The notes below the pieces were generated by a model. That model ran no database searches. It worked only from the letters and a program-made list of their open reading frames with translations, and had not been told where the DNA came from. Source: Aureimonas pseudogalii (GTDB lineage: Bacteria; Pseudomonadota; Alphaproteobacteria; Rhizobiales; Rhizobiaceae). Taken from it: DNA of 64,000 bases. Location: contig NZ_JACIEK010000001.1 of assembly GCF_014196835.1 (NCBI RefSeq), forward strand, positions 1,128,283 to 1,192,282, given 5' to 3'. The position numbers were made by a program, and so were the translations under genes. How positions within the stretch are numbered: position 1 is the first letter of the stretch; every line of letters begins with the position of its first letter. Positions 1-64,000 of the stretch are shown here, piece by piece.

Positions 1-170
1 TTTCACGCGCCGCGACGCGTGTCATGACGCGGCCGGCTCTGCGCCGACGGAACCGCGCGCTCGGCTGCGACGGAATGGGCGGCTTGAAGCGCGGCTCGCG
101 GAAGCCAAGTCTGGCTGACGATACTGAACGCGCCGACACGCGATCGACCCGATGGGATGGAGCCCAAAAG

Positions 171-1172
171 ATGAGCGAACAGACCCTTTCCCGTCGCACG
201 GTTCTCGGAGGCGCCGTCCTCGGCGCCGCCGCCACGACCCTGGCGGCTCCGGCAACGGCGCAACAGGCGGCTTCTGTGACGGGGGGCGCCGCGATGCTGA
301 GCGACCCTCGAACCAAGTACACGAACGATCCGTTCCCCGAGCAGAAGCAGCCGTGGCCTGCCCTGCAGTCGAAGATGATTCCCGTGCCGGATTGCGGCGA
401 GACCAGCTACAAGGGATCGGAAAAGCTGACCGGCCGCCGGGCGCTGGTCACCGGGGGCGACAGCGGCATCGGACGCGCCGCGGCGATCGCCTTCGCCCGC
501 GAAGGGGCCGACGTCGCCATCAACTACCATCCCGACGAGGAGACGGACGCGCAGGAGGTGGTGGCGCTCGTTCGCGAAGCGGGTCGCAAGGCCGTCGCGA
601 TCCCCGCCGACATCCGGACGCTGCAGGCCTGCGAAGAGGTGGTGCGCAGGGCCGTGAGCGAACTCGGCGGCCTCGACCTTCTCGTCAACAACGCGGCCTA
701 CCAGCAGAGCAAGGCCGACATTCTCGAGATCAGCGACGAGCAGTTCGTGCGGACCTTCGAGACCAACGTCTTCCACGTCTTCCGGTTTTCCAAAGCCGCC
801 ATTCCCAGCCTGCCGCCGGGCGCCTCGATCATCAACACGGTGTCGGTCAATTCCTACGATCCCGGCGAGGAGCTGATCGACTACGCCTCGACCAAGGCGG
901 CGATCCTGAACCTCACCAAGGGCATGGCCAAGCAACTCGCGGTGAAGGGCATCCGGGTCAACGCGGTCTCGCCCGGTCCGGTCTGGACGCCCCTGCAGGT
1001 CGCTGGCGGCCAGATCGAGGGAACGATGGGAGAGTTCGGGCAAGATACGCCCCTCGGTCGCGCGGGCCAGCCGGCCGAACTCGCTTCGCTCTATGTCGCT
1101 CTGGCATCCGACGAGTCGAGCTTCAGCACGGGAACCGTCGTCGGAGCGCATGGCGGTAAGGGCAACCCGTAG
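171..1172 (+). CDS. Tat-exported short-chain dehydrogenase/reductase
   Basis: This is a 333-residue NAD(P)-dependent oxidoreductase of the SDR family. The dinucleotide motif TGGDSGIG lies at residues 94-101, the NNA motif near 173, and the catalytic Ser225, Tyr238 and Lys242 (YASTK) are all present, so the fold looks active. The start at 171 opens directly into a twin-arginine signal (SRRTVLGG, residues 7-14) followed by an Ala-rich segment ending near residue 31, which suggests export. It resembles the YghA-like subgroup of SDRs with a long N-terminal extension. The substrate cannot be read from sequence. An SDR with a Tat signal is unusual because the family is mostly cytosolic. Confidence 0.85.
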   Translation: MSEQTLSRRTVLGGAVLGAAATTLAAPATAQQAASVTGGAAMLSDPRTKYTNDPFPEQKQPWPALQSKMIPVPDCGETSYKGSEKLTGRRALVTGGDSGIGRAAAIAFAREGADVAINYHPDEETDAQEVVALVREAGRKAVAIPADIRTLQACEEVVRRAVSELGGLDLLVNNAAYQQSKADILEISDEQFVRTFETNVFHVFRFSKAAIPSLPPGASIINTVSVNSYDPGEELIDYASTKAAILNLTKGMAKQLAVKGIRVNAVSPGPVWTPLQVAGGQIEGTMGEFGQDTPLGRAGQPAELASLYVALASDESSFSTGTVVGAHGGKGNP

Positions 1173-1230
1173 CTAGCCTCGGTGCCCTCGTTCAGAAAAA
1201 GAAGCGCCTTGTGGAAGGTCACTGAAAGAG

Positions 1231-1261
1231 AAAAGGACCGCGGCTGGGAGGGCCGCAGTCC
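1231..1261 (-). terminator. Rho-independent terminator of the ferritin-like gene
   Basis: On the minus strand a GC-rich imperfect hairpin (arms 1252-1261 and 1235-1244) is followed by a T-rich run (complement of the A-rich 1224-1234). It lies 90 bp past the stop of the ferritin-like gene, in the gap between two convergent genes. Confidence 0.55.
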
Positions 1262-1350
1262 GATCGATGGACGGATTTCCCGGTTTTCTGCCATGGACCC
1301 GGACCCGTATTCCCGCGCAAGCGTCGAGGCCGGGATCGTCTCGAACGCCG

Positions 1351-1797
1351 CTAGGAAGCGGCGGTCTGGTCCATCCAGGCCTTGTGCTTGTCTTCGTCGG
1401 CAAAGGCCGTCCGGAAGAAGGCCAGGGCATCCGACGAGGCCGCCGCATTCTTCGAGGCGTGATCGTAGGCCATCTTGGTCTCGATCTCGTTCGTCGACAT
1501 CGCCTTGAGGATCGTCTTGTCGCCGATGATGCCGGCGAGCGCGATCTTTCCGGTGGTGAGATACTGTTTCATGTCGCCTTGCGTGGGCGCCTCGATCCCG
1601 AGCGATGCTGCCAGACGCTTCAACTCGGCGACATGGCGCAGATGGTCCTCGCGGAACTCGGCGATCTTCGCCTTGTAGCCGGTGTCGTCGAGCTTCTCGA
1701 CGGTCGAGTCGTACGCGGCGATGGCGTCGTGCTCGAGAATGAGAAGGTTCTGCACCAGCTTCTCGAAGGTGGATTCGGTGCCGACAGTGGTGACCAT
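1351..1797 (-). CDS. ferritin-like four-helix protein (DUF2383-like)
   Basis: The gene encodes 148 residues that are helical throughout and rich in Glu, His and Asp. Acidic/His pairs such as EHDA near residue 22 and REDHLRH near residue 50 resemble the carboxylate-histidine metal sites of ferritin-like proteins. It fits the small ferritin-like proteins often annotated DUF2383 or PA2169-type, which are commonly stress induced. No biochemical role can be assigned. A GAGG-type ribosome binding site precedes the start. It is transcribed alone, convergent with the SDR gene, and has its own terminator candidate. Confidence 0.75.
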   Translation of the reverse strand: MVTTVGTESTFEKLVQNLLILEHDAIAAYDSTVEKLDDTGYKAKIAEFREDHLRHVAELKRLAASLGIEAPTQGDMKQYLTTGKIALAGIIGDKTILKAMSTNEIETKMAYDHASKNAAASSDALAFFRTAFADEDKHKAWMDQTAAS

Positions 1798-2280
1798 GGT
1801 TCTTCGCCTCGGTTGGTGGATGATTCGGGAACCGTATTTTGCCGCGCCGGTTGCATTTCATTCGCTTGGCTGCCGAACGATCGAGGCGCATCGCGCGCGT
1901 CTCGCATCGAGCGATGGCGACGACGTCCCCCCCTCGCAGCTGAAAGCGGCGAACACCGCAGTCGGTTCGCCGGAGGCGAACGAACGCGGGCGGGACGACC
2001 ATCGCGTTGGCCGGGCATGCGCTTTTTCCTGCCGGTCTGACAAACATCGTCGATCACCCGGATGGGGGCGCTCGCGGCTTCGAAGGGCCGGACGAGTGGA
2101 AACGCAGCCGGCCACGTTACCGGCCGGAACCGGCAGGGAACGCAAGCCTGCCTGAACGATTCTTCGATCAGGTCGCGGGGTGGAAGCGAGCGGACGCTGG
2201 AAGGCCCCTAGCCTTCCTCACACCCGGCGCGCCGGTCCTTCGCGGATCCTCTCCGTGCTCTCGAACCCTGGCGAGTTTGC
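1798..2280. other. gene-free divergent intergenic region
   Basis: These 483 bp separate the ferritin-like gene (minus) from the phosphatase gene (plus). I see no convincing coding frame. A weak EcfG-like promoter candidate for the ferritin-like gene lies at 1830-1854 on the minus strand (GCAAC, 17 nt, GTT). A short GC inverted repeat occurs around 2108-2130. Nothing else is recognisable. Confidence 0.4.
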
Positions 2281-3048
2281 GTGCCCCCCAAGATGACCTG
2301 GCCTTCTCACCTCTGGATCGTCCGTCACGGCGAAAGTCTCGGCAATGTCGCGCGCGAGGCGGCCATGGGGGGCGATCTGGCCCGGATCGACATCGCCCAC
2401 CGCGACGTCGACGTGCCCCTCAGCCCCCTCGGCCGCGAGCAGGCCCGCTCGGTCGGCGCCTGGTTCGGCGCCATGGCCGAGGACGAGCGGCCGGAACACG
2501 TTCTCTCCTCGCCCTACATCCGAGCCCGCGAGACCGCCGAGTTGCTCGTGGAGGGCGCGGGCCTCGCCGTGCGGGAGATCGTCACCGACGAGCGCCTGCG
2601 CGAGAAGGAGTTCGGCGTCCTCGACCGGCTGACCACCCGCGGCATCCTGGAGGACTATCCCGAACAGGCGGAGTTCCGCCGCATCCTCGGCAAGTTCTAC
2701 CATCGCCCGCCGGGCGGCGAGAGCTGGTGCGACGTGATCCTCCGGCTGCGCGCCATGCTCGACGCCGTCGGGCTGCACTATGGCGGGCGGCGTGTCCTGA
2801 TCGTCGGTCATCAGGTCGTCGTGCTCTGCCTTCGCTACATCATCGAGCGGCTGGACGAGGCGCAGATTCTCGAAATCGACCGCAAGAGCGACGTCGCCAA
2901 CTGCGCGGTCACGCAATATCGGCTGGCGCCGACGGACGACGGGGAGGCCCGGCTCCAGCTGGAGCGCTACAATTTCGTGGCGCCGATGGAGCGCCGGGGA
3001 ACCCCGGTGACGGCCGAGCCGGACGCCAAGTCCGCGGCGGCCGGCTGA
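2281..3048 (+). CDS. histidine phosphatase family protein
   Basis: The 255-residue product belongs to the phosphoglycerate-mutase-like histidine phosphatases. The phospho-acceptor motif RHGES lies at residues 15-19, the second Arg in SSPYIRARETAE, and the distal catalytic histidine in VGHQ. A phosphoserine phosphatase or PhoE-like role is possible, but the substrate is not evident. A GTG start at 2281 gives the full frame, and an ATG at 2293 is equally possible. Its stop overlaps the ATG of the next gene (TGATG), so it is probably co-translated with the NAD(P)H-hydrate dehydratase gene. Confidence 0.88.
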   Translation: MPPKMTWPSHLWIVRHGESLGNVAREAAMGGDLARIDIAHRDVDVPLSPLGREQARSVGAWFGAMAEDERPEHVLSSPYIRARETAELLVEGAGLAVREIVTDERLREKEFGVLDRLTTRGILEDYPEQAEFRRILGKFYHRPPGGESWCDVILRLRAMLDAVGLHYGGRRVLIVGHQVVVLCLRYIIERLDEAQILEIDRKSDVANCAVTQYRLAPTDDGEARLQLERYNFVAPMERRGTPVTAEPDAKSAAAG

Positions 3049-3947
3049 TGGACGGCGGCCCGATGCCGGCAGGGGCCGTCGATCGCGCGCTGCTTCTCGG
3101 CTCCCCCCTCCCGGCGCTGGAGGGAAGCTCGGACAAGGACGCGCGCGGCGCCGTGCTCATCATCGCCGGCAGCCGCGAAGTGCCCGGCGCGGCGCTTCTG
3201 GCGGCCACTGCCGCGCTTCGGGTGGGCGCCGGCAAGTTGCAGATCGCGACGGTCGCCTCGCTCGCGCCGCATCTGGCGCTGGCCATGCCGGAAGCGCGGG
3301 TCCTGGCCCTCGAGGAAACCGAGAAGGGCGAGATCGATCCGCGCTCCGTCGACCGGTTGATCGAGGATGCCGGAAACGCGCAGGCGATCCTCGTCGGCCC
3401 CGGCATGATGGAGGAGACGGGCGCGCGCGCCCTGATCCTGGCGCTGATCGAGCGCGTCGAAGGCGCGAGCTTCGTTCTCGACGCCGCCGTGATCACCAGC
3501 CTGCGCGACGAACCCGGCTCGCTTCGGGCCTGCGAGGGACGCCTCGCCATCACGCCGCATGCCGGCGAGATGGCGACCTTCCTCGGCCTCGATCGCGATG
3601 CCGTCGAGAAGGACCCGGCGGTGGCCGGCTTGCGCGCCGCCGAGGCGATCGGCGGCGTGGTGGCGATGAAGGGCGGGCGGACCTTCATCTGCGAACCCGG
3701 CGGATCCCTGTGGTCCTGCGAGGGCGGCGGCGTCGGAATGGCGACGTCGGGGTCCGGCGACGTGCTGGCTGGTGTCATCGCCGGACTGCTGGCCCGCGGC
3801 GCGCCGGCCCTCCTCGCCGTGCAATGGGGCGTCTTTCTCCATGCGGAAGCCGGACGCCGGCTTTCACACCGCATCGGCCGCATCGGCTACCTCGCCCGCG
3901 AACTGACGGACGAATTGCCCCATCCTCTCGGCGAACACACGGCCTGA
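3048..3947 (+). CDS. nnrD: ADP/ATP-dependent NAD(P)H-hydrate dehydratase
   Basis: The 299-residue protein matches the ribokinase-like carbohydrate kinase domain that repairs damaged, hydrated NADH and NADPH. The signature GMATSGSGDVLAG at residues 230-242 carries the catalytic Asp238, and ITPHAGEM is the conserved central motif. Many bacteria fuse this domain to the NnrE epimerase; here the epimerase half is absent, so it is a stand-alone dehydratase. It overlaps the phosphatase gene by one base and is probably in the same operon. Confidence 0.88.
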   Translation: MDGGPMPAGAVDRALLLGSPLPALEGSSDKDARGAVLIIAGSREVPGAALLAATAALRVGAGKLQIATVASLAPHLALAMPEARVLALEETEKGEIDPRSVDRLIEDAGNAQAILVGPGMMEETGARALILALIERVEGASFVLDAAVITSLRDEPGSLRACEGRLAITPHAGEMATFLGLDRDAVEKDPAVAGLRAAEAIGGVVAMKGGRTFICEPGGSLWSCEGGGVGMATSGSGDVLAGVIAGLLARGAPALLAVQWGVFLHAEAGRRLSHRIGRIGYLARELTDELPHPLGEHTA

Positions 3948-4338
3948 CGACGGAGGTCCGGGCGGCGCGGGCGCGCATCGTTCCGCCTCCATCTCGATGT
4001 CCCGGTGAAGCGTCGGGCCATGCGCGCCCGGTCCTGCGCCGTCTCCGGCTTCGCGGATTCCGTACCATGTCCGATCTCCCGCAGAGGATATGACGTGAGC
4101 GTTGGGAACGGGCCGGGAGTCGCCTTAGGCTTACGCCGCAGTCGGTTGCGGCCGCCGACCGGGGCCGTTCGAGCCTCGAGATCCACGGCCGCGAAGCGGC
4201 GGTCGCCGACCCGGTTCCGCCTAAAGGTCCAGCGGGGAACGAAGGCCGTAAGCGTGCCTTTCGGTCTGGTCCGGTCCTGCGTCGAGCAGGACCGCCCGAT
4301 CCCACCGACGGCGCGAACCGCCCGCGAGGAGCCCACCC
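3948..4338. other. intergenic region upstream of the DUF892 gene
   Basis: These 391 bp lie between nnrD and the DUF892 gene. I find no credible gene. The only signal I can support is an EcfG-like promoter candidate at 4236-4260. Confidence 0.4.
4236..4260 (+). promoter_or_regulatory. candidate EcfG (general stress) promoter
   Basis: An exact GGAAC (4236-4240) is followed after 16 nt by CCTT (4257-4260). The alphaproteobacterial EcfG consensus is GGAAC-N16/17-CGTT, so this has one mismatch. It lies about 80 bp before the DUF892 gene, a typical general-stress-response target. Pattern match only. Confidence 0.35.
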
Positions 4339-4830
4339 ATGGCCGACCAGACCCTGAACGATCTCTTCCTGCACCAGCTCAAGGATACCTACTTCGCCGA
4401 GAACGCCATCCTGAAGGCCCTTCCGCCGATGATGGAGGCCGCGACCTCGACGGATCTCAAGACCGCTCTCGGCGTGCATCTCGAAGAAACCAGGGCGCAG
4501 ATCCAGCGGCTGGACGAGGTGTTCGGGCTGATCGACGCCAAGCCCGAGGGCGTCGAATGCAAGGCCATTCTCGGCATCATCGCCGATGGCCGGGAGGTCA
4601 TGGAGGAGTTCGCGGGATCGGAAGCCCTGAACGCCGGCATCATCGCGGCCGCACAGGCGGTGGAGCACTACGAGATCACCCGCTACGGCACGCTCTTCGC
4701 CTGGGCCAACCAGCTCGGCCTCGAAGACGCGGCGGCTCTCCTCAAGGAGACGCTGATCGAGGAGGAGAACACCGACGACATTCTCTCCGACCTCGCCGAA
4801 ACCTCGGTGAACGCCGAAGCGGACGACTGA
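4339..4830 (+). CDS. DUF892 ferritin-like protein (YciE/YciF family)
   Basis: The product is 163 residues, the usual family length. The opening LNDLFLHQLKDTYFAEN is typical of the YciE/YciF family, whose members form a two-metal ferritin-like four-helix bundle. Conserved Glu and His residues recur through the helices, for example HLEETRAQ and EHYEITRYG. Family members are stress-induced but have no settled biochemical role. A GAGG ribosome binding site sits just before the ATG. It is followed 71 bp later by an SDR gene on the same strand, with which it may form an operon. Confidence 0.9.
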   Translation: MADQTLNDLFLHQLKDTYFAENAILKALPPMMEAATSTDLKTALGVHLEETRAQIQRLDEVFGLIDAKPEGVECKAILGIIADGREVMEEFAGSEALNAGIIAAAQAVEHYEITRYGTLFAWANQLGLEDAAALLKETLIEEENTDDILSDLAETSVNAEADD

Positions 4831-4901
4831 GACGGTCCGCTCGGGGGTGGCGGTCTCGCCACCCCCTCGACTCGCCGATCGCCGCACCACGGAGGAAGAT
4901 C

Positions 4902-5927
4902 ATGAGACGCAAACGTCTGCGCGCTCAGGTTCTGGTCATCACCGGAGCCACCAGCGGCAACGGGCTGGCCACGGCGGAGGAAGCGGTTCGCCGCGGCGCG
5001 GCGGTGGTGCTCGTCGCTCGCGACGAGGCCGCGCTCGCGGACATTCGCGACCGCCTGGTCGATGCCGGTGGGCGGGTGGCGATCCTCGCCGCCGACGTCG
5101 CCGACGAGGCCTCGGCCGAGCGCATCGTCGAGACCGCCGTCCGCGCCTTCGGCGGATTCGACGCCTGGATCAACAATGCAGGCACGGGCGCCTACGGCAC
5201 GCTGGATCAGGTGCCGGTCGAGGATCATCGCCGGATCTTCGACGTCAACTATTTCGGCGTTCTCCACGGCTCGCTCGCCGCCGCGCGCCATCTTCGCGGG
5301 CGCGGCGGCGGCACCATCGTCAACATCGGCTCGATGTTGTCGGACCGGGCGATCCTCCAGCAGGGGCCCTATTCCGCCACCAAGCACGCCATGCAGGCGC
5401 TGACCGACACGCTGCGCATGGAACTCGAACGCGAGAACGCCAACGTCTCGGTGACGCTGGTGAAGCTCGCGTCGATCGACACGCCGTTTCCCGAGCATGC
5501 GCGCAACTTCATGGACGCCCCGCCCCGCCTGCCGCCGCCGCTCTACCATCCGAGCGTGGTGGCGGACGCCGTGCTGTTCGCCTGCACGCACCGCCGCAGA
5601 CAGCTCTATGCCGGCGGCTTCGGGCCATTCGGCTCGGCGATGTCGCGTCTGGCGCCGCGCATGACCGACCGCCTGATGGAACTCGTGGGAACGCGCATGC
5701 AGCAGATGCCGAACGATCCCGGCAACCCCGCGCGCCGCGACAACCTGTTCCAGCCACGGGACGACGGTGCGCTTCGTGGAAGTCAGAAGGTCGCCGCTCG
5801 CGCCTCCAGCGCGGCGTTGGAGCTCCAGAAGCTGCCGCCCGCGGTGCTGGGTCTGGCGCTCGCCGGCGCTGGCGCGATCCTTCTCGGGCTCGCCACGTCC
5901 GCGGGAACGCGCAGACGATGGCGTTGA
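4902..5927 (+). CDS. SDR oxidoreductase with C-terminal membrane anchor
   Basis: This 341-residue SDR has the dinucleotide motif TGATSGNG at residues 15-22 (Asn replacing the usual Ile), the NNAG motif, and the catalytic YSATK. After the SDR core there is an extra C-terminal part ending in a hydrophobic helix (LPPAVLGLALAGAGAILLGL) and a basic tail, so the enzyme is probably tethered to the inner membrane. A GGAGGAAG ribosome binding site fixes the start at 4902. Its last codons overlap the start of the patatin gene (ATGGCGTTGA), suggesting translational coupling and perhaps a shared lipid substrate. Confidence 0.88.
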   Translation: MRRKRLRAQVLVITGATSGNGLATAEEAVRRGAAVVLVARDEAALADIRDRLVDAGGRVAILAADVADEASAERIVETAVRAFGGFDAWINNAGTGAYGTLDQVPVEDHRRIFDVNYFGVLHGSLAAARHLRGRGGGTIVNIGSMLSDRAILQQGPYSATKHAMQALTDTLRMELERENANVSVTLVKLASIDTPFPEHARNFMDAPPRLPPPLYHPSVVADAVLFACTHRRRQLYAGGFGPFGSAMSRLAPRMTDRLMELVGTRMQQMPNDPGNPARRDNLFQPRDDGALRGSQKVAARASSAALELQKLPPAVLGLALAGAGAILLGLATSAGTRRRWR

Positions 5928-6915
5928 CGCGCCGCGAGATCCTCGGCGGCGATGTCGATCTGGTGCTCGTGCTTGGTGGCGGCAATGCGCTCGGCGCGTT
6001 CCAGGCCGGCGTCTACGAGGGGCTTCATCGCGCCGGGCTCGAGCCGGACTGGATCATCGGCACCTCGATCGGCGCGATCAACGGCGCGCTGATCGCAGGC
6101 AAGCAGCCCACCGGGCGAGTGGAGGTCCTGCGCGGGTCTGGCACACGCCCTTCGACGGTGCCGCCTGGTGGTCCCTGGCGCCCGACGCGCTTCGCCGCAC
6201 GGCCGCCGCGAACTGGACGCTCGCCGCCGGGCGCCCCGGGATCTTCGGCCCCGTCCTGTCGGGCACCGGGGGGCCCGCGATCTACGGCACGGACGAGTTG
6301 CACCGCATGCTCGCGGCGAAGGTCGATTTCGAGCACCTGAACGCCGGACCCTGCCGCTACACCGCGACCGCCGTCGATCTCGAAACGGGCGACGACGTCG
6401 TGTTCGACAGCTCGGAGCGACGGATCGAGGCCGACCACGTCCGGGCGAGCGCGGCGCTTCCCGTGCTGTTTCCGCCCGTCGAGATCGATGGGCGGTGGCT
6501 GATCGACGGCGGCGTCTCGGCCAATCTGGCGCTCGATCCGTTCTTCGCCTCGCCGCCGGTGCGACCGACGCTGTGCCTCGCGGCGGATCTCCTGCCGCGC
6601 GCCCAGGCGCTGCCGCGCACGCTCACGGAGGCCGCCTGTCGCATGCAGGATCTGATCTTCGCCGCGCAGTCCCGTCGCTCGCTCGCCCGGTGGCGCGAGA
6701 GCTATGCGTCGCATCGAGAGCCAAGCCTGACACTCGCCACCCTGACCTACGCGGAGCAAGGCGCCGAGGTGGTCGGCAAGGCGCTCGACTTCTCCTCCGG
6801 CACGCTGGACGCACGATGGCGAAAAGGCCGCGAGACGGTCGAGGCGTTCCTGCGTCTCGTCCGAGAGGACGGCGTGGCGCTCGACGGACCCGGACTGCAG
6901 ATCGTCGAGCGTTGA
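5918..6915 (+). pseudogene. patatin-like phospholipase, broken by a frameshift
   Basis: Two adjoining frames make one patatin-family serine hydrolase of about 332 residues. The first (5918 to about 6133) carries the oxyanion loop GGGNALGAFQAG and the nucleophile motif GTSIG (Ser50). The second (from about 6136 to 6915) carries the catalytic Asp in LIDGG (6505-6507). The break lies at 6134-6136, where one base appears to be missing. All catalytic elements survive on either side, so this is either a very recent mutation, programmed slippage, or a sequencing error. It overlaps the preceding SDR gene by 10 bp. Confidence 0.85.
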
Positions 6916-7157
6916 CGCTAAAAGCCGACGGTTTGAAACGCCTCGGCGGAGGCAGCCGATCGGTTCGACAGCGAGAGTGTCGTCGAGATCCACGTCATTC
7001 CCGCAAGGGTGCCGTGCACGGCGCCGATAGCTGGAAACAGCAGGGCTGCCATTCCGACTTCGCGCTCCTACCGCACCGCGTCCGCTCTTATGTTGCGGAT
7101 GTCGAAACGAACCGCACCGGCTTCCACCGACGAGAAGCCGACCGAAAGGATAATTCC

Positions 7158-7301
7158 ATGAGCCTCGCTCGCTCTTTCCAGACCTGGCGCCAGTATCGCA
7201 ACACGGCCGCCGAGCTGAACCGTCTCTCCCAGCGCGAACTCGCCGATCTCGGCATCTCGCGCTCCGAGATCCCGGCCCTCGCCCGCCAATCGGCGCGCTG
7301 A
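7158..7301 (+). CDS. DUF1127 (YjiS-like) small protein
   Basis: The 47-residue product has the DUF1127 pattern: a basic N-terminal helix, then LNRLSQRELADLGISRSEI near residues 20-40. Such proteins are abundant in Rhizobiales; some act as RNA-interacting regulators of phosphate and carbon metabolism, and many are stress induced. An AAGGA ribosome binding site precedes the ATG. It is monocistronic, with a strong hairpin terminator 92 bp downstream. The function of this copy is unknown. Confidence 0.88.
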   Translation: MSLARSFQTWRQYRNTAAELNRLSQRELADLGISRSEIPALARQSAR

Positions 7302-7392
7302 CGAATTCGAGAGCTTCGCGGCGGTTGTTCCTCCCGACGACCGCAGCGAACGGGCCGCACGGTTCCTCCCACCGTCGCAGGCCATCCCAAGA

Positions 7393-7428
7393 CGCCCTTG
7401 CCGGTCCTCCCCCGGCAAGGGCGTTTTT
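7393..7428 (+). terminator. strong Rho-independent terminator
   Basis: A perfect 12-bp stem (7393-7404 with 7412-7423) closes a 7-nt loop and is followed by TTTTT (7424-7428). It terminates the DUF1127 transcript before the convergent gene ending at 7438. Confidence 0.9.
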
Positions 7429-7437
7429 CGTATCGTC

Positions 7438-7767
7438 TCAGGTCTTGCGGGCCGTGTCGGAGGGCTTCGCCGCGGCTTCGGCGGGAAGGTCGGGTCGATC
7501 CTCGTCCTCGTCGGGCGGATCGAGACCGTCGTCGTCCCAGGCCGGCTGGCCGAACGTCGCGACGCTCACCAGATCGTTGTCGAGCCCCGCGAACTCCTCG
7601 GTGATGAGTTGCTCGTCATGCTCGTTCTGCGGCGGGTGGGCGTCCGGTTCCGCGCCGTCTCCCGCCGGAACGACGCGCTCTGGCGGCTCGGCCTTGGTCG
7701 CTGCGCTCTCACGATCTGAACCTCCGCCCGACGGGGCCGGGTCCGACGCCTTGGTCGGGTTTGCCAT
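7438..7767 (-). CDS. hypothetical acidic, disordered protein
   Basis: The 109-residue product is rich in Asp, Glu, Pro and Ala, with no hydrophobic core and no motif I recognise. It looks intrinsically disordered. The run LITEEFAGLDNDLVSVATFG (residues 54-73) is the only segment with an ordered composition. It follows a 66-residue Pro/Asp-rich protein on the same strand, 18 bp away, so the two are probably co-transcribed. Confidence 0.55.
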   Translation of the reverse strand: MANPTKASDPAPSGGGSDRESAATKAEPPERVVPAGDGAEPDAHPPQNEHDEQLITEEFAGLDNDLVSVATFGQPAWDDDGLDPPDEDEDRPDLPAEAAAKPSDTARKT

Positions 7768-7785
7768 GGCCAGATCCTCTCCTCG

Positions 7786-7986
7786 TCAAACGATGCCGGG
7801 GAGGGCCGGGTTTGGCAGCGTGGGATCCGGCTCGTTGGCCGGATTGGTGCCCGCGGGCTTGGTCGGAAGATCGTTGCCGATCCCCGGGCCGCCGTCGGGA
7901 CGCCCGATCACGTCGTTGTCGCCGCTTCCCGGCAGAATGGGGTCCGGCAGATCCTGGCCCGGCTGCTGTCCCGTGATGTTCGACAT
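7786..7986 (-). CDS. hypothetical Pro/Gly/Asp-rich small protein
   Basis: The 66-residue product starts at 7986 behind a clear GGGAG ribosome binding site; the longer open frame upstream has no support. It contains repeated PDP/LPDP/NP elements and no hydrophobic segment, so it is probably disordered. No family is recognised. An EcfG-like promoter candidate lies directly upstream, which would make it a stress protein, as short disordered proteins of this style often are. Confidence 0.55.
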   Translation of the reverse strand: MSNITGQQPGQDLPDPILPGSGDNDVIGRPDGGPGIGNDLPTKPAGTNPANEPDPTLPNPALPGIV

Positions 7987-8016
7987 GGTCGTCTCCCGTT
8001 CGTCTTGAAAAGGACC

Positions 8017-8041
8017 AAGCGTCGAGACGAGCGGAAGTTCC
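8017..8041 (-). promoter_or_regulatory. candidate EcfG (general stress) promoter
   Basis: On the minus strand GGAAC (8041-8037) is followed after 16 nt by GCTT (8020-8017), one to two changes from the EcfG consensus GGAAC-N16/17-CGTT. The -10 element lies about 30 bp before the ATG of the 66-residue protein. Pattern match only. Confidence 0.35.
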
Positions 8042-8257
8042 GGAAGCGCCCGCCGCGCCGGGTTGGGCGCCTCCGCGTCGAGGCCTCTCGACGAGGCCGC
8101 CTCGTCCGGGACAGAGGCCTGCCCGCGTTCCGTATTCTCGTCTCGCCAAGCGCCGGGTCCGCACCGAAGCGACTGGCACTGGGTCCGAAGGGCCCCGGAA
8201 TGTTCCGTCGCATTGGTCGCATCGACAGGACGGCCTCCTCTCCCACCTGATGGCGAC

Positions 8258-9394
8258 ATGAACGAGCAGCCTCCCATCACCCGTCAGGCCGGCCTCAAAC
8301 GGCTCGACGCGTTCCTGCGCGAGGGCGCGGCCGACTATGCGTCGATGCGCAATTTCGACCGGGGGCCGGCCCCGCGCGCGACGACCTCGGCGCTGTCGCC
8401 CTACCTGCGACGACGCCTCCTGAGCGAACAGGAGGTCGTTTCGGCGGTGCGATCCACGCTCGGCGAAGACGCGGCCGAGAAGTTCACGTCGGAGGTGTTC
8501 TGGCGAACCTACTTCAAGGGGCATCTCGAAACCCATCCCGCCGCTTGGAGCGACGCCCTGGCGCTTGCCGCTGCAGGACGCGAGCGTCTCGATGCGGAGC
8601 CGGGCCTGCGCCGTGCCCATGCGGCGGCCGTGGAAGGGCGCACGGGGATCGATGCGTTCGATGCCTGGGCCCGAGAGCTCGTCGAGACGAACTGGCTGCA
8701 CAATCACGCGCGCATGTGGTTCGCCTCGATCTGGATCTTCACGCTGCGCCTGCCCTGGGCGCTCGGCGCCGCCTTCTTCATGCGCCATCTCCTCGACGGC
8801 GACCCGGCAAGCAACACTCTGTCGTGGCGCTGGGTGGCGGGGCTTCACACGCGCGGCAAACATTACGTCGCGCGCGCCGAGAACATTCGGCGCTACACGC
8901 AAGGCCGCTTCGATCCGGCCGGGCTCGACGAGAACCGGCGCGCGCTGGACGAAGACCGGCCTCCGCGCGAGGCGCCGCTCGCCCCCGCCGACGCGGTGCC
9001 GGCCGGCGACGTCGCGCTGCTGCTCCATCTCGACGACCTCAACCCGGAGACGCTTCCGATCGCCCGCGTTCGATGCGTCGCCGGCCTTCTCGCCCATGCC
9101 GAGGACGCCGCCGAACCGGTGCGGATGGCCGACCGGGACGCGATGCGGGACGGACTGGAGCACGCGGCGCGCCGGTTCGGCTGTCCCGTCGTCCCGCGGG
9201 ATGAGGGCTGGGCGGGCGACCTGCCGGTGGTGACGCCCTGGGCGCCGCTCGGCCCCTCGGCGGCGGCGTTGCCGGCGGGCGTGCTGCGCATCCGGCGGCG
9301 ATGGGACGAGGCGGCCTGGCCGCATTGCGGACGCGGCTTCTTCCGGCTGCGCTCCGCCATTCCCGCCGTCCTCGAAGCGTGCGCGGCACGGTGA
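8258..9394 (+). CDS. stand-alone photolyase/cryptochrome FAD-binding domain protein
   Basis: This 378-residue protein corresponds to the C-terminal, FAD-binding half of the photolyase/cryptochrome family. Landmarks are TSALSPYL (42-50, the phosphate-binding TS-LSPYL motif), FWRTYF (81-86), WLHNHARMW (146-154) and DGDPASNTLSWRWVAG (180-195). The N-terminal alpha/beta domain that normally binds the antenna chromophore is missing, and no separate gene for it lies nearby. It may be a flavin photoreceptor or repair protein lacking an antenna. It overlaps the DCC-family gene by 4 bp (GTGA), so the two are translationally coupled. The function is not established. Confidence 0.85.
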   Translation: MNEQPPITRQAGLKRLDAFLREGAADYASMRNFDRGPAPRATTSALSPYLRRRLLSEQEVVSAVRSTLGEDAAEKFTSEVFWRTYFKGHLETHPAAWSDALALAAAGRERLDAEPGLRRAHAAAVEGRTGIDAFDAWARELVETNWLHNHARMWFASIWIFTLRLPWALGAAFFMRHLLDGDPASNTLSWRWVAGLHTRGKHYVARAENIRRYTQGRFDPAGLDENRRALDEDRPPREAPLAPADAVPAGDVALLLHLDDLNPETLPIARVRCVAGLLAHAEDAAEPVRMADRDAMRDGLEHAARRFGCPVVPRDEGWAGDLPVVTPWAPLGPSAAALPAGVLRIRRRWDEAAWPHCGRGFFRLRSAIPAVLEACAAR

Positions 9395-9753
9395 GCGAGC
9401 TGACCGTCTGGCACGACGGCTCGTGCCCCCTGTGCCCGCGCGAGATCGCCCTCGTTCGCCGCCTCGACCGGCGCGGTGCCATCCGCTTCGTCGACGTCGC
9501 AGCGGACGAGCCGGCCGATTGTCCGCTCGACCGGGCCGAGTTGCTCGCGCGCTTCCATGCCCGCGAGAACGGTCGCCTCGTCGGCGGCGCCGCGGCGTTC
9601 GCCGCCATGTGGCGCGCCGTTCCGCTCCTGCGCCCGCTCGGTCTCCTGTTTCGCGGGCCCATCGCCCTTTCGCTTCTGGAGCGGCTCTACCGGCAGTTCC
9701 TGCGCGTTCGCCCGCGCCTGCAGCGCCTCGCTCACCGATGGGAGCGACGATGA
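9391..9753 (+). CDS. DCC-family (DUF393) thiol-disulfide oxidoreductase-like protein
   Basis: The 120-residue product has the DCC signature near its N terminus, DGSCPLCPRE (residues 9-18), with a CxxC pair. It then follows the family pattern of an IRFVDV strand, an acidic linker and a GGAAAFAAMWR helix. These proteins have a thioredoxin-like fold and are presumed thiol-disulfide exchangers. The GTG start overlaps the stop of the photolyase-domain gene and its own stop overlaps the next ATG, so all three genes form one tightly coupled operon. A redox partner role for the flavoprotein is inference. Confidence 0.82.
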   Translation: MSELTVWHDGSCPLCPREIALVRRLDRRGAIRFVDVAADEPADCPLDRAELLARFHARENGRLVGGAAAFAAMWRAVPLLRPLGLLFRGPIALSLLERLYRQFLRVRPRLQRLAHRWERR

Positions 9754-10244
9754 GACCACGGCCCGATCCCGTCATGCCCGGAGGCGAAAGCGTCTGGCGC
9801 TATCCGCGTCCCGCGATCGCCGAACGCACGCAAGCCCATGTCGTGATCGAGCATCGCGGCGCGCGGCTCGTGGACAGCCGCCGGACGGTGCGCACGCTCG
9901 AGACCAGTCACCCGCCGAGCTACTACGTTCCGCTCGACGACATCGCGCCGGGCGTGCTGCAGCGCGGCGCGGGCAGCTCGCTCTGCGAGTGGAAGGGAGC
10001 GGCGACCTACTGGGACGTCGTGATCGGCTCCGAGGTGCTGCGCTCCGTCGGCTGGAGCTACCGGGCGCCGACGCCCGCCTTCGAGCTGCTGCGCGACCAT
10101 GTCGCCTTCTACGCCGGGCCCTTCGATTGCTGCCGGGTGGACGGCGAACCTGTCACGCCGCAGCCCGGCCGCTTCTACGGCGGCTGGATCACCCGCCGCG
10201 TGGCGGGACCGTTCAAGGGCGAGCCGGGCACGATGGGCTGGTAG
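9750..10244 (+). CDS. DUF427 domain protein
   Basis: The 164-residue product matches DUF427: GESVWRYPRPAI at the N terminus, then the core around TSHPPSYYVPLDDI and SLCEWKGAATYWDV, ending in FKGEPGTMGW. DUF427 proteins are small beta-rich proteins without an established activity. It is the last gene of the overlapping three-gene operon (ATGA overlap with the DCC gene) and is convergent with the BLUF gene 32 bp away. Confidence 0.85.
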   Translation: MRPRPDPVMPGGESVWRYPRPAIAERTQAHVVIEHRGARLVDSRRTVRTLETSHPPSYYVPLDDIAPGVLQRGAGSSLCEWKGAATYWDVVIGSEVLRSVGWSYRAPTPAFELLRDHVAFYAGPFDCCRVDGEPVTPQPGRFYGGWITRRVAGPFKGEPGTMGW

Positions 10245-10276
10245 GGACACAGGCCAGACCCTTCGACCCGCCCTCC

Positions 10277-10732
10277 TCAAGCGGCGGCGGCTTCCTCTTC
10301 CAGGGTCAGGTCGTACAGGATGGCGTGCACCTTCTGCCCTCCGAGGCGGGCGGGATCGAAGCCGCTCGCGAGGCCGACATCGGCGAAGCGCTGCGCGTTC
10401 GCGCAGGACTGTCCGACGAAGCCCATGGCCCAGTGGGTGAAGGACCGGTGAGCGATGGGCTCCAGCGCCAGCAGCGACACGTCGCCATGGCGTTCGTCCT
10501 GCTGGATCCGTTCGAACGTCGCCTCCACCGCCTCGAGCGGGCCCTCCAGCACCTGCGCGAAGACGCCGGCGTTGAACAGGAGCGCGCCGGTGATGCCGGC
10601 CGCTTCGTTGTTGCGCCGACTGGCTTCCAGGATCGAATTCACTTCGGCGGCGAAGTTCGCCCCGTCGCCCGATACGGCGTTCCGGCTGTAGTAGACCAGC
10701 TGATGGAGTGTCTCTGACATCTTGCGTCTCAT
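10277..10732 (-). CDS. BLUF-domain blue-light receptor
   Basis: The 151-residue protein is essentially a single BLUF (FAD-binding blue-light sensor) domain with a short tail. The residues needed for the photocycle are visible: Tyr15 in LVYYS, Asn41/42, Gln60 in FAQVLEG, and Trp101/Met103 in HWAMGF. It has no fused effector. Its ATG overlaps the stop of the upstream GGDEF-EAL gene (ATGA at 10729-10732), and a second ATG at 10720 is possible. Light control of the neighbouring cyclic-di-GMP enzyme by protein-protein contact is the obvious hypothesis, analogous to BLUF-EAL fusions such as BlrP1. Confidence 0.93.
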   Translation of the reverse strand: MRRKMSETLHQLVYYSRNAVSGDGANFAAEVNSILEASRRNNEAAGITGALLFNAGVFAQVLEGPLEAVEATFERIQQDERHGDVSLLALEPIAHRSFTHWAMGFVGQSCANAQRFADVGLASGFDPARLGGQKVHAILYDLTLEEEAAAA

Positions 10733-12399
10733 GCTGACAGGAAAGTGGAAATGCTGTCGGCCGACATCGGGCGGCCGGTGAAGTAGCCCTGGACGTGCGT
10801 GCACTGCTCGCTGCGGATCCGGGCGAGCTGTTCCTGCGTCTCGACGCCTTCGGCGGTGATCGCCATGCCGAGGCTGAGGCCGAGGCCCGCGATGGCCTTG
10901 AGGATGGCCTCGCTGTCGCCGCCCTCGTCGGCCCCCTGCACGAAGGACCGGTCGATCTTGATCTTGTTGAACGGGAATTTCTGAAGGTAGCTGAGCGAGG
11001 AATAGCCCGTGCCGAAATCGTCCATCGAGATCTTGATGCCGAGATCGCGCAGGGCATGGAGCGTGGCCAGGACGTTCGCGGTGTTTTCGAGAAGCGCGCC
11101 TTCGGTGATCTCGATCTCGAGCCGATGGGCGGGCAGGCCGGAATGCGCCAGCGCCGACAGCACCGTCTGTACGAGGGCGTCGGACCGGAATTGAACGGGG
11201 GAGATGTTCACGGCGACGGTCATCTCCTCCGGCCAGGTCATGGCCGTCGCGCAGGCGGTTCGAAGCACCCATTCCCCGATCTTGCAGATGAGGCCCGTCT
11301 CCTCCGCAAGGGGAATGAAATCGACGGGCGACACGCGTCCGCGAACGGGATGGTCCCAGCGGATGAGCGCTTCGAAGCCGATGACCCTGTTGGTGTAGAG
11401 ATCGACGAAGGGTTGGTAATGGACGTCGAACTGCTTCAGCGCCGAGGCGCGTCGCAGATCGATCTCCAGCTCCCGGCGATCCCGAAGCGCGGCGTCCATC
11501 CCCGTTTCGAAGACGCGGAAGCGTCCTCGGCCCGCCCGCTTGGCTTCGTAGAGCGCCAGATCGGCGTTGCGAAGAAGGTCGCGCGGACCGTTCTTCGGCT
11601 CGGCCACCGCGACGCCGACGCTGGCGCCGATGTTCACCGTATGGCCGCTGAGGACATAGGTCCGCCCGATCAGCTCGACGAGCCGCGTCGCCAGCCGCTC
11701 GGCATCCTGCGGATCGACCACGCCCGTCTGGACGACGACGAACTCGTCGCCGCCGATCCGGGCGATGCCGTCGCCCTTGCGGCAGGCGGACCGAATCCGA
11801 TCCGAGACCTTCTTCAGGAGGAGATCGCCGATCCCATGCCCGAGCGTGTCGTTGACCAGCTTGAAGCGATCGAGATCGATGCAGTGAACGGCAACGCGCC
11901 CTCCCCCCTCGACCGTCGCGGCGACGGCGCCTTCGAGCCGCGAGTGGAGGCCGTTGCGCTTCAGCAACCCGGTCAGCTCGTCCTCGTCGAGGACGACGAC
12001 AGGTGCCTCGGCCTCGTCCGGGAACAGGCTGAGCACCCGTGCGCCCGCACCGACCGCACCCATGAAGCCCCGGAAACGGGCATGCGTCTTCGAGGTGAGG
12101 CTCATCTCCTTGCCGCTGGCCGCAAACCGATCGAACGGCTCGTGACCGGGGAACAGATCGGCGAACGTCAGCCCGACGATCCAACCGCCGAGATAGACCT
12201 GGGCCGAAGCGTTGGCGAGCGTCACTTCGCCCCGGTCGTCGAACGTCAGGACGGGATGCGCCAAGGCGTCGAGAACGGCGTCGGCCAAAGAAGGCTCGAC
12301 GCGCGCACGTATCGACAGTCGGTGGAGCGGCATCGGAGCCTCTGGTCGTTTGCTTTCGACCACAATGCTCCGCTCGACTTGTAAATCCGTGAAGGCCAT
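10729..12399 (-). CDS. PAS-GGDEF-EAL cyclic-di-GMP enzyme
   Basis: The 556-residue protein has a PAS-like sensor (about residues 37-135), a diguanylate cyclase domain (about 150-300) with an intact GGDEF at 216-220 and a product-inhibition site RKGD at 207-210, and an EAL phosphodiesterase domain (about 310-556) with EAL at 343-345 and DDFGTGYSS at 460-468. Both catalytic domains look complete. No transmembrane helix is seen, so it is probably cytosolic. It is the first gene of a two-gene unit with the BLUF receptor. The start could also be Met23. An EcfG-like promoter candidate lies about 40 bp upstream. Confidence 0.92.
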   Translation of the reverse strand: MAFTDLQVERSIVVESKRPEAPMPLHRLSIRARVEPSLADAVLDALAHPVLTFDDRGEVTLANASAQVYLGGWIVGLTFADLFPGHEPFDRFAASGKEMSLTSKTHARFRGFMGAVGAGARVLSLFPDEAEAPVVVLDEDELTGLLKRNGLHSRLEGAVAATVEGGGRVAVHCIDLDRFKLVNDTLGHGIGDLLLKKVSDRIRSACRKGDGIARIGGDEFVVVQTGVVDPQDAERLATRLVELIGRTYVLSGHTVNIGASVGVAVAEPKNGPRDLLRNADLALYEAKRAGRGRFRVFETGMDAALRDRRELEIDLRRASALKQFDVHYQPFVDLYTNRVIGFEALIRWDHPVRGRVSPVDFIPLAEETGLICKIGEWVLRTACATAMTWPEEMTVAVNISPVQFRSDALVQTVLSALAHSGLPAHRLEIEITEGALLENTANVLATLHALRDLGIKISMDDFGTGYSSLSYLQKFPFNKIKIDRSFVQGADEGGDSEAILKAIAGLGLSLGMAITAEGVETQEQLARIRSEQCTHVQGYFTGRPMSADSISTFLSA

Positions 12400-12833
12400 C
12401 CCGCGGCCAAAGGAATTTCACAATCCTTGTCTTCGAAGTTAACGGGAAGCGGCATCCGACGTTTCGGCCAACACCGACTTGGCTGACGGATTTCGTGGCT
12501 CCATCGTGCTTGCGCTTCGAACCGTGGGAAGCGACTGACGCGGAGACATCCAAGAGCGGGCGTTCCATATCCGTCGCGAAGGGAAGGTGACGCCGTGTCC
12601 GGTGTTCGCTCGACCAATGCCGGCGACTGTCGCTGTCGTCGTCTCGTCATCCGGAGACAGAGGCTCGGAACACCGGCGGCGGCGGCTGATCGAGAACCGA
12701 TCAACGGCGTGCTCGACAAGCGCGCCGCCAGCCTCCGTCTCGGCTAAGCCCCCTGACGCGTCGACACGATCACCGCTTGCGGCGGCATCGTCGCACCGGG
12801 TGAACGCGTCCGCCGTCCCTCGCGTTATCGCGG
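12400..12833. other. divergent intergenic region
   Basis: These 434 bp lie between the GGDEF-EAL gene (minus) and the SPL-like gene (plus). No coding frame is convincing. The segment 12400-12480 is AT-richer than its surroundings and contains the EcfG-like promoter candidate. I see no recognisable promoter or ribosome binding site for the SPL-like gene. Confidence 0.4.
12441..12465 (-). promoter_or_regulatory. candidate EcfG promoter of the GGDEF-EAL/BLUF unit
   Basis: On the minus strand GAAAC (12465-12461) is followed after 16 nt by an exact CGTT (12444-12441), one mismatch from GGAAC-N16-CGTT. The -10 lies 42 bp before the ATG of the GGDEF-EAL gene. Pattern match only. Confidence 0.4.
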
Positions 12834-13925
12834 ATGCTTCACCAACCCGAGCGCACCGTCCGATCCTCCCGCCTCTGGCAACCGAAACGCGTCCTCGTCA
12901 CGCCCTCGGCGCTGGCGAGATCGCATGGCCGGGTCATCGTCGAGCGGGTCGAAGCCCTCGGCATCCCCGTCGAACGCCTGGCGTCCGATCGCCTGCCGCT
13001 GGAGCGCGACTCCGACGCCCGTGGCTATTATGCGCAGGCGAAGTCGACGCTCGCCGTGGTCGTCGCGCCGCCCTCCAAGCTGAGGCTGCAGCCGATCGCG
13101 CCGAGTGCCGACTGGCGGGTGGATCTCGCCGAGGGGTGCCCGGCCCATTGCAGCTACTGCTATCTGGCGGGCTCGCTGAAAGGACCGCCGATCACCCGCG
13201 TCTACGCCAATCTCGACGAGATCGTCGGCGTGCTGCCGGATCATCTCGGCCGGGGCGTCGTCACGTCGAAGAGCGCCGCGCGAGCCGGCGAGGGAACGAC
13301 CTTCGAGGCCTCCTGCTATACGGACCCGCTCGCGATCGAGCATCTGACCGGCTCGCTGTCGTCGCTGATCGAGCGGTTCGGGCGGTGGGAGGCCGACGTG
13401 CAACTCCGGTTCACGACGAAGTTCGCGGCCGTCGAGCCGCTTCTGGGCCTCGACCATCGCGGACGCACCCGCATGCGCGCCTCGCTGAATCCGGCGGAGT
13501 TCGCGCGCTTCGAGGGCGGCACCAGTCCCGTCGGCGAGCGGCTGCGCGCACTTCGGCGGATGGCGGAGGCCGGCTATCCGGTCGGCCTGACGATCGCGCC
13601 GATCATCGCCGCCGAGGGGTGGCAGGACGCCTATGGCGGGCTCGTCGCGGAGGTCGCGGCAGCCCTCGGCGACGTCGCCGCGGCCGGCGATCTGACGGTC
13701 GAGCTCATCACCCATCGCTTCACGCCGGGATCGAAGGCCGTGCTCCGGAGCTGGTATCCGGGCTCGGACCTCGATCTCGGCGAGGCCGGTCGGCGCGAGA
13801 AGCGCACGCGCTTCGGTGCGGTGAAGCAGGTCTACGACGCGCCGACGATGAGCGCGCTGCGGCGCTTCTTCGAGACGAGACTGGCGGCCGAGCTTCCGGG
13901 CGGCCGCATCCTCTATTGGACGTGA
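12834..13925 (+). CDS. spore photoproduct lyase-like radical SAM protein
   Basis: The 363-residue product belongs to the SPL family of radical SAM enzymes, which split the UV photoproduct 5-thyminyl-5,6-dihydrothymine. The [4Fe-4S] cluster motif CPAHCSYC gives Cys102, Cys106 and Cys109. Cys161 in FEASCYTDPLAIEHL sits where SPL carries its conserved hydrogen-donor cysteine. The N terminus RLWQPKRVLVTP and the C-terminal KQVYD and ILYWT segments are typical of proteobacterial homologues. This organism is not expected to sporulate, so the substrate may be UV lesions in ordinary DNA or something else. It lies beside other photobiology genes. Confidence 0.87.
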   Translation: MLHQPERTVRSSRLWQPKRVLVTPSALARSHGRVIVERVEALGIPVERLASDRLPLERDSDARGYYAQAKSTLAVVVAPPSKLRLQPIAPSADWRVDLAEGCPAHCSYCYLAGSLKGPPITRVYANLDEIVGVLPDHLGRGVVTSKSAARAGEGTTFEASCYTDPLAIEHLTGSLSSLIERFGRWEADVQLRFTTKFAAVEPLLGLDHRGRTRMRASLNPAEFARFEGGTSPVGERLRALRRMAEAGYPVGLTIAPIIAAEGWQDAYGGLVAEVAAALGDVAAAGDLTVELITHRFTPGSKAVLRSWYPGSDLDLGEAGRREKRTRFGAVKQVYDAPTMSALRRFFETRLAAELPGGRILYWT

Positions 13926-14016
13926 GCATAAGGCCCGGTCGCCTCCAGCGGGGAAGAGCGAGCCGCCGGTGGAGGCCCGATCCGCGTCTCGACGGATGGC
14001 GGGCACGACGATCGGC

Positions 14017-14493
14017 TCAAGCCGTCCGATCGACCTCGCCCGGCTCGGCCAAGCCGTCGAGGTTGGCGATCAGGCGCTGCAGGAACGCGACGAACTGCTC
14101 GGCCTCGCGCTCGGAGAAGCCGGCGAGCGCATCGCGGTTGCCCTGAAACAGGACCGCACAGGCTTCGGGAAGCCCGGCGCGAGCCGCCTCGGTCAGCACG
14201 ATGCGACGGCTGCGTCCGTCCGCAGGGTCCGGCATCCGCCGGATCAGCCCGTCCCGCTCCATCCGCGCCAGCATCTGCGCCATCGTCGGCTGCTCGACGC
14301 GGGCGAACCGGGCGAGGTCGCGTTGCGACGAGGCGTGGCCTTCCTCGAGCGCTACCAGCGCCGGCAGGGTGCCGACGCCGAAACCCAGTGGCTTCAGACG
14401 CGCTTCGCTGAGACGGGCGAAGCCGCGGGCGGCCAGACTGACGAGATGCCCCGGCGTCGAAAGCACATCGAGTTTCGCGTCCACCACTTGCAT
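14017..14493 (-). CDS. MarR-family transcriptional regulator
   Basis: This 158-residue regulator has the MarR winged helix: LARFARVEQPTMAQMLARMERDGLIRRMPDPADGR (about residues 60-95), with the DPADGR beta-wing. MarR proteins act as dimers that release DNA on binding small ligands. A perfect palindrome overlaps its own start codon and a second copy lies 20 bp upstream, in the 95-bp gap to the divergent SnoaL-like gene. It therefore probably represses itself and its neighbour. Confidence 0.92.
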   Translation of the reverse strand: MQVVDAKLDVLSTPGHLVSLAARGFARLSEARLKPLGFGVGTLPALVALEEGHASSQRDLARFARVEQPTMAQMLARMERDGLIRRMPDPADGRSRRIVLTEAARAGLPEACAVLFQGNRDALAGFSEREAEQFVAFLQRLIANLDGLAEPGEVDRTA

Positions 14494-14524
14494 AGGTTCC
14501 TATGTTGATACATAGGTCACTATA
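14491..14524. promoter_or_regulatory. double MarR-type operator
   Basis: CATAGGTTCCTATG (14491-14504) is a perfect inverted repeat overlapping the MarR start codon. A second, imperfect copy CATAGGTCACTATA occupies 14511-14524. The copies are offset by 20 bp, about two helical turns, which suits side-by-side binding of two dimers. The site lies in an AT-rich patch between the divergent genes and so could control both. Confidence 0.75.
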
Positions 14525-14588
14525 CGAAAGCCACAGCGCACAGGCAATCACCCGCAGTCCCGCGGAGATGGCAACGCCGGAGAGGCCC

Positions 14589-14963
14589 ATGGACGATCAC
14601 ATCGCAACGCTTCGGCGGCTCTACGAGCGGTTCAACGCCCGCGACATCGACGGCGTCCTGCCCGTCCTCGCGGTGGACGTCGCCTGGGCCAACGGCATGG
14701 ACGGGGGCCACGTCCACGGCCACGAGGCCCTGCGCGACTACTGGACGCGCCAATGGGCGATGGTCAGCCCGCACGTCGCCCCGGTCGGCTTCACCGAGAC
14801 CGGCGACGGCTCGATCACCGCCGAGGTCCGGCAGACCGTCCTCAACCTCGACGGAACGCCGCTGGAAGGGCAGACGCACGGCTTGAGAGACAAGACGGTC
14901 GCGCACGTTTTCCGCATGCAGGATGGCAAGATCAACCGTTTCGACATCCGCGACATAGCCTGA
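14589..14963 (+). CDS. SnoaL-like / NTF2-fold protein
   Basis: The 124-residue protein has the NTF2-like SnoaL pattern: LRRLYERFNARDIDGVLPVLAVDVAWAN at the start, GHEALRDYWTRQW in the middle and a KINRFDIRDI end. Such proteins are small cone-shaped cyclases, isomerases or binding proteins, and the function cannot be set from sequence. The start at 14589 has a GGAGAGG ribosome binding site. It is divergent from, and probably regulated by, the MarR protein through the operator pair between them. Confidence 0.8.
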   Translation: MDDHIATLRRLYERFNARDIDGVLPVLAVDVAWANGMDGGHVHGHEALRDYWTRQWAMVSPHVAPVGFTETGDGSITAEVRQTVLNLDGTPLEGQTHGLRDKTVAHVFRMQDGKINRFDIRDIA

Positions 14964-15024
14964 ATACGCCGTTTCGCTTCGATGCCCTCCACCGCCGTCG
15001 GCCCCTCCGCAACGCCCTCCGCCC

Positions 15025-16437
15025 CTACGAGGGGTCGCCGAGACGGATGCGCTGGCCGCAGACGGCGTCGGCCAGCGCCTCGTCGTGGGTGACGAGGAGG
15101 ATCGCGCAGCCGTCGCGATCCGCCGCCTCGACGATCAGTTCGATCATCTCCTTCTGCGTGACGAGGTCGAGCCGCGAACTCGGCTCGTCCGCCACGATCA
15201 GCGCCGGCTTCAGGAGAAGCACGCGCAGCAGGGAGAAGCGCTGGAGCTCGCCGCCCGAAACCTCGCCGGGCGTGCGGTCGAGGAGGCTCGGGTGCAGCCG
15301 CAGACGCTGCATCAACTCGTCGATCCGGCGCTCGTCCAGCCGGTGCCGTGCGGCGAGATCGGCCAGGGTGCGCCGCAGCCGCCGGCGGGGCGGAAAGGCC
15401 AGCACCGGATCCTGGTAGAGCTTCTGGAAGGCGACCGGCGGCAGGCCGGCGGCGCGGCGCACCGTTCCGGCATCCGGCGGCACGAGGCCGAGCACGGCAT
15501 CGCCGAGGGTGGACTTGCCGCAGCCGCTCGGGCCGGTCAGCCCGACGATCTCGCCGGGGCGCAGGCCGAAGGACAGGTCGGCGAAGAGCCGGCGTCCGCC
15601 GCGCGAGACCGCGACGCCTCGAAGCTCCAGGACGGCATCGCCGCCCCGTGCTGCGCCGGCCGCGTCCGTCGCACGCCTCCGCCACTGCCGCGGATCGGCG
15701 GCGAGAAGCGTCCTCGTGTAGGGGTGCTCCGGCGCCGACAACACCGTCTCGGCGCGGCCGCACTCGACGATCTCGCCCTTCCACATGATCGCGACGTCGC
15801 CGCCGAGGCGGCGCGCGACGTCCAGATCATGGGTGATCGTCAGCAGCCCGCCGCCGCTCTCGAACCCCTTGCGCAGGAGATCGACGACCTCGCCGACGCG
15901 GGCGGCGTCGAGACCCTTGGTCGGCTCGTCGGCGACGACGATCGGCGCGCCGCCCGCTTTGGCGGCCACGAAGGCCAGCCGCTGCGCCATGCCGCCCGAG
16001 AGCTCGAACGGATAGCGCGCCGTGGCATCCCCGAGGCCGACGCTCGCAAGGTCCGCGGTGGCGGCTCGCCCGGCTTCCCGCGCCGGGCGGCCGGCGACGA
16101 ACCGGTGCGTCTCCTCGACTTGGCCGCGGGCGCGCATCGTCGGGTCGAGGCTGAGCCAGGGCTCCTGCGGAAGCACGGTGATGGCGTGCCCCCAGAGCGA
16201 GCGGCGCCCGGTGGCCTCGGCCTCTTCGGTGAGATCGCCGATCGCGATCCGGCCGCGGGCGTCGAGGCCCGCCGGCAGATTGCCGACGATGGCCTGGGCG
16301 AGCAGGCTCTTGCCCGATCCGGTCTCGCCGACGATGGTGAGCGGGCGCCCGGCGTCGAGCGCGAGGCTGGTCGGCGCCACGATGCGCTGCGCACCCGCAT
16401 GGACCGAGACGTCGTCGATGGTGAGAAGCGCGGTCAT
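15025..16437 (-). CDS. fused dual ATPase of a peptide/nickel-type ABC importer
   Basis: The 470-residue protein carries two complete ABC ATPase domains in tandem. Domain 1 has Walker A GETGSGKS, signature LSGGMAQR and Walker B IVVADEP. Domain 2 has GPSGCGKS, VSGGELQR and LIVADEP. These correspond to the DppD and DppF halves usually encoded separately, so the importer has one fused nucleotide-binding subunit. A peptide-transporter-type C-terminal extension follows domain 1 (EHPYTRTLLAADP). The start overlaps the stop of the DppC-like permease gene (ATGA). It is the last gene of the operon. Confidence 0.93.
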   Translation of the reverse strand: MTALLTIDDVSVHAGAQRIVAPTSLALDAGRPLTIVGETGSGKSLLAQAIVGNLPAGLDARGRIAIGDLTEEAEATGRRSLWGHAITVLPQEPWLSLDPTMRARGQVEETHRFVAGRPAREAGRAATADLASVGLGDATARYPFELSGGMAQRLAFVAAKAGGAPIVVADEPTKGLDAARVGEVVDLLRKGFESGGGLLTITHDLDVARRLGGDVAIMWKGEIVECGRAETVLSAPEHPYTRTLLAADPRQWRRRATDAAGAARGGDAVLELRGVAVSRGGRRLFADLSFGLRPGEIVGLTGPSGCGKSTLGDAVLGLVPPDAGTVRRAAGLPPVAFQKLYQDPVLAFPPRRRLRRTLADLAARHRLDERRIDELMQRLRLHPSLLDRTPGEVSGGELQRFSLLRVLLLKPALIVADEPSSRLDLVTQKEMIELIVEAADRDGCAILLVTHDEALADAVCGQRIRLGDPS

Positions 16438-17270
16438 CGCGAGCGATATCCTGCCAGGAGGTTGAGCGACAGCACGAGCAGGAAGACCGCCAGGATCGGC
16501 TGCAGCAGGATCCACGGAGCCTCCGCGTAGTAGGGCATAAGCTCGGTCATCATCAGGCCGAGCTCGGCCGTCGGCGGGCGCAGCCCGACCGAGACGAAGC
16601 CGAGCGCGGCGACCGCCATGATCGCGGTGGCCGCGCCGAAGGCCGCCACGGTGAAGAGCACGGGCGAGAGCTCCGGCCAGAGATGATGGCGCACGATGTA
16701 GGCCTGGCCGAAGCCGAGGAGGCGCGAGGCTTCGACGGCGGGCGAGGCGAGGATGGCGCGGGCGGTGGCCCGCGACATGCGGAAATATTCGATCCAGAGC
16801 ACGAGCGAGATCGAGCCGTAGATCGCCGCGAAGGAGCCGGGGAAGATCGCGCTGACGAGCAGCACCAGAAGAAGACCCGGCAGCGACAGGACGATGTCGC
16901 AGACGATCGACAGCGCCCGGTCCGTCCATCCGCCCCGCCACGCCGCGAGGATGCCGAGAAGGGTTCCGGGAATGCCGGCGGTCACCACGCTGAGAAGCGC
17001 CAGGCCGAGCGACAGCCGGAGCGCCGCGCCGAGCCGGGCGAGCATGTCGCGCCCGAGGTGATCGGTGCCGAACGGATGATCGGCGCCGAACGGATGATCG
17101 GCGCCGGGGTTTGCGAGGATCGCGCCGTAATCCTGGCGGCCGGGGTCGACCGAGGACAGGAGGGGCGTGAGCGCGGCGAAGGCGACGAGTGCGAGGAGCA
17201 GCGCCGCGCCGAGACGCGGCAGCGGCCGCCGCGGTTCGGCGGCGATGGGAAGCGTGCCCGAAAGGCTCAT
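16434..17270 (-). CDS. DppC-like ABC importer permease
   Basis: This is a 278-residue inner-membrane permease of the peptide/nickel family, with about six hydrophobic helices and the DppC hallmark HPFGTDHLGRD near residue 65. The coupling segment EASRLLGFGQAYIVRHHLWPE matches the EAA loop that contacts the ATPase. A tandem 18-bp duplication inserts an extra HPFGAD just before the hallmark. The gene overlaps both neighbours by 4 bp, within the order binding protein, DppB, DppC, ATPase. Confidence 0.92.
   Translation of the reverse strand: MSLSGTLPIAAEPRRPLPRLGAALLLALVAFAALTPLLSSVDPGRQDYGAILANPGADHPFGADHPFGTDHLGRDMLARLGAALRLSLGLALLSVVTAGIPGTLLGILAAWRGGWTDRALSIVCDIVLSLPGLLLVLLVSAIFPGSFAAIYGSISLVLWIEYFRMSRATARAILASPAVEASRLLGFGQAYIVRHHLWPELSPVLFTVAAFGAATAIMAVAALGFVSVGLRPPTAELGLMMTELMPYYAEAPWILLQPILAVFLLVLSLNLLAGYRSR
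17070..17105. repeat. 18-bp tandem duplication inside the DppC-like gene
   Basis: The unit at 17070-17087 is repeated exactly at 17088-17105. On the coding (minus) strand it adds six residues in frame (HPFGAD twice before HPFGTD), next to the conserved motif. It looks like a replication-slippage duplication. Confidence 0.85.
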
Positions 17271-18205
17271 GCGAACGATCCCCCTCGCGGGTCGAGCCGG
17301 GCGTTGAGGAGGTCCACCGCGGCGTTGAGGGCGACGAAGGTGAGGCCCATCACGAGCGCCGCGCCCTGCACCATCGGAACGTCGCGCTGGACGATGGCGT
17401 GGACGAGCGCATGCCCGATGCCCGGCCAGGCGAAGAGCGTCTCCACCACCACGACGCCTTCGACGAGCATCGCGAACTGGACGCCGAGATAGGTGACGAC
17501 GGGAACCGAGACGTTGCGCAGGCCATGCCGCGGGAAGACGTGCCGCTCGGGCAGCCCCTTCAGCCGCGCGAAGGCGTAGAAGGGCGAGGCGACGACCGCG
17601 GCCGTCGCGTCCCGCGTCACGCGCGAGGAGACCGCGGCCAGCCCGAGCGCCAGCGTCAGCGCCGGCAGGACGAGATGGCCGCCATGGCCGTGCCCGGCCG
17701 CCGGCAGGATGCCGAGCGTGAGGGCGAGCGCGAGGATCAGCAGCAGGCCGAGCACGAAGGGCGGCAAGGCGCGCAGCACCACCGCGGCGACGAGCAACGC
17801 CCGGTCGAGCGCGCCGCCGGCACGCCGCCCGGCCATCGTCCCGAGCGGTAGACCCAAGGCCAGCGACAGAACGATCGCGGCGGCGGCGAGGATCATCGAG
17901 GCGCCGAGCTGGTGGGCGAGCTCGTGCACCACCGGCTCGCCCGAGACGAGCGAGCGACCGAGGTCGAGCGTCACGATGTCCCAGAGCCAAGCCCCGAGCG
18001 CCATCCACCCCGACTGGTCGAGACCGAGTTCGGCCCGTACGGCCGCCGCCGCGTCGCTCGACACGAGATCGTAGCCGTAGCGGCCCGCCGCGATGCGATA
18101 GGCCATGTCTCCGGGCAGGAGACGCATGAGCGCGAAGGTGAGGAGGCCGACCGTGAGCGCCACGAAGCCGGCCTGGAGAAGACGATGGGCGAGACGGCGG
18201 ATCAT
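17267..18205 (-). CDS. DppB-like ABC importer permease
   Basis: The 312-residue product is the first permease of the peptide/nickel-type importer. It has an N-terminal membrane helix (FVALTVGLLTFALMRLLPGD), a periplasmic domain, and four to five further helices, with the EAA-loop segment YAFARLKGLPERHVFPRHGLRN. The C-terminal VETLFAWPGIGHALVHAIVQRDVPMVQG is a family hallmark. It overlaps the binding-protein gene and the DppC gene by 4 bp each, so the four genes are translationally coupled. Confidence 0.93.
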   Translation of the reverse strand: MIRRLAHRLLQAGFVALTVGLLTFALMRLLPGDMAYRIAAGRYGYDLVSSDAAAAVRAELGLDQSGWMALGAWLWDIVTLDLGRSLVSGEPVVHELAHQLGASMILAAAAIVLSLALGLPLGTMAGRRAGGALDRALLVAAVVLRALPPFVLGLLLILALALTLGILPAAGHGHGGHLVLPALTLALGLAAVSSRVTRDATAAVVASPFYAFARLKGLPERHVFPRHGLRNVSVPVVTYLGVQFAMLVEGVVVVETLFAWPGIGHALVHAIVQRDVPMVQGAALVMGLTFVALNAAVDLLNARLDPRGGSFA

Positions 18206-19740
18206 GGCTTCCACGCCATCTCGGCGAGGCCGAAGGAGCGCTCGAACGGATCGATCGCCGCGCCCTCGACGGCCTTCGTCACCGCAGCGGTCTGCTCGTA
18301 CCAGACCACGGGGATCACCGGCAGGTCGCGCTGCAGGATCGCCGCGATCTCGTGGCGCAGCTGCGCCTGCGCGGACGGATCGTTCGACGCGAGCAGCGCG
18401 CGCATCGCCTGGTGGAAGGCCGGATCGTCCCAGTTCATCGAGCCCCAGTCCGATCCGCCCTCGCGAAAGTCGCCGAGAAGGGTCACGAAGGGATCGGGCA
18501 CGAGCGAATAGTTGCGGGCGGCCAGCGCCAGCTGCAGCGTGCCGTCCGCATGGCCGGCCGGGATCGACGAGGCGTTGGTCACCGAGACCTCGACGTCGAT
18601 CCCGACCTGGCGAAGCTGGTCCTGAAGCGCGGTGGCGATCAGCGGCAGTTCCGGGCGGTCGGCATAGGTCAGGAGCTTCACGCGCAGCGGCCTGCCGTCC
18701 TTCTCGGCGATCCCGTCCGCGCCGGGCACCCAGCCGAGCGCGGCCAACCGCGCCCTGGCGCGCTCGGGATCGGTGGCGAGGGGCGCGAGCGCGGGGTCGT
18801 GCCAAGCCTCGACGCTCGGCGGAAAGAGCTGCGTCGCCCCGGTGCCGGGCGCGCGCAGGAGAGCGGCGGCGAGCCCTTCGCGCTGGATCGCCTCGCTGAG
18901 CGCCGTGCGGCCCTCCACATTGTCGAAGGGCGGCATCGCCGCGTTGACCTTCAGCTGCATGACGCGCGGCAGCGGCGCCTTGAGGACGTCCACCGCGCCG
19001 TTGCGCTTCAGCCGGGCGATGCTCGGCGGGTCGAGCTGGAACGCCAGATCCGCGTCGCCGCCCTCGATCATCAGGGTGCGCGTCTCGCCGCGTCCGGCCG
19101 CCAGATAGGTCGCCGCCTCGATCGCCGGCTTGCCGCCCCAGTAATCCGCGAAGGCCGCGACCTCCAGACGCTGCGGGGGTTCGAACCGGGTGATCCGGTA
19201 GGGTCCGGTGGCGACCACCTGGCTCACCGTGCCGTCGCCGGCCAGCGACGACGGCGCGAGGACGATGGTCGAGAAATGCGCGAGCAGCGCCCAGAGCGGG
19301 GCGAAAGGCTCCGCCAGCCGGATCACGACGGCGCCGTTCTCGGCCGCGATGCTCTCGATCCTGGCGCGTTCGAGAACGCCCGGCTTCGATCGGGCGCGGT
19401 CGAGCGAGGCGGCGGCGAGGTCCGCGGTGAGCATGGTCCCGTCATGGAAGCGGACGCCGGCGCGGATCGGCAGGGTCCAGGTGAGGCCGTCCGGCGAAAT
19501 CGTCCATTGCTTCGCGAGCCCGGGCCGCGGCCGGCCCTCGCGGTCGACCTCGACCAGCGTCTCGCCCACCTGCATGCGCTGGAAGATGAAGCCGGAGAGA
19601 GACGGGTCGGCGCCGCCGATCTCGAAGGGCGCGACGATGTCGAAGACGCGGTCGGCAGCGACGGCGGGAAGCGGCGCGAGGAGCGAGACGCCGACGAGAA
19701 GCGGTCCCGCAAGGCGGGAGACGAGGGCAGATCGGGTCAT
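18202..19740 (-). CDS. solute-binding protein, family 5 (peptide/nickel type)
   Basis: The 512-residue protein starts with a Sec signal peptide (cleavage near AVAA, about residue 28 from the start at 19740). The SBP family 5 features include the lid region GLAKQWTISPDGLTWTLPIR and the PPFDNVEGRTALSEAIQR segment. The ligand could be a peptide, nickel or a metallophore; the sequence does not decide. A further in-frame ATG at 19836 would extend it, but the signal peptide favours 19740. It heads the importer operon. A Zur-like palindrome lies 313 bp upstream. Confidence 0.9.
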   Translation of the reverse strand: MTRSALVSRLAGPLLVGVSLLAPLPAVAADRVFDIVAPFEIGGADPSLSGFIFQRMQVGETLVEVDREGRPRPGLAKQWTISPDGLTWTLPIRAGVRFHDGTMLTADLAAASLDRARSKPGVLERARIESIAAENGAVVIRLAEPFAPLWALLAHFSTIVLAPSSLAGDGTVSQVVATGPYRITRFEPPQRLEVAAFADYWGGKPAIEAATYLAAGRGETRTLMIEGGDADLAFQLDPPSIARLKRNGAVDVLKAPLPRVMQLKVNAAMPPFDNVEGRTALSEAIQREGLAAALLRAPGTGATQLFPPSVEAWHDPALAPLATDPERARARLAALGWVPGADGIAEKDGRPLRVKLLTYADRPELPLIATALQDQLRQVGIDVEVSVTNASSIPAGHADGTLQLALAARNYSLVPDPFVTLLGDFREGGSDWGSMNWDDPAFHQAMRALLASNDPSAQAQLRHEIAAILQRDLPVIPVVWYEQTAAVTKAVEGAAIDPFERSFGLAEMAWKP

Positions 19741-20053
19741 GGGACGGGTCCGGTGCGGGTCAGGAAGGGAGGGCGTCGAAAGCCGGGAGGTCACGGCGAC
19801 GAGGAATGAGGCGTTCGTCTCGGGCGTGCGACGCATCGTTCGGCGGCGGCGCAGCGGCGCTGTTCGCGCGGAGGCGCGCCCGACGCGAAGGTCACATCAT
19901 TTGGGGGCGCGGGTCTTCCGCCGGCGATGGCGAGGCGTCACGCCCGCGGACTGGCGTCATCGGGAGCTGGTCCGTCGTGGTGCCGATGCCGCGACGTGCG
20001 GACGTGGACGTGCATGCGACTCATGGGCGATCTCCGCACTCAAGGTTCGCTCT

Positions 20054-20068
20054 TGTTATTTTATAACA
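20054..20068. promoter_or_regulatory. Zur-like palindromic operator
   Basis: TGTTAT-TTT-ATAACA is a perfect inverted repeat in a local AT-rich island. It matches the core TGTTAT-NNN-ATAACA of known proteobacterial Zur (zinc uptake regulator) boxes. The only gene set transcribed away from it is the ABC importer operon on the minus strand, whose first ATG lies 313 bp downstream. No riboswitch fold was recognised in that leader. Confidence 0.5.
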
Positions 20069-20417
20069 TTACAAAGGACAAGGAGGTGCGGAGGGCCGTC
20101 GGGGAATCGTGCCGGACTCATGGGGGTGCGTCGGGATGCCCACCCTTACGCCACGGGTCGATCGCCGGCGGTCAACTTTATGCCAGGAGGTGAAGGAGGG
20201 ACCGTCACCTCGCCGCCCTCGGCAGTGCGGAAGCCCCGAACATCTGCGATGCCTCGGCCGGTCGCCTGTCGGGAATTGCAGGAGTCATCGGCATCGGAGG
20301 GCGATCCGACCGCTGCCCTCGAGTCAGGTGCCCGTGGCATCCGGGGTCGTGATTGCACTGTTGGTCACGAGGCATGGGATGCCGGACTGGAACCCAAACG
20401 CCTGCTCCGCGGCCAAA

Positions 20418-20450
20418 GCTCGTTCCAGAAGGGGCGCTCGTTCCAGAAGG
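20418..20450. repeat. 15-bp direct repeat
   Basis: GCTCGTTCCAGAAGG occurs at 20418-20432 and again at 20436-20450, separated by 3 bp. It is in non-coding sequence and has no recognised role. Confidence 0.6.
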
Positions 20451-20848
20451 AACGGCGCGACGACGCGGATCTTCGTCGGGAAGCGGTTCTCACAGAGCCG
20501 CGAATCGCTTGCTGCCCTGTCTACGGGCGTTCACCCACGGTTGCAGCGTCGGCGCCGTTCGTTCGAAGGCGCCTTCACGGCATGTTCGAGGGTGGCTCCG
20601 ATCAGTCTCTACGGCGCCCGTCGGATGAATGACGGACGGTATGATCGACCACGAACTGGCAAGCGCCGTCCACGTCTTCGCGCGACGTTCGACACGCTGG
20701 GACTACCAACGCTCTCATGTGTTTCGGAGCGAATTCGGGTGGTTGCCGAACCCATCTCAACGGGAAAATCCAGATTGATCTGCACCGATCGGTCGCCGCC
20801 GGGAGAGAAGGGCGACCGATGGCGAAAACTGGGATTGGCCCGATCCGA

Positions 20849-22162
20849 TCAGCGCGACGCCTGCGCCTGCGGGCCGGGAGCCACGCGCCAGATCGTGTTG
20901 GAGAGATCGTCGGCGATCAGCAGGATCCGCCGCGTCGGATCGAACGTCACGCCGACGGGCCGGCCGCGGGTCTCGCCACCCTCGATGTGGAACCCGGTGA
21001 CGAAGTCCACGGGGTCGCCGGCCGGGCGGCCCTGCTCGAACGGCACGAAGACGACCTTGTAGCCCGACGGGTCCTGCCGGTTCCAGCTGCCGTGCTCGCC
21101 GACGAAGGCGCCCTGCGCGAAAGGGCTGCCGAAGCCGTTCTCAGTTGCGAAGGAGAGGCCCAGCGCCGCGACGTGCGAGCCAAGGGCGTAGTCCGGCGTG
21201 ATCGCGGTCTCCACCAGTTCCGGCTTCTGCGGATGGACGCGGGGGTCGAGATTCTGGCCCCAGTAGCTGTAGGGCCAGCCGTAGAAGGCGCCCTCGCGCA
21301 CGGAGGTCAGGTAGTCCGGCACCAGCTGCGGCCCGAGTTCGTCGCGCTCGTTGACGACGGCCCAGAGTGCCTGGCTCGTAGGCTCGATCGCCAGAGCCGT
21401 CGGGTTGCGGATGCCGCGCGCAATGGTCCGCGTCGCTCCGGTCGCGCGGTCGATCTCCCAGACGACCGCCCGCTCCTCCTCGACGTTCATGCCGCGCTCG
21501 CTGACATTGCTGTTCGAGCCGATGCCGACATAGAGCTTGGTGCCGTCGGCGCTCGCGGTGAGCGACTTCGTCCAGTGGTGGTTGATGGCCGAGGGAAGCT
21601 TGGCGACCTCCTCGCCGGGTGCGGTGATCTGCGTCTGGCCTTCCTCGTAGGGGAAGCGCAGCAGCGCGTCCTGGTTGGCGACGTAGAGCGAGCCGTCGAC
21701 GAACGCGAGGCCGTAGGGCGCGTTGAGGTTCTCGATGAAGACGGTGCGCAGTTCCGGCGTGCCGTCGTTGTCGGCGTCGCGCAGCAGCGAGATGCGGTTG
21801 CCGCTCTTCACCTGCGTGTTGCCCTGCTTCTTGATCACGCCGGCGATGATGTCCTTCGGCCGGAGCGCCGGGGCATTGCCGCCCCGTCCCTCGGCGACGA
21901 GGATGTCGCCGTTCGGCAGCACCAACATCTGACGCGGGATCAGGAAGTCGCTCGCCATCGCGTTGATCGTGAAGCCCTGCGGAACGGTCGGCACCTGTCC
22001 GTTCCAGCCGGCCGGCTCGGCGATCTTCATCGGCGGGATGAGCGTCTCGTTCACCGCCGGCAGGTCCGGCGTCGCGCCGACCTGGCTGAGGCTCGGGTCG
22101 CTCTCGCTGCAACCCGTGAGAGCCAATGCGGCGACGGCGGCGAGGAGGAAGGTTCGGGTCAT
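20849..22162 (-). CDS. sorbosone dehydrogenase-like (PQQ-type sugar dehydrogenase) lipoprotein
   Basis: The 437-residue protein starts with a lipoprotein signal (LAAVAALALTGC, lipobox LTGC), then a six-bladed beta-propeller of the soluble glucose / L-sorbosone dehydrogenase family. Typical segments are NAPYGLAFVDGSLYVAN, ARGIRNPTALAIEP, GPQLVPDYL and GEHGSWNRQDPSGYKVVFVPF. Family members oxidise sugars with PQQ, but many have no proven activity. It is probably anchored at the outer or inner membrane facing the periplasm. The start overlaps the stop of the DUF2231-type membrane protein gene, so the two are coupled. Confidence 0.87.
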   Translation of the reverse strand: MTRTFLLAAVAALALTGCSESDPSLSQVGATPDLPAVNETLIPPMKIAEPAGWNGQVPTVPQGFTINAMASDFLIPRQMLVLPNGDILVAEGRGGNAPALRPKDIIAGVIKKQGNTQVKSGNRISLLRDADNDGTPELRTVFIENLNAPYGLAFVDGSLYVANQDALLRFPYEEGQTQITAPGEEVAKLPSAINHHWTKSLTASADGTKLYVGIGSNSNVSERGMNVEEERAVVWEIDRATGATRTIARGIRNPTALAIEPTSQALWAVVNERDELGPQLVPDYLTSVREGAFYGWPYSYWGQNLDPRVHPQKPELVETAITPDYALGSHVAALGLSFATENGFGSPFAQGAFVGEHGSWNRQDPSGYKVVFVPFEQGRPAGDPVDFVTGFHIEGGETRGRPVGVTFDPTRRILLIADDLSNTIWRVAPGPQAQASR

Positions 22163-22596
22163 CGGACGGCGTCCCAGCGCAGGCTTCGGGAGAAAAACAT
22201 CCAGCCCGCCGCGAGGGCGAGAAGAGTGGTGGCGACCGACAGGCCGGCTCCGGCCGTGCCGACGGAACTCCACGCGTCGCGCGCATGGTGGAAGGCGTTA
22301 ACCAGACCGAGCACCCACATGACCGCAAGGGTCGCGAAATAGGCCAACCGACCGCGGCTTCCGGGACGACGGAGCTTGAGGAGCCAGTCGATCAGCGCCC
22401 AGGCGGCGACCAGCCCGCCGAAGACGAGCGCCCCGGCGATCGCCCAGCTCGCGAAATTGGTCCACTGGATCTCGGACGTGTTGAGATAGGCGACGTCCGA
22501 CGCGAGCGCGGTGCTGAAGAGGGCGACGGGAAAACTGAGAAGGATGCCGTGCACGGCGTCCATGGGCGATCGATGATGGTAGGCGGTGTGGCTCAT
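22159..22596 (-). CDS. DUF2231-type small membrane protein
   Basis: This is a 145-residue membrane protein with four predicted hydrophobic helices and the opening HTAYHHRSPMDAVHGILLSFPVALF, the style of DUF2231 proteins. The family frequently neighbours membrane redox enzymes, and no activity is known. The start at 22596 has a GGAG ribosome binding site. It precedes and overlaps (ATGA) the PQQ-type dehydrogenase gene, so it may serve as its membrane partner. A paralogue-like protein is encoded at 26501-27001. Confidence 0.75.
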   Translation of the reverse strand: MSHTAYHHRSPMDAVHGILLSFPVALFSTALASDVAYLNTSEIQWTNFASWAIAGALVFGGLVAAWALIDWLLKLRRPGSRGRLAYFATLAVMWVLGLVNAFHHARDAWSSVGTAGAGLSVATTLLALAAGWMFFSRSLRWDAVR

Positions 22597-22737
22597 GCCG
22601 AACTCCGTTTCGGTCTGGCTACAATCCAAAGTGGAGCGATCCGTTCCGATCCGCCATCCCGGCACATCCGGACGCAAGGTGAACGATCCTGCGACGACGC
22701 ACCCGTCGCGCTTCCGTTCCAGAAGGCCGACGAAACC

Positions 22738-23628
22738 TCAATCCCGGTATCGCAGCGCCTCCAGAAGCAGGGCGAAGGCCGGGGACGGCTGCCGGCGGCT
22801 GGGATAGTAGAGATAGTAGCCGTCGAACGGCTCGCACCAGTCTTCCAGCACGCGCACAAGCGAGCCGTCGCCGAGGAGCGGGGCGACGCGGTCCTCGACC
22901 AGATGCGCGATGCCGTGGCCGGCGGCGGCGGCCTCCACGATGAGGGCGACGTCGTTCATCACGAGCTGTCCCTCGACCTTGACCCGAACCTCGCGCCCGC
23001 CCCGCTCGAACTCCCAGGCATAGACGCTGCCGCTGACCATGCGCAGGTTGATGCAGGCATGCCCCGCCAGATCGTCGGGCGTTTCGGGACGCGCGAAACG
23101 GGCGAGGTAGCCGGGCGAGGCCACGGTCGCCATCCGCAATCGCGGCCCGACCCGCATCGCGATCATGTCCTGTTCCAGGCGTTCGCCGAGACGCACGCCC
23201 GCGTCGAACCGCTGGGCGACGATGTCGGTGAGGCCGGACTGGACGTCGATCTCCACCCGGATGTCCGGGTTCTCCGCGGTCAGGCGGCTGACGGCCGGCC
23301 AGAGAACGGACCGCGCGGCGTGCTCGGAGGTGGTGATCCGGATCGTCCCGGCGGGACGCTCGCGAAGCTCGGTCAACGAGGCGAGCGTCGCCTCGATCTC
23401 CTCGAAGGCGGGCCGCAGGGTCTCGATCAGCCGCTCCCCGGCCTCGGTCGGCGCGACGCTGCGGGTGGTGCGCGTCAGAAGCCGCAGACCGAGCTTGGCC
23501 TCCAGCCTTCGAACCGAATGGCTGAGGGCGGACTGCGAAACCCCGAGCCGGGCCGCCGCGCGCGTGAAGCTTCGCTCCTCCGCCACCGCGAGGAACATCG
23601 ACATGCCTCCCAGATCCTCGCGCGGCAC
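22738..23628 (-). CDS. LysR-family transcriptional regulator
   Basis: The 296-residue regulator has the LysR helix-turn-helix (FTRAAARLGVSQSALSHSVRRLEAKLG, about residues 21-47) and the two-lobe periplasmic-binding-like effector domain, with GVRLGERLEQDMIA in the middle. It is divergent from a decayed aldo/keto reductase and a flavodoxin-like gene. This arrangement is common for LysR regulators controlling Tat-exported reductases, so those were probably its targets. Confidence 0.93.
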   Translation of the reverse strand: MPREDLGGMSMFLAVAEERSFTRAAARLGVSQSALSHSVRRLEAKLGLRLLTRTTRSVAPTEAGERLIETLRPAFEEIEATLASLTELRERPAGTIRITTSEHAARSVLWPAVSRLTAENPDIRVEIDVQSGLTDIVAQRFDAGVRLGERLEQDMIAMRVGPRLRMATVASPGYLARFARPETPDDLAGHACINLRMVSGSVYAWEFERGGREVRVKVEGQLVMNDVALIVEAAAAGHGIAHLVEDRVAPLLGDGSLVRVLEDWCEPFDGYYLYYPSRRQPSPAFALLLEALRYRD

Positions 23629-23770
23629 GACGCCTCCCTCGAAGCGGTTTCATGACGGACCGTCATAGGCCCATGCGCTCGGTCTTGTCTAACGAGCGGC
23701 ATTGGCGGTCGCTACCTTCCAGACGACGCAAGACCCGGCCCATGAGCCATCCAAGGCGAGGACCATCGCG

Positions 23771-24471
23771 ATGACGACGACACGAGCCCCCGAGATCGGC
23801 CGCCGCGCCCTGTTGCTGGCCGGCGGGGCCCTCGCCGCCGCTCCTCTGGCGAGCCGGGCCTTCGCTCAAGGCCCCGCGACGCAGGCGGCCGGCGCTGCCC
23901 CGGCCCCCGACTTACCGGTCGTGACGGCGCGCCGGATGCTCGGCACGCTGCGCCGGGCGCATGCCGAGCTGCCCGTCGCGGCCGTCCAGAGCGAGTATTC
24001 CATGCTCTGGCGCGGGCCGGAGGCGCAGTGCTCGGGGTCTGCGAGGAACTCGGCATCGGCTTCGTGCCGTGGAGCCCGCTCGGCGTCGGCTTTCTGACCG
24101 GCGCCATCGACGCCCAGACACGGTTCGCCGAAGGCGACATCCGTGGGGGCGAGTCGAGGTTCTCGCCGGACAACCTTCCCGGCAATCTCGCCCTGGTCGA
24201 ACTCGCCAGGACCTGGGGCCAGCGCAAGGCGGCCACGCCCGGCCAGATCGCGCTCGCCTGGCTGCTGACGCAACGCCCCTTCGTCGTGCCGATCCCCGGC
24301 ACCACGCAGATGGCCCACATGCTGGAGAACAACGGCGCGGCCGACCTGCGCTTTACGGCCTCGGAGCTCGCCGAACTCGACGCCGCCGTGCGCGCCGTCG
24401 AGATCCGGGGCGCAAGACTGCCGGATGCCGTGCTCGCCTATTCTGGCGTGGAGGCCCCGCCTCGGAGCTGA
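23771..24471 (+). pseudogene. Tat-type aldo/keto reductase with internal deletion and frameshift
   Basis: The N terminus is a twin-arginine signal (GRRALLLAGG) ending near FAQ, followed by the first residues of an aldo/keto reductase. The sequence then jumps from LGT (about 23945) straight to RRAHAELPVAAVQSEYS, so about 150 residues with the catalytic Asp, Tyr and Lys are missing. A frameshift at about 24025-24027 separates that part from the normal C-terminal half (CEELGIGFVPWSPLG to the end). With two independent lesions this is a pseudogene. The LysR gene next to it and the flavodoxin-like gene behind it are intact. Confidence 0.87.
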
Positions 24472-24510
24472 CCGGACGACGATCCCGCGATCGCGAAGAG
24501 GAGACGATCC

Positions 24511-25104
24511 ATGACATCCACCAAGACCATCTCGCGCCGGCAGGCGCTGAAGGGATCGCTGGCCTTGCCTCTCGCGGCAGGCATGGGGTCTCTCACCACG
24601 GGAACCGGACCGGCTTCGGCGACGGGGCGCACGTCGAGCCTCGTCGCCTACTTCACGAGGACGGGAAACACCCGGCTGATCGCCACCCAGATCGCACGAG
24701 CCCAGGGGGCGACGCTGTTCCAGATCGTTCCGAGGGATCCCTACCCCGAGGACTACGAGGAGCAGGTGGCGCAGGCGGAGGACGAGCGACGGCGCGCCTA
24801 CCTGCCGCCGCTGCGAGGAACCGTGCCGGACTTCGACGGCTTCGACACCGTGTATCTCGGCTTTCCGATCTGGGGCACGACGGCCCCGTCGGTGATCCGG
24901 TCGTTCCTCCGGGCCCACGACATGTCGGGCAAGCGGCTGGCGCCGTTCGTCACGCATGGTGGCTATGGCCTCGGCAGCAGTCTCGCCGTGGTGGCCGAGC
25001 AGGCCCCGGGCGCCCGTCTCGCCGACGCCTTCTCCAAAGAGTGCGACCAGGAGCGGGAGACGCTGCGGGAGGTGACGCAATGGCTGGACGGAACCGCACG
25101 ATGA
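24511..25104 (+). CDS. Tat-exported flavodoxin-like protein
   Basis: This is a 197-residue flavodoxin-fold protein. It begins with a twin-arginine signal (SRRQALKGS, residues 8-16). After residue 40 the FMN phosphate loop YFTRTGNTR appears, then VYLGFPIWGTTAPSVIRSFL and THGGYGLGSSL, as in the flavodoxin/BilS-like family that often accompanies LysR and aldo/keto reductase genes. It probably works in the periplasm as a flavin redox carrier or quinone-type reductase. An AGGAGA ribosome binding site precedes the ATG. It lies 39 bp after the broken reductase gene. Confidence 0.85.
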   Translation: MTSTKTISRRQALKGSLALPLAAGMGSLTTGTGPASATGRTSSLVAYFTRTGNTRLIATQIARAQGATLFQIVPRDPYPEDYEEQVAQAEDERRRAYLPPLRGTVPDFDGFDTVYLGFPIWGTTAPSVIRSFLRAHDMSGKRLAPFVTHGGYGLGSSLAVVAEQAPGARLADAFSKECDQERETLREVTQWLDGTAR

Positions 25105-25261
25105 TCGGCGGCGCCAGCGCGCCGAACCCGAGGCCGACGCGGGACGACCGGCGATGCCGAGCCTGTGATGACGAGGGCCCGTTGTCGGCTCGCGTCCCCG
25201 TGATATCTCGAACGCAAGGACAAACCGCGCTCGGGCGCCAGGGATCGGAGACGAGACGGCC

Positions 25262-26020
25262 GTGCAGGACTGGACTTCGGTGCCCTATTGCGGAACGCCG
25301 CCGCAGCCGACGGACCTGCTTCTCGCCTGGAACCTTGATCCCTGGCTCATCCTCGCTCTCGCACTGGCCGCGATGGGCCGCTTTCATCCGGCCCTGGCCG
25401 GAGACAACGCTCGGCGACGATGCTTCGATCTCGCCCTCGTTGTCGCCGCGCTGGCCTTTCTCTCGCCACTCTGCGCCCTGTCCTCGGCGCTGTTCTCAGT
25501 GCGCATCGTCCATCACGTCCTTCTCGTCTCGGCCATCGCGCCGCTTCTGGCCGCGGCGTTTCCAGCGCCGAGCCGGCCGCTCGCAGGCGCACGGCTCGTG
25601 CTCGGCGTGCTGGCGGCCTCGGCGACGCTCTGGTTCTGGCACGCGCCCGCCGCATACGCCGCGGCCCTCTCGGACGACCACCTCTACTGGCTGATGGAGC
25701 TGACGCTGGTCGGGAGCGCGGTCTTCGTCTGGCGCGAGCTTCAGAGCCCCGGCGCCCTCATGCGCACCGCTCTCGGCCATGTCGCGCTGATCGTGTCGAT
25801 GGGCCTTCTCGGCGCCCTCCTCACCTTCGCACCGGCGCCGCTCTATGCGCTGCATATCGTGGCCGCTCCAATCTACGGCCTGACGCCGCTGGAGGACCAG
25901 CAGCTCGCCGGGCTCGTCATGTGGGTGCCTGCGATCGTGCCGAACCTCCTGGCCGCGCTCTTGTCGCTCGATCGCGTGGTCAACGCAGCCGAGGGCGGGC
26001 GCCTCGCCTCCCCCGCATGA
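25262..26020 (+). CDS. ctaG: CtaG-type cytochrome c oxidase assembly membrane protein
   Basis: The 252-residue polytopic protein of the Caa3-type CtaG family has about seven hydrophobic helices. Conserved features are HHVLLVSAIAPLLA, LWFWHAPAAY, and the C-terminal PLEDQQLAGLVMWVPA, with potential copper-binding Met and His. It helps assemble copper sites in haem-copper oxidases. It starts with GTG and overlaps the CopD-like gene by 4 bp, at the head of the alternative oxidase cluster. Confidence 0.88.
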   Translation: MQDWTSVPYCGTPPQPTDLLLAWNLDPWLILALALAAMGRFHPALAGDNARRRCFDLALVVAALAFLSPLCALSSALFSVRIVHHVLLVSAIAPLLAAAFPAPSRPLAGARLVLGVLAASATLWFWHAPAAYAAALSDDHLYWLMELTLVGSAVFVWRELQSPGALMRTALGHVALIVSMGLLGALLTFAPAPLYALHIVAAPIYGLTPLEDQQLAGLVMWVPAIVPNLLAALLSLDRVVNAAEGGRLASPA

Positions 26021-26523
26021 TCGTCGTCTGGCTGAAACTCCTGCATGTCACCGCGCTCTCGATCTGGGCCGGCGGCATCCTCCTGATGCCGCTGCTGCTT
26101 GGCCGTCGCGAGGCGGCGGGCGACGGCGCGACGCTGCATCGCCTGCACGCCTTCTCGCGTTTCGCCTATATCGTGGTGATCTCGCCGGCGGCCTTCGTGG
26201 CCATCGGCTCCGGGATCGGCCTGATCTTCGCGCGCGAGGTCTACACCGCCTGGTTCGCCGCCAAGCTGCTGCTGGTCGGCGGGCTGGTGGCCCTGCATGT
26301 CTGGGTGGGGCTGCTCGTCCTGTCGGTGTTCGACGAGGGCGGGCGCTTCGCGCGCTGGCGCGTCGCCGCCAGCGTGGTCGTCTTGTCGGCGCTCATCACG
26401 GCGATCTTCTGGGTGGTGCTCGCCAAGCCGCCGATCGCGCTCGCCGGCTGGGTCGCGGATCTCGCGCGGCCCGGCGGTCTCGGCGCGCTCGCCGAGCCCC
26501 TCATTCGTCGTCTGACACCATGA
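26017..26523 (+). CDS. CopD/HemJ-like small membrane protein
   Basis: The 168-residue product has four hydrophobic helices and the opening WLKLLHVTALSIWAGGILLMPLLL, typical of CopD-domain and HemJ-type membrane proteins with a conserved His in the first helix. A role in copper supply or haem handling for the oxidase encoded downstream is plausible but unproven. It overlaps ctaG by 4 bp at its start. Its 3' end overlaps the 3' end of the antisense DUF2231 gene by 23 bp. Confidence 0.78.
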   Translation: MIVVWLKLLHVTALSIWAGGILLMPLLLGRREAAGDGATLHRLHAFSRFAYIVVISPAAFVAIGSGIGLIFAREVYTAWFAAKLLLVGGLVALHVWVGLLVLSVFDEGGRFARWRVAASVVVLSALITAIFWVVLAKPPIALAGWVADLARPGGLGALAEPLIRRLTP

Positions 26524-27001
26524 TGCCGACCCCGTGATGCAGGATCAGCTTTCCCCCATGCCAGCCCGCCAGACCGGTGAACACGGCGCCGAGCGCGGAG
26601 AGCGCGAGGCCGAGCGGCAGCACCGCGTCGGGATCGGCCAAGCGCAGGCCCCAGTTGAGGCCGATGATCGACACGAACATCATGGCCGCGATGGCGTGCG
26701 TCCAGCTCGCCGCGCGCGCCCGGATGCCGGGCACCAGCAGGAGTTCCAGCGTGCCGACCGCCGAGGCGCCGACCGCCGTCCAGAAGGCGAAGCCCGCCGC
26801 CCACAAGCCCGCGCGCAGCCAGAACGGGTCGGCGCTCCACCAGTAGAAGACGTCGGCACCAAGCGTCGCGACCGCGAGCGCGATCGGGAAATGCACCGCC
26901 ATGGCATGGATCGGATGGCCGGCCACCGCCACGGCGGAGCCGATGTCCTTCTCCGCGACGGCGCTCAGAACGGGGCTGTCGTCGGTCGCGGTCTTGCTCA
27001 T
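26501..27001 (-). CDS. DUF2231 membrane protein on the opposite strand
   Basis: The 166-residue membrane protein has the DUF2231 hallmark GHPIHAMAVHFPIALAVATLGADVF (histidines near 29 and 32) and four hydrophobic helices. It sits inside the oxidase gene cluster but is transcribed against it: its 3' end overlaps the CopD-like gene, and its start lies only 42 bp from that of coxB. The His-rich first helix suggests haem or metal binding, as for other family members beside oxidases, but no function is known. Confidence 0.82.
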   Translation of the reverse strand: MSKTATDDSPVLSAVAEKDIGSAVAVAGHPIHAMAVHFPIALAVATLGADVFYWWSADPFWLRAGLWAAGFAFWTAVGASAVGTLELLLVPGIRARAASWTHAIAAMMFVSIIGLNWGLRLADPDAVLPLGLALSALGAVFTGLAGWHGGKLILHHGVGIMVSDDE

Positions 27002-27043
27002 GGAGGCTCCGGAAACGGGTCGCGCCGGTGCGGCGCGGGGGCG

Positions 27044-27730
27044 GTGATCGTCCTGTCATGTGGGCTGTCGGGCTGCGCCGGCAACCTGTCGATCCTCGAT
27101 CCCGCCGGTCCGGCGGCCGCCGCGACCGCGACGCTCGCCATCGTGATGTTCGCTGGTGCGGCTCTGATCCTGGCGCTCGTCTGCGTGCTGTTCGCGCTGG
27201 CTATGTGGCGGCCGGGCATCGGCGAGGCGGTGCCGCCCAAGCGCTGGCTCGTCTGGGGCGGCCTCGTCTTTCCGAGCGTCACGCTGACCGCGCTCCTCGT
27301 CTTCGCGCTCGGCACCGGCGAGCGCCTCCTGCCCCATCCCGGCGAGACCCGGACGGTCGTCGAGGCCCATCCCGAGCAGTGGCGCTGGCGCTTCCGCTAC
27401 GGTGACGGCCGCGAGACGCTGGACGTCCTTCATCTTCCGGCCGCGCGCGCGGTGGACGTGCGCGTCGTCGGCGGCGACGTGATCCACTCCTTCTGGGTGC
27501 CGCGCCTCGCCGGCAAGGTCGACGCCATCCCCGGCCACGTCAACACGATCCGCATCCAGGCCGACCGACCCGGCCGCTATGGCGGCGTGTGCTCGGAATT
27601 CTGCGGCACCGGCCACACGCTGATGCGCTTCGAGGCGCTGGCGCACGCGCCAGAGGATTTCGAGGCGGCCCTGTCGGCGGCCGCCGGCCCGCCGCGAGTG
27701 GCCGAGACGACGCAGGAGATGCCCCGATGA
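27044..27730 (+). CDS. coxB: cytochrome c oxidase subunit II
   Basis: This is the CuA-bearing subunit of a haem-copper oxidase, about 228 residues. It has two membrane helices and a periplasmic cupredoxin domain with DVIHSFWVPRL and the CuA cluster CSEFCGTGHTLM (Cys183, Cys187, His191, Met194, counted from the GTG at 27044). A lipoprotein-like LSGC precedes the first helix, but no better upstream start exists in frame, so the exact N terminus is uncertain. There is no C-terminal cytochrome c domain. The stop overlaps the next ATG. Confidence 0.88.
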   Translation: MIVLSCGLSGCAGNLSILDPAGPAAAATATLAIVMFAGAALILALVCVLFALAMWRPGIGEAVPPKRWLVWGGLVFPSVTLTALLVFALGTGERLLPHPGETRTVVEAHPEQWRWRFRYGDGRETLDVLHLPAARAVDVRVVGGDVIHSFWVPRLAGKVDAIPGHVNTIRIQADRPGRYGGVCSEFCGTGHTLMRFEALAHAPEDFEAALSAAAGPPRVAETTQEMPR

Positions 27731-30306
27731 GCGACGTCGCCCCTCCCGACGCCTTCGCTCACACCGCCGATGCCGTGGTGGACCGCCCGCCGGCGCTGAC
27801 GCCGGCGCAGCGCGAGCTGGAGCGCATCTGGTCGACGCCGCCGGGATGGGGCCGCCTTTCGGCCGTGAACCACACGGTTCTCGGTCGTCGCTTCATGGTG
27901 GCCGCCTTCGTGTTCTTCGCCATCGGCGGGGCGCTCGCCATGCTGATCCGCGCCCAGCTCGCCTCGCCGCGCTCGGCCTTCCTGGGCCCCGACCTCTACA
28001 ACCAGATCTTCACCATGCACGGCACGGTGATGATGTTCCTCTTCGCCATCCCGATGTTCGAGGGGGTGGCGATCTACCTCCTGCCCAAGATGCTGGGCGC
28101 GCGGGACTTCGCCTTTCCGCGCCTCACCGCGCTCGGCTTCTGGTGCTACGTCTTCGGCGGCGGCATCCTGATCGCGGCGCTTCTCGCGGGCGCGGCGCCG
28201 GACGGCGGCTGGTTCATGTACACGCCGCTCTCTTCGAGCACCCACTCGCCCGGCATCAACGCCGACGTCTGGCTGCTCGGCGTCACCTTCGTCGAGGTCT
28301 CGGCGATGGCGGCGGCGGTGGAGCTCGTGGTCTCGATCCTCAGGTTCCGCGCGCCGGGCATGACGCTGGCGCGCATGCCGCTCTTCGGCTGGTACATTCT
28401 CGTCACCGCCGGCATGATGCTCGTCGGCTTCCCGCCGCTGATCCTCGGCTCGATCCTGCTCGAGGTGGAGCGGGCCTTCGACCTGCCCTTCTTCGACCCC
28501 ACGCGCGGCGGCGATCCGCTGCTGTGGCAGCATCTGTTCTGGCTCTTCGGCCACCCCGAGGTCTACATTATCTTCCTCCCGGCGGCCGGCATCGTCTCGA
28601 CGATCCTGCCGGTTCTCGTTGGCCGGCCGCTGATCGGCTATTCCTGGGTCGTGGTCTCGGTGGCCGCCACCGGCTTCCTCAGCTTCGGCCTGTGGGTCCA
28701 CCATATGTTCGCGGTCGGCATTCCGCATCTGGCGCAGGCCTTCTTCTCGGCCGCCAGCATCCTCGTCGCCGTGCCGACCGGCGTGCAGATCTTCCTCTGG
28801 CTGGGAACGATGCTGGCCGGCCGGCCGCGCATGAGCGTGCCCATGCTCTACCTGTTCGGCTTCTTCTCGGTGTTTGTCTGCGGCGGGCTGACGGGCGTGA
28901 TGGTCGCCGTCGTGCCCTTCGACTGGCAGGTCCACGACACCCATTTCGTGGTGGCCCATCTGCACTACGTGCTCGTCGGGGGCTTCGTCTTTCCGATGCT
29001 GGCCGCCGCCTACTACTACCTGCCGCACGTCACGGGCCGGCAGCCCGTCTATGCGGTCGGGGTGCTGGCCTTCTGGCTGATCTTCGTCGGTTTCAACCTC
29101 ACCTTCTTCGTGATGCACCTGACCGGTCTGCTCGGCATGCCGCGCCGCTGGGCCTACGTTCCCGAAGGGCTCGGCTGGGAATGGCCGAACCTCGTCTCCT
29201 CGATCGGCGGCTTCGTGACCACGGCCGGCTTCGCGCTGTTCGCCGTCGACATGCTCTTCCAGTTCCGCTTCGGTCGGCCGAGCCCGCCCGATCCCTGGAG
29301 CGCCGAGACCCTGGAATGGGCGACCGCCACGCCGCCGCGGCCCTACGCCTTCGCGGCGCTGCCCGAGGTCGCGGGGCGCGCGCCGCTGAAGGACGATCCG
29401 GGCCTGCGCGAGCGCCTCGACCGGGGCGAGGGTTTCCTCGCCGTCCCGCGCAACGGCTGGCAGGAGACGCTCGTGGTGGACGCCGCCACCGCGCAGCCGC
29501 TCCACATCGCCGTGCTGCCGCGCCCGAGCTTCCTGCCCTTGTGGAGCGCGCTCGCCATCGGCGGCTTCGTGCTGTCGCTCCTCTTCAAGCTCTACTGGTT
29601 CTCGCCCGTCGCGATCCTCCTCGTGACAGCGTCCTTCCTCGCCTGGGGCCCCTCCTCCGGGCACCGCCGAAGCTTCGGCGCGCTGGATGCCGGGCGGGGG
29701 CTGTCGCTGAAGGTCCATGCCGAGGTGGAGCGCCCGCCGACCTGGTGGGGCCTCATGCTGCTGCTGGTCGCCAACGCTACCCTCTTCGCCTCGCTCCTGT
29801 TCGGTGCCCTGTTCCTCTGGCTGACCGCCCCGCTTTGGCCGGCGCTCCTCGACGTCTCGCTTCCTCTCCCGAAGCGCGCCGCGCTGGTGATCGCTGCCGC
29901 CGCCGCCGCCATTCTTGCGCACCTGGCGCTCGCGAGGGCGCGTCGCACCGGGCCGGACGCGGCGGTGCCGATGCTCGCCGGCGCCGCGCTGGCGCAGGTG
30001 CTCGCCGCGGCGCTCGGCGTCTGGCTTCTCGCGGTCCACGTGCCCGACCCGACCCGGCACGCCTATCCCGCCCTCGTCTTCGCCTTTCTCGCCTACCTCG
30101 TTCTCCACGCCGCGATCGGCGCGGTGCTGGCGGGCTTCGGCATCTGGCGCTGCCGAGCCGGGTTCGTGGCGCGCGATCGCCTCGGCGATCTCGCCATCGG
30201 CACGCTCTGGCACGACTACACGGCCGCGGCGACGCTGATCGCCGTCCTATTCCTCGCCGCGCTCGAGGCGCTGATCCCCTTCGGTGCCCTGATGGTGCAG
30301 CCGTGA
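27727..30306 (+). CDS. coxA: fused cytochrome c oxidase subunits I and III
   Basis: An 859-residue fusion. Residues about 1-590 are subunit I: haem a ligand His98, the HPEVY motif at 276-280 with the His-Tyr crosslink pair, CuB histidines 325-326, and haem ligands His411 and His413 in HDTHFVVAHLHY. From about residue 595 a second set of hydrophobic helices corresponds to subunit III. The HPEVY motif places it with A-type proton-pumping oxidases. It overlaps coxB (ATGA) and the small membrane protein that follows (GTGA). Fused I+III subunits are known in caa3-type enzymes. Confidence 0.93.
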   Translation: MSDVAPPDAFAHTADAVVDRPPALTPAQRELERIWSTPPGWGRLSAVNHTVLGRRFMVAAFVFFAIGGALAMLIRAQLASPRSAFLGPDLYNQIFTMHGTVMMFLFAIPMFEGVAIYLLPKMLGARDFAFPRLTALGFWCYVFGGGILIAALLAGAAPDGGWFMYTPLSSSTHSPGINADVWLLGVTFVEVSAMAAAVELVVSILRFRAPGMTLARMPLFGWYILVTAGMMLVGFPPLILGSILLEVERAFDLPFFDPTRGGDPLLWQHLFWLFGHPEVYIIFLPAAGIVSTILPVLVGRPLIGYSWVVVSVAATGFLSFGLWVHHMFAVGIPHLAQAFFSAASILVAVPTGVQIFLWLGTMLAGRPRMSVPMLYLFGFFSVFVCGGLTGVMVAVVPFDWQVHDTHFVVAHLHYVLVGGFVFPMLAAAYYYLPHVTGRQPVYAVGVLAFWLIFVGFNLTFFVMHLTGLLGMPRRWAYVPEGLGWEWPNLVSSIGGFVTTAGFALFAVDMLFQFRFGRPSPPDPWSAETLEWATATPPRPYAFAALPEVAGRAPLKDDPGLRERLDRGEGFLAVPRNGWQETLVVDAATAQPLHIAVLPRPSFLPLWSALAIGGFVLSLLFKLYWFSPVAILLVTASFLAWGPSSGHRRSFGALDAGRGLSLKVHAEVERPPTWWGLMLLLVANATLFASLLFGALFLWLTAPLWPALLDVSLPLPKRAALVIAAAAAAILAHLALARARRTGPDAAVPMLAGAALAQVLAAALGVWLLAVHVPDPTRHAYPALVFAFLAYLVLHAAIGAVLAGFGIWRCRAGFVARDRLGDLAIGTLWHDYTAAATLIAVLFLAALEALIPFGALMVQP

Positions 30307-30665
30307 ACGCGACGCGGCATCGCCCGACCGTCGATCTCGCGCTCCTCTTCGCGGGCTTCACGCTCTGGGCCGCGGCCTTCGTCACGCTCTACGCGCTTCT
30401 GTCGCTCGGCTGCGCCTGGCGATGGGAGACGGTGGCGTTGGGGCCGGTGAGCCTGCATCGTGCGGCCCTCGTCGGCGTCTGGCTCGCCTACGCTGGGGCC
30501 GCCGCGGCGCTCGCGGTCTGGACGCGAAGGCGCGCGCGCCGGCTGGCCGATGCGGGCGACCCTTCCGCCTTTCTCGCCCGCGCCTCGTTCTGGACGAATG
30601 GCGTGGCCTTCGGGGCGACGGTGTTGAATTTCATGCCGGTCCTCAGCTTGTCCACCTGCCTCTAG
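30303..30665 (+). CDS. small membrane protein of the oxidase operon
   Basis: The 120-residue product has three hydrophobic helices (about residues 10-32, 53-70 and 95-115) and no motif I recognise. The GTG start overlaps the stop of the fused oxidase gene, so it is co-translated. It may be an additional oxidase subunit or an assembly factor, by position only. It ends 18 bp from the convergent flavin oxidoreductase gene. Confidence 0.65.
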   Translation: MNATRHRPTVDLALLFAGFTLWAAAFVTLYALLSLGCAWRWETVALGPVSLHRAALVGVWLAYAGAAAALAVWTRRRARRLADAGDPSAFLARASFWTNGVAFGATVLNFMPVLSLSTCL

Positions 30666-30683
30666 AGCCGACGCCTTCGCGCT

Positions 30684-31829
30684 TCAGACGCGCATCGTCC
30701 GCGCGATCGAGCGGGCGGCGTGCTCGGCTTCGCGCCGCGCCTGCCGGAAGTAGCTCGTCAGGCTCGGCCGCATGCCGACGAGCCAGAGACCGGGCACCGA
30801 GGTTTCGCCGAGCCGCCCGCGAAGGCGCGGGCGGCCCGCCTCGTCGATCGCTCCCAACGGGCCGAGCAAGGGCGCGAGGGCCGACGCATAGCCGAAGGCG
30901 GCGATCACGATCTCCGGTTCGAGCCGCGTGCCGTCGGCGAGGATCACGCCCGCCGCCTCGAATGCCACGACCGGCGGAACGACGCTGATCCGCCCCCGCT
31001 TGATCGCCGCGACTGCCCCGTCGTCGACGGCGATCGCGACGTGATCCTCGGCCAGTCGCGTCGCGGCGTCGTGCCGCCCCGGCGGAAAGCCGTGCCGGGC
31101 GAGGTCGCCGAACGCGATCCGCTGCGTCCACCCGACGAGGCGATCGACGAGCCGGGTCGGCAACGCGGCCATCAGCGGCGACAGCCGATGCACCGCGAAG
31201 CCACCGAGGCGTTTGGGCAGCAGGCCGGGGCTGCGCCGGAGCGACAGCCAGACGGGGCCGGTCTCGACGCGGCTAAGATGGTTGAGGACGTCGAACCCCG
31301 AGTTGCCGCCGCCGACGACGAGGACGGATCGCCCGGCATAGGCGCGGGCCTCGCCGAACTCGGCGGCGTGGACGATGCGTCCCCCGAAGGTCTCGATGCC
31401 CTTCCAGGGCGGGATCGACGGCAGGGCGTCGCGTCCCGTCGCGACGATCACGGCCCGCGCATGGAGGGTGCCCGCCTTTGTCGCGATGGCGAACGGTCCG
31501 TCGGTCCTGGCGAGAGACAGCACCTCGACGCCGTGGCGGATCTCGAAGCGATGCCGGTCGGCGAAAGCCTGGAGATGCGCGATCACGGCGTCTCGCTTGG
31601 GAAAGGCGCCGGTTCCCGCCGGATAGGCCGATCCCGGCAGCGACGAGACCGAGCGGTGGGTGTTGAGGGTCAGTTGCGGATGGCGGCGGTTCCAAGAGGT
31701 CCCGACCTCGCCTTCCCGCTCGAGAACGAGCGGCTCGATGCCCTGCCCTCGCAGCGCGTGGGCCGCCGTCAGCCCGGCCAGTCCCGACCCGATGACGACG
31801 ACGTCTCTGACGATGGGGTCCAGGCTCAT
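30684..31829 (-). CDS. flavin-dependent NAD(P)-binding oxidoreductase (monooxygenase-like)
   Basis: The 381-residue protein has two dinucleotide-binding folds: the FAD motif GSGLAGLTAAHAL near residues 14-26 and the NAD(P) motif VVGGGNSGFDVLNHL near 171-185. The intervening segment RRHPQLTLNTHRSVSSLPG resembles YUCCA-like and other flavin monooxygenases. The start at 31829 gives the usual N terminus. It is divergent from the DUF2156 gene. The substrate is unknown. Confidence 0.85.
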   Translation of the reverse strand: MSLDPIVRDVVVIGSGLAGLTAAHALRGQGIEPLVLEREGEVGTSWNRRHPQLTLNTHRSVSSLPGSAYPAGTGAFPKRDAVIAHLQAFADRHRFEIRHGVEVLSLARTDGPFAIATKAGTLHARAVIVATGRDALPSIPPWKGIETFGGRIVHAAEFGEARAYAGRSVLVVGGGNSGFDVLNHLSRVETGPVWLSLRRSPGLLPKRLGGFAVHRLSPLMAALPTRLVDRLVGWTQRIAFGDLARHGFPPGRHDAATRLAEDHVAIAVDDGAVAAIKRGRISVVPPVVAFEAAGVILADGTRLEPEIVIAAFGYASALAPLLGPLGAIDEAGRPRLRGRLGETSVPGLWLVGMRPSLTSYFRQARREAEHAARSIARTMRV

Positions 31830-31973
31830 GAAGATCCGCTCGAAGGCCGGGGCATGCCGGCGGGAATGCCACAGGGGGAATGATTGACTAACCGCCTTCG
31901 CCATGGAAAGCGAACCGTCGATTGGCAGGACGCGGGCCATCGACCGCCGAGCCCCGCGCAGGAACCACGGCGC

Positions 31974-33014
31974 ATGCCAAGCTTCAAGTCGATGCTGGAT
32001 TCGTGGCTGGAGGCGCGGCTTCCGGCCGTTCCCGCCTTCGAGCCCGACCTCGAGACCCGGCTCGCCCTGTGCCGCCGGCATGGCGACTTCTCGCTCGCCT
32101 ATTCCACCGCGGTGCAGCCCGGACTTCGCTATTTCGGCGACGACAAGGGCTATATCGCCTTCGCCACCAAGATGGGACATGCCTTCGTCCTCGGCGATCC
32201 CGTGGCGCGCGAGGCGGACCGGGCGGACTTCATCCGTCGCTTCGTGGCGGAGACCCGGCATCCCTGCTTCGTTCAGATCGGCGCGGCCAGTGCCGGCGTC
32301 CTGGCCGACCTCGGCTACCGCGTCAACCAGCTCGGCATCGAGAGCGATCTCCATCTCGGCGCGCATTCCTTTGCCGGAAAGCGCAACGAGACGATCCGCT
32401 ATTCCGAGGCGTGGCTGCGCAGGAAGGGCTACCGGATCCTCGAATGCGACGGGTCCGTCGTGGATGCCGAGGAGGTCCGGCACATCTCCTCGAACTGGCG
32501 CACCGGGCGCATCGTCAGCCGGCGCGAGATGCGGTTTCTGAACCGGCCTTTCGAGGCCCGCCTCGCCCCGCACATGCGGCGGTTCATGATCGTTCATCCC
32601 GAGGGGCACGCCACCGCCATCCTCGATTTCGACCCCATCTTCCAGGGCGGTGCCGTCGTCGGCTACACCTCGGCCTTCAAGCGCAAGCTCGTGGGAACGA
32701 CGGCCCACGCCGAGATCGGCCTCACCAAATTCGCGGCCGATCGCTTCCGCGAGGAGGGCCGCAGCCGCCTGTCGTTCGGCCTGTCGCCTCTGGCCGATAT
32801 CGAGGCGAGCGGGTTTCCCGAAAGCCGGATCTGGCGCCACTCCTTCGAGCGCGCGTTCCGTTCCAAACGCATCAACGAGACGATCTTCAACCTCCAGGGC
32901 CAGGCGGCCTTCAAGCGCCGCTTCCATGGCGTCCATCAGCCGAGCTACATCGCGTTCAAACGGGGCAGCCCGGTCGAGATGCTGGCGCTGCTGCGGTTGC
33001 TCAAGACGCTGTGA
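31974..33014 (+). CDS. DUF2156 (MprF C-terminal-type) aminoacyl/acyltransferase
   Basis: The 346-residue product consists only of the DUF2156 double GNAT-like domain found at the C terminus of phosphatidylglycerol lysyltransferases (MprF). It includes the stretches FGDDKGYIAFATKMGHAFVLGDP and HFSF-like LRYF, and ends in KRRFHGVHQPSYIAF. The flippase membrane domain of MprF is absent, as in soluble homologues that use aminoacyl-tRNA or other donors. The acceptor here is unknown. The start at 31974 was chosen because the conserved domain begins soon after. It is divergent from the flavoprotein gene. Confidence 0.8.
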   Translation: MPSFKSMLDSWLEARLPAVPAFEPDLETRLALCRRHGDFSLAYSTAVQPGLRYFGDDKGYIAFATKMGHAFVLGDPVAREADRADFIRRFVAETRHPCFVQIGAASAGVLADLGYRVNQLGIESDLHLGAHSFAGKRNETIRYSEAWLRRKGYRILECDGSVVDAEEVRHISSNWRTGRIVSRREMRFLNRPFEARLAPHMRRFMIVHPEGHATAILDFDPIFQGGAVVGYTSAFKRKLVGTTAHAEIGLTKFAADRFREEGRSRLSFGLSPLADIEASGFPESRIWRHSFERAFRSKRINETIFNLQGQAAFKRRFHGVHQPSYIAFKRGSPVEMLALLRLLKTL

Positions 33015-33118
33015 AGGCGCAGCGCCGCCGCCGCATCCGGCAGCGACATCGCGGCGCTTCGCAAAACCGGCCGGGCGATCCCATATCGGGTCGGTCTTGT
33101 CCTCCGGAGGTTGTCCCG

Positions 33119-33796
33119 ATGCCTGATGGCGTTCCCGCGAGGACTGCAGCAGCAGCCCTGTCCCTGCTCGGTTTCGCCGTCGCGGCGGCGGCGCCGACTG
33201 CCGCACAGTCCAGCCCCAGGCCCATCCGCATCGTCGCCTTCGGCGACAGTCTGGTGGCGGGCTACGGCCTGCGGCCGGGCGAGGCCTTTCCGGCGCAGCT
33301 GCAGGCGGCGTTGCGCGCCAGGGGATACGACGTCTCGGTCGCCAATGCCGGCGTCTCCGGCGACACCACGGCCGCCGCGCTGACGCGCGCGCCGCGCGCC
33401 GTGCCGGCCGGCACGGACCTCGCCATCGTGGAGCTCGGCGCGAACGACATCCTGCGCGGCGTCCCTCCCGCCGCTACCGAGCGCAATCTCGACGCCATTC
33501 TGCGGCGCGTCTCGGGGAATGCCGACGCGGTGATCCTCGCCGGAATGATCGCGCCGCCCGGCCTCGGCAACGCGTTCTCGCGCTCGTTCGACCCGATCTA
33601 CGAGCGGCTGGCCGAGCGCCACGGCGCGACGCTCTATCCGTTCTTCCTGACGGGCGTCGCGGGCCGCGCGAACCTCAACCTTCCCGACCGCATCCATCCG
33701 AACGCCGCCGGCGTGCGCCGCATCGTCGAGGGCATCCTCCCGACGGTGCGTCGCCAGCTCGACGCGCTGGCGAGGCGACCCGCCGCGCTCGACTGA
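33119..33796 (+). CDS. secreted GDSL arylesterase / TesA-like lysophospholipase
   Basis: The 225-residue SGNH hydrolase is preceded by a signal peptide ending near AAAQ (residue 30). Its blocks are complete: nucleophile Ser44 in FGDSLVAGYG, the Gly and Asn of blocks II and III (NAGVSGDTT, GAND at 107-110), and Asp190/His193 in DRIHPN. It matches the TesA / arylesterase group, periplasmic enzymes that cleave thioesters, esters and lysophospholipids. A GGAGG ribosome binding site precedes the ATG. Confidence 0.9.
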   Translation: MPDGVPARTAAAALSLLGFAVAAAAPTAAQSSPRPIRIVAFGDSLVAGYGLRPGEAFPAQLQAALRARGYDVSVANAGVSGDTTAAALTRAPRAVPAGTDLAIVELGANDILRGVPPAATERNLDAILRRVSGNADAVILAGMIAPPGLGNAFSRSFDPIYERLAERHGATLYPFFLTGVAGRANLNLPDRIHPNAAGVRRIVEGILPTVRRQLDALARRPAALD

Positions 33797-33838
33797 ACGG
33801 CGCCGGGGCCGCAGCCGAGGACGGCGGCGGTCTCCGTC

Positions 33839-36154
33839 CTACATGAGCTTGTCGAGCGTGATCGGCAGGTCGCGGACGCGCTTGCCGGTGGCGTTGAAGA
33901 CGGCGTTGGCGACCGCAGCCGCGACGCCGGTGATGCCGATCTCGCCGATGCCCCGCGCGCCCATCGGCGCGTGCGGATCGGCGATGTCGTTCCAGATCAG
34001 GTCGATCGCCGGCACGTCGAGATGCACCGGCACATGGTACTCGGCGAGGCTCGGGTTCATGATCCGGCCCGACCGCTCGTCGAACTGCGTCTCCTCCATT
34101 AGCGCGAGGCCGAGCCCCATGATGATGCCGCCCTTGAACTGGCTCGCCGCCGTCTTGGGGTTGAGGATGCGCCCGCAATCGTAGGAGCCGAGGAAGCGCG
34201 AGACGCGCAGCTCGCCCGTGACGGCGTTGACGCGCACCTCCGCGAAGACAGCGCCGTAGGAGTGCATCGACCAGTGCTCGGTCTCGAGCGGCATCGGCGC
34301 CTCGCCGACGACGCTGATCTCGTCGCGCCCGGCCCGCGAGAGGATCGAGGCGTAGCTTTCGAAGCGATCGGGATGCTCAATCCCGGCGAGGCCGCCGTTC
34401 GTGCCACCCACTTCGTCCGGCGAGAGGCCGGCGAGCGGCGTGTCGTTGCCTGCGAGCTTCAGAAGCTCGGCCACCAGCAGGCGCTGCGCCGCGACCACCG
34501 AGGCGCCGATCGAGGCCGTCTGCTGCGAACCGCCGGCGAGCACCATGCCAGGCAGCGCGGAATCGCCATAGGCGAAGGAGACGCTCTCCATGGGAAGGCC
34601 CAGCCGCTCGGCGCAGATCTGCGTCTGCACCGTCGCCGTGCCCATGCCCATCTCGTGCGCGGCGATCGCGACGAGCGCCGTGCCGTCGCGCCGGATGGTG
34701 ATCCGCGCGGCGCCGCCGGGCATGCGATGATAGGGGTAGGTTGCGGTCGCGCAGCCCATGCCGACGCGCCAATCCCCCTCGCGCCGCATGCCCGGCTCGG
34801 GGCTGCGGTGCGCCCAGCCGAAACGCTCGGCGCCCGTGCGGTAGGCCTCCAGCAGATTGCGCGAGGAAAAGGGCGTGCCCTTGACAGGATCGCGCTCCGG
34901 CTCGTTGCGCGCGCGCAATTCGATCGGGTCGAGGCCGAGATCGTGGGCGAGCTCGTCCACCGCCGATTCCAGCGCGAAGGTGCCGACCGCTTCGCCCGGC
35001 GCGCGCATGAAGGTGTTGGCGATCATGTCGAGCTTGGCGGCGTCGATGCCGAGCTTGAAGTTGCGCGCGCCGTAGAGGTTGAGCGTCGCCAGGATGAAGG
35101 GCTCGGGCATGCCGTTATGCGCCGTCGTGGCGATCGTGCCGGTGTGGACGATCGCATCGAAGCGGCCGTCCTCGTCCGTGCCGATCGCGACGCGCTGCTC
35201 GGTGAGCGTGCGCCCGCCGACGACCCGGTAGACGCCCTCGCGCGACAGGGCGATGCGCACCGGGCGCCCGGCGAGCTTCGCCGCCGCCGCGCCCAGCACC
35301 TGATGCTCCCACAGCGTCTTCGAGCCGAAGCCGCCGCCGACGAAGGGCGAGGTGACGTGGACCTTGTCCTCCTCGATGCCGAAGACCTGCGCCAGCGACC
35401 AGGCCGTGTGCGAGACGGCCTGCGTGGCGTCGTGGACCCGCAGCGTCTCGCCTTCCCAAAGGAGCGTCGCGGCGTGCGGCTCGATCGGGTTGTGGTTGTG
35501 GCGGGGGGTTCGGTAGACCTGGTCGACCCGGTGCGCGGCCTTCGCCAGTGCCGCTTCGGCGTCGCCGATCGCCACAGCGAGCGGCTGTCCCATGAAGGTC
35601 GCGGGTTCCGTGCACTTGGCCTTCGCCGCCTCGAACGAGGTCGTCGCGGGCTCGGCCGCGTAGTCCAGCGCGATCAGCGACGCCGCATGGTCGGCCTCTT
35701 CCTGCGTATGGGCGAGCACGAGGGCGACGGGCTGGCCGTTCCAGTGGATGCGGTCGTCCTGCAGGATCGGCAGGTCATTGCCGCCCGCCGCCTTCTGCGC
35801 CGAACCGAAGAGCGGCATCGGCTTCATGCGCGGGGCGTTGCGATGGGTCATCACGAGAACGACGCCGGGCGCGGCCTCCGCATGGGCCGTGTCGAGCGAG
35901 GCGATCCGGCCCTTCGGGATCGTGGAGTAGCGCACCGAGGCGAAGACGAGTCCCTCCAGCGCGAACTCGGCGGCAAAGCGCGCGTCGCCCTGCACCTTCA
36001 GGGGCCCGTCGATGCGCGACACCGAGGCGCCGACGAGGCCGTGCTTCTGGCGGCCGAGCGGATCGGGCTTGCCGCCGGGCATCCAGGCGTCCGGCGCCAG
36101 CTCGATCGCCTTCTTCACCACACTCTGGACCACGCTCTGAACGATGGTGCTCAT
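33839..36154 (-). CDS. paoC: molybdopterin-binding large subunit, PaoC-like aldehyde dehydrogenase
   Basis: The 771-residue molybdenum subunit belongs to the xanthine dehydrogenase family. The molybdopterin contact motif GGGFGSK is near residue 270, and the catalytic Glu738 lies in GARGIGEIGI. It is the last of three genes in the order iron-sulphur, FAD, molybdenum subunit, the arrangement of Escherichia coli paoABC, whose product oxidises aromatic aldehydes. The start overlaps the FAD-subunit stop (ATGA). The substrate here is assigned by family only. Confidence 0.9.
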   Translation of the reverse strand: MSTIVQSVVQSVVKKAIELAPDAWMPGGKPDPLGRQKHGLVGASVSRIDGPLKVQGDARFAAEFALEGLVFASVRYSTIPKGRIASLDTAHAEAAPGVVLVMTHRNAPRMKPMPLFGSAQKAAGGNDLPILQDDRIHWNGQPVALVLAHTQEEADHAASLIALDYAAEPATTSFEAAKAKCTEPATFMGQPLAVAIGDAEAALAKAAHRVDQVYRTPRHNHNPIEPHAATLLWEGETLRVHDATQAVSHTAWSLAQVFGIEEDKVHVTSPFVGGGFGSKTLWEHQVLGAAAAKLAGRPVRIALSREGVYRVVGGRTLTEQRVAIGTDEDGRFDAIVHTGTIATTAHNGMPEPFILATLNLYGARNFKLGIDAAKLDMIANTFMRAPGEAVGTFALESAVDELAHDLGLDPIELRARNEPERDPVKGTPFSSRNLLEAYRTGAERFGWAHRSPEPGMRREGDWRVGMGCATATYPYHRMPGGAARITIRRDGTALVAIAAHEMGMGTATVQTQICAERLGLPMESVSFAYGDSALPGMVLAGGSQQTASIGASVVAAQRLLVAELLKLAGNDTPLAGLSPDEVGGTNGGLAGIEHPDRFESYASILSRAGRDEISVVGEAPMPLETEHWSMHSYGAVFAEVRVNAVTGELRVSRFLGSYDCGRILNPKTAASQFKGGIIMGLGLALMEETQFDERSGRIMNPSLAEYHVPVHLDVPAIDLIWNDIADPHAPMGARGIGEIGITGVAAAVANAVFNATGKRVRDLPITLDKLM

Positions 36155-37140
36155 ATCCGGTCTCCCGTCAGATCGCCGAGGGTCGTCACGATGACGCGGC
36201 GCGCCAGCTCGATCTTGAACGCGTTGTCGCGAAGCGGCCGGGCATCGGCGAGTTCGGCCTCGGCCGCCACGCGGAACGTCTCGGCATTGGCGGGCCGGCC
36301 GCGAAGCGCCGCCTCGGCGCGCAACGCGCGCCAAGGCTTGTGGGCGACGCCGCCGAGCGCCAGCCGCACGTCGCGCACGGTGCCGTCGGGCGCCAGATCC
36401 AGCACGGCGGCCACCGACACGAGGGCGAAGGCATAGGACGCGCGGTCGCGCACCTTGCGGTAGGTCGAGCGCGCGGCAGAGCCGAGGCCCGGCAGTTCCA
36501 CCGCCGTGATCAGTTCGCCGGGTCGCAGCTCGGTGTCGACGTCCGGCCGATCGCCGGGCAGGCGATGGAGATCGACGATCGGCAGCGTCCGGCGGCCACC
36601 CGCGCCTTCCAGATGCACGAGCGCGCCGAGCGCGGCGAGCGCCACGCACATGTCGGACGGATGGGTGGCGACGCAGCCTTCCGAGGCGCCGAGAATCGCG
36701 TGGATGCGGTTGAAGCCCTCGCGCGCGTCGCATCCGGTGCCCGGCATGCGCTTGTTGCAGCGGGCGGCCTCGTCGTAGAAATAGGTGCAGCGGGTGCGCT
36801 GAAGGAGATTGCCGCCCACCGTCGCCATGTTGCGGATCTGCCCGCTGGCGCCCGAAAGGATGGCGCGGGCGAGCACAGGATAGCGCTCGCGCACGCCCCG
36901 GTGCTCGGCCAGCGCCGTGTTGCGAACGGCAGCATCGATGATCAGGCCGCCTTCGGGGGTCTCCTCGATCCCTGCCGGCAATCCCGAGACGTCGATCAGC
37001 GTCGCCGGCTGCTCGATCCCCTCGCGCATCAGATCGACGAGGTTGGTGCCGCCGCCGAGATAGCGGGCGCCCGTCAGGGCTGCCGCCGCCTGAACTGCGC
37101 CGGCGCTGTCGGCGGCGCGCTGGAACTGAAACGGGGTCAT
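36151..37140 (-). CDS. paoB: FAD-binding subunit, PaoB-like
   Basis: The 329-residue FAD subunit has the flavin motifs ARYLGGGTNLVDLM (25-38) and IRNMATVGGNLLQRTRC. Four cysteines, Cys118, Cys128, Cys137 and Cys156, are placed as in PaoB, which unusually carries an extra [4Fe-4S] cluster in this subunit. That feature separates the Pao type from ordinary xanthine dehydrogenase medium subunits. It overlaps both neighbours by 4 bp. Confidence 0.92.
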   Translation of the reverse strand: MTPFQFQRAADSAGAVQAAAALTGARYLGGGTNLVDLMREGIEQPATLIDVSGLPAGIEETPEGGLIIDAAVRNTALAEHRGVRERYPVLARAILSGASGQIRNMATVGGNLLQRTRCTYFYDEAARCNKRMPGTGCDAREGFNRIHAILGASEGCVATHPSDMCVALAALGALVHLEGAGGRRTLPIVDLHRLPGDRPDVDTELRPGELITAVELPGLGSAARSTYRKVRDRASYAFALVSVAAVLDLAPDGTVRDVRLALGGVAHKPWRALRAEAALRGRPANAETFRVAAEAELADARPLRDNAFKIELARRVIVTTLGDLTGDRI

Positions 37141-37661
37141 GCCGCCTTCTCCGCTTCGATTTCGTTTCGAGCGAAGGTCTCGGCCACCGCCTCGACGATG
37201 CCGTTATAGGCGCCGCAGCGGCAGAGGTTTCCGCTCATGCGCTCGGCGATCTCCTCGCGCGTCAGCGTCACGCCGTCTGCGGCGACGTCGGCGGTGACGG
37301 CGCTCGGCAGGCCGCGCGCCGCCTCGCCGGCCATGCCGATCGCGGACAGAAGCTGGCCCGGCGTGCAGTAGCCGCACTGGAAGCCGTCATGCTCGACGAA
37401 GGCGCGCTGCAGCGGATGAAGGCCCGCTTCGCTCGCCAGCCCCTCGACCGTCGTCACCGATCGCCCGTCGTACTGGACCGCAAGGGCGAGGCAGGAGACG
37501 ATCCGCTCGCCGTCCACCAGCACGGTGCAGGCACCGCAGGCGCCCTGGTTGCAGCCCTTCTTGGTGCCGGGCAGGCCGAGATGGTCGCGCAGGAGATCGA
37601 GCAGCGAGACGCGGGGATCGCCCGGCACCTCGCAGGAACGGCCGTTGATCGTGATCGTCAT
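37137..37661 (-). CDS. paoA: 2Fe-2S subunit, PaoA-like
   Basis: The 174-residue small subunit has two [2Fe-2S] sites: a plant-type cluster (Cys37, Cys42, Cys45, Cys57 in GCNQGACGACTVLVDGERIVSC) and an alpha-helical cluster (Cys96, Cys99, Cys147, Cys149). Unlike E. coli PaoA, the protein begins directly with the ferredoxin fold and has no Tat signal peptide, so the assembled enzyme should be cytoplasmic unless exported by another partner. It is the first gene of the operon. Confidence 0.92.
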   Translation of the reverse strand: MTITINGRSCEVPGDPRVSLLDLLRDHLGLPGTKKGCNQGACGACTVLVDGERIVSCLALAVQYDGRSVTTVEGLASEAGLHPLQRAFVEHDGFQCGYCTPGQLLSAIGMAGEAARGLPSAVTADVAADGVTLTREEIAERMSGNLCRCGAYNGIVEAVAETFARNEIEAEKAA

Positions 37662-37810
37662 GATGCCCCCGGATCTGAACCCGTTCTAAACTAGGGCGGC
37701 GGGGATCGACCTGCCAAGGGGACGATCATCTTTGCCGGGCGTTTCCGGACGGGCGAGCCGCATGAGGCGGGTCTGCCCCGAACGCACCGAAGCTTTCCCC
37801 GCATCCGCGA

Positions 37811-38650
37811 TCAGGGCTTGGCCGTACCGGCCTGCACCTTCGGCCGGCTGCCGAGCATCTTCCAGTTCTTGTAGAAGAGCGCCTTCATCTGGTCGGCGAT
37901 GGCCGAGACGCCGGCGAGAAGCAGCGAGAGGAAGCCCGGCACGGGGCTCGGGCGGATGACGTCCATGAAGACGTTGTAGCGACGGGCGTCCACCTCGTTC
38001 ACAGAGCGATGGAACAGCGTGTCGTCGAAGATGTAGAGCGGATCGTCGCGCCAGAGATGGCGCGCCCCGTTGCATTCGATGAAGACGCGGTCGCTGTCGG
38101 CGGGCTTGAGGTTGAGGAGCACCCGCAACGTCAGGCGCAGCGGCCCGTAGTGCCAGGTCGTCGATTCCTTGCCCGAGAAGACCGAGACGGCGATCGTCTT
38201 CACATAGCGGAAGTCGCGGTTGAACTCCGGCACGGTGTCGAGATGGCGCTTGCCGTACCAGCGATAGACATACATGCCGCGGCGCCCGTCGTGGAACTCG
38301 GCGTCGATCTCGCGGGTGATCTCGTCGCGCCGGGTGCGGAACGTGTTCAACACGGCGTCGATCTCCTCCTGCCATTCCGGTGGGAAGTCGGACAGGCGAT
38401 AGACCCCGGGACTGCGGCGGCTGAGACCGTCGACGAGGAGGTTGAAGGGCGACAGGAGCCAGGTCGGAATGCCGTTGCCCATGAAGTAGCGCTGCAGCAT
38501 CAGGCCAGTCTTGGCCTTGTTGCGCGAGACGTCGATCGCCCCGGCGATCAGCCAGATCAACGTCAGGATCGGCAGAAACCAAAGAAGCAGGGCGAGAAGT
38601 GGCAAGGCGATGGCGAAGCGGCGGAACGCCTTCTTCTGCGAGCGGGTCAT
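37811..38650 (-). CDS. aspartyl/asparaginyl beta-hydroxylase (LpxO-like)
   Basis: This is a 279-residue Fe(II)/2-oxoglutarate dioxygenase of the aspartyl/asparaginyl hydroxylase family with an N-terminal membrane helix (residues about 11-38). The first iron histidine lies in TTWHYGPLRLTLRVLLNL and the second in FDDTLFHRSVNE. The membrane anchor and size fit LpxO, which hydroxylates lipid A acyl chains, but family members vary and I do not assign the symbol. It is transcribed toward paoABC, about 150 bp away. Confidence 0.82.
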   Translation of the reverse strand: MTRSQKKAFRRFAIALPLLALLLWFLPILTLIWLIAGAIDVSRNKAKTGLMLQRYFMGNGIPTWLLSPFNLLVDGLSRRSPGVYRLSDFPPEWQEEIDAVLNTFRTRRDEITREIDAEFHDGRRGMYVYRWYGKRHLDTVPEFNRDFRYVKTIAVSVFSGKESTTWHYGPLRLTLRVLLNLKPADSDRVFIECNGARHLWRDDPLYIFDDTLFHRSVNEVDARRYNVFMDVIRPSPVPGFLSLLLAGVSAIADQMKALFYKNWKMLGSRPKVQAGTAKP

Positions 38651-38852
38651 GAGCGGGTCCGGAAGTCAGGAACGAATTCGCCGATAACGGACATGTGATC
38701 GCGTCGAACGCAAGGCAGGCGACGCGATGTCCTGCATGATCGATGCGTCGCCGTGGCAAGACTGCACGGTTCCACGGCGCTTCCACCCGCGACGGACGCC
38801 GATGACAGGATCTCCGCTTGGGCGAACGATGCGCCAAGCTCCTGCGAAAAAA

Positions 38853-39148
38853 TGGTGTCTGCGGCGGGATTCGAACCCACGACCCCAGGATTCATACCAC
38901 TTCGACTTTCGCCGCCGCCTTGCGGGCGTTCGTGGTCTGGACTGTCCCTTCACCCTAGACCGAAGCCCGTAGGTGCTGCCCTACCAGTCTCTACACCTTC
39001 CGGCAGTGCCGGCTTGGCTCGGGATCCGCATCGGCGCGAGTTGCGCGAAGCCTTCCCCGAATTTGAGCAGATCCGATGCGGACTTTCGAACCGCACCGCC
39101 CAATTTGCATCAGGAATCCTGTGCTCTATCCTGCTGAGCTACGCAGAC
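38853..39148 (-). tRNA. tRNA-Arg(CCU), interrupted by a group I intron
   Basis: The 5' exon is 39148-39112 (37 nt, ending in the anticodon CCU) and the 3' exon is 38892-38853 (40 nt, including an encoded CCA). Joined, they give a 77-nt cloverleaf: acceptor GTCTGCG/CGCAGAC, D stem GCTC/GAGC, anticodon stem CAGGA/TCCTG with loop TTCCTAA, and T arm GTGGG-TTCGAAT-CCCGC. Six T residues (complement of 38847-38852) directly follow CCA. Every stem pairs, with one G-T pair in the T stem. The intron sits directly after anticodon position 36. Splicing is needed to make a working tRNA, which reads AGG codons. Confidence 0.97.
38893..39111 (-). ncRNA. group I self-splicing intron (IC3-like) in tRNA-Arg(CCU)
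   Basis: This 219-nt intron follows a U (39112) and ends in G (38893), as group I introns must. P1 is visible: exon CCU plus intron GAU, a GCAA loop, and AUUGGG (39114-39099), with the U-G wobble at the splice site. The catalytic core closely resembles the tRNA introns of Azoarcus and Agrobacterium: GAGCCAAGCC (39020-39011), AAGGTGTAGAGACT (38999-38986), GGTGAAGGGACAGTCC (38954-38939) and GGCGAAAGTC near the 3' end. There is no room for a homing endonuclease. The size lies between the Azoarcus and Agrobacterium introns. Confidence 0.96.
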
Positions 39149-39231
39149 ATGCGGCCACTCGGCGCCCGAAAGGCCGGAGCGTCCACGCTTGTTGGTAGGA
39201 CATCTCGGCCACCGAGACAAGCGCCCGGCCC

Positions 39232-39870
39232 TCACCGAACCGCCGGGTCGGCCTGCAACAGGAGCACCGCGCGCCCGCTCGCGAGGGTCACCGTCACCGG
39301 TCCGGTCGCCTCGTTCGACTGCGTGAGGATGGACGAGAAGGGCAGCGCGACGCCGTCGAGCGGGAAGCGAGCGCCCTCGATCGACAGGCCGGCGAGATCG
39401 GAAAACTTGAGGAGCGAGAACTGGGCACCGGGCGCGGCGTCGAATCGGTGCGGGAAGCCGTCGGCGGTAAGCGGCCAAGCCCGTTCGCGCCCGTCGAAAA
39501 GCTCGATCTCGCGCCCCGCCTCGGCTTCGCGCAGCGCCACGACGAGATGCGAGAAGGCGTGGTCGCTGCGCCCGCCGAAGGCACCGACGAGAAGGATCGA
39601 CGTGGCGCCGCGCTCGACCGCGGCGGCGATCGCGAGTTCCCCATCCGTCTCGGCCTTGTCGCGCGGCAGGACCTGCCGGGCAATGCCGGCCCCAACGGCG
39701 GCATCGGGCTCGGAATCGAAATCGCCGACCCAGAGCTCGGGCCGAAGCCCGAGCGCTGCGGCATGGCGAATGCCGGCATCGGCCGCCACGACGCGCGTTC
39801 CCGCCACGGTGGCTCGAAGCGCCGGCGTCGGATGGATAGGGCCGGCGAGGAGACAGGTGAAACGCGCCAT
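39232..39870 (-). CDS. thiN: thiamine diphosphokinase
   Basis: The 212-residue enzyme converts thiamine to thiamine diphosphate using ATP. Features are the VAADAGIRHAAALGLRPELWVGDFDS block (about 28-53), the DKAETDGELAI active-site motif (about 71-81), and GAFGGRSDHAFSHL (about 97-110). All acidic metal and nucleotide ligands typical of the family are present. It lies just upstream of the tRNA-Arg gene on the same strand, so the tRNA could be read through from it. Confidence 0.9.
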   Translation of the reverse strand: MARFTCLLAGPIHPTPALRATVAGTRVVAADAGIRHAAALGLRPELWVGDFDSEPDAAVGAGIARQVLPRDKAETDGELAIAAAVERGATSILLVGAFGGRSDHAFSHLVVALREAEAGREIELFDGRERAWPLTADGFPHRFDAAPGAQFSLLKFSDLAGLSIEGARFPLDGVALPFSSILTQSNEATGPVTVTLASGRAVLLLQADPAVR

Positions 39871-40162
39871 GGCCTCCCGTCTATCCCGTCCGGCGCCCCG
39901 GCGGCAATCGCGGGCGCCGGCCCTTCCGTTCGCGGGGGGATCCGCTCTCGCCGAGCGGCCCGGCACCGATCGTCCATCCCATCTGGCGAACCCCAATTTG
40001 GCCGGTTTCGGCCCGCATGGAAAAGCGGTCGCGAGACGCTGCCGAGAGTTTCGAAAAGCCTGTTGCTCGCCAACCCTTTCGTGCGCATCTCTTCTGCGGG
40101 TACACCATCGGTTCGGCGGCCCGATGCGCAGCGGCCGCGCGATCACAGGAGACGAATCGAGC

Positions 40163-41707
40163 ATGGGGCATGACGTTCGATCGCAGGGGACAGGACGCGG
40201 CGCATCCACACGCGCCCGCTCGACCTCGCGCGCCGTCCTCGTGCTGCCCCTTCTGGCGCTGGCGGGCTGCACGACGCTCGGCGCCGGTCTCGAAGAGACC
40301 GCCGCGAGCCCCGAACTGCAGACCGGCTTCCTGCCGGGGCAGAGCCGGCAGCCCGTGTCGTTCGAGGCGGTGCAGAGTAGCGATCCACAGTCCACCATCG
40401 GCAAGTCGCAGCATCCCAAGATCCTGGCGGCCTATGGCGGCGCCTATTCCGACCCCAAGCTCGAGCTGATGCTCGCCGGCATCGTCGGCAAGCTCGGCGC
40501 CGTGTCGAGCGATCCCGGCCGCGCTTACAAGATCACCGTCCTCAACTCGCCCAACATCAACGCCTTCGCCCTGCCCGGCGGCTATCTCTACGTAACGCGC
40601 GGCCTGCTGGCGCTCGCCAACGATTCGGCCGAGGTGGCGGCCGTGCTGGCGCACGAGATGGGCCACGTGCGCGCCAACCACGGCATCGAGCGCCAGCAGC
40701 GCGAGGAGGCTGCCGAACTCGCGGGCCGGGTCGTGACGGAGGTCCTGTCGAGCGACACCGCGGCGCGCGCGGCGCTGGCGCGCGGTCGCCTGAACCTCGC
40801 CAGCTTCTCACGCAACCAGGAACTCCAGGCCGACGAGATGGGCATTCAGCAGACCGGGGATGCCGGATACGACGCCTATGCTGCGGCGCGCTTCCTCAAG
40901 ACGATGGATTCCTTCTCCTCGTTCCGCAACGCCTTCCAGGCCAGCAATCCCAATCTCGACTTCCTCGCCTCCCACCCGGCCGCGCCGCAGCGGGTGGAAC
41001 TGGCGCGCAAGCATGCCTCCGCCTTCGGCCCGGAAGGCACCGGCGCCACCGACCGCGAGCGCTACCTGTCGGGCATCGACGGCATGCTGTTCGGCGACAC
41101 CGCCTCGGAAGGCTACGTTCGCGGCCGCTCCTTCTATCATCCCGGCCTCGGCATCACCTTCGCGGTGCCGGAGGGCTTCGCAATCGACAACACCGCCGAG
41201 GCCGTGCTCGCGACCGGGCCCGGCGACACCGCCGTGCGCTTCGACGGCATCGCGGTGCCCGAGCGCACCAGCCTCACCGACTACATCCAGAGCGGCTGGG
41301 TCGGCGGGCTGGACACCGCCTCGATCCGCCCGGTGAAGATCGGCGCGCTCGACGCCGTGACGGCGGAGGCCTCGGGCGGCTCCTATGTCTTCAACGTCAC
41401 TGTGGTGCGCGTCGGCGGCCAGATCTATCGCTTCCTTACCGCGCTGCCGGCCGATTCCTCCGCGCGCCTCGCCGGCATCTCCACGAGCATCGCCAGCTCG
41501 TTTCGGCTCCTCGCCCCTTCCGAGCGCGAGCAGTTGAAGCCGCTGCGCATCCGCATCGTCACCGCGCGCGCCGGCGACACCGAGTCCTCGATCGCGGCCC
41601 GGATCCAGGGCGTCGATCGCAAGGTCGAGATGTTCCGCCTGCTCAACGATTTCGAGGGCGGCGGCACCGTCAAGGTCGGAGACCGCTACAAGATCGTCGC
41701 CGAGTAG
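40163..41707 (+). CDS. M48-family metalloprotease lipoprotein
   Basis: The 514-residue lipoprotein has a signal ending in LALAGC. The M48 zinc peptidase domain carries HEMGH (164-168), with the third ligand expected in NQELQADEMG. A central domain of unknown function follows (about 290-440), and the C terminus (TARAGDTESSIAARIQG through KVGDRYKIV) resembles a LysM-like or peptidoglycan-binding tail. This is the alphaproteobacterial BepA/LoiP-like architecture, a periplasmic protease for outer-membrane quality control. The start at 40163 has an AGGAGA ribosome binding site; an ATG at 40124 is an alternative. Confidence 0.88.
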   Translation: MGHDVRSQGTGRGASTRARSTSRAVLVLPLLALAGCTTLGAGLEETAASPELQTGFLPGQSRQPVSFEAVQSSDPQSTIGKSQHPKILAAYGGAYSDPKLELMLAGIVGKLGAVSSDPGRAYKITVLNSPNINAFALPGGYLYVTRGLLALANDSAEVAAVLAHEMGHVRANHGIERQQREEAAELAGRVVTEVLSSDTAARAALARGRLNLASFSRNQELQADEMGIQQTGDAGYDAYAAARFLKTMDSFSSFRNAFQASNPNLDFLASHPAAPQRVELARKHASAFGPEGTGATDRERYLSGIDGMLFGDTASEGYVRGRSFYHPGLGITFAVPEGFAIDNTAEAVLATGPGDTAVRFDGIAVPERTSLTDYIQSGWVGGLDTASIRPVKIGALDAVTAEASGGSYVFNVTVVRVGGQIYRFLTALPADSSARLAGISTSIASSFRLLAPSEREQLKPLRIRIVTARAGDTESSIAARIQGVDRKVEMFRLLNDFEGGGTVKVGDRYKIVAE

Positions 41708-41783
41708 CCTCGCCGCCCGTCGGACGCTTCGAACGCCTGATGCGTCGCGCGTCCGAACGACGTGGCCCCTGCCGCAGGACGCA

Positions 41784-41820
41784 ACGAAAAAGGCCGCCCT
41801 CGGAGAGCAGCCTTTTTCGT
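41784..41820. terminator. bidirectional terminator between the M48 gene and rpoH
   Basis: ACGAAAAAGGC (41784-41794) and GCCTTTTTCGT (41810-41820) form an inverted repeat around a GC-rich loop. A tracts on one side and T tracts on the other allow termination of both convergent transcripts. Confidence 0.85.
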
Positions 41821-41845
41821 GGAATGTCGATGCAGACCCTTCTCG

Positions 41846-42712
41846 TCAGGCGAGGAAGGCCGCTTCGTCGGGGTTGGACTGGAGAAGCGCGATGCGCAGC
41901 TTCTCGAGGGCGCGGGTCTCGATCTGCCGCACACGCTCCTTCGAGATGCCGAGCTTGGAGCCCAGCGCCTCGAGCGTCGCACCGTCGTCCTGCAGGCGGC
42001 GCTCGCGGATGATCTTGAGTTCACGCTCCGATAGAACGCCGAGCGCCGAACGCAGCCAGACGACGCGGCGTTCGTCGTCGATCGTGGCCGAGACCATTTC
42101 GTCGGGCAGCGGATCGTTGGAAACGAGGAAGTCCTGCCGGTCGGCCGAACCGGACTCGTCTTCCATCAGCGGCGCGTTCAGCGAGGAGTCGGGGCCCGAC
42201 AGCCGCGAGTCCATCAGCGCGACGTCGCTTTCGGACACTTTCAGCGCGGTGGCGATCTCGCGATACATCTCGGCGCCCGAGAGGCTCTCGGAGCCTTGGC
42301 TGAGACGGGCGCGCAGACGGCGGAGGTTGAAGAACAGCGCCTTCTGGGCCGACGACGTGCCCCCGCGCACGATCGACCAGTTGCGCAGGATGTAGTCCTG
42401 GATCGAAGCGCGGATCCACCATGTGGCGTAGGTCGAGAATCGAACCTCGCGCTCCGGCTCGAAGCGAGCGGCGGCCTCGAGCAGACCGACATGGCCTTCC
42501 TGAATGAGGTCGCTCATCGCCAGACCGAAATGGCGGAACTTCGAGGCCATGGAGATGACGAGGCGCATGTGGGCGGAGGTGATCTTGTGGAGCGCCTCCT
42601 GGTCTTGGTGCTCCTTCCACCGCACCGCCAGATCGTACTCTTCCTCGCGCTGCAGGTAGGGCGCGGCCATCGCCGCCTGGATCAGATGACGGCGAGTGTT
42701 TTGAGACTTCAT
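41846..42712 (-). CDS. rpoH: RNA polymerase heat-shock sigma factor RpoH
   Basis: The 288-residue sigma-32 family factor has region 2 (HMRLVISMASKFRHFGLAMSDLIQEGHVGLLEAAARFEPEREVRFSTYA-type sequence, about 48-98), the RpoH box around QKALFFNLRRLR (about 122-133), and region 4 (LGISKERVRQIETRALEKLR near the C terminus). It directs transcription of chaperone and protease genes. Rhizobiales often have two rpoH copies, and I cannot tell which type this is. A possible upstream promoter has a short spacer and is not claimed. Confidence 0.95.
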   Translation of the reverse strand: MKSQNTRRHLIQAAMAAPYLQREEEYDLAVRWKEHQDQEALHKITSAHMRLVISMASKFRHFGLAMSDLIQEGHVGLLEAAARFEPEREVRFSTYATWWIRASIQDYILRNWSIVRGGTSSAQKALFFNLRRLRARLSQGSESLSGAEMYREIATALKVSESDVALMDSRLSGPDSSLNAPLMEDESGSADRQDFLVSNDPLPDEMVSATIDDERRVVWLRSALGVLSERELKIIRERRLQDDGATLEALGSKLGISKERVRQIETRALEKLRIALLQSNPDEAAFLA

Positions 42713-42931
42713 GGCTCGGACCTTCCGATGACGTCGGGAACTCTAGGGATCCGAACGCCGATACCGGGACCAGCCACGGCGCTCACGGAGAAGAAACACC
42801 GCGCGCGACCGAACGTTCCCGCCTCGGGAAACTTTTTTCGCTATTTAGGCGAGCCGACGAGAAATCAAGTGAGACAGGGATGGGTCCGGAGCGACGCTCG
42901 ACAGACAGGTAGGTATAGCATTCGGCCCCGA

Positions 42932-42965
42932 CAAAGAAAAGCCGACCGTCTGGGACGGTCGGCTT
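42932..42965 (-). terminator. Rho-independent terminator of carD
   Basis: On the minus strand AAGCCGACCGTC (complement arm 42954-42965) pairs perfectly with GACGGTCGGCTT (42939-42950) around a 3-nt loop. A T-rich run (complement of 42931-42940) follows. It lies 30 bp after the carD stop. Confidence 0.88.
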
Positions 42966-42995
42966 CTGCGGCAAACCCTTCGGAAAGCGCCTGAT

Positions 42996-43604
42996 TCAGG
43001 CGGCTTCGTCCTGTTCGGCGACGATTTCGGTCTCGGCCTCGGTCTCGCCCTCGACCTCCTCCTCTTCGTCGGTCTTGGCCGTGCGCTTCGGGCCCTTGTT
43101 GAGGTTCAATTCGATGAGATGGACGGCCTCGGTCTCGCTGACCTCGTTGACGGCGGCGAGCTCGCGCGCCATGCGGCCGAGAGCGGCCTCATAGAGCTGG
43201 CGCTCGGAATAGGACTGTTCGGGCTGCGACTCCGCGCGGTAGAGGTCGCGCACCACCTCGGCGATGGAGATCAGGTCGCCGGAATTGATCTTCGCGTCGT
43301 ATTCCTGGGCGCGGCGGCTCCACATCGTGCGCTTCACGCGCGCACGCCCCTGGACCACCTTCAGCGCGCGCTCGACGAAATCGGTCTCCGAGAGCTTGCG
43401 CATGCCGACCTGCTCGGCCTTGGCGACCGGCACCTTCAGGCGCATCTTGTCCTTCTCGAAATCGATGACGAAGAGTTCGAGCGTCATGCCCGCGACCACC
43501 TGCTCCTCGATCGCAACGATCTGCCCGACGCCGTGCGCGGGATAGACGATGCTCTCGCCGGTCTTGAAACCCTGACGCTGGGAGGTCTTCTTCTGAGTGC
43601 TCAT
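42996..43604 (-). CDS. carD: CarD-family transcription regulator
   Basis: The 202-residue protein has the CarD RNA-polymerase-interacting domain at the N terminus (GESIVYPAHGVGQIVAIEEQ, about residues 16-35), a helical DNA-binding part (about 70-160), and a very acidic C-terminal tail. CarD binds RNA polymerase beta and stabilises open complexes, mainly at rRNA and housekeeping promoters. The start at 43604 is set by the conserved domain and a GGGAG site upstream. It is monocistronic, with a strong promoter candidate far upstream and a perfect terminator. Confidence 0.94.
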   Translation of the reverse strand: MSTQKKTSQRQGFKTGESIVYPAHGVGQIVAIEEQVVAGMTLELFVIDFEKDKMRLKVPVAKAEQVGMRKLSETDFVERALKVVQGRARVKRTMWSRRAQEYDAKINSGDLISIAEVVRDLYRAESQPEQSYSERQLYEAALGRMARELAAVNEVSETEAVHLIELNLNKGPKRTAKTDEEEEVEGETEAETEIVAEQDEAA

Positions 43605-44024
43605 ACGCTTGATAAACTCCCTGTTGTGCAGAGCCGCGAACGCCGCTATGCACGGAACGACCGACGAGGCCGCGGATTGAGCATGCCGGCCGATCTGATA
43701 GCGGCCGCAGCCTGACGAGCCCGCGGTTCTCCGCACGACCGACCGAGTTCGCCCGAGGCGAACCCGAAACCGATGGTGTGTGGAGAGCCTCTCGGAAGCG
43801 TCGTGAAGAGCGGGTCAAGTGGGATCACGAGACCCGGTCATCGACTGTTGCAGAAATAATACCCTATTCCCGGGCAAAATTCAACTGCCATGCAAAGCAC
43901 CCGCCGCGCGCGAAACGCCGGCGTTCGGACTCGGGTCGTAGCATGCCGACGGGCCGATGCGGACAGTCGGCGGGATGCCCACACCGGGAGCCCCGGCGGC
44001 GAACCCGCCGCGCCTTTCGGCCGA
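43605..44024 (-). promoter_or_regulatory. carD upstream region with a sigma-70-type promoter
   Basis: These 420 bp separate carD from fdxA. On the minus strand a good promoter is visible: -35 TTGAAT (43884-43879), a 17-nt spacer, and -10 TATTAT (43861-43856), in an AT-rich patch. It would give carD a leader of about 245 nt. No other gene or structured element is recognised in the region. Confidence 0.6.
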
Positions 44025-44363
44025 TCAGTCGCCCTGACCGGGTTCCGCCGAGAAATACTTCTCCAGCTTGCCCTCTTCGCCGTCGAAGGTCTTCGCATCC
44101 GCGGGAGCGTCGCGCTTCACCGTGATGTTCGGCCACTGCACGGCATAGTCGGCATTGAGCTTCAGCCACTTGTCGAGCTGCGGCTCGGTGTCGGGCTTGA
44201 TCGCCTCGGCCGGGCATTCCGGCTCGCAGACGCCGCAGTCGATGCATTCGTCTGGATGGATCACCAGCATGTTGTCGCCCTCGTAGAAGCAGTCGACGGG
44301 GCAGACCTCCACGCAATCCATGTACTTGCAGCGGATGCAGTTGTCGGTGACGACATAGGTCAT
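44025..44363 (-). CDS. fdxA: 7Fe ferredoxin FdxA
   Basis: The 112-residue seven-iron ferredoxin has an N-terminal cluster segment [17 protein letters not shown] (Cys9, 12, 17, 21, 25) and a second segment [12 protein letters not shown] (Cys40, 43, 46, 50). Together these bind one [3Fe-4S] and one [4Fe-4S] cluster, followed by the typical C-terminal helix [11 protein letters not shown]. It is a cytosolic electron carrier. It lies in the conserved helicase-S4-fdxA-carD order of Rhizobiales. Confidence 0.95.
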
Positions 44364-44619
44364 GACGGATTTCCCGGGACTGGCATCGGCCCGGGGCGGC
44401 CGCCGGGACGAAGGATGGTCGCTGACGCGATCCGCAGGGCCGCCCGAAGCGACAGGGGGCGGCGAGCCGATCGCAGATGCCGGAGGTAGCGACTAGCGTC
44501 CGGCCTGACAAGGGCCGTTCCGTGCGCCGCGAAGCGCGATCGCGAAACGTCGTTCCAATGTGTCGAACGAGCCGGGTGCGCGCGCCATGAGCACGATGGA
44601 TCGCTCTCGCGTGTGACGT

Positions 44620-45021
44620 TCAGTCGTCCCAGGCCATCGCGACCAGCCGCCCCGCGTCGCGGCGCTCGCGGCGCGTCGGACGCCCATTCGCCTCGATCGA
44701 CGCGATCCCGGGTGTCGCCGGCCCCGCCGCGTCCGATCCCTCAGGGGGTTCCGTAGAGGGGGTCAGATCCTCGAACAGCGCCGCCGCCTCGCTGGCGGGC
44801 CCGCGCCGAACCCCGGGATCGAGAACCCTGAGGACGCGGATGCGCTCATGCACGTTGATGGTGAGAACGTCGCCCGGACGCACGATCCGGGCGGAATGGG
44901 AGACCTTCTCGCGATTGACGCGAACGGCGCCGGAGATCGCCAGCTTCTGCGCGAGAGAGCGCGATTTGACGACGCGCGCGAAGAACAGCCATTTGTCGAT
45001 GCGCTGTTCGGATCCCGCCAT
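44620..45021 (-). CDS. S4-domain RNA-binding protein (Hsp15-like)
   Basis: The 133-residue protein begins with an S4 RNA-binding domain: QRIDKWLFFARVVKSRSLAQKLAISGAVRVN (about 6-36), then KVSHSARIVRPGDVLTI. It resembles Hsp15/HslR, which binds 50S subunits carrying nascent chains. A basic tail follows an acidic linker. It starts 9 bp after the helicase stop, so the two are one transcription unit. Confidence 0.88.
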   Translation of the reverse strand: MAGSEQRIDKWLFFARVVKSRSLAQKLAISGAVRVNREKVSHSARIVRPGDVLTINVHERIRVLRVLDPGVRRGPASEAAALFEDLTPSTEPPEGSDAAGPATPGIASIEANGRPTRRERRDAGRLVAMAWDD

Positions 45022-45030
45022 TCGCGTCCC

Positions 45031-48000
45031 CTATTTCCCGAGCTTGTCCTTCAGAGCCGCCAGCTTGGCGAAGGGCGAGTCCGGATCGATCGCCCGAGGC
45101 TTCTCGACCCGCCGCTCTCCACCGCTGCCGGCAGCATCACGCTCATGCGTCGTGTGGGGCTTGCCCCCCTTGCCACCACGACCGTGAGAGAAACGCTCCT
45201 CGCGCGATCCCGCCTCCCCGCGCGACGAACCGTCGCGCCGATCCCGCTCGCCGCCCTTGCCGCCGGAGCGCGGGCGCCCCTCGGCGTCGGCGCGCACCGG
45301 AGCGGCGCCGCCGCGCTGCGGACGATCGTTGCGGCGCTCGCCGGACCGCGCCTCCGGGGCCGCGACGGCCTCGCCCGTCTCGGCCCCGGCACCGCCGCGG
45401 CCACGCCCCTGCGGCCGCGTACCGGCGCGCCCCGCGGGGCGCCCGCGGTTCTCGCCCCGATGCGGACGCCACAGCAACACGAGCTTGGGCGGCTCTTCCG
45501 GTTTGGCCTCGGCGGATGCGGCCTCGACGGGAGTGGCCTCCCCTTGGGACGCCGCCGTCTCGCTCTCTGCCGACGGTTCGTCAACGGGGGCCGACCCGGC
45601 GTCTTCGCCGGTCGCCTCGACCCCGACCTCGTCGACGACGGCTTCGGACGCATCCGAAGCAGGCGCCTCGTCCTCGTCGTTGCCCGATGGCTCGGCGACC
45701 GTCGCATCCGCCGTTGCCGGCTCGTTCTCGGCCGAAGGCGTGGCATCGCTCTCGTTCACCGCGGCGTCGGATGCCACATCCTCAGCAGCCTCGGACACCA
45801 CATCCTCGCCGCCATCGGTCGCGGTCGCCGGTTCGATCAAAGCCGCGTCCATCGGAGCGGCGTCAACGGGTTCGGTCGCGGCCGCGGCCGATCCTGCGGC
45901 CTTGGCCCGCGCGGCTGCGCTGGCAGCCTCGTCCTGGCTGGCGATGGCAGCCTCGACCTCGCGTTGCTCGATCGCCTGCGAGCGGTAGCCGAGACCCTTG
46001 AGGATCTCGTCCATGTCGCCCGCGGTGGCGCCGAGGATCGACATCATCGCGGGGGTGACGATGAACTCGCGCCCGTTATAGGCGCCGTCCGGGCGCTTGG
46101 AGGAGCCCGGCGTCCAGGCGAGCGCGGGGCGAATGAGATCGGCGAGGCGCTCGAGAATGTCGATGCGCACCGCGCGGCTGCCGAGCACCCGGTAGCCGGC
46201 GAGCCCGTAGAACACGGGGTCGAAGCTCGCATCCGGCTTCACCGAGGTGCGGCCCGTCGCCAGAAGCTGCGTCACCTCACCGAAGCCCGGACGATCGCGT
46301 CCATCGTTGGCGATGCCCCAGAGCAGCGTCATCAGGTTGGCGGGCGCCGGTTTCACGAGGGCGGGCAGGAAGATGTGGTAGGCGCCAAAGCGCACGCCGA
46401 GCCGGCGCAGTGCGGCGCGGGCCTCCTGGTCGAGCGAGCGCACCTCCTCGGCGACGTCGCGCCGCTGCAGCAAGCCGAAATTCTCGTAGAGCCGATAGGC
46501 GATGCCCTTGGCGGCGCCCTCGACGCCCTCGGCGCTCTGGAGGTCTACCAGCGGCTTGAGGACGGTCGACACCTGATAGGTGACGAAGCGCTCGGCCCGC
46601 TGGGCGACGCGATCGCGCGCCGGCCCGGCGAGCTGGTCGTCGGCGAGGATCACGATGCGTGGCTTCAGCGGATCCTCGCCCGCCGTCAGCGAGGCCACGG
46701 GCGAGCCGAGCCAGCGCAGCAGCCCGTCGGACCCCATCGCGAGGTCGCCGTTGGGCGCGTTGAAGAAACGCTCCGCACGCTTGTCGTATTCGCCCGCCAG
46801 CGCCTTCTGCGCGGCGGCACGAACGGCCTTGGCATCCGGACCGTCGGACTTCACGTCCGGCGTGAACCTGAAGCCCTGCAGCTCGCCCACCAGGTGACCC
46901 TCAACGAGCACCGTGCCGTCGCCGCCGATTTCAGCTTCCATGAATGCGTTCTCTCTCAGCCGCTTCATCAAGACGCTTGTCCTGCGGTCTACGAAGCGTT
47001 TCGTCAACCGCTCGTGCAAGGCGTCCGACAGGCGGTCTTCGATCGCCTTGGTGTTTTCCTGCCAGTGTGTCGGATCGGCCAGCCAGCCCGGACGGTGGGA
47101 AATGTAAGTCCAGGTTCGGATCTCCGCGATGCGCTGGGAGAGCGTGTCGATGTCGCCCTCGGTGGAATCGGCGCGCCGAACCTGGCTCGCCATGTAATCC
47201 TCGGCCACGGTGCCGCGGCGCACGAGATCGGCATAGATCGAGGCGATGATCTCGGCATGCTGGGCCGGCGCGATGCGGCGGTAGTCCGGCAGCTTGCAGG
47301 CCTCCCAGAGAAGCTCGACGCTGCGCGCGTCCTTCGCCCATTTCGCCACGCCCTCGTCGCGCGACAGGAAGTCCAGCGCCCGCTGATCGACCGAGGGCAG
47401 CGCGCGGGCGAGTTCCTCGCTCGGCGGCAACACATCGAGCGAGCGCTTGAGCGCGTCGATCGAAGCGAAATCCAGCTTGCGCGAGCGCCACTGCACCACG
47501 CGAACCGGCTGGAACGTGTGCGATTCCAGATGCTCGACGAGTTCCTGCGGCATCGGATCGACGCGGCCGGTGACGCCGAACGTGCCGTCGCGCACGTGGC
47601 GTCCGGCGCGGCCGGCGATCTGACCGAACTCGGGCGGCGTCAGCTGACGATACTGGAAGCCGTCGTATTTCCAGTCCTGCGCGAAGGCGACATGGTCGAC
47701 GTCGAGGTTCAGTCCCATGCCGATCGCGTCGGTGGCGACGAGGAAGTCGACCTCGCCGTTCTGGTAGAGCTCGACCTGCGCGTTGCGGGTGCGCGGGCTC
47801 AGCGCGCCCAGCACCACCGCCGCGCCGCCGCGCTGGCGGCGGATCAGCTCGGCGATGGCGTAGACCTCCTCGGCCGAGAAGGCGACGAGCGCCGAGCGCC
47901 GCGGCAGGCGGGTGATCTTCTTCGAGCCGGCATAGAGGAGCTGTGACAGGCGCGGCCGGGTGACGCACTGGATGCCCGGCAGCATGCGCTCGAGCACGCC

Positions 48001-48438
48001 GCGCATGGTGGAGGAGCCGAGCAGCAGCGTCTCGGCGGTGCCGCGCGTGTACAGGATGCGGTCGGTGAAGATATGGCCGCGTTCGAGGTCGGCGGCGAGT
48101 TGCACCTCGTCGATGGCGACGAAGGCGGCTTTGGTCTCACGCGGCATCGCCTCCACCGTGCACACCTGATAGCGCGCGTTCGGCGGCTTGATCTTCTCCT
48201 CGCCGGTGATCAGCGCCACCGCGCCGACGCCCACCCGCTCCACCACGCGACTGTAGACCTCGCGCGCCAGAAGGCGCAGCGGCAGGCCGATGACGCCCGA
48301 GGAATGGGCGACCATCCGCTCGATGGCGAGAAACGTCTTGCCGGTGTTGGTGGGACCGAGGACGGCGGTGACGCCGCGTCCATCGAGGCCGCTGTCGGGG
48401 CGGCGGGCGGGTCGCGGGGAGTGAAAGGCATCCATCAT
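45031..48438 (-). CDS. SUV3-like superfamily II RNA helicase with long disordered tail
   Basis: The 1135-residue helicase has Walker A GPTNTGKT near residue 28, the variant Walker B AIDEVQ (DEVQ box) near 115, and a helicase C domain with ATDAIGMGLNLDVDHV and QIAGRAGR near 250-310. This is the alphaproteobacterial relative of mitochondrial SUV3, which unwinds RNA for degradation. From about residue 790 a long Ala/Glu/Asp-rich segment leads into an Arg/Gly-rich basic tail (about 1000-1100), which probably binds RNA or protein partners. Start codons at 48438 and 48435 are both possible. Confidence 0.92.
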   Translation of the reverse strand: MMDAFHSPRPARRPDSGLDGRGVTAVLGPTNTGKTFLAIERMVAHSSGVIGLPLRLLAREVYSRVVERVGVGAVALITGEEKIKPPNARYQVCTVEAMPRETKAAFVAIDEVQLAADLERGHIFTDRILYTRGTAETLLLGSSTMRGVLERMLPGIQCVTRPRLSQLLYAGSKKITRLPRRSALVAFSAEEVYAIAELIRRQRGGAAVVLGALSPRTRNAQVELYQNGEVDFLVATDAIGMGLNLDVDHVAFAQDWKYDGFQYRQLTPPEFGQIAGRAGRHVRDGTFGVTGRVDPMPQELVEHLESHTFQPVRVVQWRSRKLDFASIDALKRSLDVLPPSEELARALPSVDQRALDFLSRDEGVAKWAKDARSVELLWEACKLPDYRRIAPAQHAEIIASIYADLVRRGTVAEDYMASQVRRADSTEGDIDTLSQRIAEIRTWTYISHRPGWLADPTHWQENTKAIEDRLSDALHERLTKRFVDRRTSVLMKRLRENAFMEAEIGGDGTVLVEGHLVGELQGFRFTPDVKSDGPDAKAVRAAAQKALAGEYDKRAERFFNAPNGDLAMGSDGLLRWLGSPVASLTAGEDPLKPRIVILADDQLAGPARDRVAQRAERFVTYQVSTVLKPLVDLQSAEGVEGAAKGIAYRLYENFGLLQRRDVAEEVRSLDQEARAALRRLGVRFGAYHIFLPALVKPAPANLMTLLWGIANDGRDRPGFGEVTQLLATGRTSVKPDASFDPVFYGLAGYRVLGSRAVRIDILERLADLIRPALAWTPGSSKRPDGAYNGREFIVTPAMMSILGATAGDMDEILKGLGYRSQAIEQREVEAAIASQDEAASAAARAKAAGSAAAATEPVDAAPMDAALIEPATATDGGEDVVSEAAEDVASDAAVNESDATPSAENEPATADATVAEPSGNDEDEAPASDASEAVVDEVGVEATGEDAGSAPVDEPSAESETAASQGEATPVEAASAEAKPEEPPKLVLLWRPHRGENRGRPAGRAGTRPQGRGRGGAGAETGEAVAAPEARSGERRNDRPQRGGAAPVRADAEGRPRSGGKGGERDRRDGSSRGEAGSREERFSHGRGGKGGKPHTTHERDAAGSGGERRVEKPRAIDPDSPFAKLAALKDKLGK

Positions 48439-48507
48439 GGTCGCCCCATAGGTGGGACCGCGCACCGGAAACGCAAATGCGGCGGGGCCGGGATCGGCCT
48501 CGCCGCA

Positions 48508-48541
48508 CAAAAAAAGACGAGGCCGGCCATGCCGGTGCCTC
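48508..48541 (-). terminator. Rho-independent terminator of the first PepSY-like gene
   Basis: On the minus strand a hairpin (arms within 48517-48541, an ATG loop and one unpaired base) is followed by seven T residues (complement of 48508-48514). It lies just after the gene ending at 48560. Confidence 0.85.
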
Positions 48542-48559
48542 GTGCGACGGACGTCCCGG

Positions 48560-48928
48560 TCAGCGAACGTCGATCACGTCGCCCGAGCGGCTGTCGATGA
48601 TGACGGTCATGTCACGGCCGCGCCGGTCGGCGCCCTCGACGCGAATCGAGCGACGCTGGCGGTAGACGTCGTCGACCTCGCGCATGCCTTCGGAGCGGGC
48701 GATGCGGGCGGCCTCGCGTTCGCCGATCTCGCGGCGGGGCGGCGGCGGGCCGTCGCGGTAGTCACGCGGGCCGTCGTAGCCGGGCGGGGGCGGCGGGCCG
48801 CGGCGATCGTCGTCGGGTCGCACGCGAACGCCGTTCGGCCCGATCTCGAGCGACTGCGCCATGGACGGCGCCACGCTCGTGAGGGCGAGGCCGGCGACGA
48901 GGCCGGCCCGGATGAGGGACTTGATCAT
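48560..48928 (-). CDS. secreted PepSY-like small protein, copy 1
   Basis: The 122-residue protein has a signal peptide (cleavage after SMAQ, about residue 25), a Pro/Asp/Arg-rich linker, and a C-terminal PepSY-like domain: GEREAARIARSEGMREVDDV to VIIDSRSGDVIDVR. PepSY domains are often protease inhibitors or ligand-binding modules in the envelope. It is a close paralogue of the next gene upstream (39 of 57 positions identical by eye over the C-terminal domain), with a longer proline-rich linker. Confidence 0.75.
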   Translation of the reverse strand: MIKSLIRAGLVAGLALTSVAPSMAQSLEIGPNGVRVRPDDDRRGPPPPPGYDGPRDYRDGPPPPRREIGEREAARIARSEGMREVDDVYRQRRSIRVEGADRRGRDMTVIIDSRSGDVIDVR

Positions 48929-49158
48929 CGGTGGAACTCCTCTGGCGCCGGCCGTCTCACCAAACCGGGCCCACTCCAATCGAGAAGGGTCGTCAAAGGT
49001 TCCCTCGATGAAAGACGGCAAACGACAAAACGGGCGGTGCGTCGCCGCCCGCCCGTCTGGTCTACCCGGTCTCTCGAACTGCCCACCACGCAAACGACGT
49101 CTCGCGTCAGCCGTTGCCGCCGACACACATCAATCTTTGCGTGGGCATACCGCCCAAC

Positions 49159-49494
49159 TCAGCGAACGGCGATGACGTCGCCGCTGCGACGGTCGACATC
49201 GACTTGGATGTCGTCGCCACGCCGGTCCGTCCCCATGACACGGTAGGCGTTGCGAGTGCGCGTGACGTCGTCGACTTCGCGCACGCCCTCGGCACGAGCG
49301 ATGCGGATAGCATCGCGCTCGCCGATCTCACGAGCCGGCCGGCGGTCGTCGCGGCGATCGCCGGGGCGCTGCGCGTTGGGATCGACGAGGCGCACACCAT
49401 CGCGACCGATCTCGATGCCCTGCGCCAGCGAGGGGGCGGCGGAGCCGAGCAACGCAACGGCCGCCAGTGCGGTGGTCCACTTCTTACCGATCAT
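49159..49494 (-). CDS. secreted PepSY-like small protein, copy 2
   Basis: The 111-residue protein begins with a signal peptide ending near SLAQ (about residue 25), followed by a short Arg/Asp-rich linker and the PepSY-like domain GERDAIRIARAEGVREVDDV to VDVDRRSGDVIAVR. The start at 49494 gives a normal signal peptide; a longer frame upstream has no support. Together with copy 1 it is a tandem duplication on the same strand, 230 bp apart. The role is unknown. Confidence 0.75.
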   Translation of the reverse strand: MIGKKWTTALAAVALLGSAAPSLAQGIEIGRDGVRLVDPNAQRPGDRRDDRRPAREIGERDAIRIARAEGVREVDDVTRTRNAYRVMGTDRRGDDIQVDVDRRSGDVIAVR

Positions 49495-49649
49495 GCCAGT
49501 CGTCCTCCGAAGCGGGATCTCGTGTCCCGAATTGTCACTCTTCGGAGAGATCAACACCGCGCTGCACCGATCGGTTCCTCGTGGCGCAAGCGCGGTCGTC
49601 CGCCCGACAGAGGACACCCTCGGCCGAACGACCGTCGCCTCGCACGGGT

Positions 49650-50375
49650 TCAGTGGAAGTACTGGCCGCCGTTCACCGTCAGCGTGGATCCCGTGATGTA
49701 GCCGGCATCGTCGGAGGCGAGGAAGACGACGCAGCGCGCGATCTCCTCGGGCTCACCGAGACGGCCCACGGGGATCTGCGGCAGGATGCGCTCCTTGAGC
49801 ACGCCTTCGTCGATGGCGCGCACCATCTCGGTGCCGATGTAGCCCGGGCAGATCGCGTTGACGGTGATGCCGACGCGCGCGCCCTCCTGCGCCAGCGCCT
49901 TGGTGAAGCCGATGTCACCGGCCTTCGAGGCCGAATAGTTCACCTGCCCCGCCTGACCCTTCTGGCCGTTGATCGAGGAGATGTTGATGATACGGCCGTA
50001 TTTGCGGGCGCGCATCCCGTCCCAGAGCGGCCGCGTCATGTTGAACAGGCCGTTGAGATTGGTGTTGATGACGTCCGACCATTGCGCCGGCGTCATCTTG
50101 TGGAACATCGCGTCGCGCGTGATGCCGGCATTGTTGACCAGGATCTCGACCGGTCCATGCGCAGCCTCCACCGCCTGGATCCCGGCTTCGCAGGATTCAT
50201 AGGACGAGACATCCCACTTGAAGACGGGAATTCCCGTCTCCTCGCGGAAGGCCTCGGCCGCCGCGTCGTTGCCGGCATAGTTGGCGACCACGGTGTGGCC
50301 GGCCTCCTTCAGCGCCCGCGCGATGGCGGCGCCGATGCCGCGCGTTCCACCCGTGACGATGGCGACCTTGCCCAT
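49650..50375 (-). CDS. phaB: acetoacetyl-CoA reductase
   Basis: The 241-residue NADPH-dependent SDR reduces acetoacetyl-CoA to (R)-3-hydroxybutyryl-CoA for polyhydroxybutyrate synthesis. The dinucleotide motif TGGTRGIG, the NNAGITRD segment, the active-site YSASK and the C-terminal GYITGSTLTVNGGQYFH end match PhaB closely. A GGGAGG ribosome binding site precedes the ATG. It follows phaA by about 160 bp on the same strand, the usual phaAB order. Confidence 0.94.
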   Translation of the reverse strand: MGKVAIVTGGTRGIGAAIARALKEAGHTVVANYAGNDAAAEAFREETGIPVFKWDVSSYESCEAGIQAVEAAHGPVEILVNNAGITRDAMFHKMTPAQWSDVINTNLNGLFNMTRPLWDGMRARKYGRIINISSINGQKGQAGQVNYSASKAGDIGFTKALAQEGARVGITVNAICPGYIGTEMVRAIDEGVLKERILPQIPVGRLGEPEEIARCVVFLASDDAGYITGSTLTVNGGQYFH

Positions 50376-50533
50376 GGGGCTCCTCCCTGATGACGTGGCG
50401 TGAATTTTAGATTGCCCGCCCCGACCCTGACGAGGAAAGGCGGGCGGGATCGCGGCCGGCGGCTCGACGCCGCACTCCTCCCGGCGATCCCTTGGGTCTC
50501 AGGCGCGGAAGATCCCCCGCGCCGCTAAGTCCC

Positions 50534-51721
<1,188 letters not shown>

Positions 51722-52005
51722 GGGATGACCCTTTCCTCGCCTCGGGAATCGTTCTTGGCCGGCGCCGGGCACCCGCAATGCCAGCTTCGCAGAGGTCGCT
51801 TCGCACTGTCAAACCACAGCGGGTGCCCCAACGTCAGCCATTCACGCCCGGCTCTAGGCGACGCTTTTGCGTGCGCCGCGGTGGACGACGGCCGCAATTG
51901 CTGCGGTTCCCTTGCGAAGCGTTTGGAAACGAGGCGAAATTATGCCTATCTCTTCGCAAGGGCAGCGCGAACGTGCCCGGCGCCACGCATCTGGGGAGGA
52001 AACGG

Positions 52006-52602
52006 ATGGCCCGCAACACCGAAACCACCGTCATCAAGAAATACGCCAACCGCCGCCTCTACAACACGGGCACGTCGATGTACGTGACGCTCGAGAACCT
52101 CGCTGCGATGGTGAAGGGCAACGAGGACTTCGTGGTCAAGGATGCCAAATCCGGCGAGGACATCACCCATTCGGTGCTGACGCAGATCATCTTCGAGCAG
52201 GAGAACAAGGGCGGCCAGAACCTGATGCCGATCACCTTCCTGCGCCAGCTCATCCGCTTCTACGGCGACCAGATGCAGATGGTGATCCCCGCCTATCTCG
52301 AAAGCTCGATGACCGCCTTCTCGCGCGAGCAGGAGACGTTTCGCGGCGCCCCGACGGCGACGCACAATCCCGTGCAGTTGATGGAGGCGCAGGTGCGCCG
52401 CAACACCGAGCTGTTCCGCGAGGCGATGGGCATGTTCAACCCGTTCGTGGCCAACGCGCTGGGTGGCGCGGATGCGGCCAAGCGGGGCGCGCCCGCCGCC
52501 TCGCAGCCCAAAGCCGCCGATCCCGACGATCTCGCCGCGATGCGCGACCAGCTCGCCGAGATGCAGAAGCGCCTGGAGGCGCTAGACGCCAAGAAGGGCT
52601 GA
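52006..52602 (+). CDS. phaR: polyhydroxyalkanoate synthesis repressor PhaR
   Basis: The 198-residue regulator has the N-terminal PHB/PHA-accumulation DNA-binding domain (TVIKKYANRRLYNTGTSMYV, about 8-27) and a second PHA-binding region (LPQLIRFYGDQMQMVIPAYLE-type, about 80-100). A C-terminal coiled-coil segment follows (LAAMRDQLAEMQKRLEALD). PhaR senses polyhydroxybutyrate and represses phasin and synthesis genes. A GGGGAGG ribosome binding site fixes the start. It is divergent from phaA. Confidence 0.95.
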   Translation: MARNTETTVIKKYANRRLYNTGTSMYVTLENLAAMVKGNEDFVVKDAKSGEDITHSVLTQIIFEQENKGGQNLMPITFLRQLIRFYGDQMQMVIPAYLESSMTAFSREQETFRGAPTATHNPVQLMEAQVRRNTELFREAMGMFNPFVANALGGADAAKRGAPAASQPKAADPDDLAAMRDQLAEMQKRLEALDAKKG

Positions 52603-52652
52603 GGCTGAGCCGGGCTCCAAGCTCGCCGCGACGCCGCGTCAGGTCCCGAATG

Positions 52653-52686
52653 AAAAAGGCCAGATGCGCACGCATCCGGCCTTTTT
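52653..52686. terminator. bidirectional terminator between phaR and rpmF
   Basis: AAAAAGGCC (52653-52661) and GGCCTTTTT (52678-52686) frame an inner stem GATGCG/CGCATC. The A and T tracts suit termination of the two convergent genes. Confidence 0.88.
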
Positions 52687-52732
52687 CCATATCTCGATGA
52701 CCCGCTCCGGACGGAGCGAGCCGGCCTTCGAA

Positions 52733-52918
52733 TCAGGCGTTGTCCTTGATCGTCAGGATCTGCTTGCCGCGATACATGCCGGTCTTCAGGTCGATGTGGT
52801 GGGGACGGCGCAGTTCGCCCGAGTTCTTGTCCTCGATGTAGGTCGGCGCGACCAGGGCGTCGGCCGAACGGCGCATGCCGCGCTTCGAGGGGGAGGTCTT
52901 TCGCTTCGGGACGGCCAT
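52733..52918 (-). CDS. rpmF: 50S ribosomal protein L32
   Basis: The 61-residue product is L32 of the large ribosomal subunit: [18 protein letters not shown] at the start, then [20 protein letters not shown]. It lacks the zinc-binding cysteines of some L32 versions, as is normal in alphaproteobacteria. The Met of MAVPKRK sets the start; an upstream open extension is spurious. It is followed by mtgA's convergent partner, with the shared terminator at its 3' end. Confidence 0.97.
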
Positions 52919-53167
52919 GGGTCTCTCCGTTGGGGTCGGCGGCGTCGGACGCCGTGAGGGCATCGCGCCGCTGCGCAGATGGGTGGGCTCCGGCCGCCCG
53001 CATCCTTGCAAGAGGCCGATCCCGGCGTACGCGGCCGACAGCCGATCCGAAAACGGGATCGATCCTGCCTGTCGCGAGACACGGGAAATCGCGTGTGCCC
53101 ATAGCAAACCCACCCCGTCTTGGGAAGACCGGAGCCGGAGATTCTTGGGTTGCCAGGGTCTTGCCGG

Positions 53168-53845
53168 TCAGCCGATGCAGCCCGCATAGTCGCCCGCCGC
53201 GCGCGCGCGCGCCTCCACCACGTTGGCCAGCCGGTTGAGCCCGCGCGAGGGATTGGCGGGGTCGCGGGTGCGCGGCGAGGGCAGCGCCACCGCCAGCAGA
53301 GCGGCCTGGCGCGCGGTGAGCTGGGCCGGGCTGCGGTTGAAGTAGAAGCGCGAGGCGGCGCCGATGCCGTAGATGCCGTCGCCCCATTCGGCGACGTTGA
53401 GGTAGATCTCCATCGTGCGGTTCTTGCGCCAGACGAGATCGGCATAGAGCGCCAGCGGCAGTTCCAGCGCCTTGCGCACAAAGGAACGCCCGTTCCAGAG
53501 GAAGAGGTTCTTCACCGTCTGCATCGGGATGGTGGAGGCGCCGCGCCCCGCCTCGCCCTCGTTCACCGCCTGGTCGACCACCGTTCCCAAGGCGTCCCAG
53601 TCCACCCCGCCGTGGAAGCAGTATTGCCCGTCCTCCGACATCATCACCGAGCGCACCAGAACCGGCGAGATCTCGGACAGCGGCGTCCATTCGCGGTCGA
53701 AGGGCTGGAACGAGAAATGCTCGGCGAGCATCAGCGTCGAGACCGGGCGCACGCCGGGAATGGCGTAGATCGGCACCAGCACGAGCGGGATCGCGGCCAC
53801 GAAGACGAGCGCGAACAGCACTCCGTAGATCAGGCGTCGGGTCAT
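53168..53845 (-). CDS. mtgA: monofunctional biosynthetic peptidoglycan transglycosylase
   Basis: The 225-residue family-51 glycosyltransferase has an N-terminal membrane helix (about 4-30). The catalytic Glu is in MMSEDGQYCFHGGVDWDAL, followed by GASTIPMQTVKNLFLW and RKNRTMEIYLNVAEWGDGIYGI, both family hallmarks. It polymerises lipid II into glycan strands on the outer face of the inner membrane. The ATG at 53845 precedes the membrane helix directly. The gene is divergent from the prenyl synthase gene. Confidence 0.94.
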   Translation of the reverse strand: MTRRLIYGVLFALVFVAAIPLVLVPIYAIPGVRPVSTLMLAEHFSFQPFDREWTPLSEISPVLVRSVMMSEDGQYCFHGGVDWDALGTVVDQAVNEGEAGRGASTIPMQTVKNLFLWNGRSFVRKALELPLALYADLVWRKNRTMEIYLNVAEWGDGIYGIGAASRFYFNRSPAQLTARQAALLAVALPSPRTRDPANPSRGLNRLANVVEARARAAGDYAGCIG

Positions 53846-54065
53846 CGGCGTCGGGGTTCCACGAAGGAAGAGGTCGCGAGGGGCCGGCGGCGGCTTGGCG
53901 CGTAAAGCGCCAAGCGTCGCAGGCCCTCCCTCATAGCAAGACGAGGGAAAGCGGAGCAACGACCGCGCCGACGCCTTGCGAGATCGCCAGTGGACGGGCA
54001 GAGACGGGATCGACGCCCTGCCCCGACGCTTGCCCTGTCTTCCCGCCGAAATCCGGACCCCCGCC

Positions 54066-54968
54066 ATGGCCCCTTCCCGCTTCGACGCCGCGCTCCAGGA
54101 TGCGGCGCTGCGCATGGAGACGACGTTCGCGCATGCTCTCTCCGAGGCCCATCCGCTGCTCTCGGGCGCGCCCGAGCGGCTGCTGGCGGCGATGCGCCAC
54201 GGGGCGCTCGGCGGCGGCAAGCGGCTGCGGCCCTTTCTCGTCGAGGCGAGCGCCGCCCTCTTCGGCGCCGAAGCGGCCCACGCCGCCCCGGTGGGCGCGG
54301 CGCTGGAATGCATCCACTGCTATTCGCTCGTCCACGACGACCTGCCGGCGATGGACGACGACGACCTGCGCCGCGGCCAGCCGACCGTGCACCGGGCCTT
54401 CGACGAGGCCACCGCGATCCTCGCCGGCGACGCGCTGCTGACGCTGGCCTTCGGGCTCGTCGCCGAAGCCGAGGCGATCGAGCCGGCGGCGCGTCTGCGT
54501 CTCGTGGCGCTCCTGTCGCGCGAAGCGGGGGCGGCGGGCATGGCGGGCGGGCAGGCGCTGGATCTCGAAGCCGAACGACAGGCGCTGGACGAGCCCGCCA
54601 TCCGCCGCATGCAGGCGATGAAGACCGGCGCGCTCATCGCCTTCGCCGCCGAGTCCGGCGCGATCCTCGCCGGCGCCCCGGAGGCGGACCGCGCGCGCCT
54701 ACGCCGGTTCGGCGAGATCGTCGGCCTCGCCTTCCAGCTTGCCGACGACCTCCTCGACGAGACCGCCGACGCCGCCACCCTCGGCAAGGCCACGGCCAAG
54801 GACGCCGCCCGCGGCAAGAAGACCCTGCCCGCCCTCCACGGCCAGGACTGGACCCGCGCCGAGCTCGAACGCCTCGTGGCCGAAGCCGAGGCGCTGCTGG
54901 CATCCTACGGCGACAAGGCCGAGACGCTGAAGGCGGCGGCGCGTTTCGTGGCGTTCCGCGATCGGTGA
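54066..54968 (+). CDS. ispA: short-chain prenyl diphosphate synthase (farnesyl type)
   Basis: The 300-residue all-helical prenyltransferase has a first aspartate motif DDLPAMD at 91-97 and a second DDLLD at 226-230. GGGKRLRPFL at 49-58 binds the homoallylic substrate. The chain-length region before the first motif (ECIHCYSLVH) suits farnesyl or geranyl diphosphate synthesis. It provides precursors for quinones and undecaprenyl phosphate. It is divergent from mtgA, and ispG of the same pathway lies 3 kb away. Confidence 0.91.
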   Translation: MAPSRFDAALQDAALRMETTFAHALSEAHPLLSGAPERLLAAMRHGALGGGKRLRPFLVEASAALFGAEAAHAAPVGAALECIHCYSLVHDDLPAMDDDDLRRGQPTVHRAFDEATAILAGDALLTLAFGLVAEAEAIEPAARLRLVALLSREAGAAGMAGGQALDLEAERQALDEPAIRRMQAMKTGALIAFAAESGAILAGAPEADRARLRRFGEIVGLAFQLADDLLDETADAATLGKATAKDAARGKKTLPALHGQDWTRAELERLVAEAEALLASYGDKAETLKAAARFVAFRDR

Positions 54969-55052
54969 GACGGCACGAAAGGTCGAGGTGGGTTTGAATC
55001 TCCGGCCATCCACCGAGCGGTGTCCGACTCGAGCATGGACGGGCCAGCGGTT

Positions 55053-56756
55053 TCAGCTGACGGTAGCGATTTCGCCGCCACCCGTCGCATCGGTCGTCGC
55101 CGCTTCCGGCGTCAGGGTCCCGCGATAGGCGACGACCAAGCCGACGATCGGCACCCGAATGGTGACGTCGAAGGCAAACCGCCCGTCGCGCTCGGTCTCG
55201 AACGTCTCGCCGCTCGGCAGCAGCCATCCCGGCATCGGGATGTGTCCGATCGACCATCGCCGGGGAACGAACCTGAGGCGTGATCCCTCATGTACGAGAG
55301 CGATCGAGAAACGGGCGACCCCGAATCGTTCGACCAGAAGATGACGATCCCGTCCCGTTCCCGCCGACTGGAGCGAGCGAAACGTCCGGCTGCCGATGCG
55401 CCGGGTCCATAGCTCGCCTGCGGGCGTCGGCGAGAAGGTGACGATCGCCGGAACATTGCGCGCCGCATGCGGGAAGCGGAAGGCCGCACACAGGAGACGC
55501 GCGATCATCCCGCTCCCTCGTGTCACGTCGGCCGAGCCCATCCAGCGGCGCGAAGCGGATGCGCCGTGGATATCTCTCAAAGCCGCAGGCAGTGCCTGAA
55601 AAGCGGATCCGAGAATCGCTCTGTATATCGTGTCGCCCTCGCCCTCGTCGCGAAAGCCGGAGACGATCCGGCGGCGTTCGAACAGGGCCTCGTAGTCCTC
55701 GAGCTCCAGCGCGTGAACCGCCGATCTGGCGCCCACACCCGGCCTCTCGCCGCGCAGCCTCTTGCGGATCAAAGCCTCGATCGCCATCGAAGGAATGAGC
55801 GGTCCGTCGTCGCCTTCCGCCAGAAGATGCCAGCTGCGCACGACGGGACGATCGCCCGAACTGCCGGAAACGGACACGAACATGCCGCCGCGATGCGCGC
55901 CGAACCGCGCCCGCTTCAACACCGCATGGAACAGCGTTGCGAACGGTGCGAGAGCCGGAAGGCCGAACAGGGCTCTGGCCTTGGCGAGGAGGTTCAGCAA
56001 GCGATGCAAAGATTCCGGGACCGGACCGGCGCCCATCCAGATGTCGGTCATCGACGGATGCTCCGGTGGGAGAACCTGGAGATCGGGCACGTCGACCAGA
56101 GAGAAGCGGAGATTGCGCAGAGGCAGGTGACCGGGAACGGCCACCGTGAAGCGACGGCTCTCCGTCAGGCCGCGGCCCTCGAAGGGCTGGCCGGCGCGCA
56201 GCAGCTTCACCGGTCCGCCCGCATATCCCAACACCGCCCGCATCACGTTTAAGCCGATCCCGGCATAGGGCGAAGGCGCGATGCCGCCCTCGACGACGCG
56301 AATGTCCATGGTGGCGGCCATCCGGCGCAGCACCGCCGCGGTCAGCACGGGAAAGCTGCTGACGCCGGACAGGACGACGACGCCTGCGGCCTTCGCCTGT
56401 GCGTCGAAGCGGGAGACGCCGAAGACGAAATCCGCCGCGTCGGCGAAATCGAGATAGTCGACGCCCGCCTCGATGCACGCTTCGATCACGCGGTATGGAT
56501 GGGCGCCGTAGTCCTGAAACGGACCGGAGGCGTCCACCACGAGATCGGGCCTTCGGCTGCGCAAAGCCTGCAGGATGTCGGCGCGGTCGAGGCCCAGAGG
56601 CTCGACATGCGCGATGCCTCGATACGACGCGCAGAAGGCTTGTGCGCGCTCCCAACTCCGGCCGCAGAGAACGAGTTCGAGATCGCCGACATCCTGCAGC
56701 AGCTCGACGAGCCGTCCACCGAACACGCCGTAGCCGCCCAGGATCAGAACCCTCAT
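55053..56756 (-). CDS. saccharopine-dehydrogenase-like protein with DUF4166 domain
   Basis: This is a 567-residue two-domain protein. Residues about 1-350 form a saccharopine-dehydrogenase-type NAD(P)-binding domain (VLILGGYGVFGGRLVELL at 3-20, VVDASGPFQDYG near 74-85). The C-terminal part (about 380-567) matches DUF4166, with GELWTRRIGSRTFRSL and MPGWLLPSGETFE. Proteins of this architecture occur beside envelope and redox genes, but no reaction is known. It lies 49 bp downstream of a DCC-family gene on the same strand. Confidence 0.8.
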   Translation of the reverse strand: MRVLILGGYGVFGGRLVELLQDVGDLELVLCGRSWERAQAFCASYRGIAHVEPLGLDRADILQALRSRRPDLVVDASGPFQDYGAHPYRVIEACIEAGVDYLDFADAADFVFGVSRFDAQAKAAGVVVLSGVSSFPVLTAAVLRRMAATMDIRVVEGGIAPSPYAGIGLNVMRAVLGYAGGPVKLLRAGQPFEGRGLTESRRFTVAVPGHLPLRNLRFSLVDVPDLQVLPPEHPSMTDIWMGAGPVPESLHRLLNLLAKARALFGLPALAPFATLFHAVLKRARFGAHRGGMFVSVSGSSGDRPVVRSWHLLAEGDDGPLIPSMAIEALIRKRLRGERPGVGARSAVHALELEDYEALFERRRIVSGFRDEGEGDTIYRAILGSAFQALPAALRDIHGASASRRWMGSADVTRGSGMIARLLCAAFRFPHAARNVPAIVTFSPTPAGELWTRRIGSRTFRSLQSAGTGRDRHLLVERFGVARFSIALVHEGSRLRFVPRRWSIGHIPMPGWLLPSGETFETERDGRFAFDVTIRVPIVGLVVAYRGTLTPEAATTDATGGGEIATVS

Positions 56757-56805
56757 GCGATCGAGTGTCCTTCAGACACCGGCAAAGGCGCGACGGGGGA
56801 ACCCG

Positions 56806-57228
56806 TCAAAGGATGCGATCCCGGAAGCGTTGCGGCGCGACCCAGCAGCTGTCGCGTCGACCGAACAGGCGGTAGCGGTTCCGTGCGACGACGCGGTAGA
56901 CGGGATCGCGCGCGAAGGCCGGTACGATCCGGAAGATCCGCATGAGCGCCCAAGGAAAGCCGAGCCGTTCGTAGATGCTCAGAACGGCGTCGCTGTCGCG
57001 GCGCATCCGATCGCCTTCCACCACGAGCATGCTCGCCGGATCGTTCGGGTCCATGCCATGCCGCCGGTAAAGCGCCTGGCCGACCTCGCCCTGCATCGAC
57101 GCGAGGCGAAAGAGACCGGCGCGATCTCGCTCCAGCACGAACCGGGCGTTGGCCGAGCACAGCACGCACTCGGCGTCGAACAGGATGATGGGTCCGCCGA
57201 AGGCGGTCGCGGGGTGGGCGGTGGTCAT
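56806..57228 (-). CDS. DCC-family (DUF393) thiol-disulfide oxidoreductase-like protein
   Basis: The 140-residue product has the DCC signature FDAECVLCSANARFVLERD (CxxC, about 17-35) and the C-terminal GFPWALMRIFRIVPAFARDPVYRVVARNRYRLFGRRDSC part of the family, ending with a further Cys. It is longer and more complete than the DCC protein at 9391-9753. Co-transcription with the DUF4166 reductase-like gene is likely, an association seen widely for this family. Confidence 0.87.
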   Translation of the reverse strand: MTTAHPATAFGGPIILFDAECVLCSANARFVLERDRAGLFRLASMQGEVGQALYRRHGMDPNDPASMLVVEGDRMRRDSDAVLSIYERLGFPWALMRIFRIVPAFARDPVYRVVARNRYRLFGRRDSCWVAPQRFRDRIL

Positions 57229-57330
57229 GGTTCGCCGTTGTAGCGAACTGCGTCTCGCCCCGAAACCTCGCTCTGCGAGAGAGGCCGTCGCCGATCGCCG
57301 CTCGGAAGATGCAATTCCGCCAACTCCCCG

Positions 57331-58185
57331 TCAGTTGCGCATCACCACGCAGTCGCCGCCGGCGGCGCGGAACTTGGTGCAGAAGCCGTTGGCCTCGCCG
57401 CGCGAGTTGGCTCCGATGCGCACGGCGGTGATGCGGCGGGGGCCGGAGATCGGGCGGGTGCGCATCACGATCGGCTCGACGCCGCCGAGAACGCCGGGAT
57501 AGCGGTCCTGCAACTTTCGATAGAGACGCACGGCGATCGCCTCGTTCGGGTGGCCGGCCACCTGCACGCCCCAGGGGCGCATCGGCGCCGATTCCGCCGC
57601 CGCGAAGACTGCGCGTGTCGAGAGGATCGGCAGCTTGCGGCAGGCGCTGGCGAAGTCGAGATCCTTCACCAGCGGCGTTACCTCGGCCTCACGGCGTTCG
57701 TCGCGAAACCAGGCGGCGGGCTGCGCGGTGATCGAGAGCACGTAGTCCTCGGTCTCGTAGGGCAGGCGCCCGCCAGCGTTCATCCAGCGCTTCACGCGGT
57801 TGATACCGCCATTGTAGGCCGCGGCCGCCAGACCCCAGGAGCCGAGCTCGGCCCTGAGATCGCGCAGATACGTGGCGGAATGGTAGATCGCCTGCCCCTT
57901 GTCGTAGGGGTCGGCGAGACCGCGCTCCCGCGCCGTGTAGGGCATGAACTGGGCGATGCCCTGCGCCCCCACCGGCGAGCGGGCGCTCTCGTCGAAGCGC
58001 GATTCCTTCCAGATCAGGCGGGCGAAGAACTCCGGGGGCATGCCGACCTTGCCGGCATTCTCGGCGATGAGATCGCAGATCGCGCCGACGCGCGGGTCCG
58101 ACGCCTTCTCCGGCTGCTCGGCGGCTGCCGGCAGGGCGACCAGCGCCGCCGCGAGAAACAATGCGGCCGCAAGGACCCGCCTCAT
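57331..58185 (-). CDS. secreted lytic transglycosylase
   Basis: The 284-residue protein has a signal peptide (to about residue 22). The SLT domain has the catalytic Glu61 in WKESRFD, the motif SPVGAQGIAQFMP and the AAAYNGGINRVKRW segment. The C-terminal region (about 205-284) looks like an SPOR-type peptidoglycan-binding domain with two cysteines. It cleaves glycan strands in the periplasm. It starts 10 bp after ispG on the same strand, so it is probably co-transcribed with it. Confidence 0.9.
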   Translation of the reverse strand: MRRVLAAALFLAAALVALPAAAEQPEKASDPRVGAICDLIAENAGKVGMPPEFFARLIWKESRFDESARSPVGAQGIAQFMPYTARERGLADPYDKGQAIYHSATYLRDLRAELGSWGLAAAAYNGGINRVKRWMNAGGRLPYETEDYVLSITAQPAAWFRDERREAEVTPLVKDLDFASACRKLPILSTRAVFAAAESAPMRPWGVQVAGHPNEAIAVRLYRKLQDRYPGVLGGVEPIVMRTRPISGPRRITAVRIGANSRGEANGFCTKFRAAGGDCVVMRN

Positions 58186-58195
58186 GCGCCGAGCC

Positions 58196-59479
58196 TCATT
58201 CGGCGGCGGCGGTGCCGGCGAGCGCGGCCGGGCGCCCGAAGCGGCGGTCGATGTACTGGCGCACCATCTCGTGGAAATCCTCGGCGATGCGCGCCCCCCG
58301 CAGCGTCGCCACCTTCACGCCGTCCATGTAGACGGGCGCCGAGGGCACCTCGGCGGTGCCGGGCAGCGAGATGCCGATGTCGGCGTGCTTGGATTCGCCG
58401 GGCCCGTTGACGATGCAGCCCATGACGGCCACCGTCATCGCCTCGACGCCGGGATAGCGCTCGCGCCAGAGCGGCATGTTGGTGCGGATGTCGGTCTGAA
58501 TGGTCTCGGCGAGTTGCTGGAAGAGGGTCGAGGTGGTGCGCCCGCAGCCCGGGCACGCCGCGACGATCGGGATGAACTGGCGGAATCCCATCGTCTGCAG
58601 GATCTCCTGCGCCACCTGCACCTCGCGCGTGCGGTCGCCGCCGGGCTCGGGCGTCAGCGACACGCGGATCGTGTCGCCGATGCCCTCCTGCAGGAGGATG
58701 CCCATCGCCGCCGCCGAGGCGACGATGCCCTTCGAGCCCATGCCGGCCTCGGTGAGGCCGAGATGGATGCAATGGTCGGTGCGGCGCGAGAGATCCCGGT
58801 AGACGGCGATGAGATCCTGGACGTTGGAGACCTTGGCCGAGAGAATGATGCGCTCGCGCGCCAGGCCCGTCTCCTCGGCGAGCGCAGCGGAATGGAGCGC
58901 CGACTGGACGATCGCCTCGCGCATCACGTCGCGCGCCGGCAGCGGGCTGGCCAGCGCCGAGTTGGCGTCCATCAGCCGCGTCAACAGTTCCTGGTCGAGC
59001 GAGCCCCAGTTGACACCGATGCGCACCGGCTTGTCGTGCCGGATCGCCATCTCGACGATCTCCACGAACTGCCGGTCCTTCTTGTCCTTGAAGCCGACAT
59101 TGCCGGGATTGATGCGGTACTTGGCGAGCGCGGCCGCGCAGGCGGGATGATCGGCCAGCAGCTTGTGGCCGATATAGTGGAAGTCGCCGACCAGCGGCAC
59201 GGTGACCCCGAGCCGGTCGAGCCGCTCGCGGATGCGCGGCACGGCGGCGGCGGCCTCGTCGCGGTCCACCGTGATGCGCACGATCTCCGAGCCCGCCCGC
59301 GCGAGATCGGCGACCTGGCGCACGGTGCCGTCGACGTCGGCCGTGTCGGTGTTGGTCATCGACTGCACCACCACGGGCGCCGCGCCGCCGACGAGGACGC
59401 CGCCGACATCCACCGCCACGGTGCCGCGGCGCGGCAGCGGATCCACGAGAACGGGTTCGAGGGGGGCTTGCAGGTTCAT
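58196..59479 (-). CDS. ispG: 4-hydroxy-3-methylbut-2-en-1-yl diphosphate synthase
   Basis: The 427-residue enzyme of the MEP isoprenoid pathway has an N-terminal TIM barrel with [13 protein letters not shown] and RINPGNVG. The C-terminal iron-sulphur domain supplies the [4Fe-4S] cysteines (ACPGCGR near 332-338 and GCIVNGPGE near 375-383). It converts methylerythritol cyclodiphosphate to HMBPP in the cytosol. The start at 59479 is the first Met before the conserved region. The downstream lytic transglycosylase is probably in the same operon. Confidence 0.96.
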
Positions 59480-59707
59480 CGGCGGAAGGTCCGGTTGGGC
59501 GGCGGGTCCGGGCGGGCGAAACGACGCCCCGCCAGGCGGGCAAGGTCTACAGCGCCCCGCGCCTCGATCATAGAGGCGGCGGCGTCGCGTCGCCCGTCGC
59601 CGCGTTTCAACACCCGCAACTTGTCGCGAGCATGACGCCGCGCGGCTTGATCGGGAGGCGCGCGGCTGGCACATCGCGGCCCGTCCGCTTCCCCTTCCGG
59701 AGGTTTC

Positions 59708-59866
59708 GTGCCAATCGGCCCCGCCCTCGCCCTTTTCTGTCTCGTGATGACCGCCGCGCTCGCGCCGGTCTGGCCCTGGTCGCGCAGCTGGAGCGCCCGT
59801 CCGGCGATCGGCTTCGCGCTTGCCTTCACGGTCGTGGTGCTCGGATGGGTGACGATCCTGATCTGA
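59708..59866 (+). CDS. 52-residue membrane protein
   Basis: This short gene has a GTG start behind a perfect GGAGG ribosome binding site 5 bases away. It encodes 52 residues: a hydrophobic helix (about 4-21), a short [11 protein letters not shown] loop, and a second helix (about 32-52). The layout is like that of the DUF3309 protein just downstream, with the same two-helix plan around a Trp/Ser/Arg loop, so the two may be distant duplicates. No function is known. Confidence 0.6.
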
Positions 59867-59913
59867 ACTCCCGCCCCCGCTCACGGGCCTGCGACAAAAG
59901 GATGCGGATGAAG

Positions 59914-59939
59914 GGAACCGGGTGGTTTCTCACCGGGTT
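59914..59939 (+). promoter_or_regulatory. candidate EcfG promoter of the DUF3309 gene
   Basis: An exact GGAAC (59914-59918) is followed after 17 nt by GGTT (59936-59939), one mismatch from GGAAC-N16/17-CGTT. The -10 lies 38 bp before the DUF3309 ATG. Pattern match only. Confidence 0.4.
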
Positions 59940-59977
59940 GTGAACGCGAAGGAACGCGTTTTCACTCGGAGTCCCCC

Positions 59978-60136
59978 ATGACCCTCGGCACCATTCTTCT
60001 CATCGTCCTCATTCTGCTGCTGGTTGGCGCGCTGCCGTCCTGGGGCCATTCGCGCTCCTGGGGCTACGGGCCGAGCGGCATCCTGGGCTTCCTGCTCGTG
60101 GTGGTCCTCGTGCTGCTGCTTCTCGGCCGCATCTGA
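59978..60136 (+). CDS. DUF3309 family small membrane protein
   Basis: The 52-residue protein has the DUF3309 layout: MTLGTILLIVLILLLVGALP, then the loop SWGHSRSWGYGPSG, then a second hydrophobic helix. These proteins are widespread and stress-associated in alphaproteobacteria, with no biochemical role known. A GGAG ribosome binding site precedes the ATG, and an EcfG-like promoter candidate is 38 bp upstream. Confidence 0.88.
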   Translation: MTLGTILLIVLILLLVGALPSWGHSRSWGYGPSGILGFLLVVVLVLLLLGRI

Positions 60137-60160
60137 CGACATCCCAAGAAGGGCGGCGGA

Positions 60161-61381
60161 TCACTCCGCCGCCACCGTCTCGCGCGCATGCGCCCCGGCG
60201 GCCCGGTCGGCGCCGCGCATGAGGTTCGAGAGCAGGAAGATCACGACGAGGCAGGCCGAGAGCGCCAGGAACACCGGCGGGAAGCCGAAGCGCCCTGCGA
60301 AGAAGCCGATCGCCGAAGGCGCGATGAGAATGCCGCTATAGCCGATCGTCGTGGCGATCGAGATGGCGATGCCCGGCTTCAGGCCCTCGATGTTGCCGGC
60401 CGCCGAGAAGGCGACGGGCACGAGGTTCGACAGGCCGACGCCGAGAATGGCGAAGCCGAGCAGCGCGAAGGCGAGGCCCGGCGCCAGCGCGATGACGAGA
60501 AGCCCTGCGATGCCGAAGGCGACGGAGACGCGCACCGTGCCCACCGCCCCCAGCCGGTCGCGGATGCCGTCGCCGAGGAAGCGGAAGAGCGCCATGGTCG
60601 CCGAAAAGGCGGCGAAGGCGAAGCCCGAAGTGGCGATGTCGGCGCCGAGATCCTGGCGCAGGTAGATCGCGCTCCAGTCGATCGCCGCGCCTTCCGGCAC
60701 CATGCCGAACAGCGCGCAGCCGCCGATCGCCACGGCGGCGAGGGCCGCGGCGCCGCGTGTCGGGCTGCGACCCGCCGGAGCTCCCTCCGATGCGGCGTCG
60801 GCTACGGCGGGGCGGTCGTCGCGGTCCTCGCGCAGCGCCCGCGAGACGGGCACCAGCGCGGCGAGAAGCACCAGCCCGACCAGAACCGTGTGGCCGAAGG
60901 GGCCGAGCGCGGCGATGAGCGGGCCGCCGACGAAGGCGCCGGCAAAACCGCCGATCGACCAGAAGCCGTGGCAGGACGACATCATCGCCTTCGGCAGGCG
61001 CCGCTCCACCGAGACGGCGTTGGCGTTCATCGCGACGTCCATGCCGCCCATGGTCATGCCGAAGAAGAACACCGCGACCGCCGCGGCCGTGGGATTGGGC
61101 GCGAGCGTCAGCAGCGGCAGCGCGAAGGCGAGGAGCGCCTGCAGCACAAGCACGGGGCGGCGCGAGCCGAAGCGCGAGACGGCGGCGCCGACGAGCGGCA
61201 TGGCGACGATGGCGCCGATGCCGATCACGAGGATCAGAAGCCCGAGGCGCGCCTCGTCGAGCCCGAGGCGCTCGGCCTGCACGGGCACCTGCGGGGTCCA
61301 GTTGCCCATCACGAAGCCGTTGGCGAGGAAGGCGAGCGACACGGCGCGGCGGCTCGGCGGGAACGAGGCGGGGATCTTCAT
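60161..61381 (-). CDS. MFS transporter (YbjJ/fucose-permease-like)
   Basis: The 406-residue permease has about twelve membrane helices split by a central hydrophilic loop (about 195-220). The opening FLANGFVMGNWTPQVPVQAERLGLDEARLG and the SIGGFAGAFVGGPLIAALGPFGH segment match the YbjJ/FucP-like subgroup. The substrate, possibly a sugar, is unknown. It starts 63 bp after a DeoR-family regulator gene on the same strand, which probably controls it. Confidence 0.87.
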   Translation of the reverse strand: MKIPASFPPSRRAVSLAFLANGFVMGNWTPQVPVQAERLGLDEARLGLLILVIGIGAIVAMPLVGAAVSRFGSRRPVLVLQALLAFALPLLTLAPNPTAAAVAVFFFGMTMGGMDVAMNANAVSVERRLPKAMMSSCHGFWSIGGFAGAFVGGPLIAALGPFGHTVLVGLVLLAALVPVSRALREDRDDRPAVADAASEGAPAGRSPTRGAAALAAVAIGGCALFGMVPEGAAIDWSAIYLRQDLGADIATSGFAFAAFSATMALFRFLGDGIRDRLGAVGTVRVSVAFGIAGLLVIALAPGLAFALLGFAILGVGLSNLVPVAFSAAGNIEGLKPGIAISIATTIGYSGILIAPSAIGFFAGRFGFPPVFLALSACLVVIFLLSNLMRGADRAAGAHARETVAAE

Positions 61382-61443
61382 GGGAGAACGGACGCTTTCG
61401 CGAGAGATTCGAAATGGGCGTGAACGCGGGAACGGGACGGCGG

Positions 61444-62223
61444 TCAGGCGTCGGCGATGCGGTGGACCGTCGTGCCGGCGGCCTCGAAGGCCCGCAGCGT
61501 CGCAGGATCGCCGGACGCCTGCGTGACGAGATGGGTGAGCCGGCCGGGCGCCAGCACGCGGAACGGGGCAGCGGTGCGCAGCTTGTCGGCGGTGGCGACC
61601 ACCATCACGGCGCGCGCGCCCTCCGCGACGCGGCGCTTGAACTCGGCCTCGTCCTGGCTGAAGGCGGTGACGCCCGCCTCCGCGTCGACCCCGCAGGCGC
61701 CGAGAATCATGAGATCGGCGTGGAACTCGCCGGCCTCGCGCAGCGCCCGGCTGCCGAGGCACGCGCCGAGCGCGGGATCGTAGCGCCCGCCGACGAGCAG
61801 CGTCTCGATGCCGGGAGCAGTGGGCACGGCCAGCGCCACCGCCGGCGAATTGGTGAGAAGGGTCAGCCGGCGCACGGACCCGAGCGCCGCGGCCACCGCC
61901 GCGTTGGTGGAGCCGGCATCGACGAAGATCGTGGCGCCCTCCCCGATGAGCGGCACGGCGGCGGCGGCGAGGCGCTCCTTGGCGCCGGCCATCTGGTCGC
62001 GCCGTTCCGCCAGCGTGCCGGTCTGCGGCGCGAGCGGCAGCGCGCCCCCATAGACGCGCTCGCAGAGACCGGCCGCCGCCATCTCGCGAAGGTCGCGCCG
62101 CACCGTGTCGTCGGAGATGCCGAGTTCGCGCGCGATCTCGTTCGCCACCACGCGCCCGTCCCGCGCGAGACGCTCGGCGAGCAGGCTCTGGCGCTGGCGC
62201 GTAAGGAGGGTGCCGGCCATCAT
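61444..62223 (-). CDS. DeoR-family transcriptional regulator
   Basis: The 259-residue regulator has the DeoR winged helix (RQRQSLLAERLARDGRVVANEIARELGISDDTVRRDLREM, about 8-48) and the sugar-phosphate-sensing isomerase-like domain (FVDAGSTNAAVAAAL and a TNSP motif near 120-125). DeoR proteins repress sugar-use genes until a phosphorylated sugar binds. It lies directly upstream of the MFS gene. Start codons at 62223 and 62220 are both possible. Confidence 0.92.
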   Translation of the reverse strand: MMAGTLLTRQRQSLLAERLARDGRVVANEIARELGISDDTVRRDLREMAAAGLCERVYGGALPLAPQTGTLAERRDQMAGAKERLAAAAVPLIGEGATIFVDAGSTNAAVAAALGSVRRLTLLTNSPAVALAVPTAPGIETLLVGGRYDPALGACLGSRALREAGEFHADLMILGACGVDAEAGVTAFSQDEAEFKRRVAEGARAVMVVATADKLRTAAPFRVLAPGRLTHLVTQASGDPATLRAFEAAGTTVHRIADA

Positions 62224-62294
62224 TTTACCCGTTTGGATCGGTTTCTGCACGATCTTGCATGATTGAACGGCAGGGCGCAACCCATTCGTGCTTG

Positions 62295-63179
62295 TCAGGC
62301 GTCGCGCTTCTTCAGATAGGCGAACCAGTAGGACAGGCCGATCGAGGCGCCGCCGAAAATGTTGCCGAGGGTGACGACGACGAGGTTTCTGACAAAGCCG
62401 CCGAGCGTCACCGTCGGAAAATCGGCGGCGGTGTGGGAAATTCCCGTCCAGAACTCGGGCGCGGCGAAGGCCTTCACCAGAAGCGCGATCGGGATGATCG
62501 ACATGTTGGCGACCGAGTGCTCGAAGCCGGCGGCGACGAAGGCGGCGACGGGCAGCAGCAGCGCCAGGATCTTGCCGGGCACGGTGCGGGCGGCCTGCGT
62601 CACCCAGATCGCGAGGCACACCAGCATGTTGGCGAGGATGCCGCCGGCGAGCAGCGCCACCCAGCCCTTGCCCGTCTTGGTGGCGGCGATCTCGAGCGCG
62701 CTGAGACCGACCGCCCCCTCGCCCGGCATGTGGCCGCCCGCCGCCACGAAGAGCGCGGCGATCAGCAGCGCGCCGACGAGGTTGCCGCCGTAGACGAGCG
62801 CCCAGAAGCGCCACATCGTGGCGGCGTCCAGCGTGTCGCGCATCCGGTTGATCACCAGCATCGTGTCGCCGGTGAAGAGTTCGGCGCCGGCGATCACCAC
62901 GAGCACGAGGCCGACCGCGAAGCTCGCGCCGGCGATCAGGTGCTGCGGCCCGGAATAGGCGCCCCCGCCCGCCGAGGTGACGATGTAGAGGATCGACCCG
63001 AAGGCGATGTAGGCGCCGGCCAGAACCGACAGGAGCAGCACGTCGCCCGCCGGCTTCTTCACTTTGCCGGACAGATATTCGAGGGCGATCTTCGCCGCCT
63101 CGGGCGGAGCGGCATCCTTCGCCGACACCACGGGCGGGGCATCGGACGAAGCCGGGGGCGCAGGGCGTTCGGCAGTCAT
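62295..63179 (-). CDS. formate/nitrite transporter family channel
   Basis: The 294-residue membrane protein of the FNT family has six helices. The hallmarks are GAELFTGDTMLV near 98-109, the second-half GYEHSVANM equivalent GFEHSVANMSIIPIAL, and NLVVVTLGNIFGG near the end. FNT proteins are pentameric channels for formate, nitrite, lactate or hydrosulphide. The N-terminal 40 residues are a Pro/Ala-rich extension. It lies between the DeoR gene and pyc on the same strand. The ion is not identifiable by eye. Confidence 0.9.
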   Translation of the reverse strand: MTAERPAPPASSDAPPVVSAKDAAPPEAAKIALEYLSGKVKKPAGDVLLLSVLAGAYIAFGSILYIVTSAGGGAYSGPQHLIAGASFAVGLVLVVIAGAELFTGDTMLVINRMRDTLDAATMWRFWALVYGGNLVGALLIAALFVAAGGHMPGEGAVGLSALEIAATKTGKGWVALLAGGILANMLVCLAIWVTQAARTVPGKILALLLPVAAFVAAGFEHSVANMSIIPIALLVKAFAAPEFWTGISHTAADFPTVTLGGFVRNLVVVTLGNIFGGASIGLSYWFAYLKKRDA

Positions 63180-63283
63180 CGGGCGGTCTCCTCTCGGGGG
63201 CACCCGTCGAGCGGCGCCGCAAGCCAGTGGAGATGGGGCGCCGGGCCGGCGGGGCGAGCGCCCCGCCGCAGGGCTCCTGCGTC

Positions 63284-64000
63284 TCAGGGCGCGAAGACGA
63301 CCAGAAGGTCCTTGGCGTCGATCTGGTCGCCGGTGCGCACGTGCACGGCCTCGACCACGCCGTCGCGCTCGGCATGGAGCGCCGTCTCCATCTTCATCGC
63401 CTCGATGGAGAGGAGCACGTCGCCGGCCTTCACCGACTGGCCGGGTGCGACCGCCAGCGTCGAGACGACGCCGGGCATGGGCGCGCCGACATGGGCGGCG
63501 TTGCCCGGCTCGACCTTCGCCCGCGCCGCACTGCCGCCCGCGTTGGAGCGGTCGGGCACCTTCACCCGGCGCGGCTGGCCGTTGAGCTCGAAGAACACGG
63601 TCCTCTTGCCCTTCTCGTCGGTGTCGGCGGTGCCGAGGCAGCGGATCACCAGCGTCTTGCCGGGCTCGAGATCGACGAGGATCTCCTCCTCCGTGCCGAT
63701 GCCGTAGAAATAGTTCGGCGTCGGCAGCGTCGACACCGGGCCGTAGGTCTCGGCGGCCAGCGCGAAGTCGGTGAAGACCTTCGGGTACATCAGGAACGAG
63801 GCGAATTCGGCGTCGCTCACCTTGCGCCCGAGCTTCTCCGCGATGGCGGTGCGTTCGGCGGCGAGGTCGGCGTCGGGGATGAGCGAGCCCGGCCGCACCG
63901 TGATCGGCGTCTCGCCCTTCAGCGCCTTCTTCTGCAACCCTTCCGGCCAACCGCCGGGGGGCTGGCCGAGATCGCCGCGCAGCATCGCCACCACCGAATC
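63284..64000 (-). CDS. pyc: pyruvate carboxylase, C-terminal part (cut by window edge)
   Basis: Only the last 238 residues are in the window; the frame is open at 64000. They cover the end of the carboxyltransferase region and the allosteric linker (PPGGWPEGLQKKALKG, LMYPKVFTDF, TPNYFYGI), then the biotin carboxyl carrier domain with the biotinyl Lys in SIEAMKMETAL. This order, with the linker joined to a C-terminal biotin domain, is that of single-chain pyruvate carboxylase, which makes oxaloacetate from pyruvate. Confidence 0.93.
   Translation of the reverse strand, partial: DSVVAMLRGDLGQPPGGWPEGLQKKALKGETPITVRPGSLIPDADLAAERTAIAEKLGRKVSDAEFASFLMYPKVFTDFALAAETYGPVSTLPTPNYFYGIGTEEEILVDLEPGKTLVIRCLGTADTDEKGKRTVFFELNGQPRRVKVPDRSNAGGSAARAKVEPGNAAHVGAPMPGVVSTLAVAPGQSVKAGDVLLSIEAMKMETALHAERDGVVEAVHVRTGDQIDAKDLLVVFAP

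What the first reader, a model, noticed from the sequence alone, without database searches (positions are those of the whole stretch)
38853..39148. tRNA-Arg(CCU) split by a 219-nt group I intron
Seen: two exons that join into a perfect 77-nt cloverleaf, an intron starting after U and ending in G at the anticodon, a P1 hairpin with the U-G wobble, and core segments that read like the Azoarcus/Agrobacterium tRNA introns. Known: such introns occur in tRNA-Arg(CCU) of some alphaproteobacteria and tRNA-Ile(CAU) of Azoarcus. This is a compact version with no endonuclease. Annotation pipelines may miss the tRNA because of the interruption.
Basis: partly seen in the sequence, partly recalled or inferred. 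Interest (0 to 1): 0.75.

Follow-up and report, generated by a model that had tools for sequence, protein, structure and literature searches.

The report
tRNA-Arg gene split by self-splicing intron
This bacterium's only detected gene for one arginine transfer RNA is interrupted by a small RNA that should cut itself out; such introns are long known in related bacteria, but standard gene finders still overlook them.

Summary
On the minus strand, 39148-39112 and 38892-38853 are the exons of a 77-nt tRNA-Arg(CCU), split after U36 by a 219-nt intron (39111-38893) ending in G. A covariance model built from 14 introns of other taxa, without congeners, finds it at 133.7 bits, E 3.4e-36. A group I structure with P7 and P10 keeps 97.6% of pair cells over 21 sequences; 29 of 61 pairs change on both sides. 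It is the only Arg(CCU) gene among 44 tRNAs called in the genome. Default ARAGORN and Rfam at gathering scores miss it; Rfam's Intron_gpI missed 13 of 13 interrupted Arg(CCU) loci given. It belongs to the known alphaproteobacterial tRNA-Arg(CCU) intron family, a member of which self-splices (PMC7717549, passages). Less expected: 5 of 21 congeners carry it, not as a clade, and at the same locus sister species hold intronless genes with different exons; in one sister pair DNA homology breaks just outside the gene on both sides. Whole genes seem to be exchanged. New member of a known kind.

The parts
39112..39148 (-). 5' exon of tRNA-Arg(CCU), 37 nt, ends with anticodon CCU
   Evidence: ARAGORN intron mode and joined exons
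38893..39111 (-). group I intron (IC3-like), 219 nt, ends in G
38853..38892 (-). 3' exon of tRNA-Arg(CCU), 40 nt, starts at A37, CCA encoded
39099..39101 (-). internal guide GGG pairing with anticodon CCU (39114-39112) = P1 with U.G
   Evidence: same in 21 of 21 sequences
39102..39104 (-). AUU pairing with 3' exon AAU (38892-38890) = P10
   Evidence: 92.1% of cells paired
39074..39098 (-). P2 hairpin with GAAA loop
   Evidence: 9 of 9 pairs change on both sides among the 21 sequences
39065..39070 (-). P3 5' strand, pairs with 38981-38976
39019..39060 (-). P4-P5 (P4 39060-39055 with 39024-39019; P5 39051-39050 with 39029-39028)
38995..39018 (-). P6 and P6a
38985..38989 (-). P7 5' strand (guanosine-site helix by homology), pairs with 38944-38940, crossing P3
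   Evidence: 100% paired in 21 sequences, one pair exchanged G-C/A-U/U-A
38951..38975 (-). P8 with UUCG loop
38896..38936 (-). P9 with two inner hairpins P9a, P9b (GAAA loop)
39235..39951 (-). thiamin pyrophosphokinase gene (thiN) directly upstream; marks the conserved locus
   Evidence: PF04263 E 5.5e-16
37811..38650 (-). aspartyl/asparaginyl beta-hydroxylase-like gene downstream; no tblastn match in the 20 relatives' stretches compared
   Evidence: PF05118 E 3.1e-11

Best explanation
[quoted passage not shown] After transcription the intron folds; its guide 5'-AUUGGG-3' holds the end of the 5' exon (CCU, P1) and the start of the 3' exon (AAU, P10); a free guanosine attacks after U36, the exon's 3'-OH then attacks after the terminal G, and the joined exons give a normal tRNA. 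Fold and pairings are shown by comparison; the two chemical steps are inferred from experimentally studied family members. The intron has no protein of its own. The gene with its intron appears to move as a unit and to replace the intronless tRNA-Arg(CCU) at the thiN locus in some species (inferred).
For: Exact tRNA split. Model from other taxa: 133.7 bits, E 3.4e-36. 61-pair structure: 97.6% of cells paired, 29 pairs and 119 cells with changes on both sides, 0 of 500 shuffles as high, slid versions 28.6-42.7% paired. P7 100% paired. Only Arg(CCU) gene among 44 called tRNAs, one intron copy. [quoted passage not shown] 5 of 21 congeners interrupted, 16 of 21 intact; thiN adjacent in 4 of 5 interrupted and 15 of 16 intact; exons differ at 18 of 77 positions from sister species G001 but 1 of 77 from an Acetobacter MAG's interrupted gene. 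G020 (interrupted) against its sister G009 (intact): 86.6% identity up to 79 and 42 nt before the gene, resuming 2877 and 150 nt after its start.
Against: No splicing experiment. Rfam RF00028 gives no hit. The predicted minimum-energy fold keeps only 12 of 50 nested native pairs, the lowest share of the 21 (native-constrained -87.4 against -92.1 kcal/mol), so it may need help to fold. At 39027 it has G where 19 of 21 sequences have C. The structure was read from this sequence and the consensus, which favours it in the slide control, and the shuffles ignore relatedness. P1 never varies, so covariation says nothing for it.
Confidence: 0.96

Rival explanations
1. A dead intron: the gene no longer splices and AGG is read by tRNA-Arg(UCU), which the genome has.
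For: tRNA-Arg(UCU) is present and could read AGG by wobble (general knowledge); one nearly invariant base is changed and the MFE fold is mostly non-native.
Against: Every helix of the core forms in this sequence, the exons give a flawless cloverleaf, and four congeners hold genes 89-91% identical to it, which would be odd for a dead gene.
Confidence: 0.03
2. The intron was inserted into, or lost from, a resident tRNA gene in place (for example by reverse splicing), without exchange of exons.
For: Group I introns can reverse-splice (recalled); the family also sits in a tRNA-Leu(UAA)-like gene in congener G014, so the intron does change sites.
Against: At the same thiN locus sister species differ in exons, acceptor and T stem included: 18 of 77 (G001) and 13 of 77 (G009) against G000; homology breaks outside the gene, not at the intron ends.
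Confidence: 0.12
3. Chance resemblance, no intron.
For: No Rfam hit at gathering score; tRNA model only 16.8 bits on the 5' half.
Against: E 3.4e-36 with a model from other taxa; covariation.
Confidence: 0.005

Closest known systems
Agrobacterium tumefaciens tRNA-Arg(CCU) group I intron (Reinhold-Hurek and Shub 1992, seen only as a reference) and alphaproteobacterial relatives (Paquin et al. 1999, title seen as a reference; paper not held)
   Same: Same tRNA, same position after U36, same core; the A. tumefaciens MEJ076 locus L108 aligns throughout.
   Different: 219 nt here against 223 in L108; peripheral loops differ; exons differ at 11 of 77 positions.
Bartonella bacilliformis BbgpI (PMC7717549, abstract and passages)
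   Same: Group I intron in an unannotated tRNA-Arg(CCU) gene, recognised by tRNAscan-SE only with the intron removed; shown to splice.
   Different: Sequence not compared here; this one has no experiment.
Azoarcus tRNA-Ile intron (crystal structures mentioned in PMC3984707, passages)
   Same: Small tRNA intron with a short P1 on the anticodon and GAAA loops in P2 and P9 (Azoarcus details recalled).
   Different: Other tRNA; here P9 holds two inner hairpins.

Membership tests
group I intron | P1 with U.G at the 5' splice site | tested here: met
   U.G plus two C-G pairs, same in 21 of 21 sequences
group I intron | P3/P7 pseudoknot with P4, P5, P6, P8 | tested here: met
   all pairs standard in this sequence; P3 and P7 100% paired in 21
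group I intron | terminal G (omega-G) and P10 | tested here: met
   intron ends in G; 3 P10 pairs; P10 92.1% of cells in 21
group I intron | guanosine-started self-splicing | not testable with these tools
   needs in-vitro transcription; self-splicing shown for BbgpI by others (PMC7717549)
Rfam RF00028 Intron_gpI | score above the curated 50 bits | tested here: not met
   no hit at E <= 10; but the model also missed 13 of 13 interrupted Arg(CCU) loci and 14 of the 18 loci, so it does not judge this family
alphaproteobacterial tRNA-Arg(CCU) intron family | same tRNA, same site, homologous core | tested here: met
   21-sequence alignment; R1 without congeners, E 3.4e-36
subgroup IC3 | subgroup peripheral features | tested here: inconclusive
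   assigned by resemblance to Azoarcus and Agrobacterium introns; subgroup criteria recalled, no subgroup model at hand

The most novel reading that the evidence does not exclude
tRNA-Arg(CCU) at the thiN locus is a swapped gene: intron-bearing and intronless alleles with different exons replace one another as whole genes, with some flanking DNA, between species, carried by elements that integrate at this tRNA; the intron rides along without an endonuclease. The same intron family sits in tRNA genes on viral contigs and on plasmids, which could be the vehicles.
Probability: 0.4. Interest if true: 0.55.

Novelty: new member of a known kind. Interest (0 to 1): 0.35.

Why it matters
An apparently missing tRNA-Arg(CCU) in this genome is an annotation artefact, and likely in others too: the tRNAscan-SE authors say the program was not designed to detect such genes (PMC8450103, passages), and Rfam's group I model missed every interrupted Arg(CCU) locus I gave it (13 of 13). 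The contrast between sister species at one locus makes the old question of how endonuclease-free tRNA introns move directly testable.

Tried and rejected
Idea that the intron shields the tRNA from integrating elements. I scanned one or two long downstream ORFs for 14 of the 16 intact congeners (not G015, contig end, nor G017): 5 of 14 have an integrase reading towards the tRNA and ending close to it (G001, G016, G019 by PHROGs, without a Pfam hit; G006, G018 by Pfam). Of the interrupted congeners 4 of 5 were scanned (G000, G002, G010, G020) and none has that arrangement, though G010 has an Integrase_2 ORF about 0.7 kb away; G008 was not scanned but shares G010's downstream 5 kb. Too few, and other ORFs were not scanned: not supported.

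Clustering on the rpoB tree: 4 Fitch changes among 21 tips with 5 carriers; 643 of 2000 label shuffles need 4 or fewer, so no phylogenetic clustering is shown. One gene tree only.

The best DNA matches of 39200-64000 among plasmid records (71 records) are rhizobial replicons, so an alphaproteobacterium of the rhizobial order is inferred; genus not known.

One search used a wrong search expression and found one gene; one search repeated it correctly. ARAGORN labels such as His(atg), Phe(gaa), Ser, Tyr(ata) look in part like mis-split Arg(CCU) or Leu(UAA) genes; the counts are given as printed.

Full report
What is there. The minus strand of 38853-39148 holds a tRNA-Arg(CCU) gene in two pieces. 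ARAGORN with introns allowed reads tRNA-Arg (cct) with a 219-nt intron starting at nucleotide 38, and reads the joined 77 nt as a complete cloverleaf with encoded CCA. Without that option it finds no tRNA in the whole window. Rfam at gathering scores finds nothing in the window; with a lax threshold on 38700-39300 it shows the tRNA model at 16.8 bits on the 5' half (gathering 29) and the tmRNA model at 16.4 bits on the 3' half (gathering 47), and no group I model.

Is it a group I intron. I aligned it with 20 other interrupted tRNA-Arg(CCU) genes: 3 of the genus and 1 of another genus of the family, and 16 from the named genome scan (the fifth genus member, G008, is cut by a contig end and was left out). 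A structure of 61 pairs with P1-P10, including the P3/P7 pseudoknot, forms entirely in the window sequence. Over the 21 sequences 97.6% of cells pair, 29 pairs change on both sides, and none of 500 shuffles reaches any of the five measures; sliding the partners drops pairing to 28.6-42.7%. The structure was read from this sequence and the consensus, so the slide control favours it, and the shuffles do not keep relatedness. P1 never varies. A model of the core built from 14 of the 16 scan sequences (L087 and L133 also left out), all from other named taxa (titles, and for L154, L155, L166, L172; L166 only to class), hits the window at 133.7 bits, E 3.4e-36; the runner-up has 9.2 bits.

Why Rfam is silent. 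RF00028 gave no hit in the host genome up to E 10, none in the 8 loci L031-L038 that hold such introns, and hits in 4 of 18 scan loci: L064 and L103 (tRNAs labelled Met(CAU) in Polynucleobacter and a Neisseriaceae strain) and the cyanobacterial L081 and L134. Of 13 interrupted Arg(CCU) loci given (6, one cut by a contig end; 7) it found 0, among them Agrobacterium tumefaciens MEJ076.

Only copy. The tRNA model finds 44 places in the host genome; ARAGORN on those 44 gives Arg ACG, CCG and UCU but no CCU, and the gene query finds no second 5' half. No tRNA-Ile(GAU) or tRNA-Ala(UGC) was seen either, so the assembly may lack ribosomal operons. R1 finds one intron in the host genome; 8 of the 41 genomes of that search (host included) have one.

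How it is spread. Of the 21 held genomes of the genus 5 carry the interrupted gene (G000, G002, G008, G010, G020; G008 cut by a contig end) and 16 an intact one. G014, intact at Arg, has the intron family in a tRNA-Leu-like gene. On an rpoB tree the carriers are no clade: G000 is sister to intact G001 and G020 to intact G009 (both 100% bootstrap), and intact G015 lies among G002, G010 and G008. At least 4 changes are needed; random labels often need as few (643 of 2000). The gene lies next to thiN in 4 of 5 carriers (in G008 tRNA and thiN both lie at contig ends) and in 15 of 16 intact genomes, G003 being the exception. Yet the exons differ: 18 of 77 positions between G000 and G001, against 1 of 77 to the interrupted gene of an Acetobacter MAG and 4 of 77 to that of Rhodobacter sp. 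SW2. Of the 21 interrupted genes aligned, 19 have the acceptor type GUCNNCG (not L110, L166).

Breakpoints. Between G020 (interrupted) and its sister G009 (intact) DNA is 86.6% identical over 5.9 kb up to 79 and 42 nt before the gene; the gene itself matches only over 31 nt of the 5' exon; homology resumes, 86.8% over 1.65 kb, 2877 nt after the gene start in G020 and 150 nt in G009. So G020 has a foreign-looking stretch of about 3 kb that includes the whole interrupted gene. Between G000 and G001 only thiN (up to 84 and 73 nt before the gene) and 33 nt of the tRNA match; between carriers G010 and G000 the gene with its intron matches as one 305-nt block (90.5%) but not the DNA between it and thiN. 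I conclude that whole genes, exons with intron, have been exchanged at this locus; direction, donor and mechanism are not shown. DNA 3' of the tRNA is unrelated between most pairs of 18 loci and starts with an integrase in 5 of 14 intact loci scanned, so this tRNA is a likely integration site.

The order. In 297 genomes drawn from the order, 38 match the query at E <= 1e-9: 8 matches span the whole gene, 1 (G178) is an intact gene, the rest cover part of the intron; 29 of these loci were classified and include, besides Arg(CCU), genes labelled Leu(UAA) and Thr(GGU) and some likely mis-split labels. An intact gene with the GUCNNCG exon type was found in 5 of 297, in one genus, against 86 of 297 for a wider intact pattern; that pattern is strict and misses known intact genes (G036, G039).

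What is known. PMC7717549 (abstract and passages) characterises the same family in Bartonella bacilliformis, reports splicing in vivo and self-splicing in vitro, says the gene was unannotated, and traces the family to Agrobacterium (1992) and to a 1999 paper on sporadic distribution and horizontal transmission among alpha-purple bacteria (not held). [quoted passage not shown] PMC4033280 and PMC3984707 (passages) review bacterial tRNA introns. The finding is a new member of a known kind. I cannot exclude that whole-gene exchange at this locus has been described: a 2002 title on recombination of an entire tRNA-Leu locus stands in a reference list, and I could not read the 1999 paper.

Breadth.

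Noticed in passing
L425 2925-3223 (pCTX-M3, NC_004464.2, about 61.8-62.1 kb); also L426, L427: A tRNA with the same kind of group I intron, which I read as tRNA-Leu(UAA) (ARAGORN prints Stop(tta) with a slightly shifted split), lies unannotated as a tRNA near aac(3)-II genes in the three plasmid records looked at. At least 80% of it is in 1257 of 72,556 plasmid records and 624 of 5,426 complete E. coli genomes. It is 95% identical to Enterovirga aerilata L159 and to a Bradyrhizobiaceae MAG L073, 93% to a Novosphingobium MAG L080, hinting at an alphaproteobacterial source of this region. One literature search (10 of 95 listed) showed no paper on it.
   Followed up: partly
In L344 25 intact tRNAs lie around it. 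A 2014 review says all phage introns observed to date were in protein-coding genes (PMC3984707, passage); searches (listings only) showed no clear report of phage tRNA introns.
   Followed up: partly
L309, L342, L377: Interrupted tRNA-Arg(CCU) genes on three IMG/VR records (L377 is labelled His by ARAGORN); whether they are viral or host flank of a provirus was not settled.
   Followed up: no
L261, L262, L264, L265, L266, L269, L270, L273; L072, L148: Genes labelled tRNA-Thr(GGU) are interrupted by the same intron family; 7 of the 8 found in the order lie in one genus.
   Followed up: no
L114, L115: Microbacterium (L114) and Tsukamurella (L115) tRNAs labelled Asn(GUU) interrupted by the same kind of intron.
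   Followed up: no
L292 125-222 (G000 contig C17 near 11.6 kb): An odd 98-nt tRNA-like gene with a four-base anticodon call (gctc), 29.3 bits with the tRNA model, in the host genome.
   Followed up: no
G009, L044: G009 has a third type of intact tRNA-Arg(CCU) (GTCCCGG acceptor) at the same thiN locus.
   Followed up: partly
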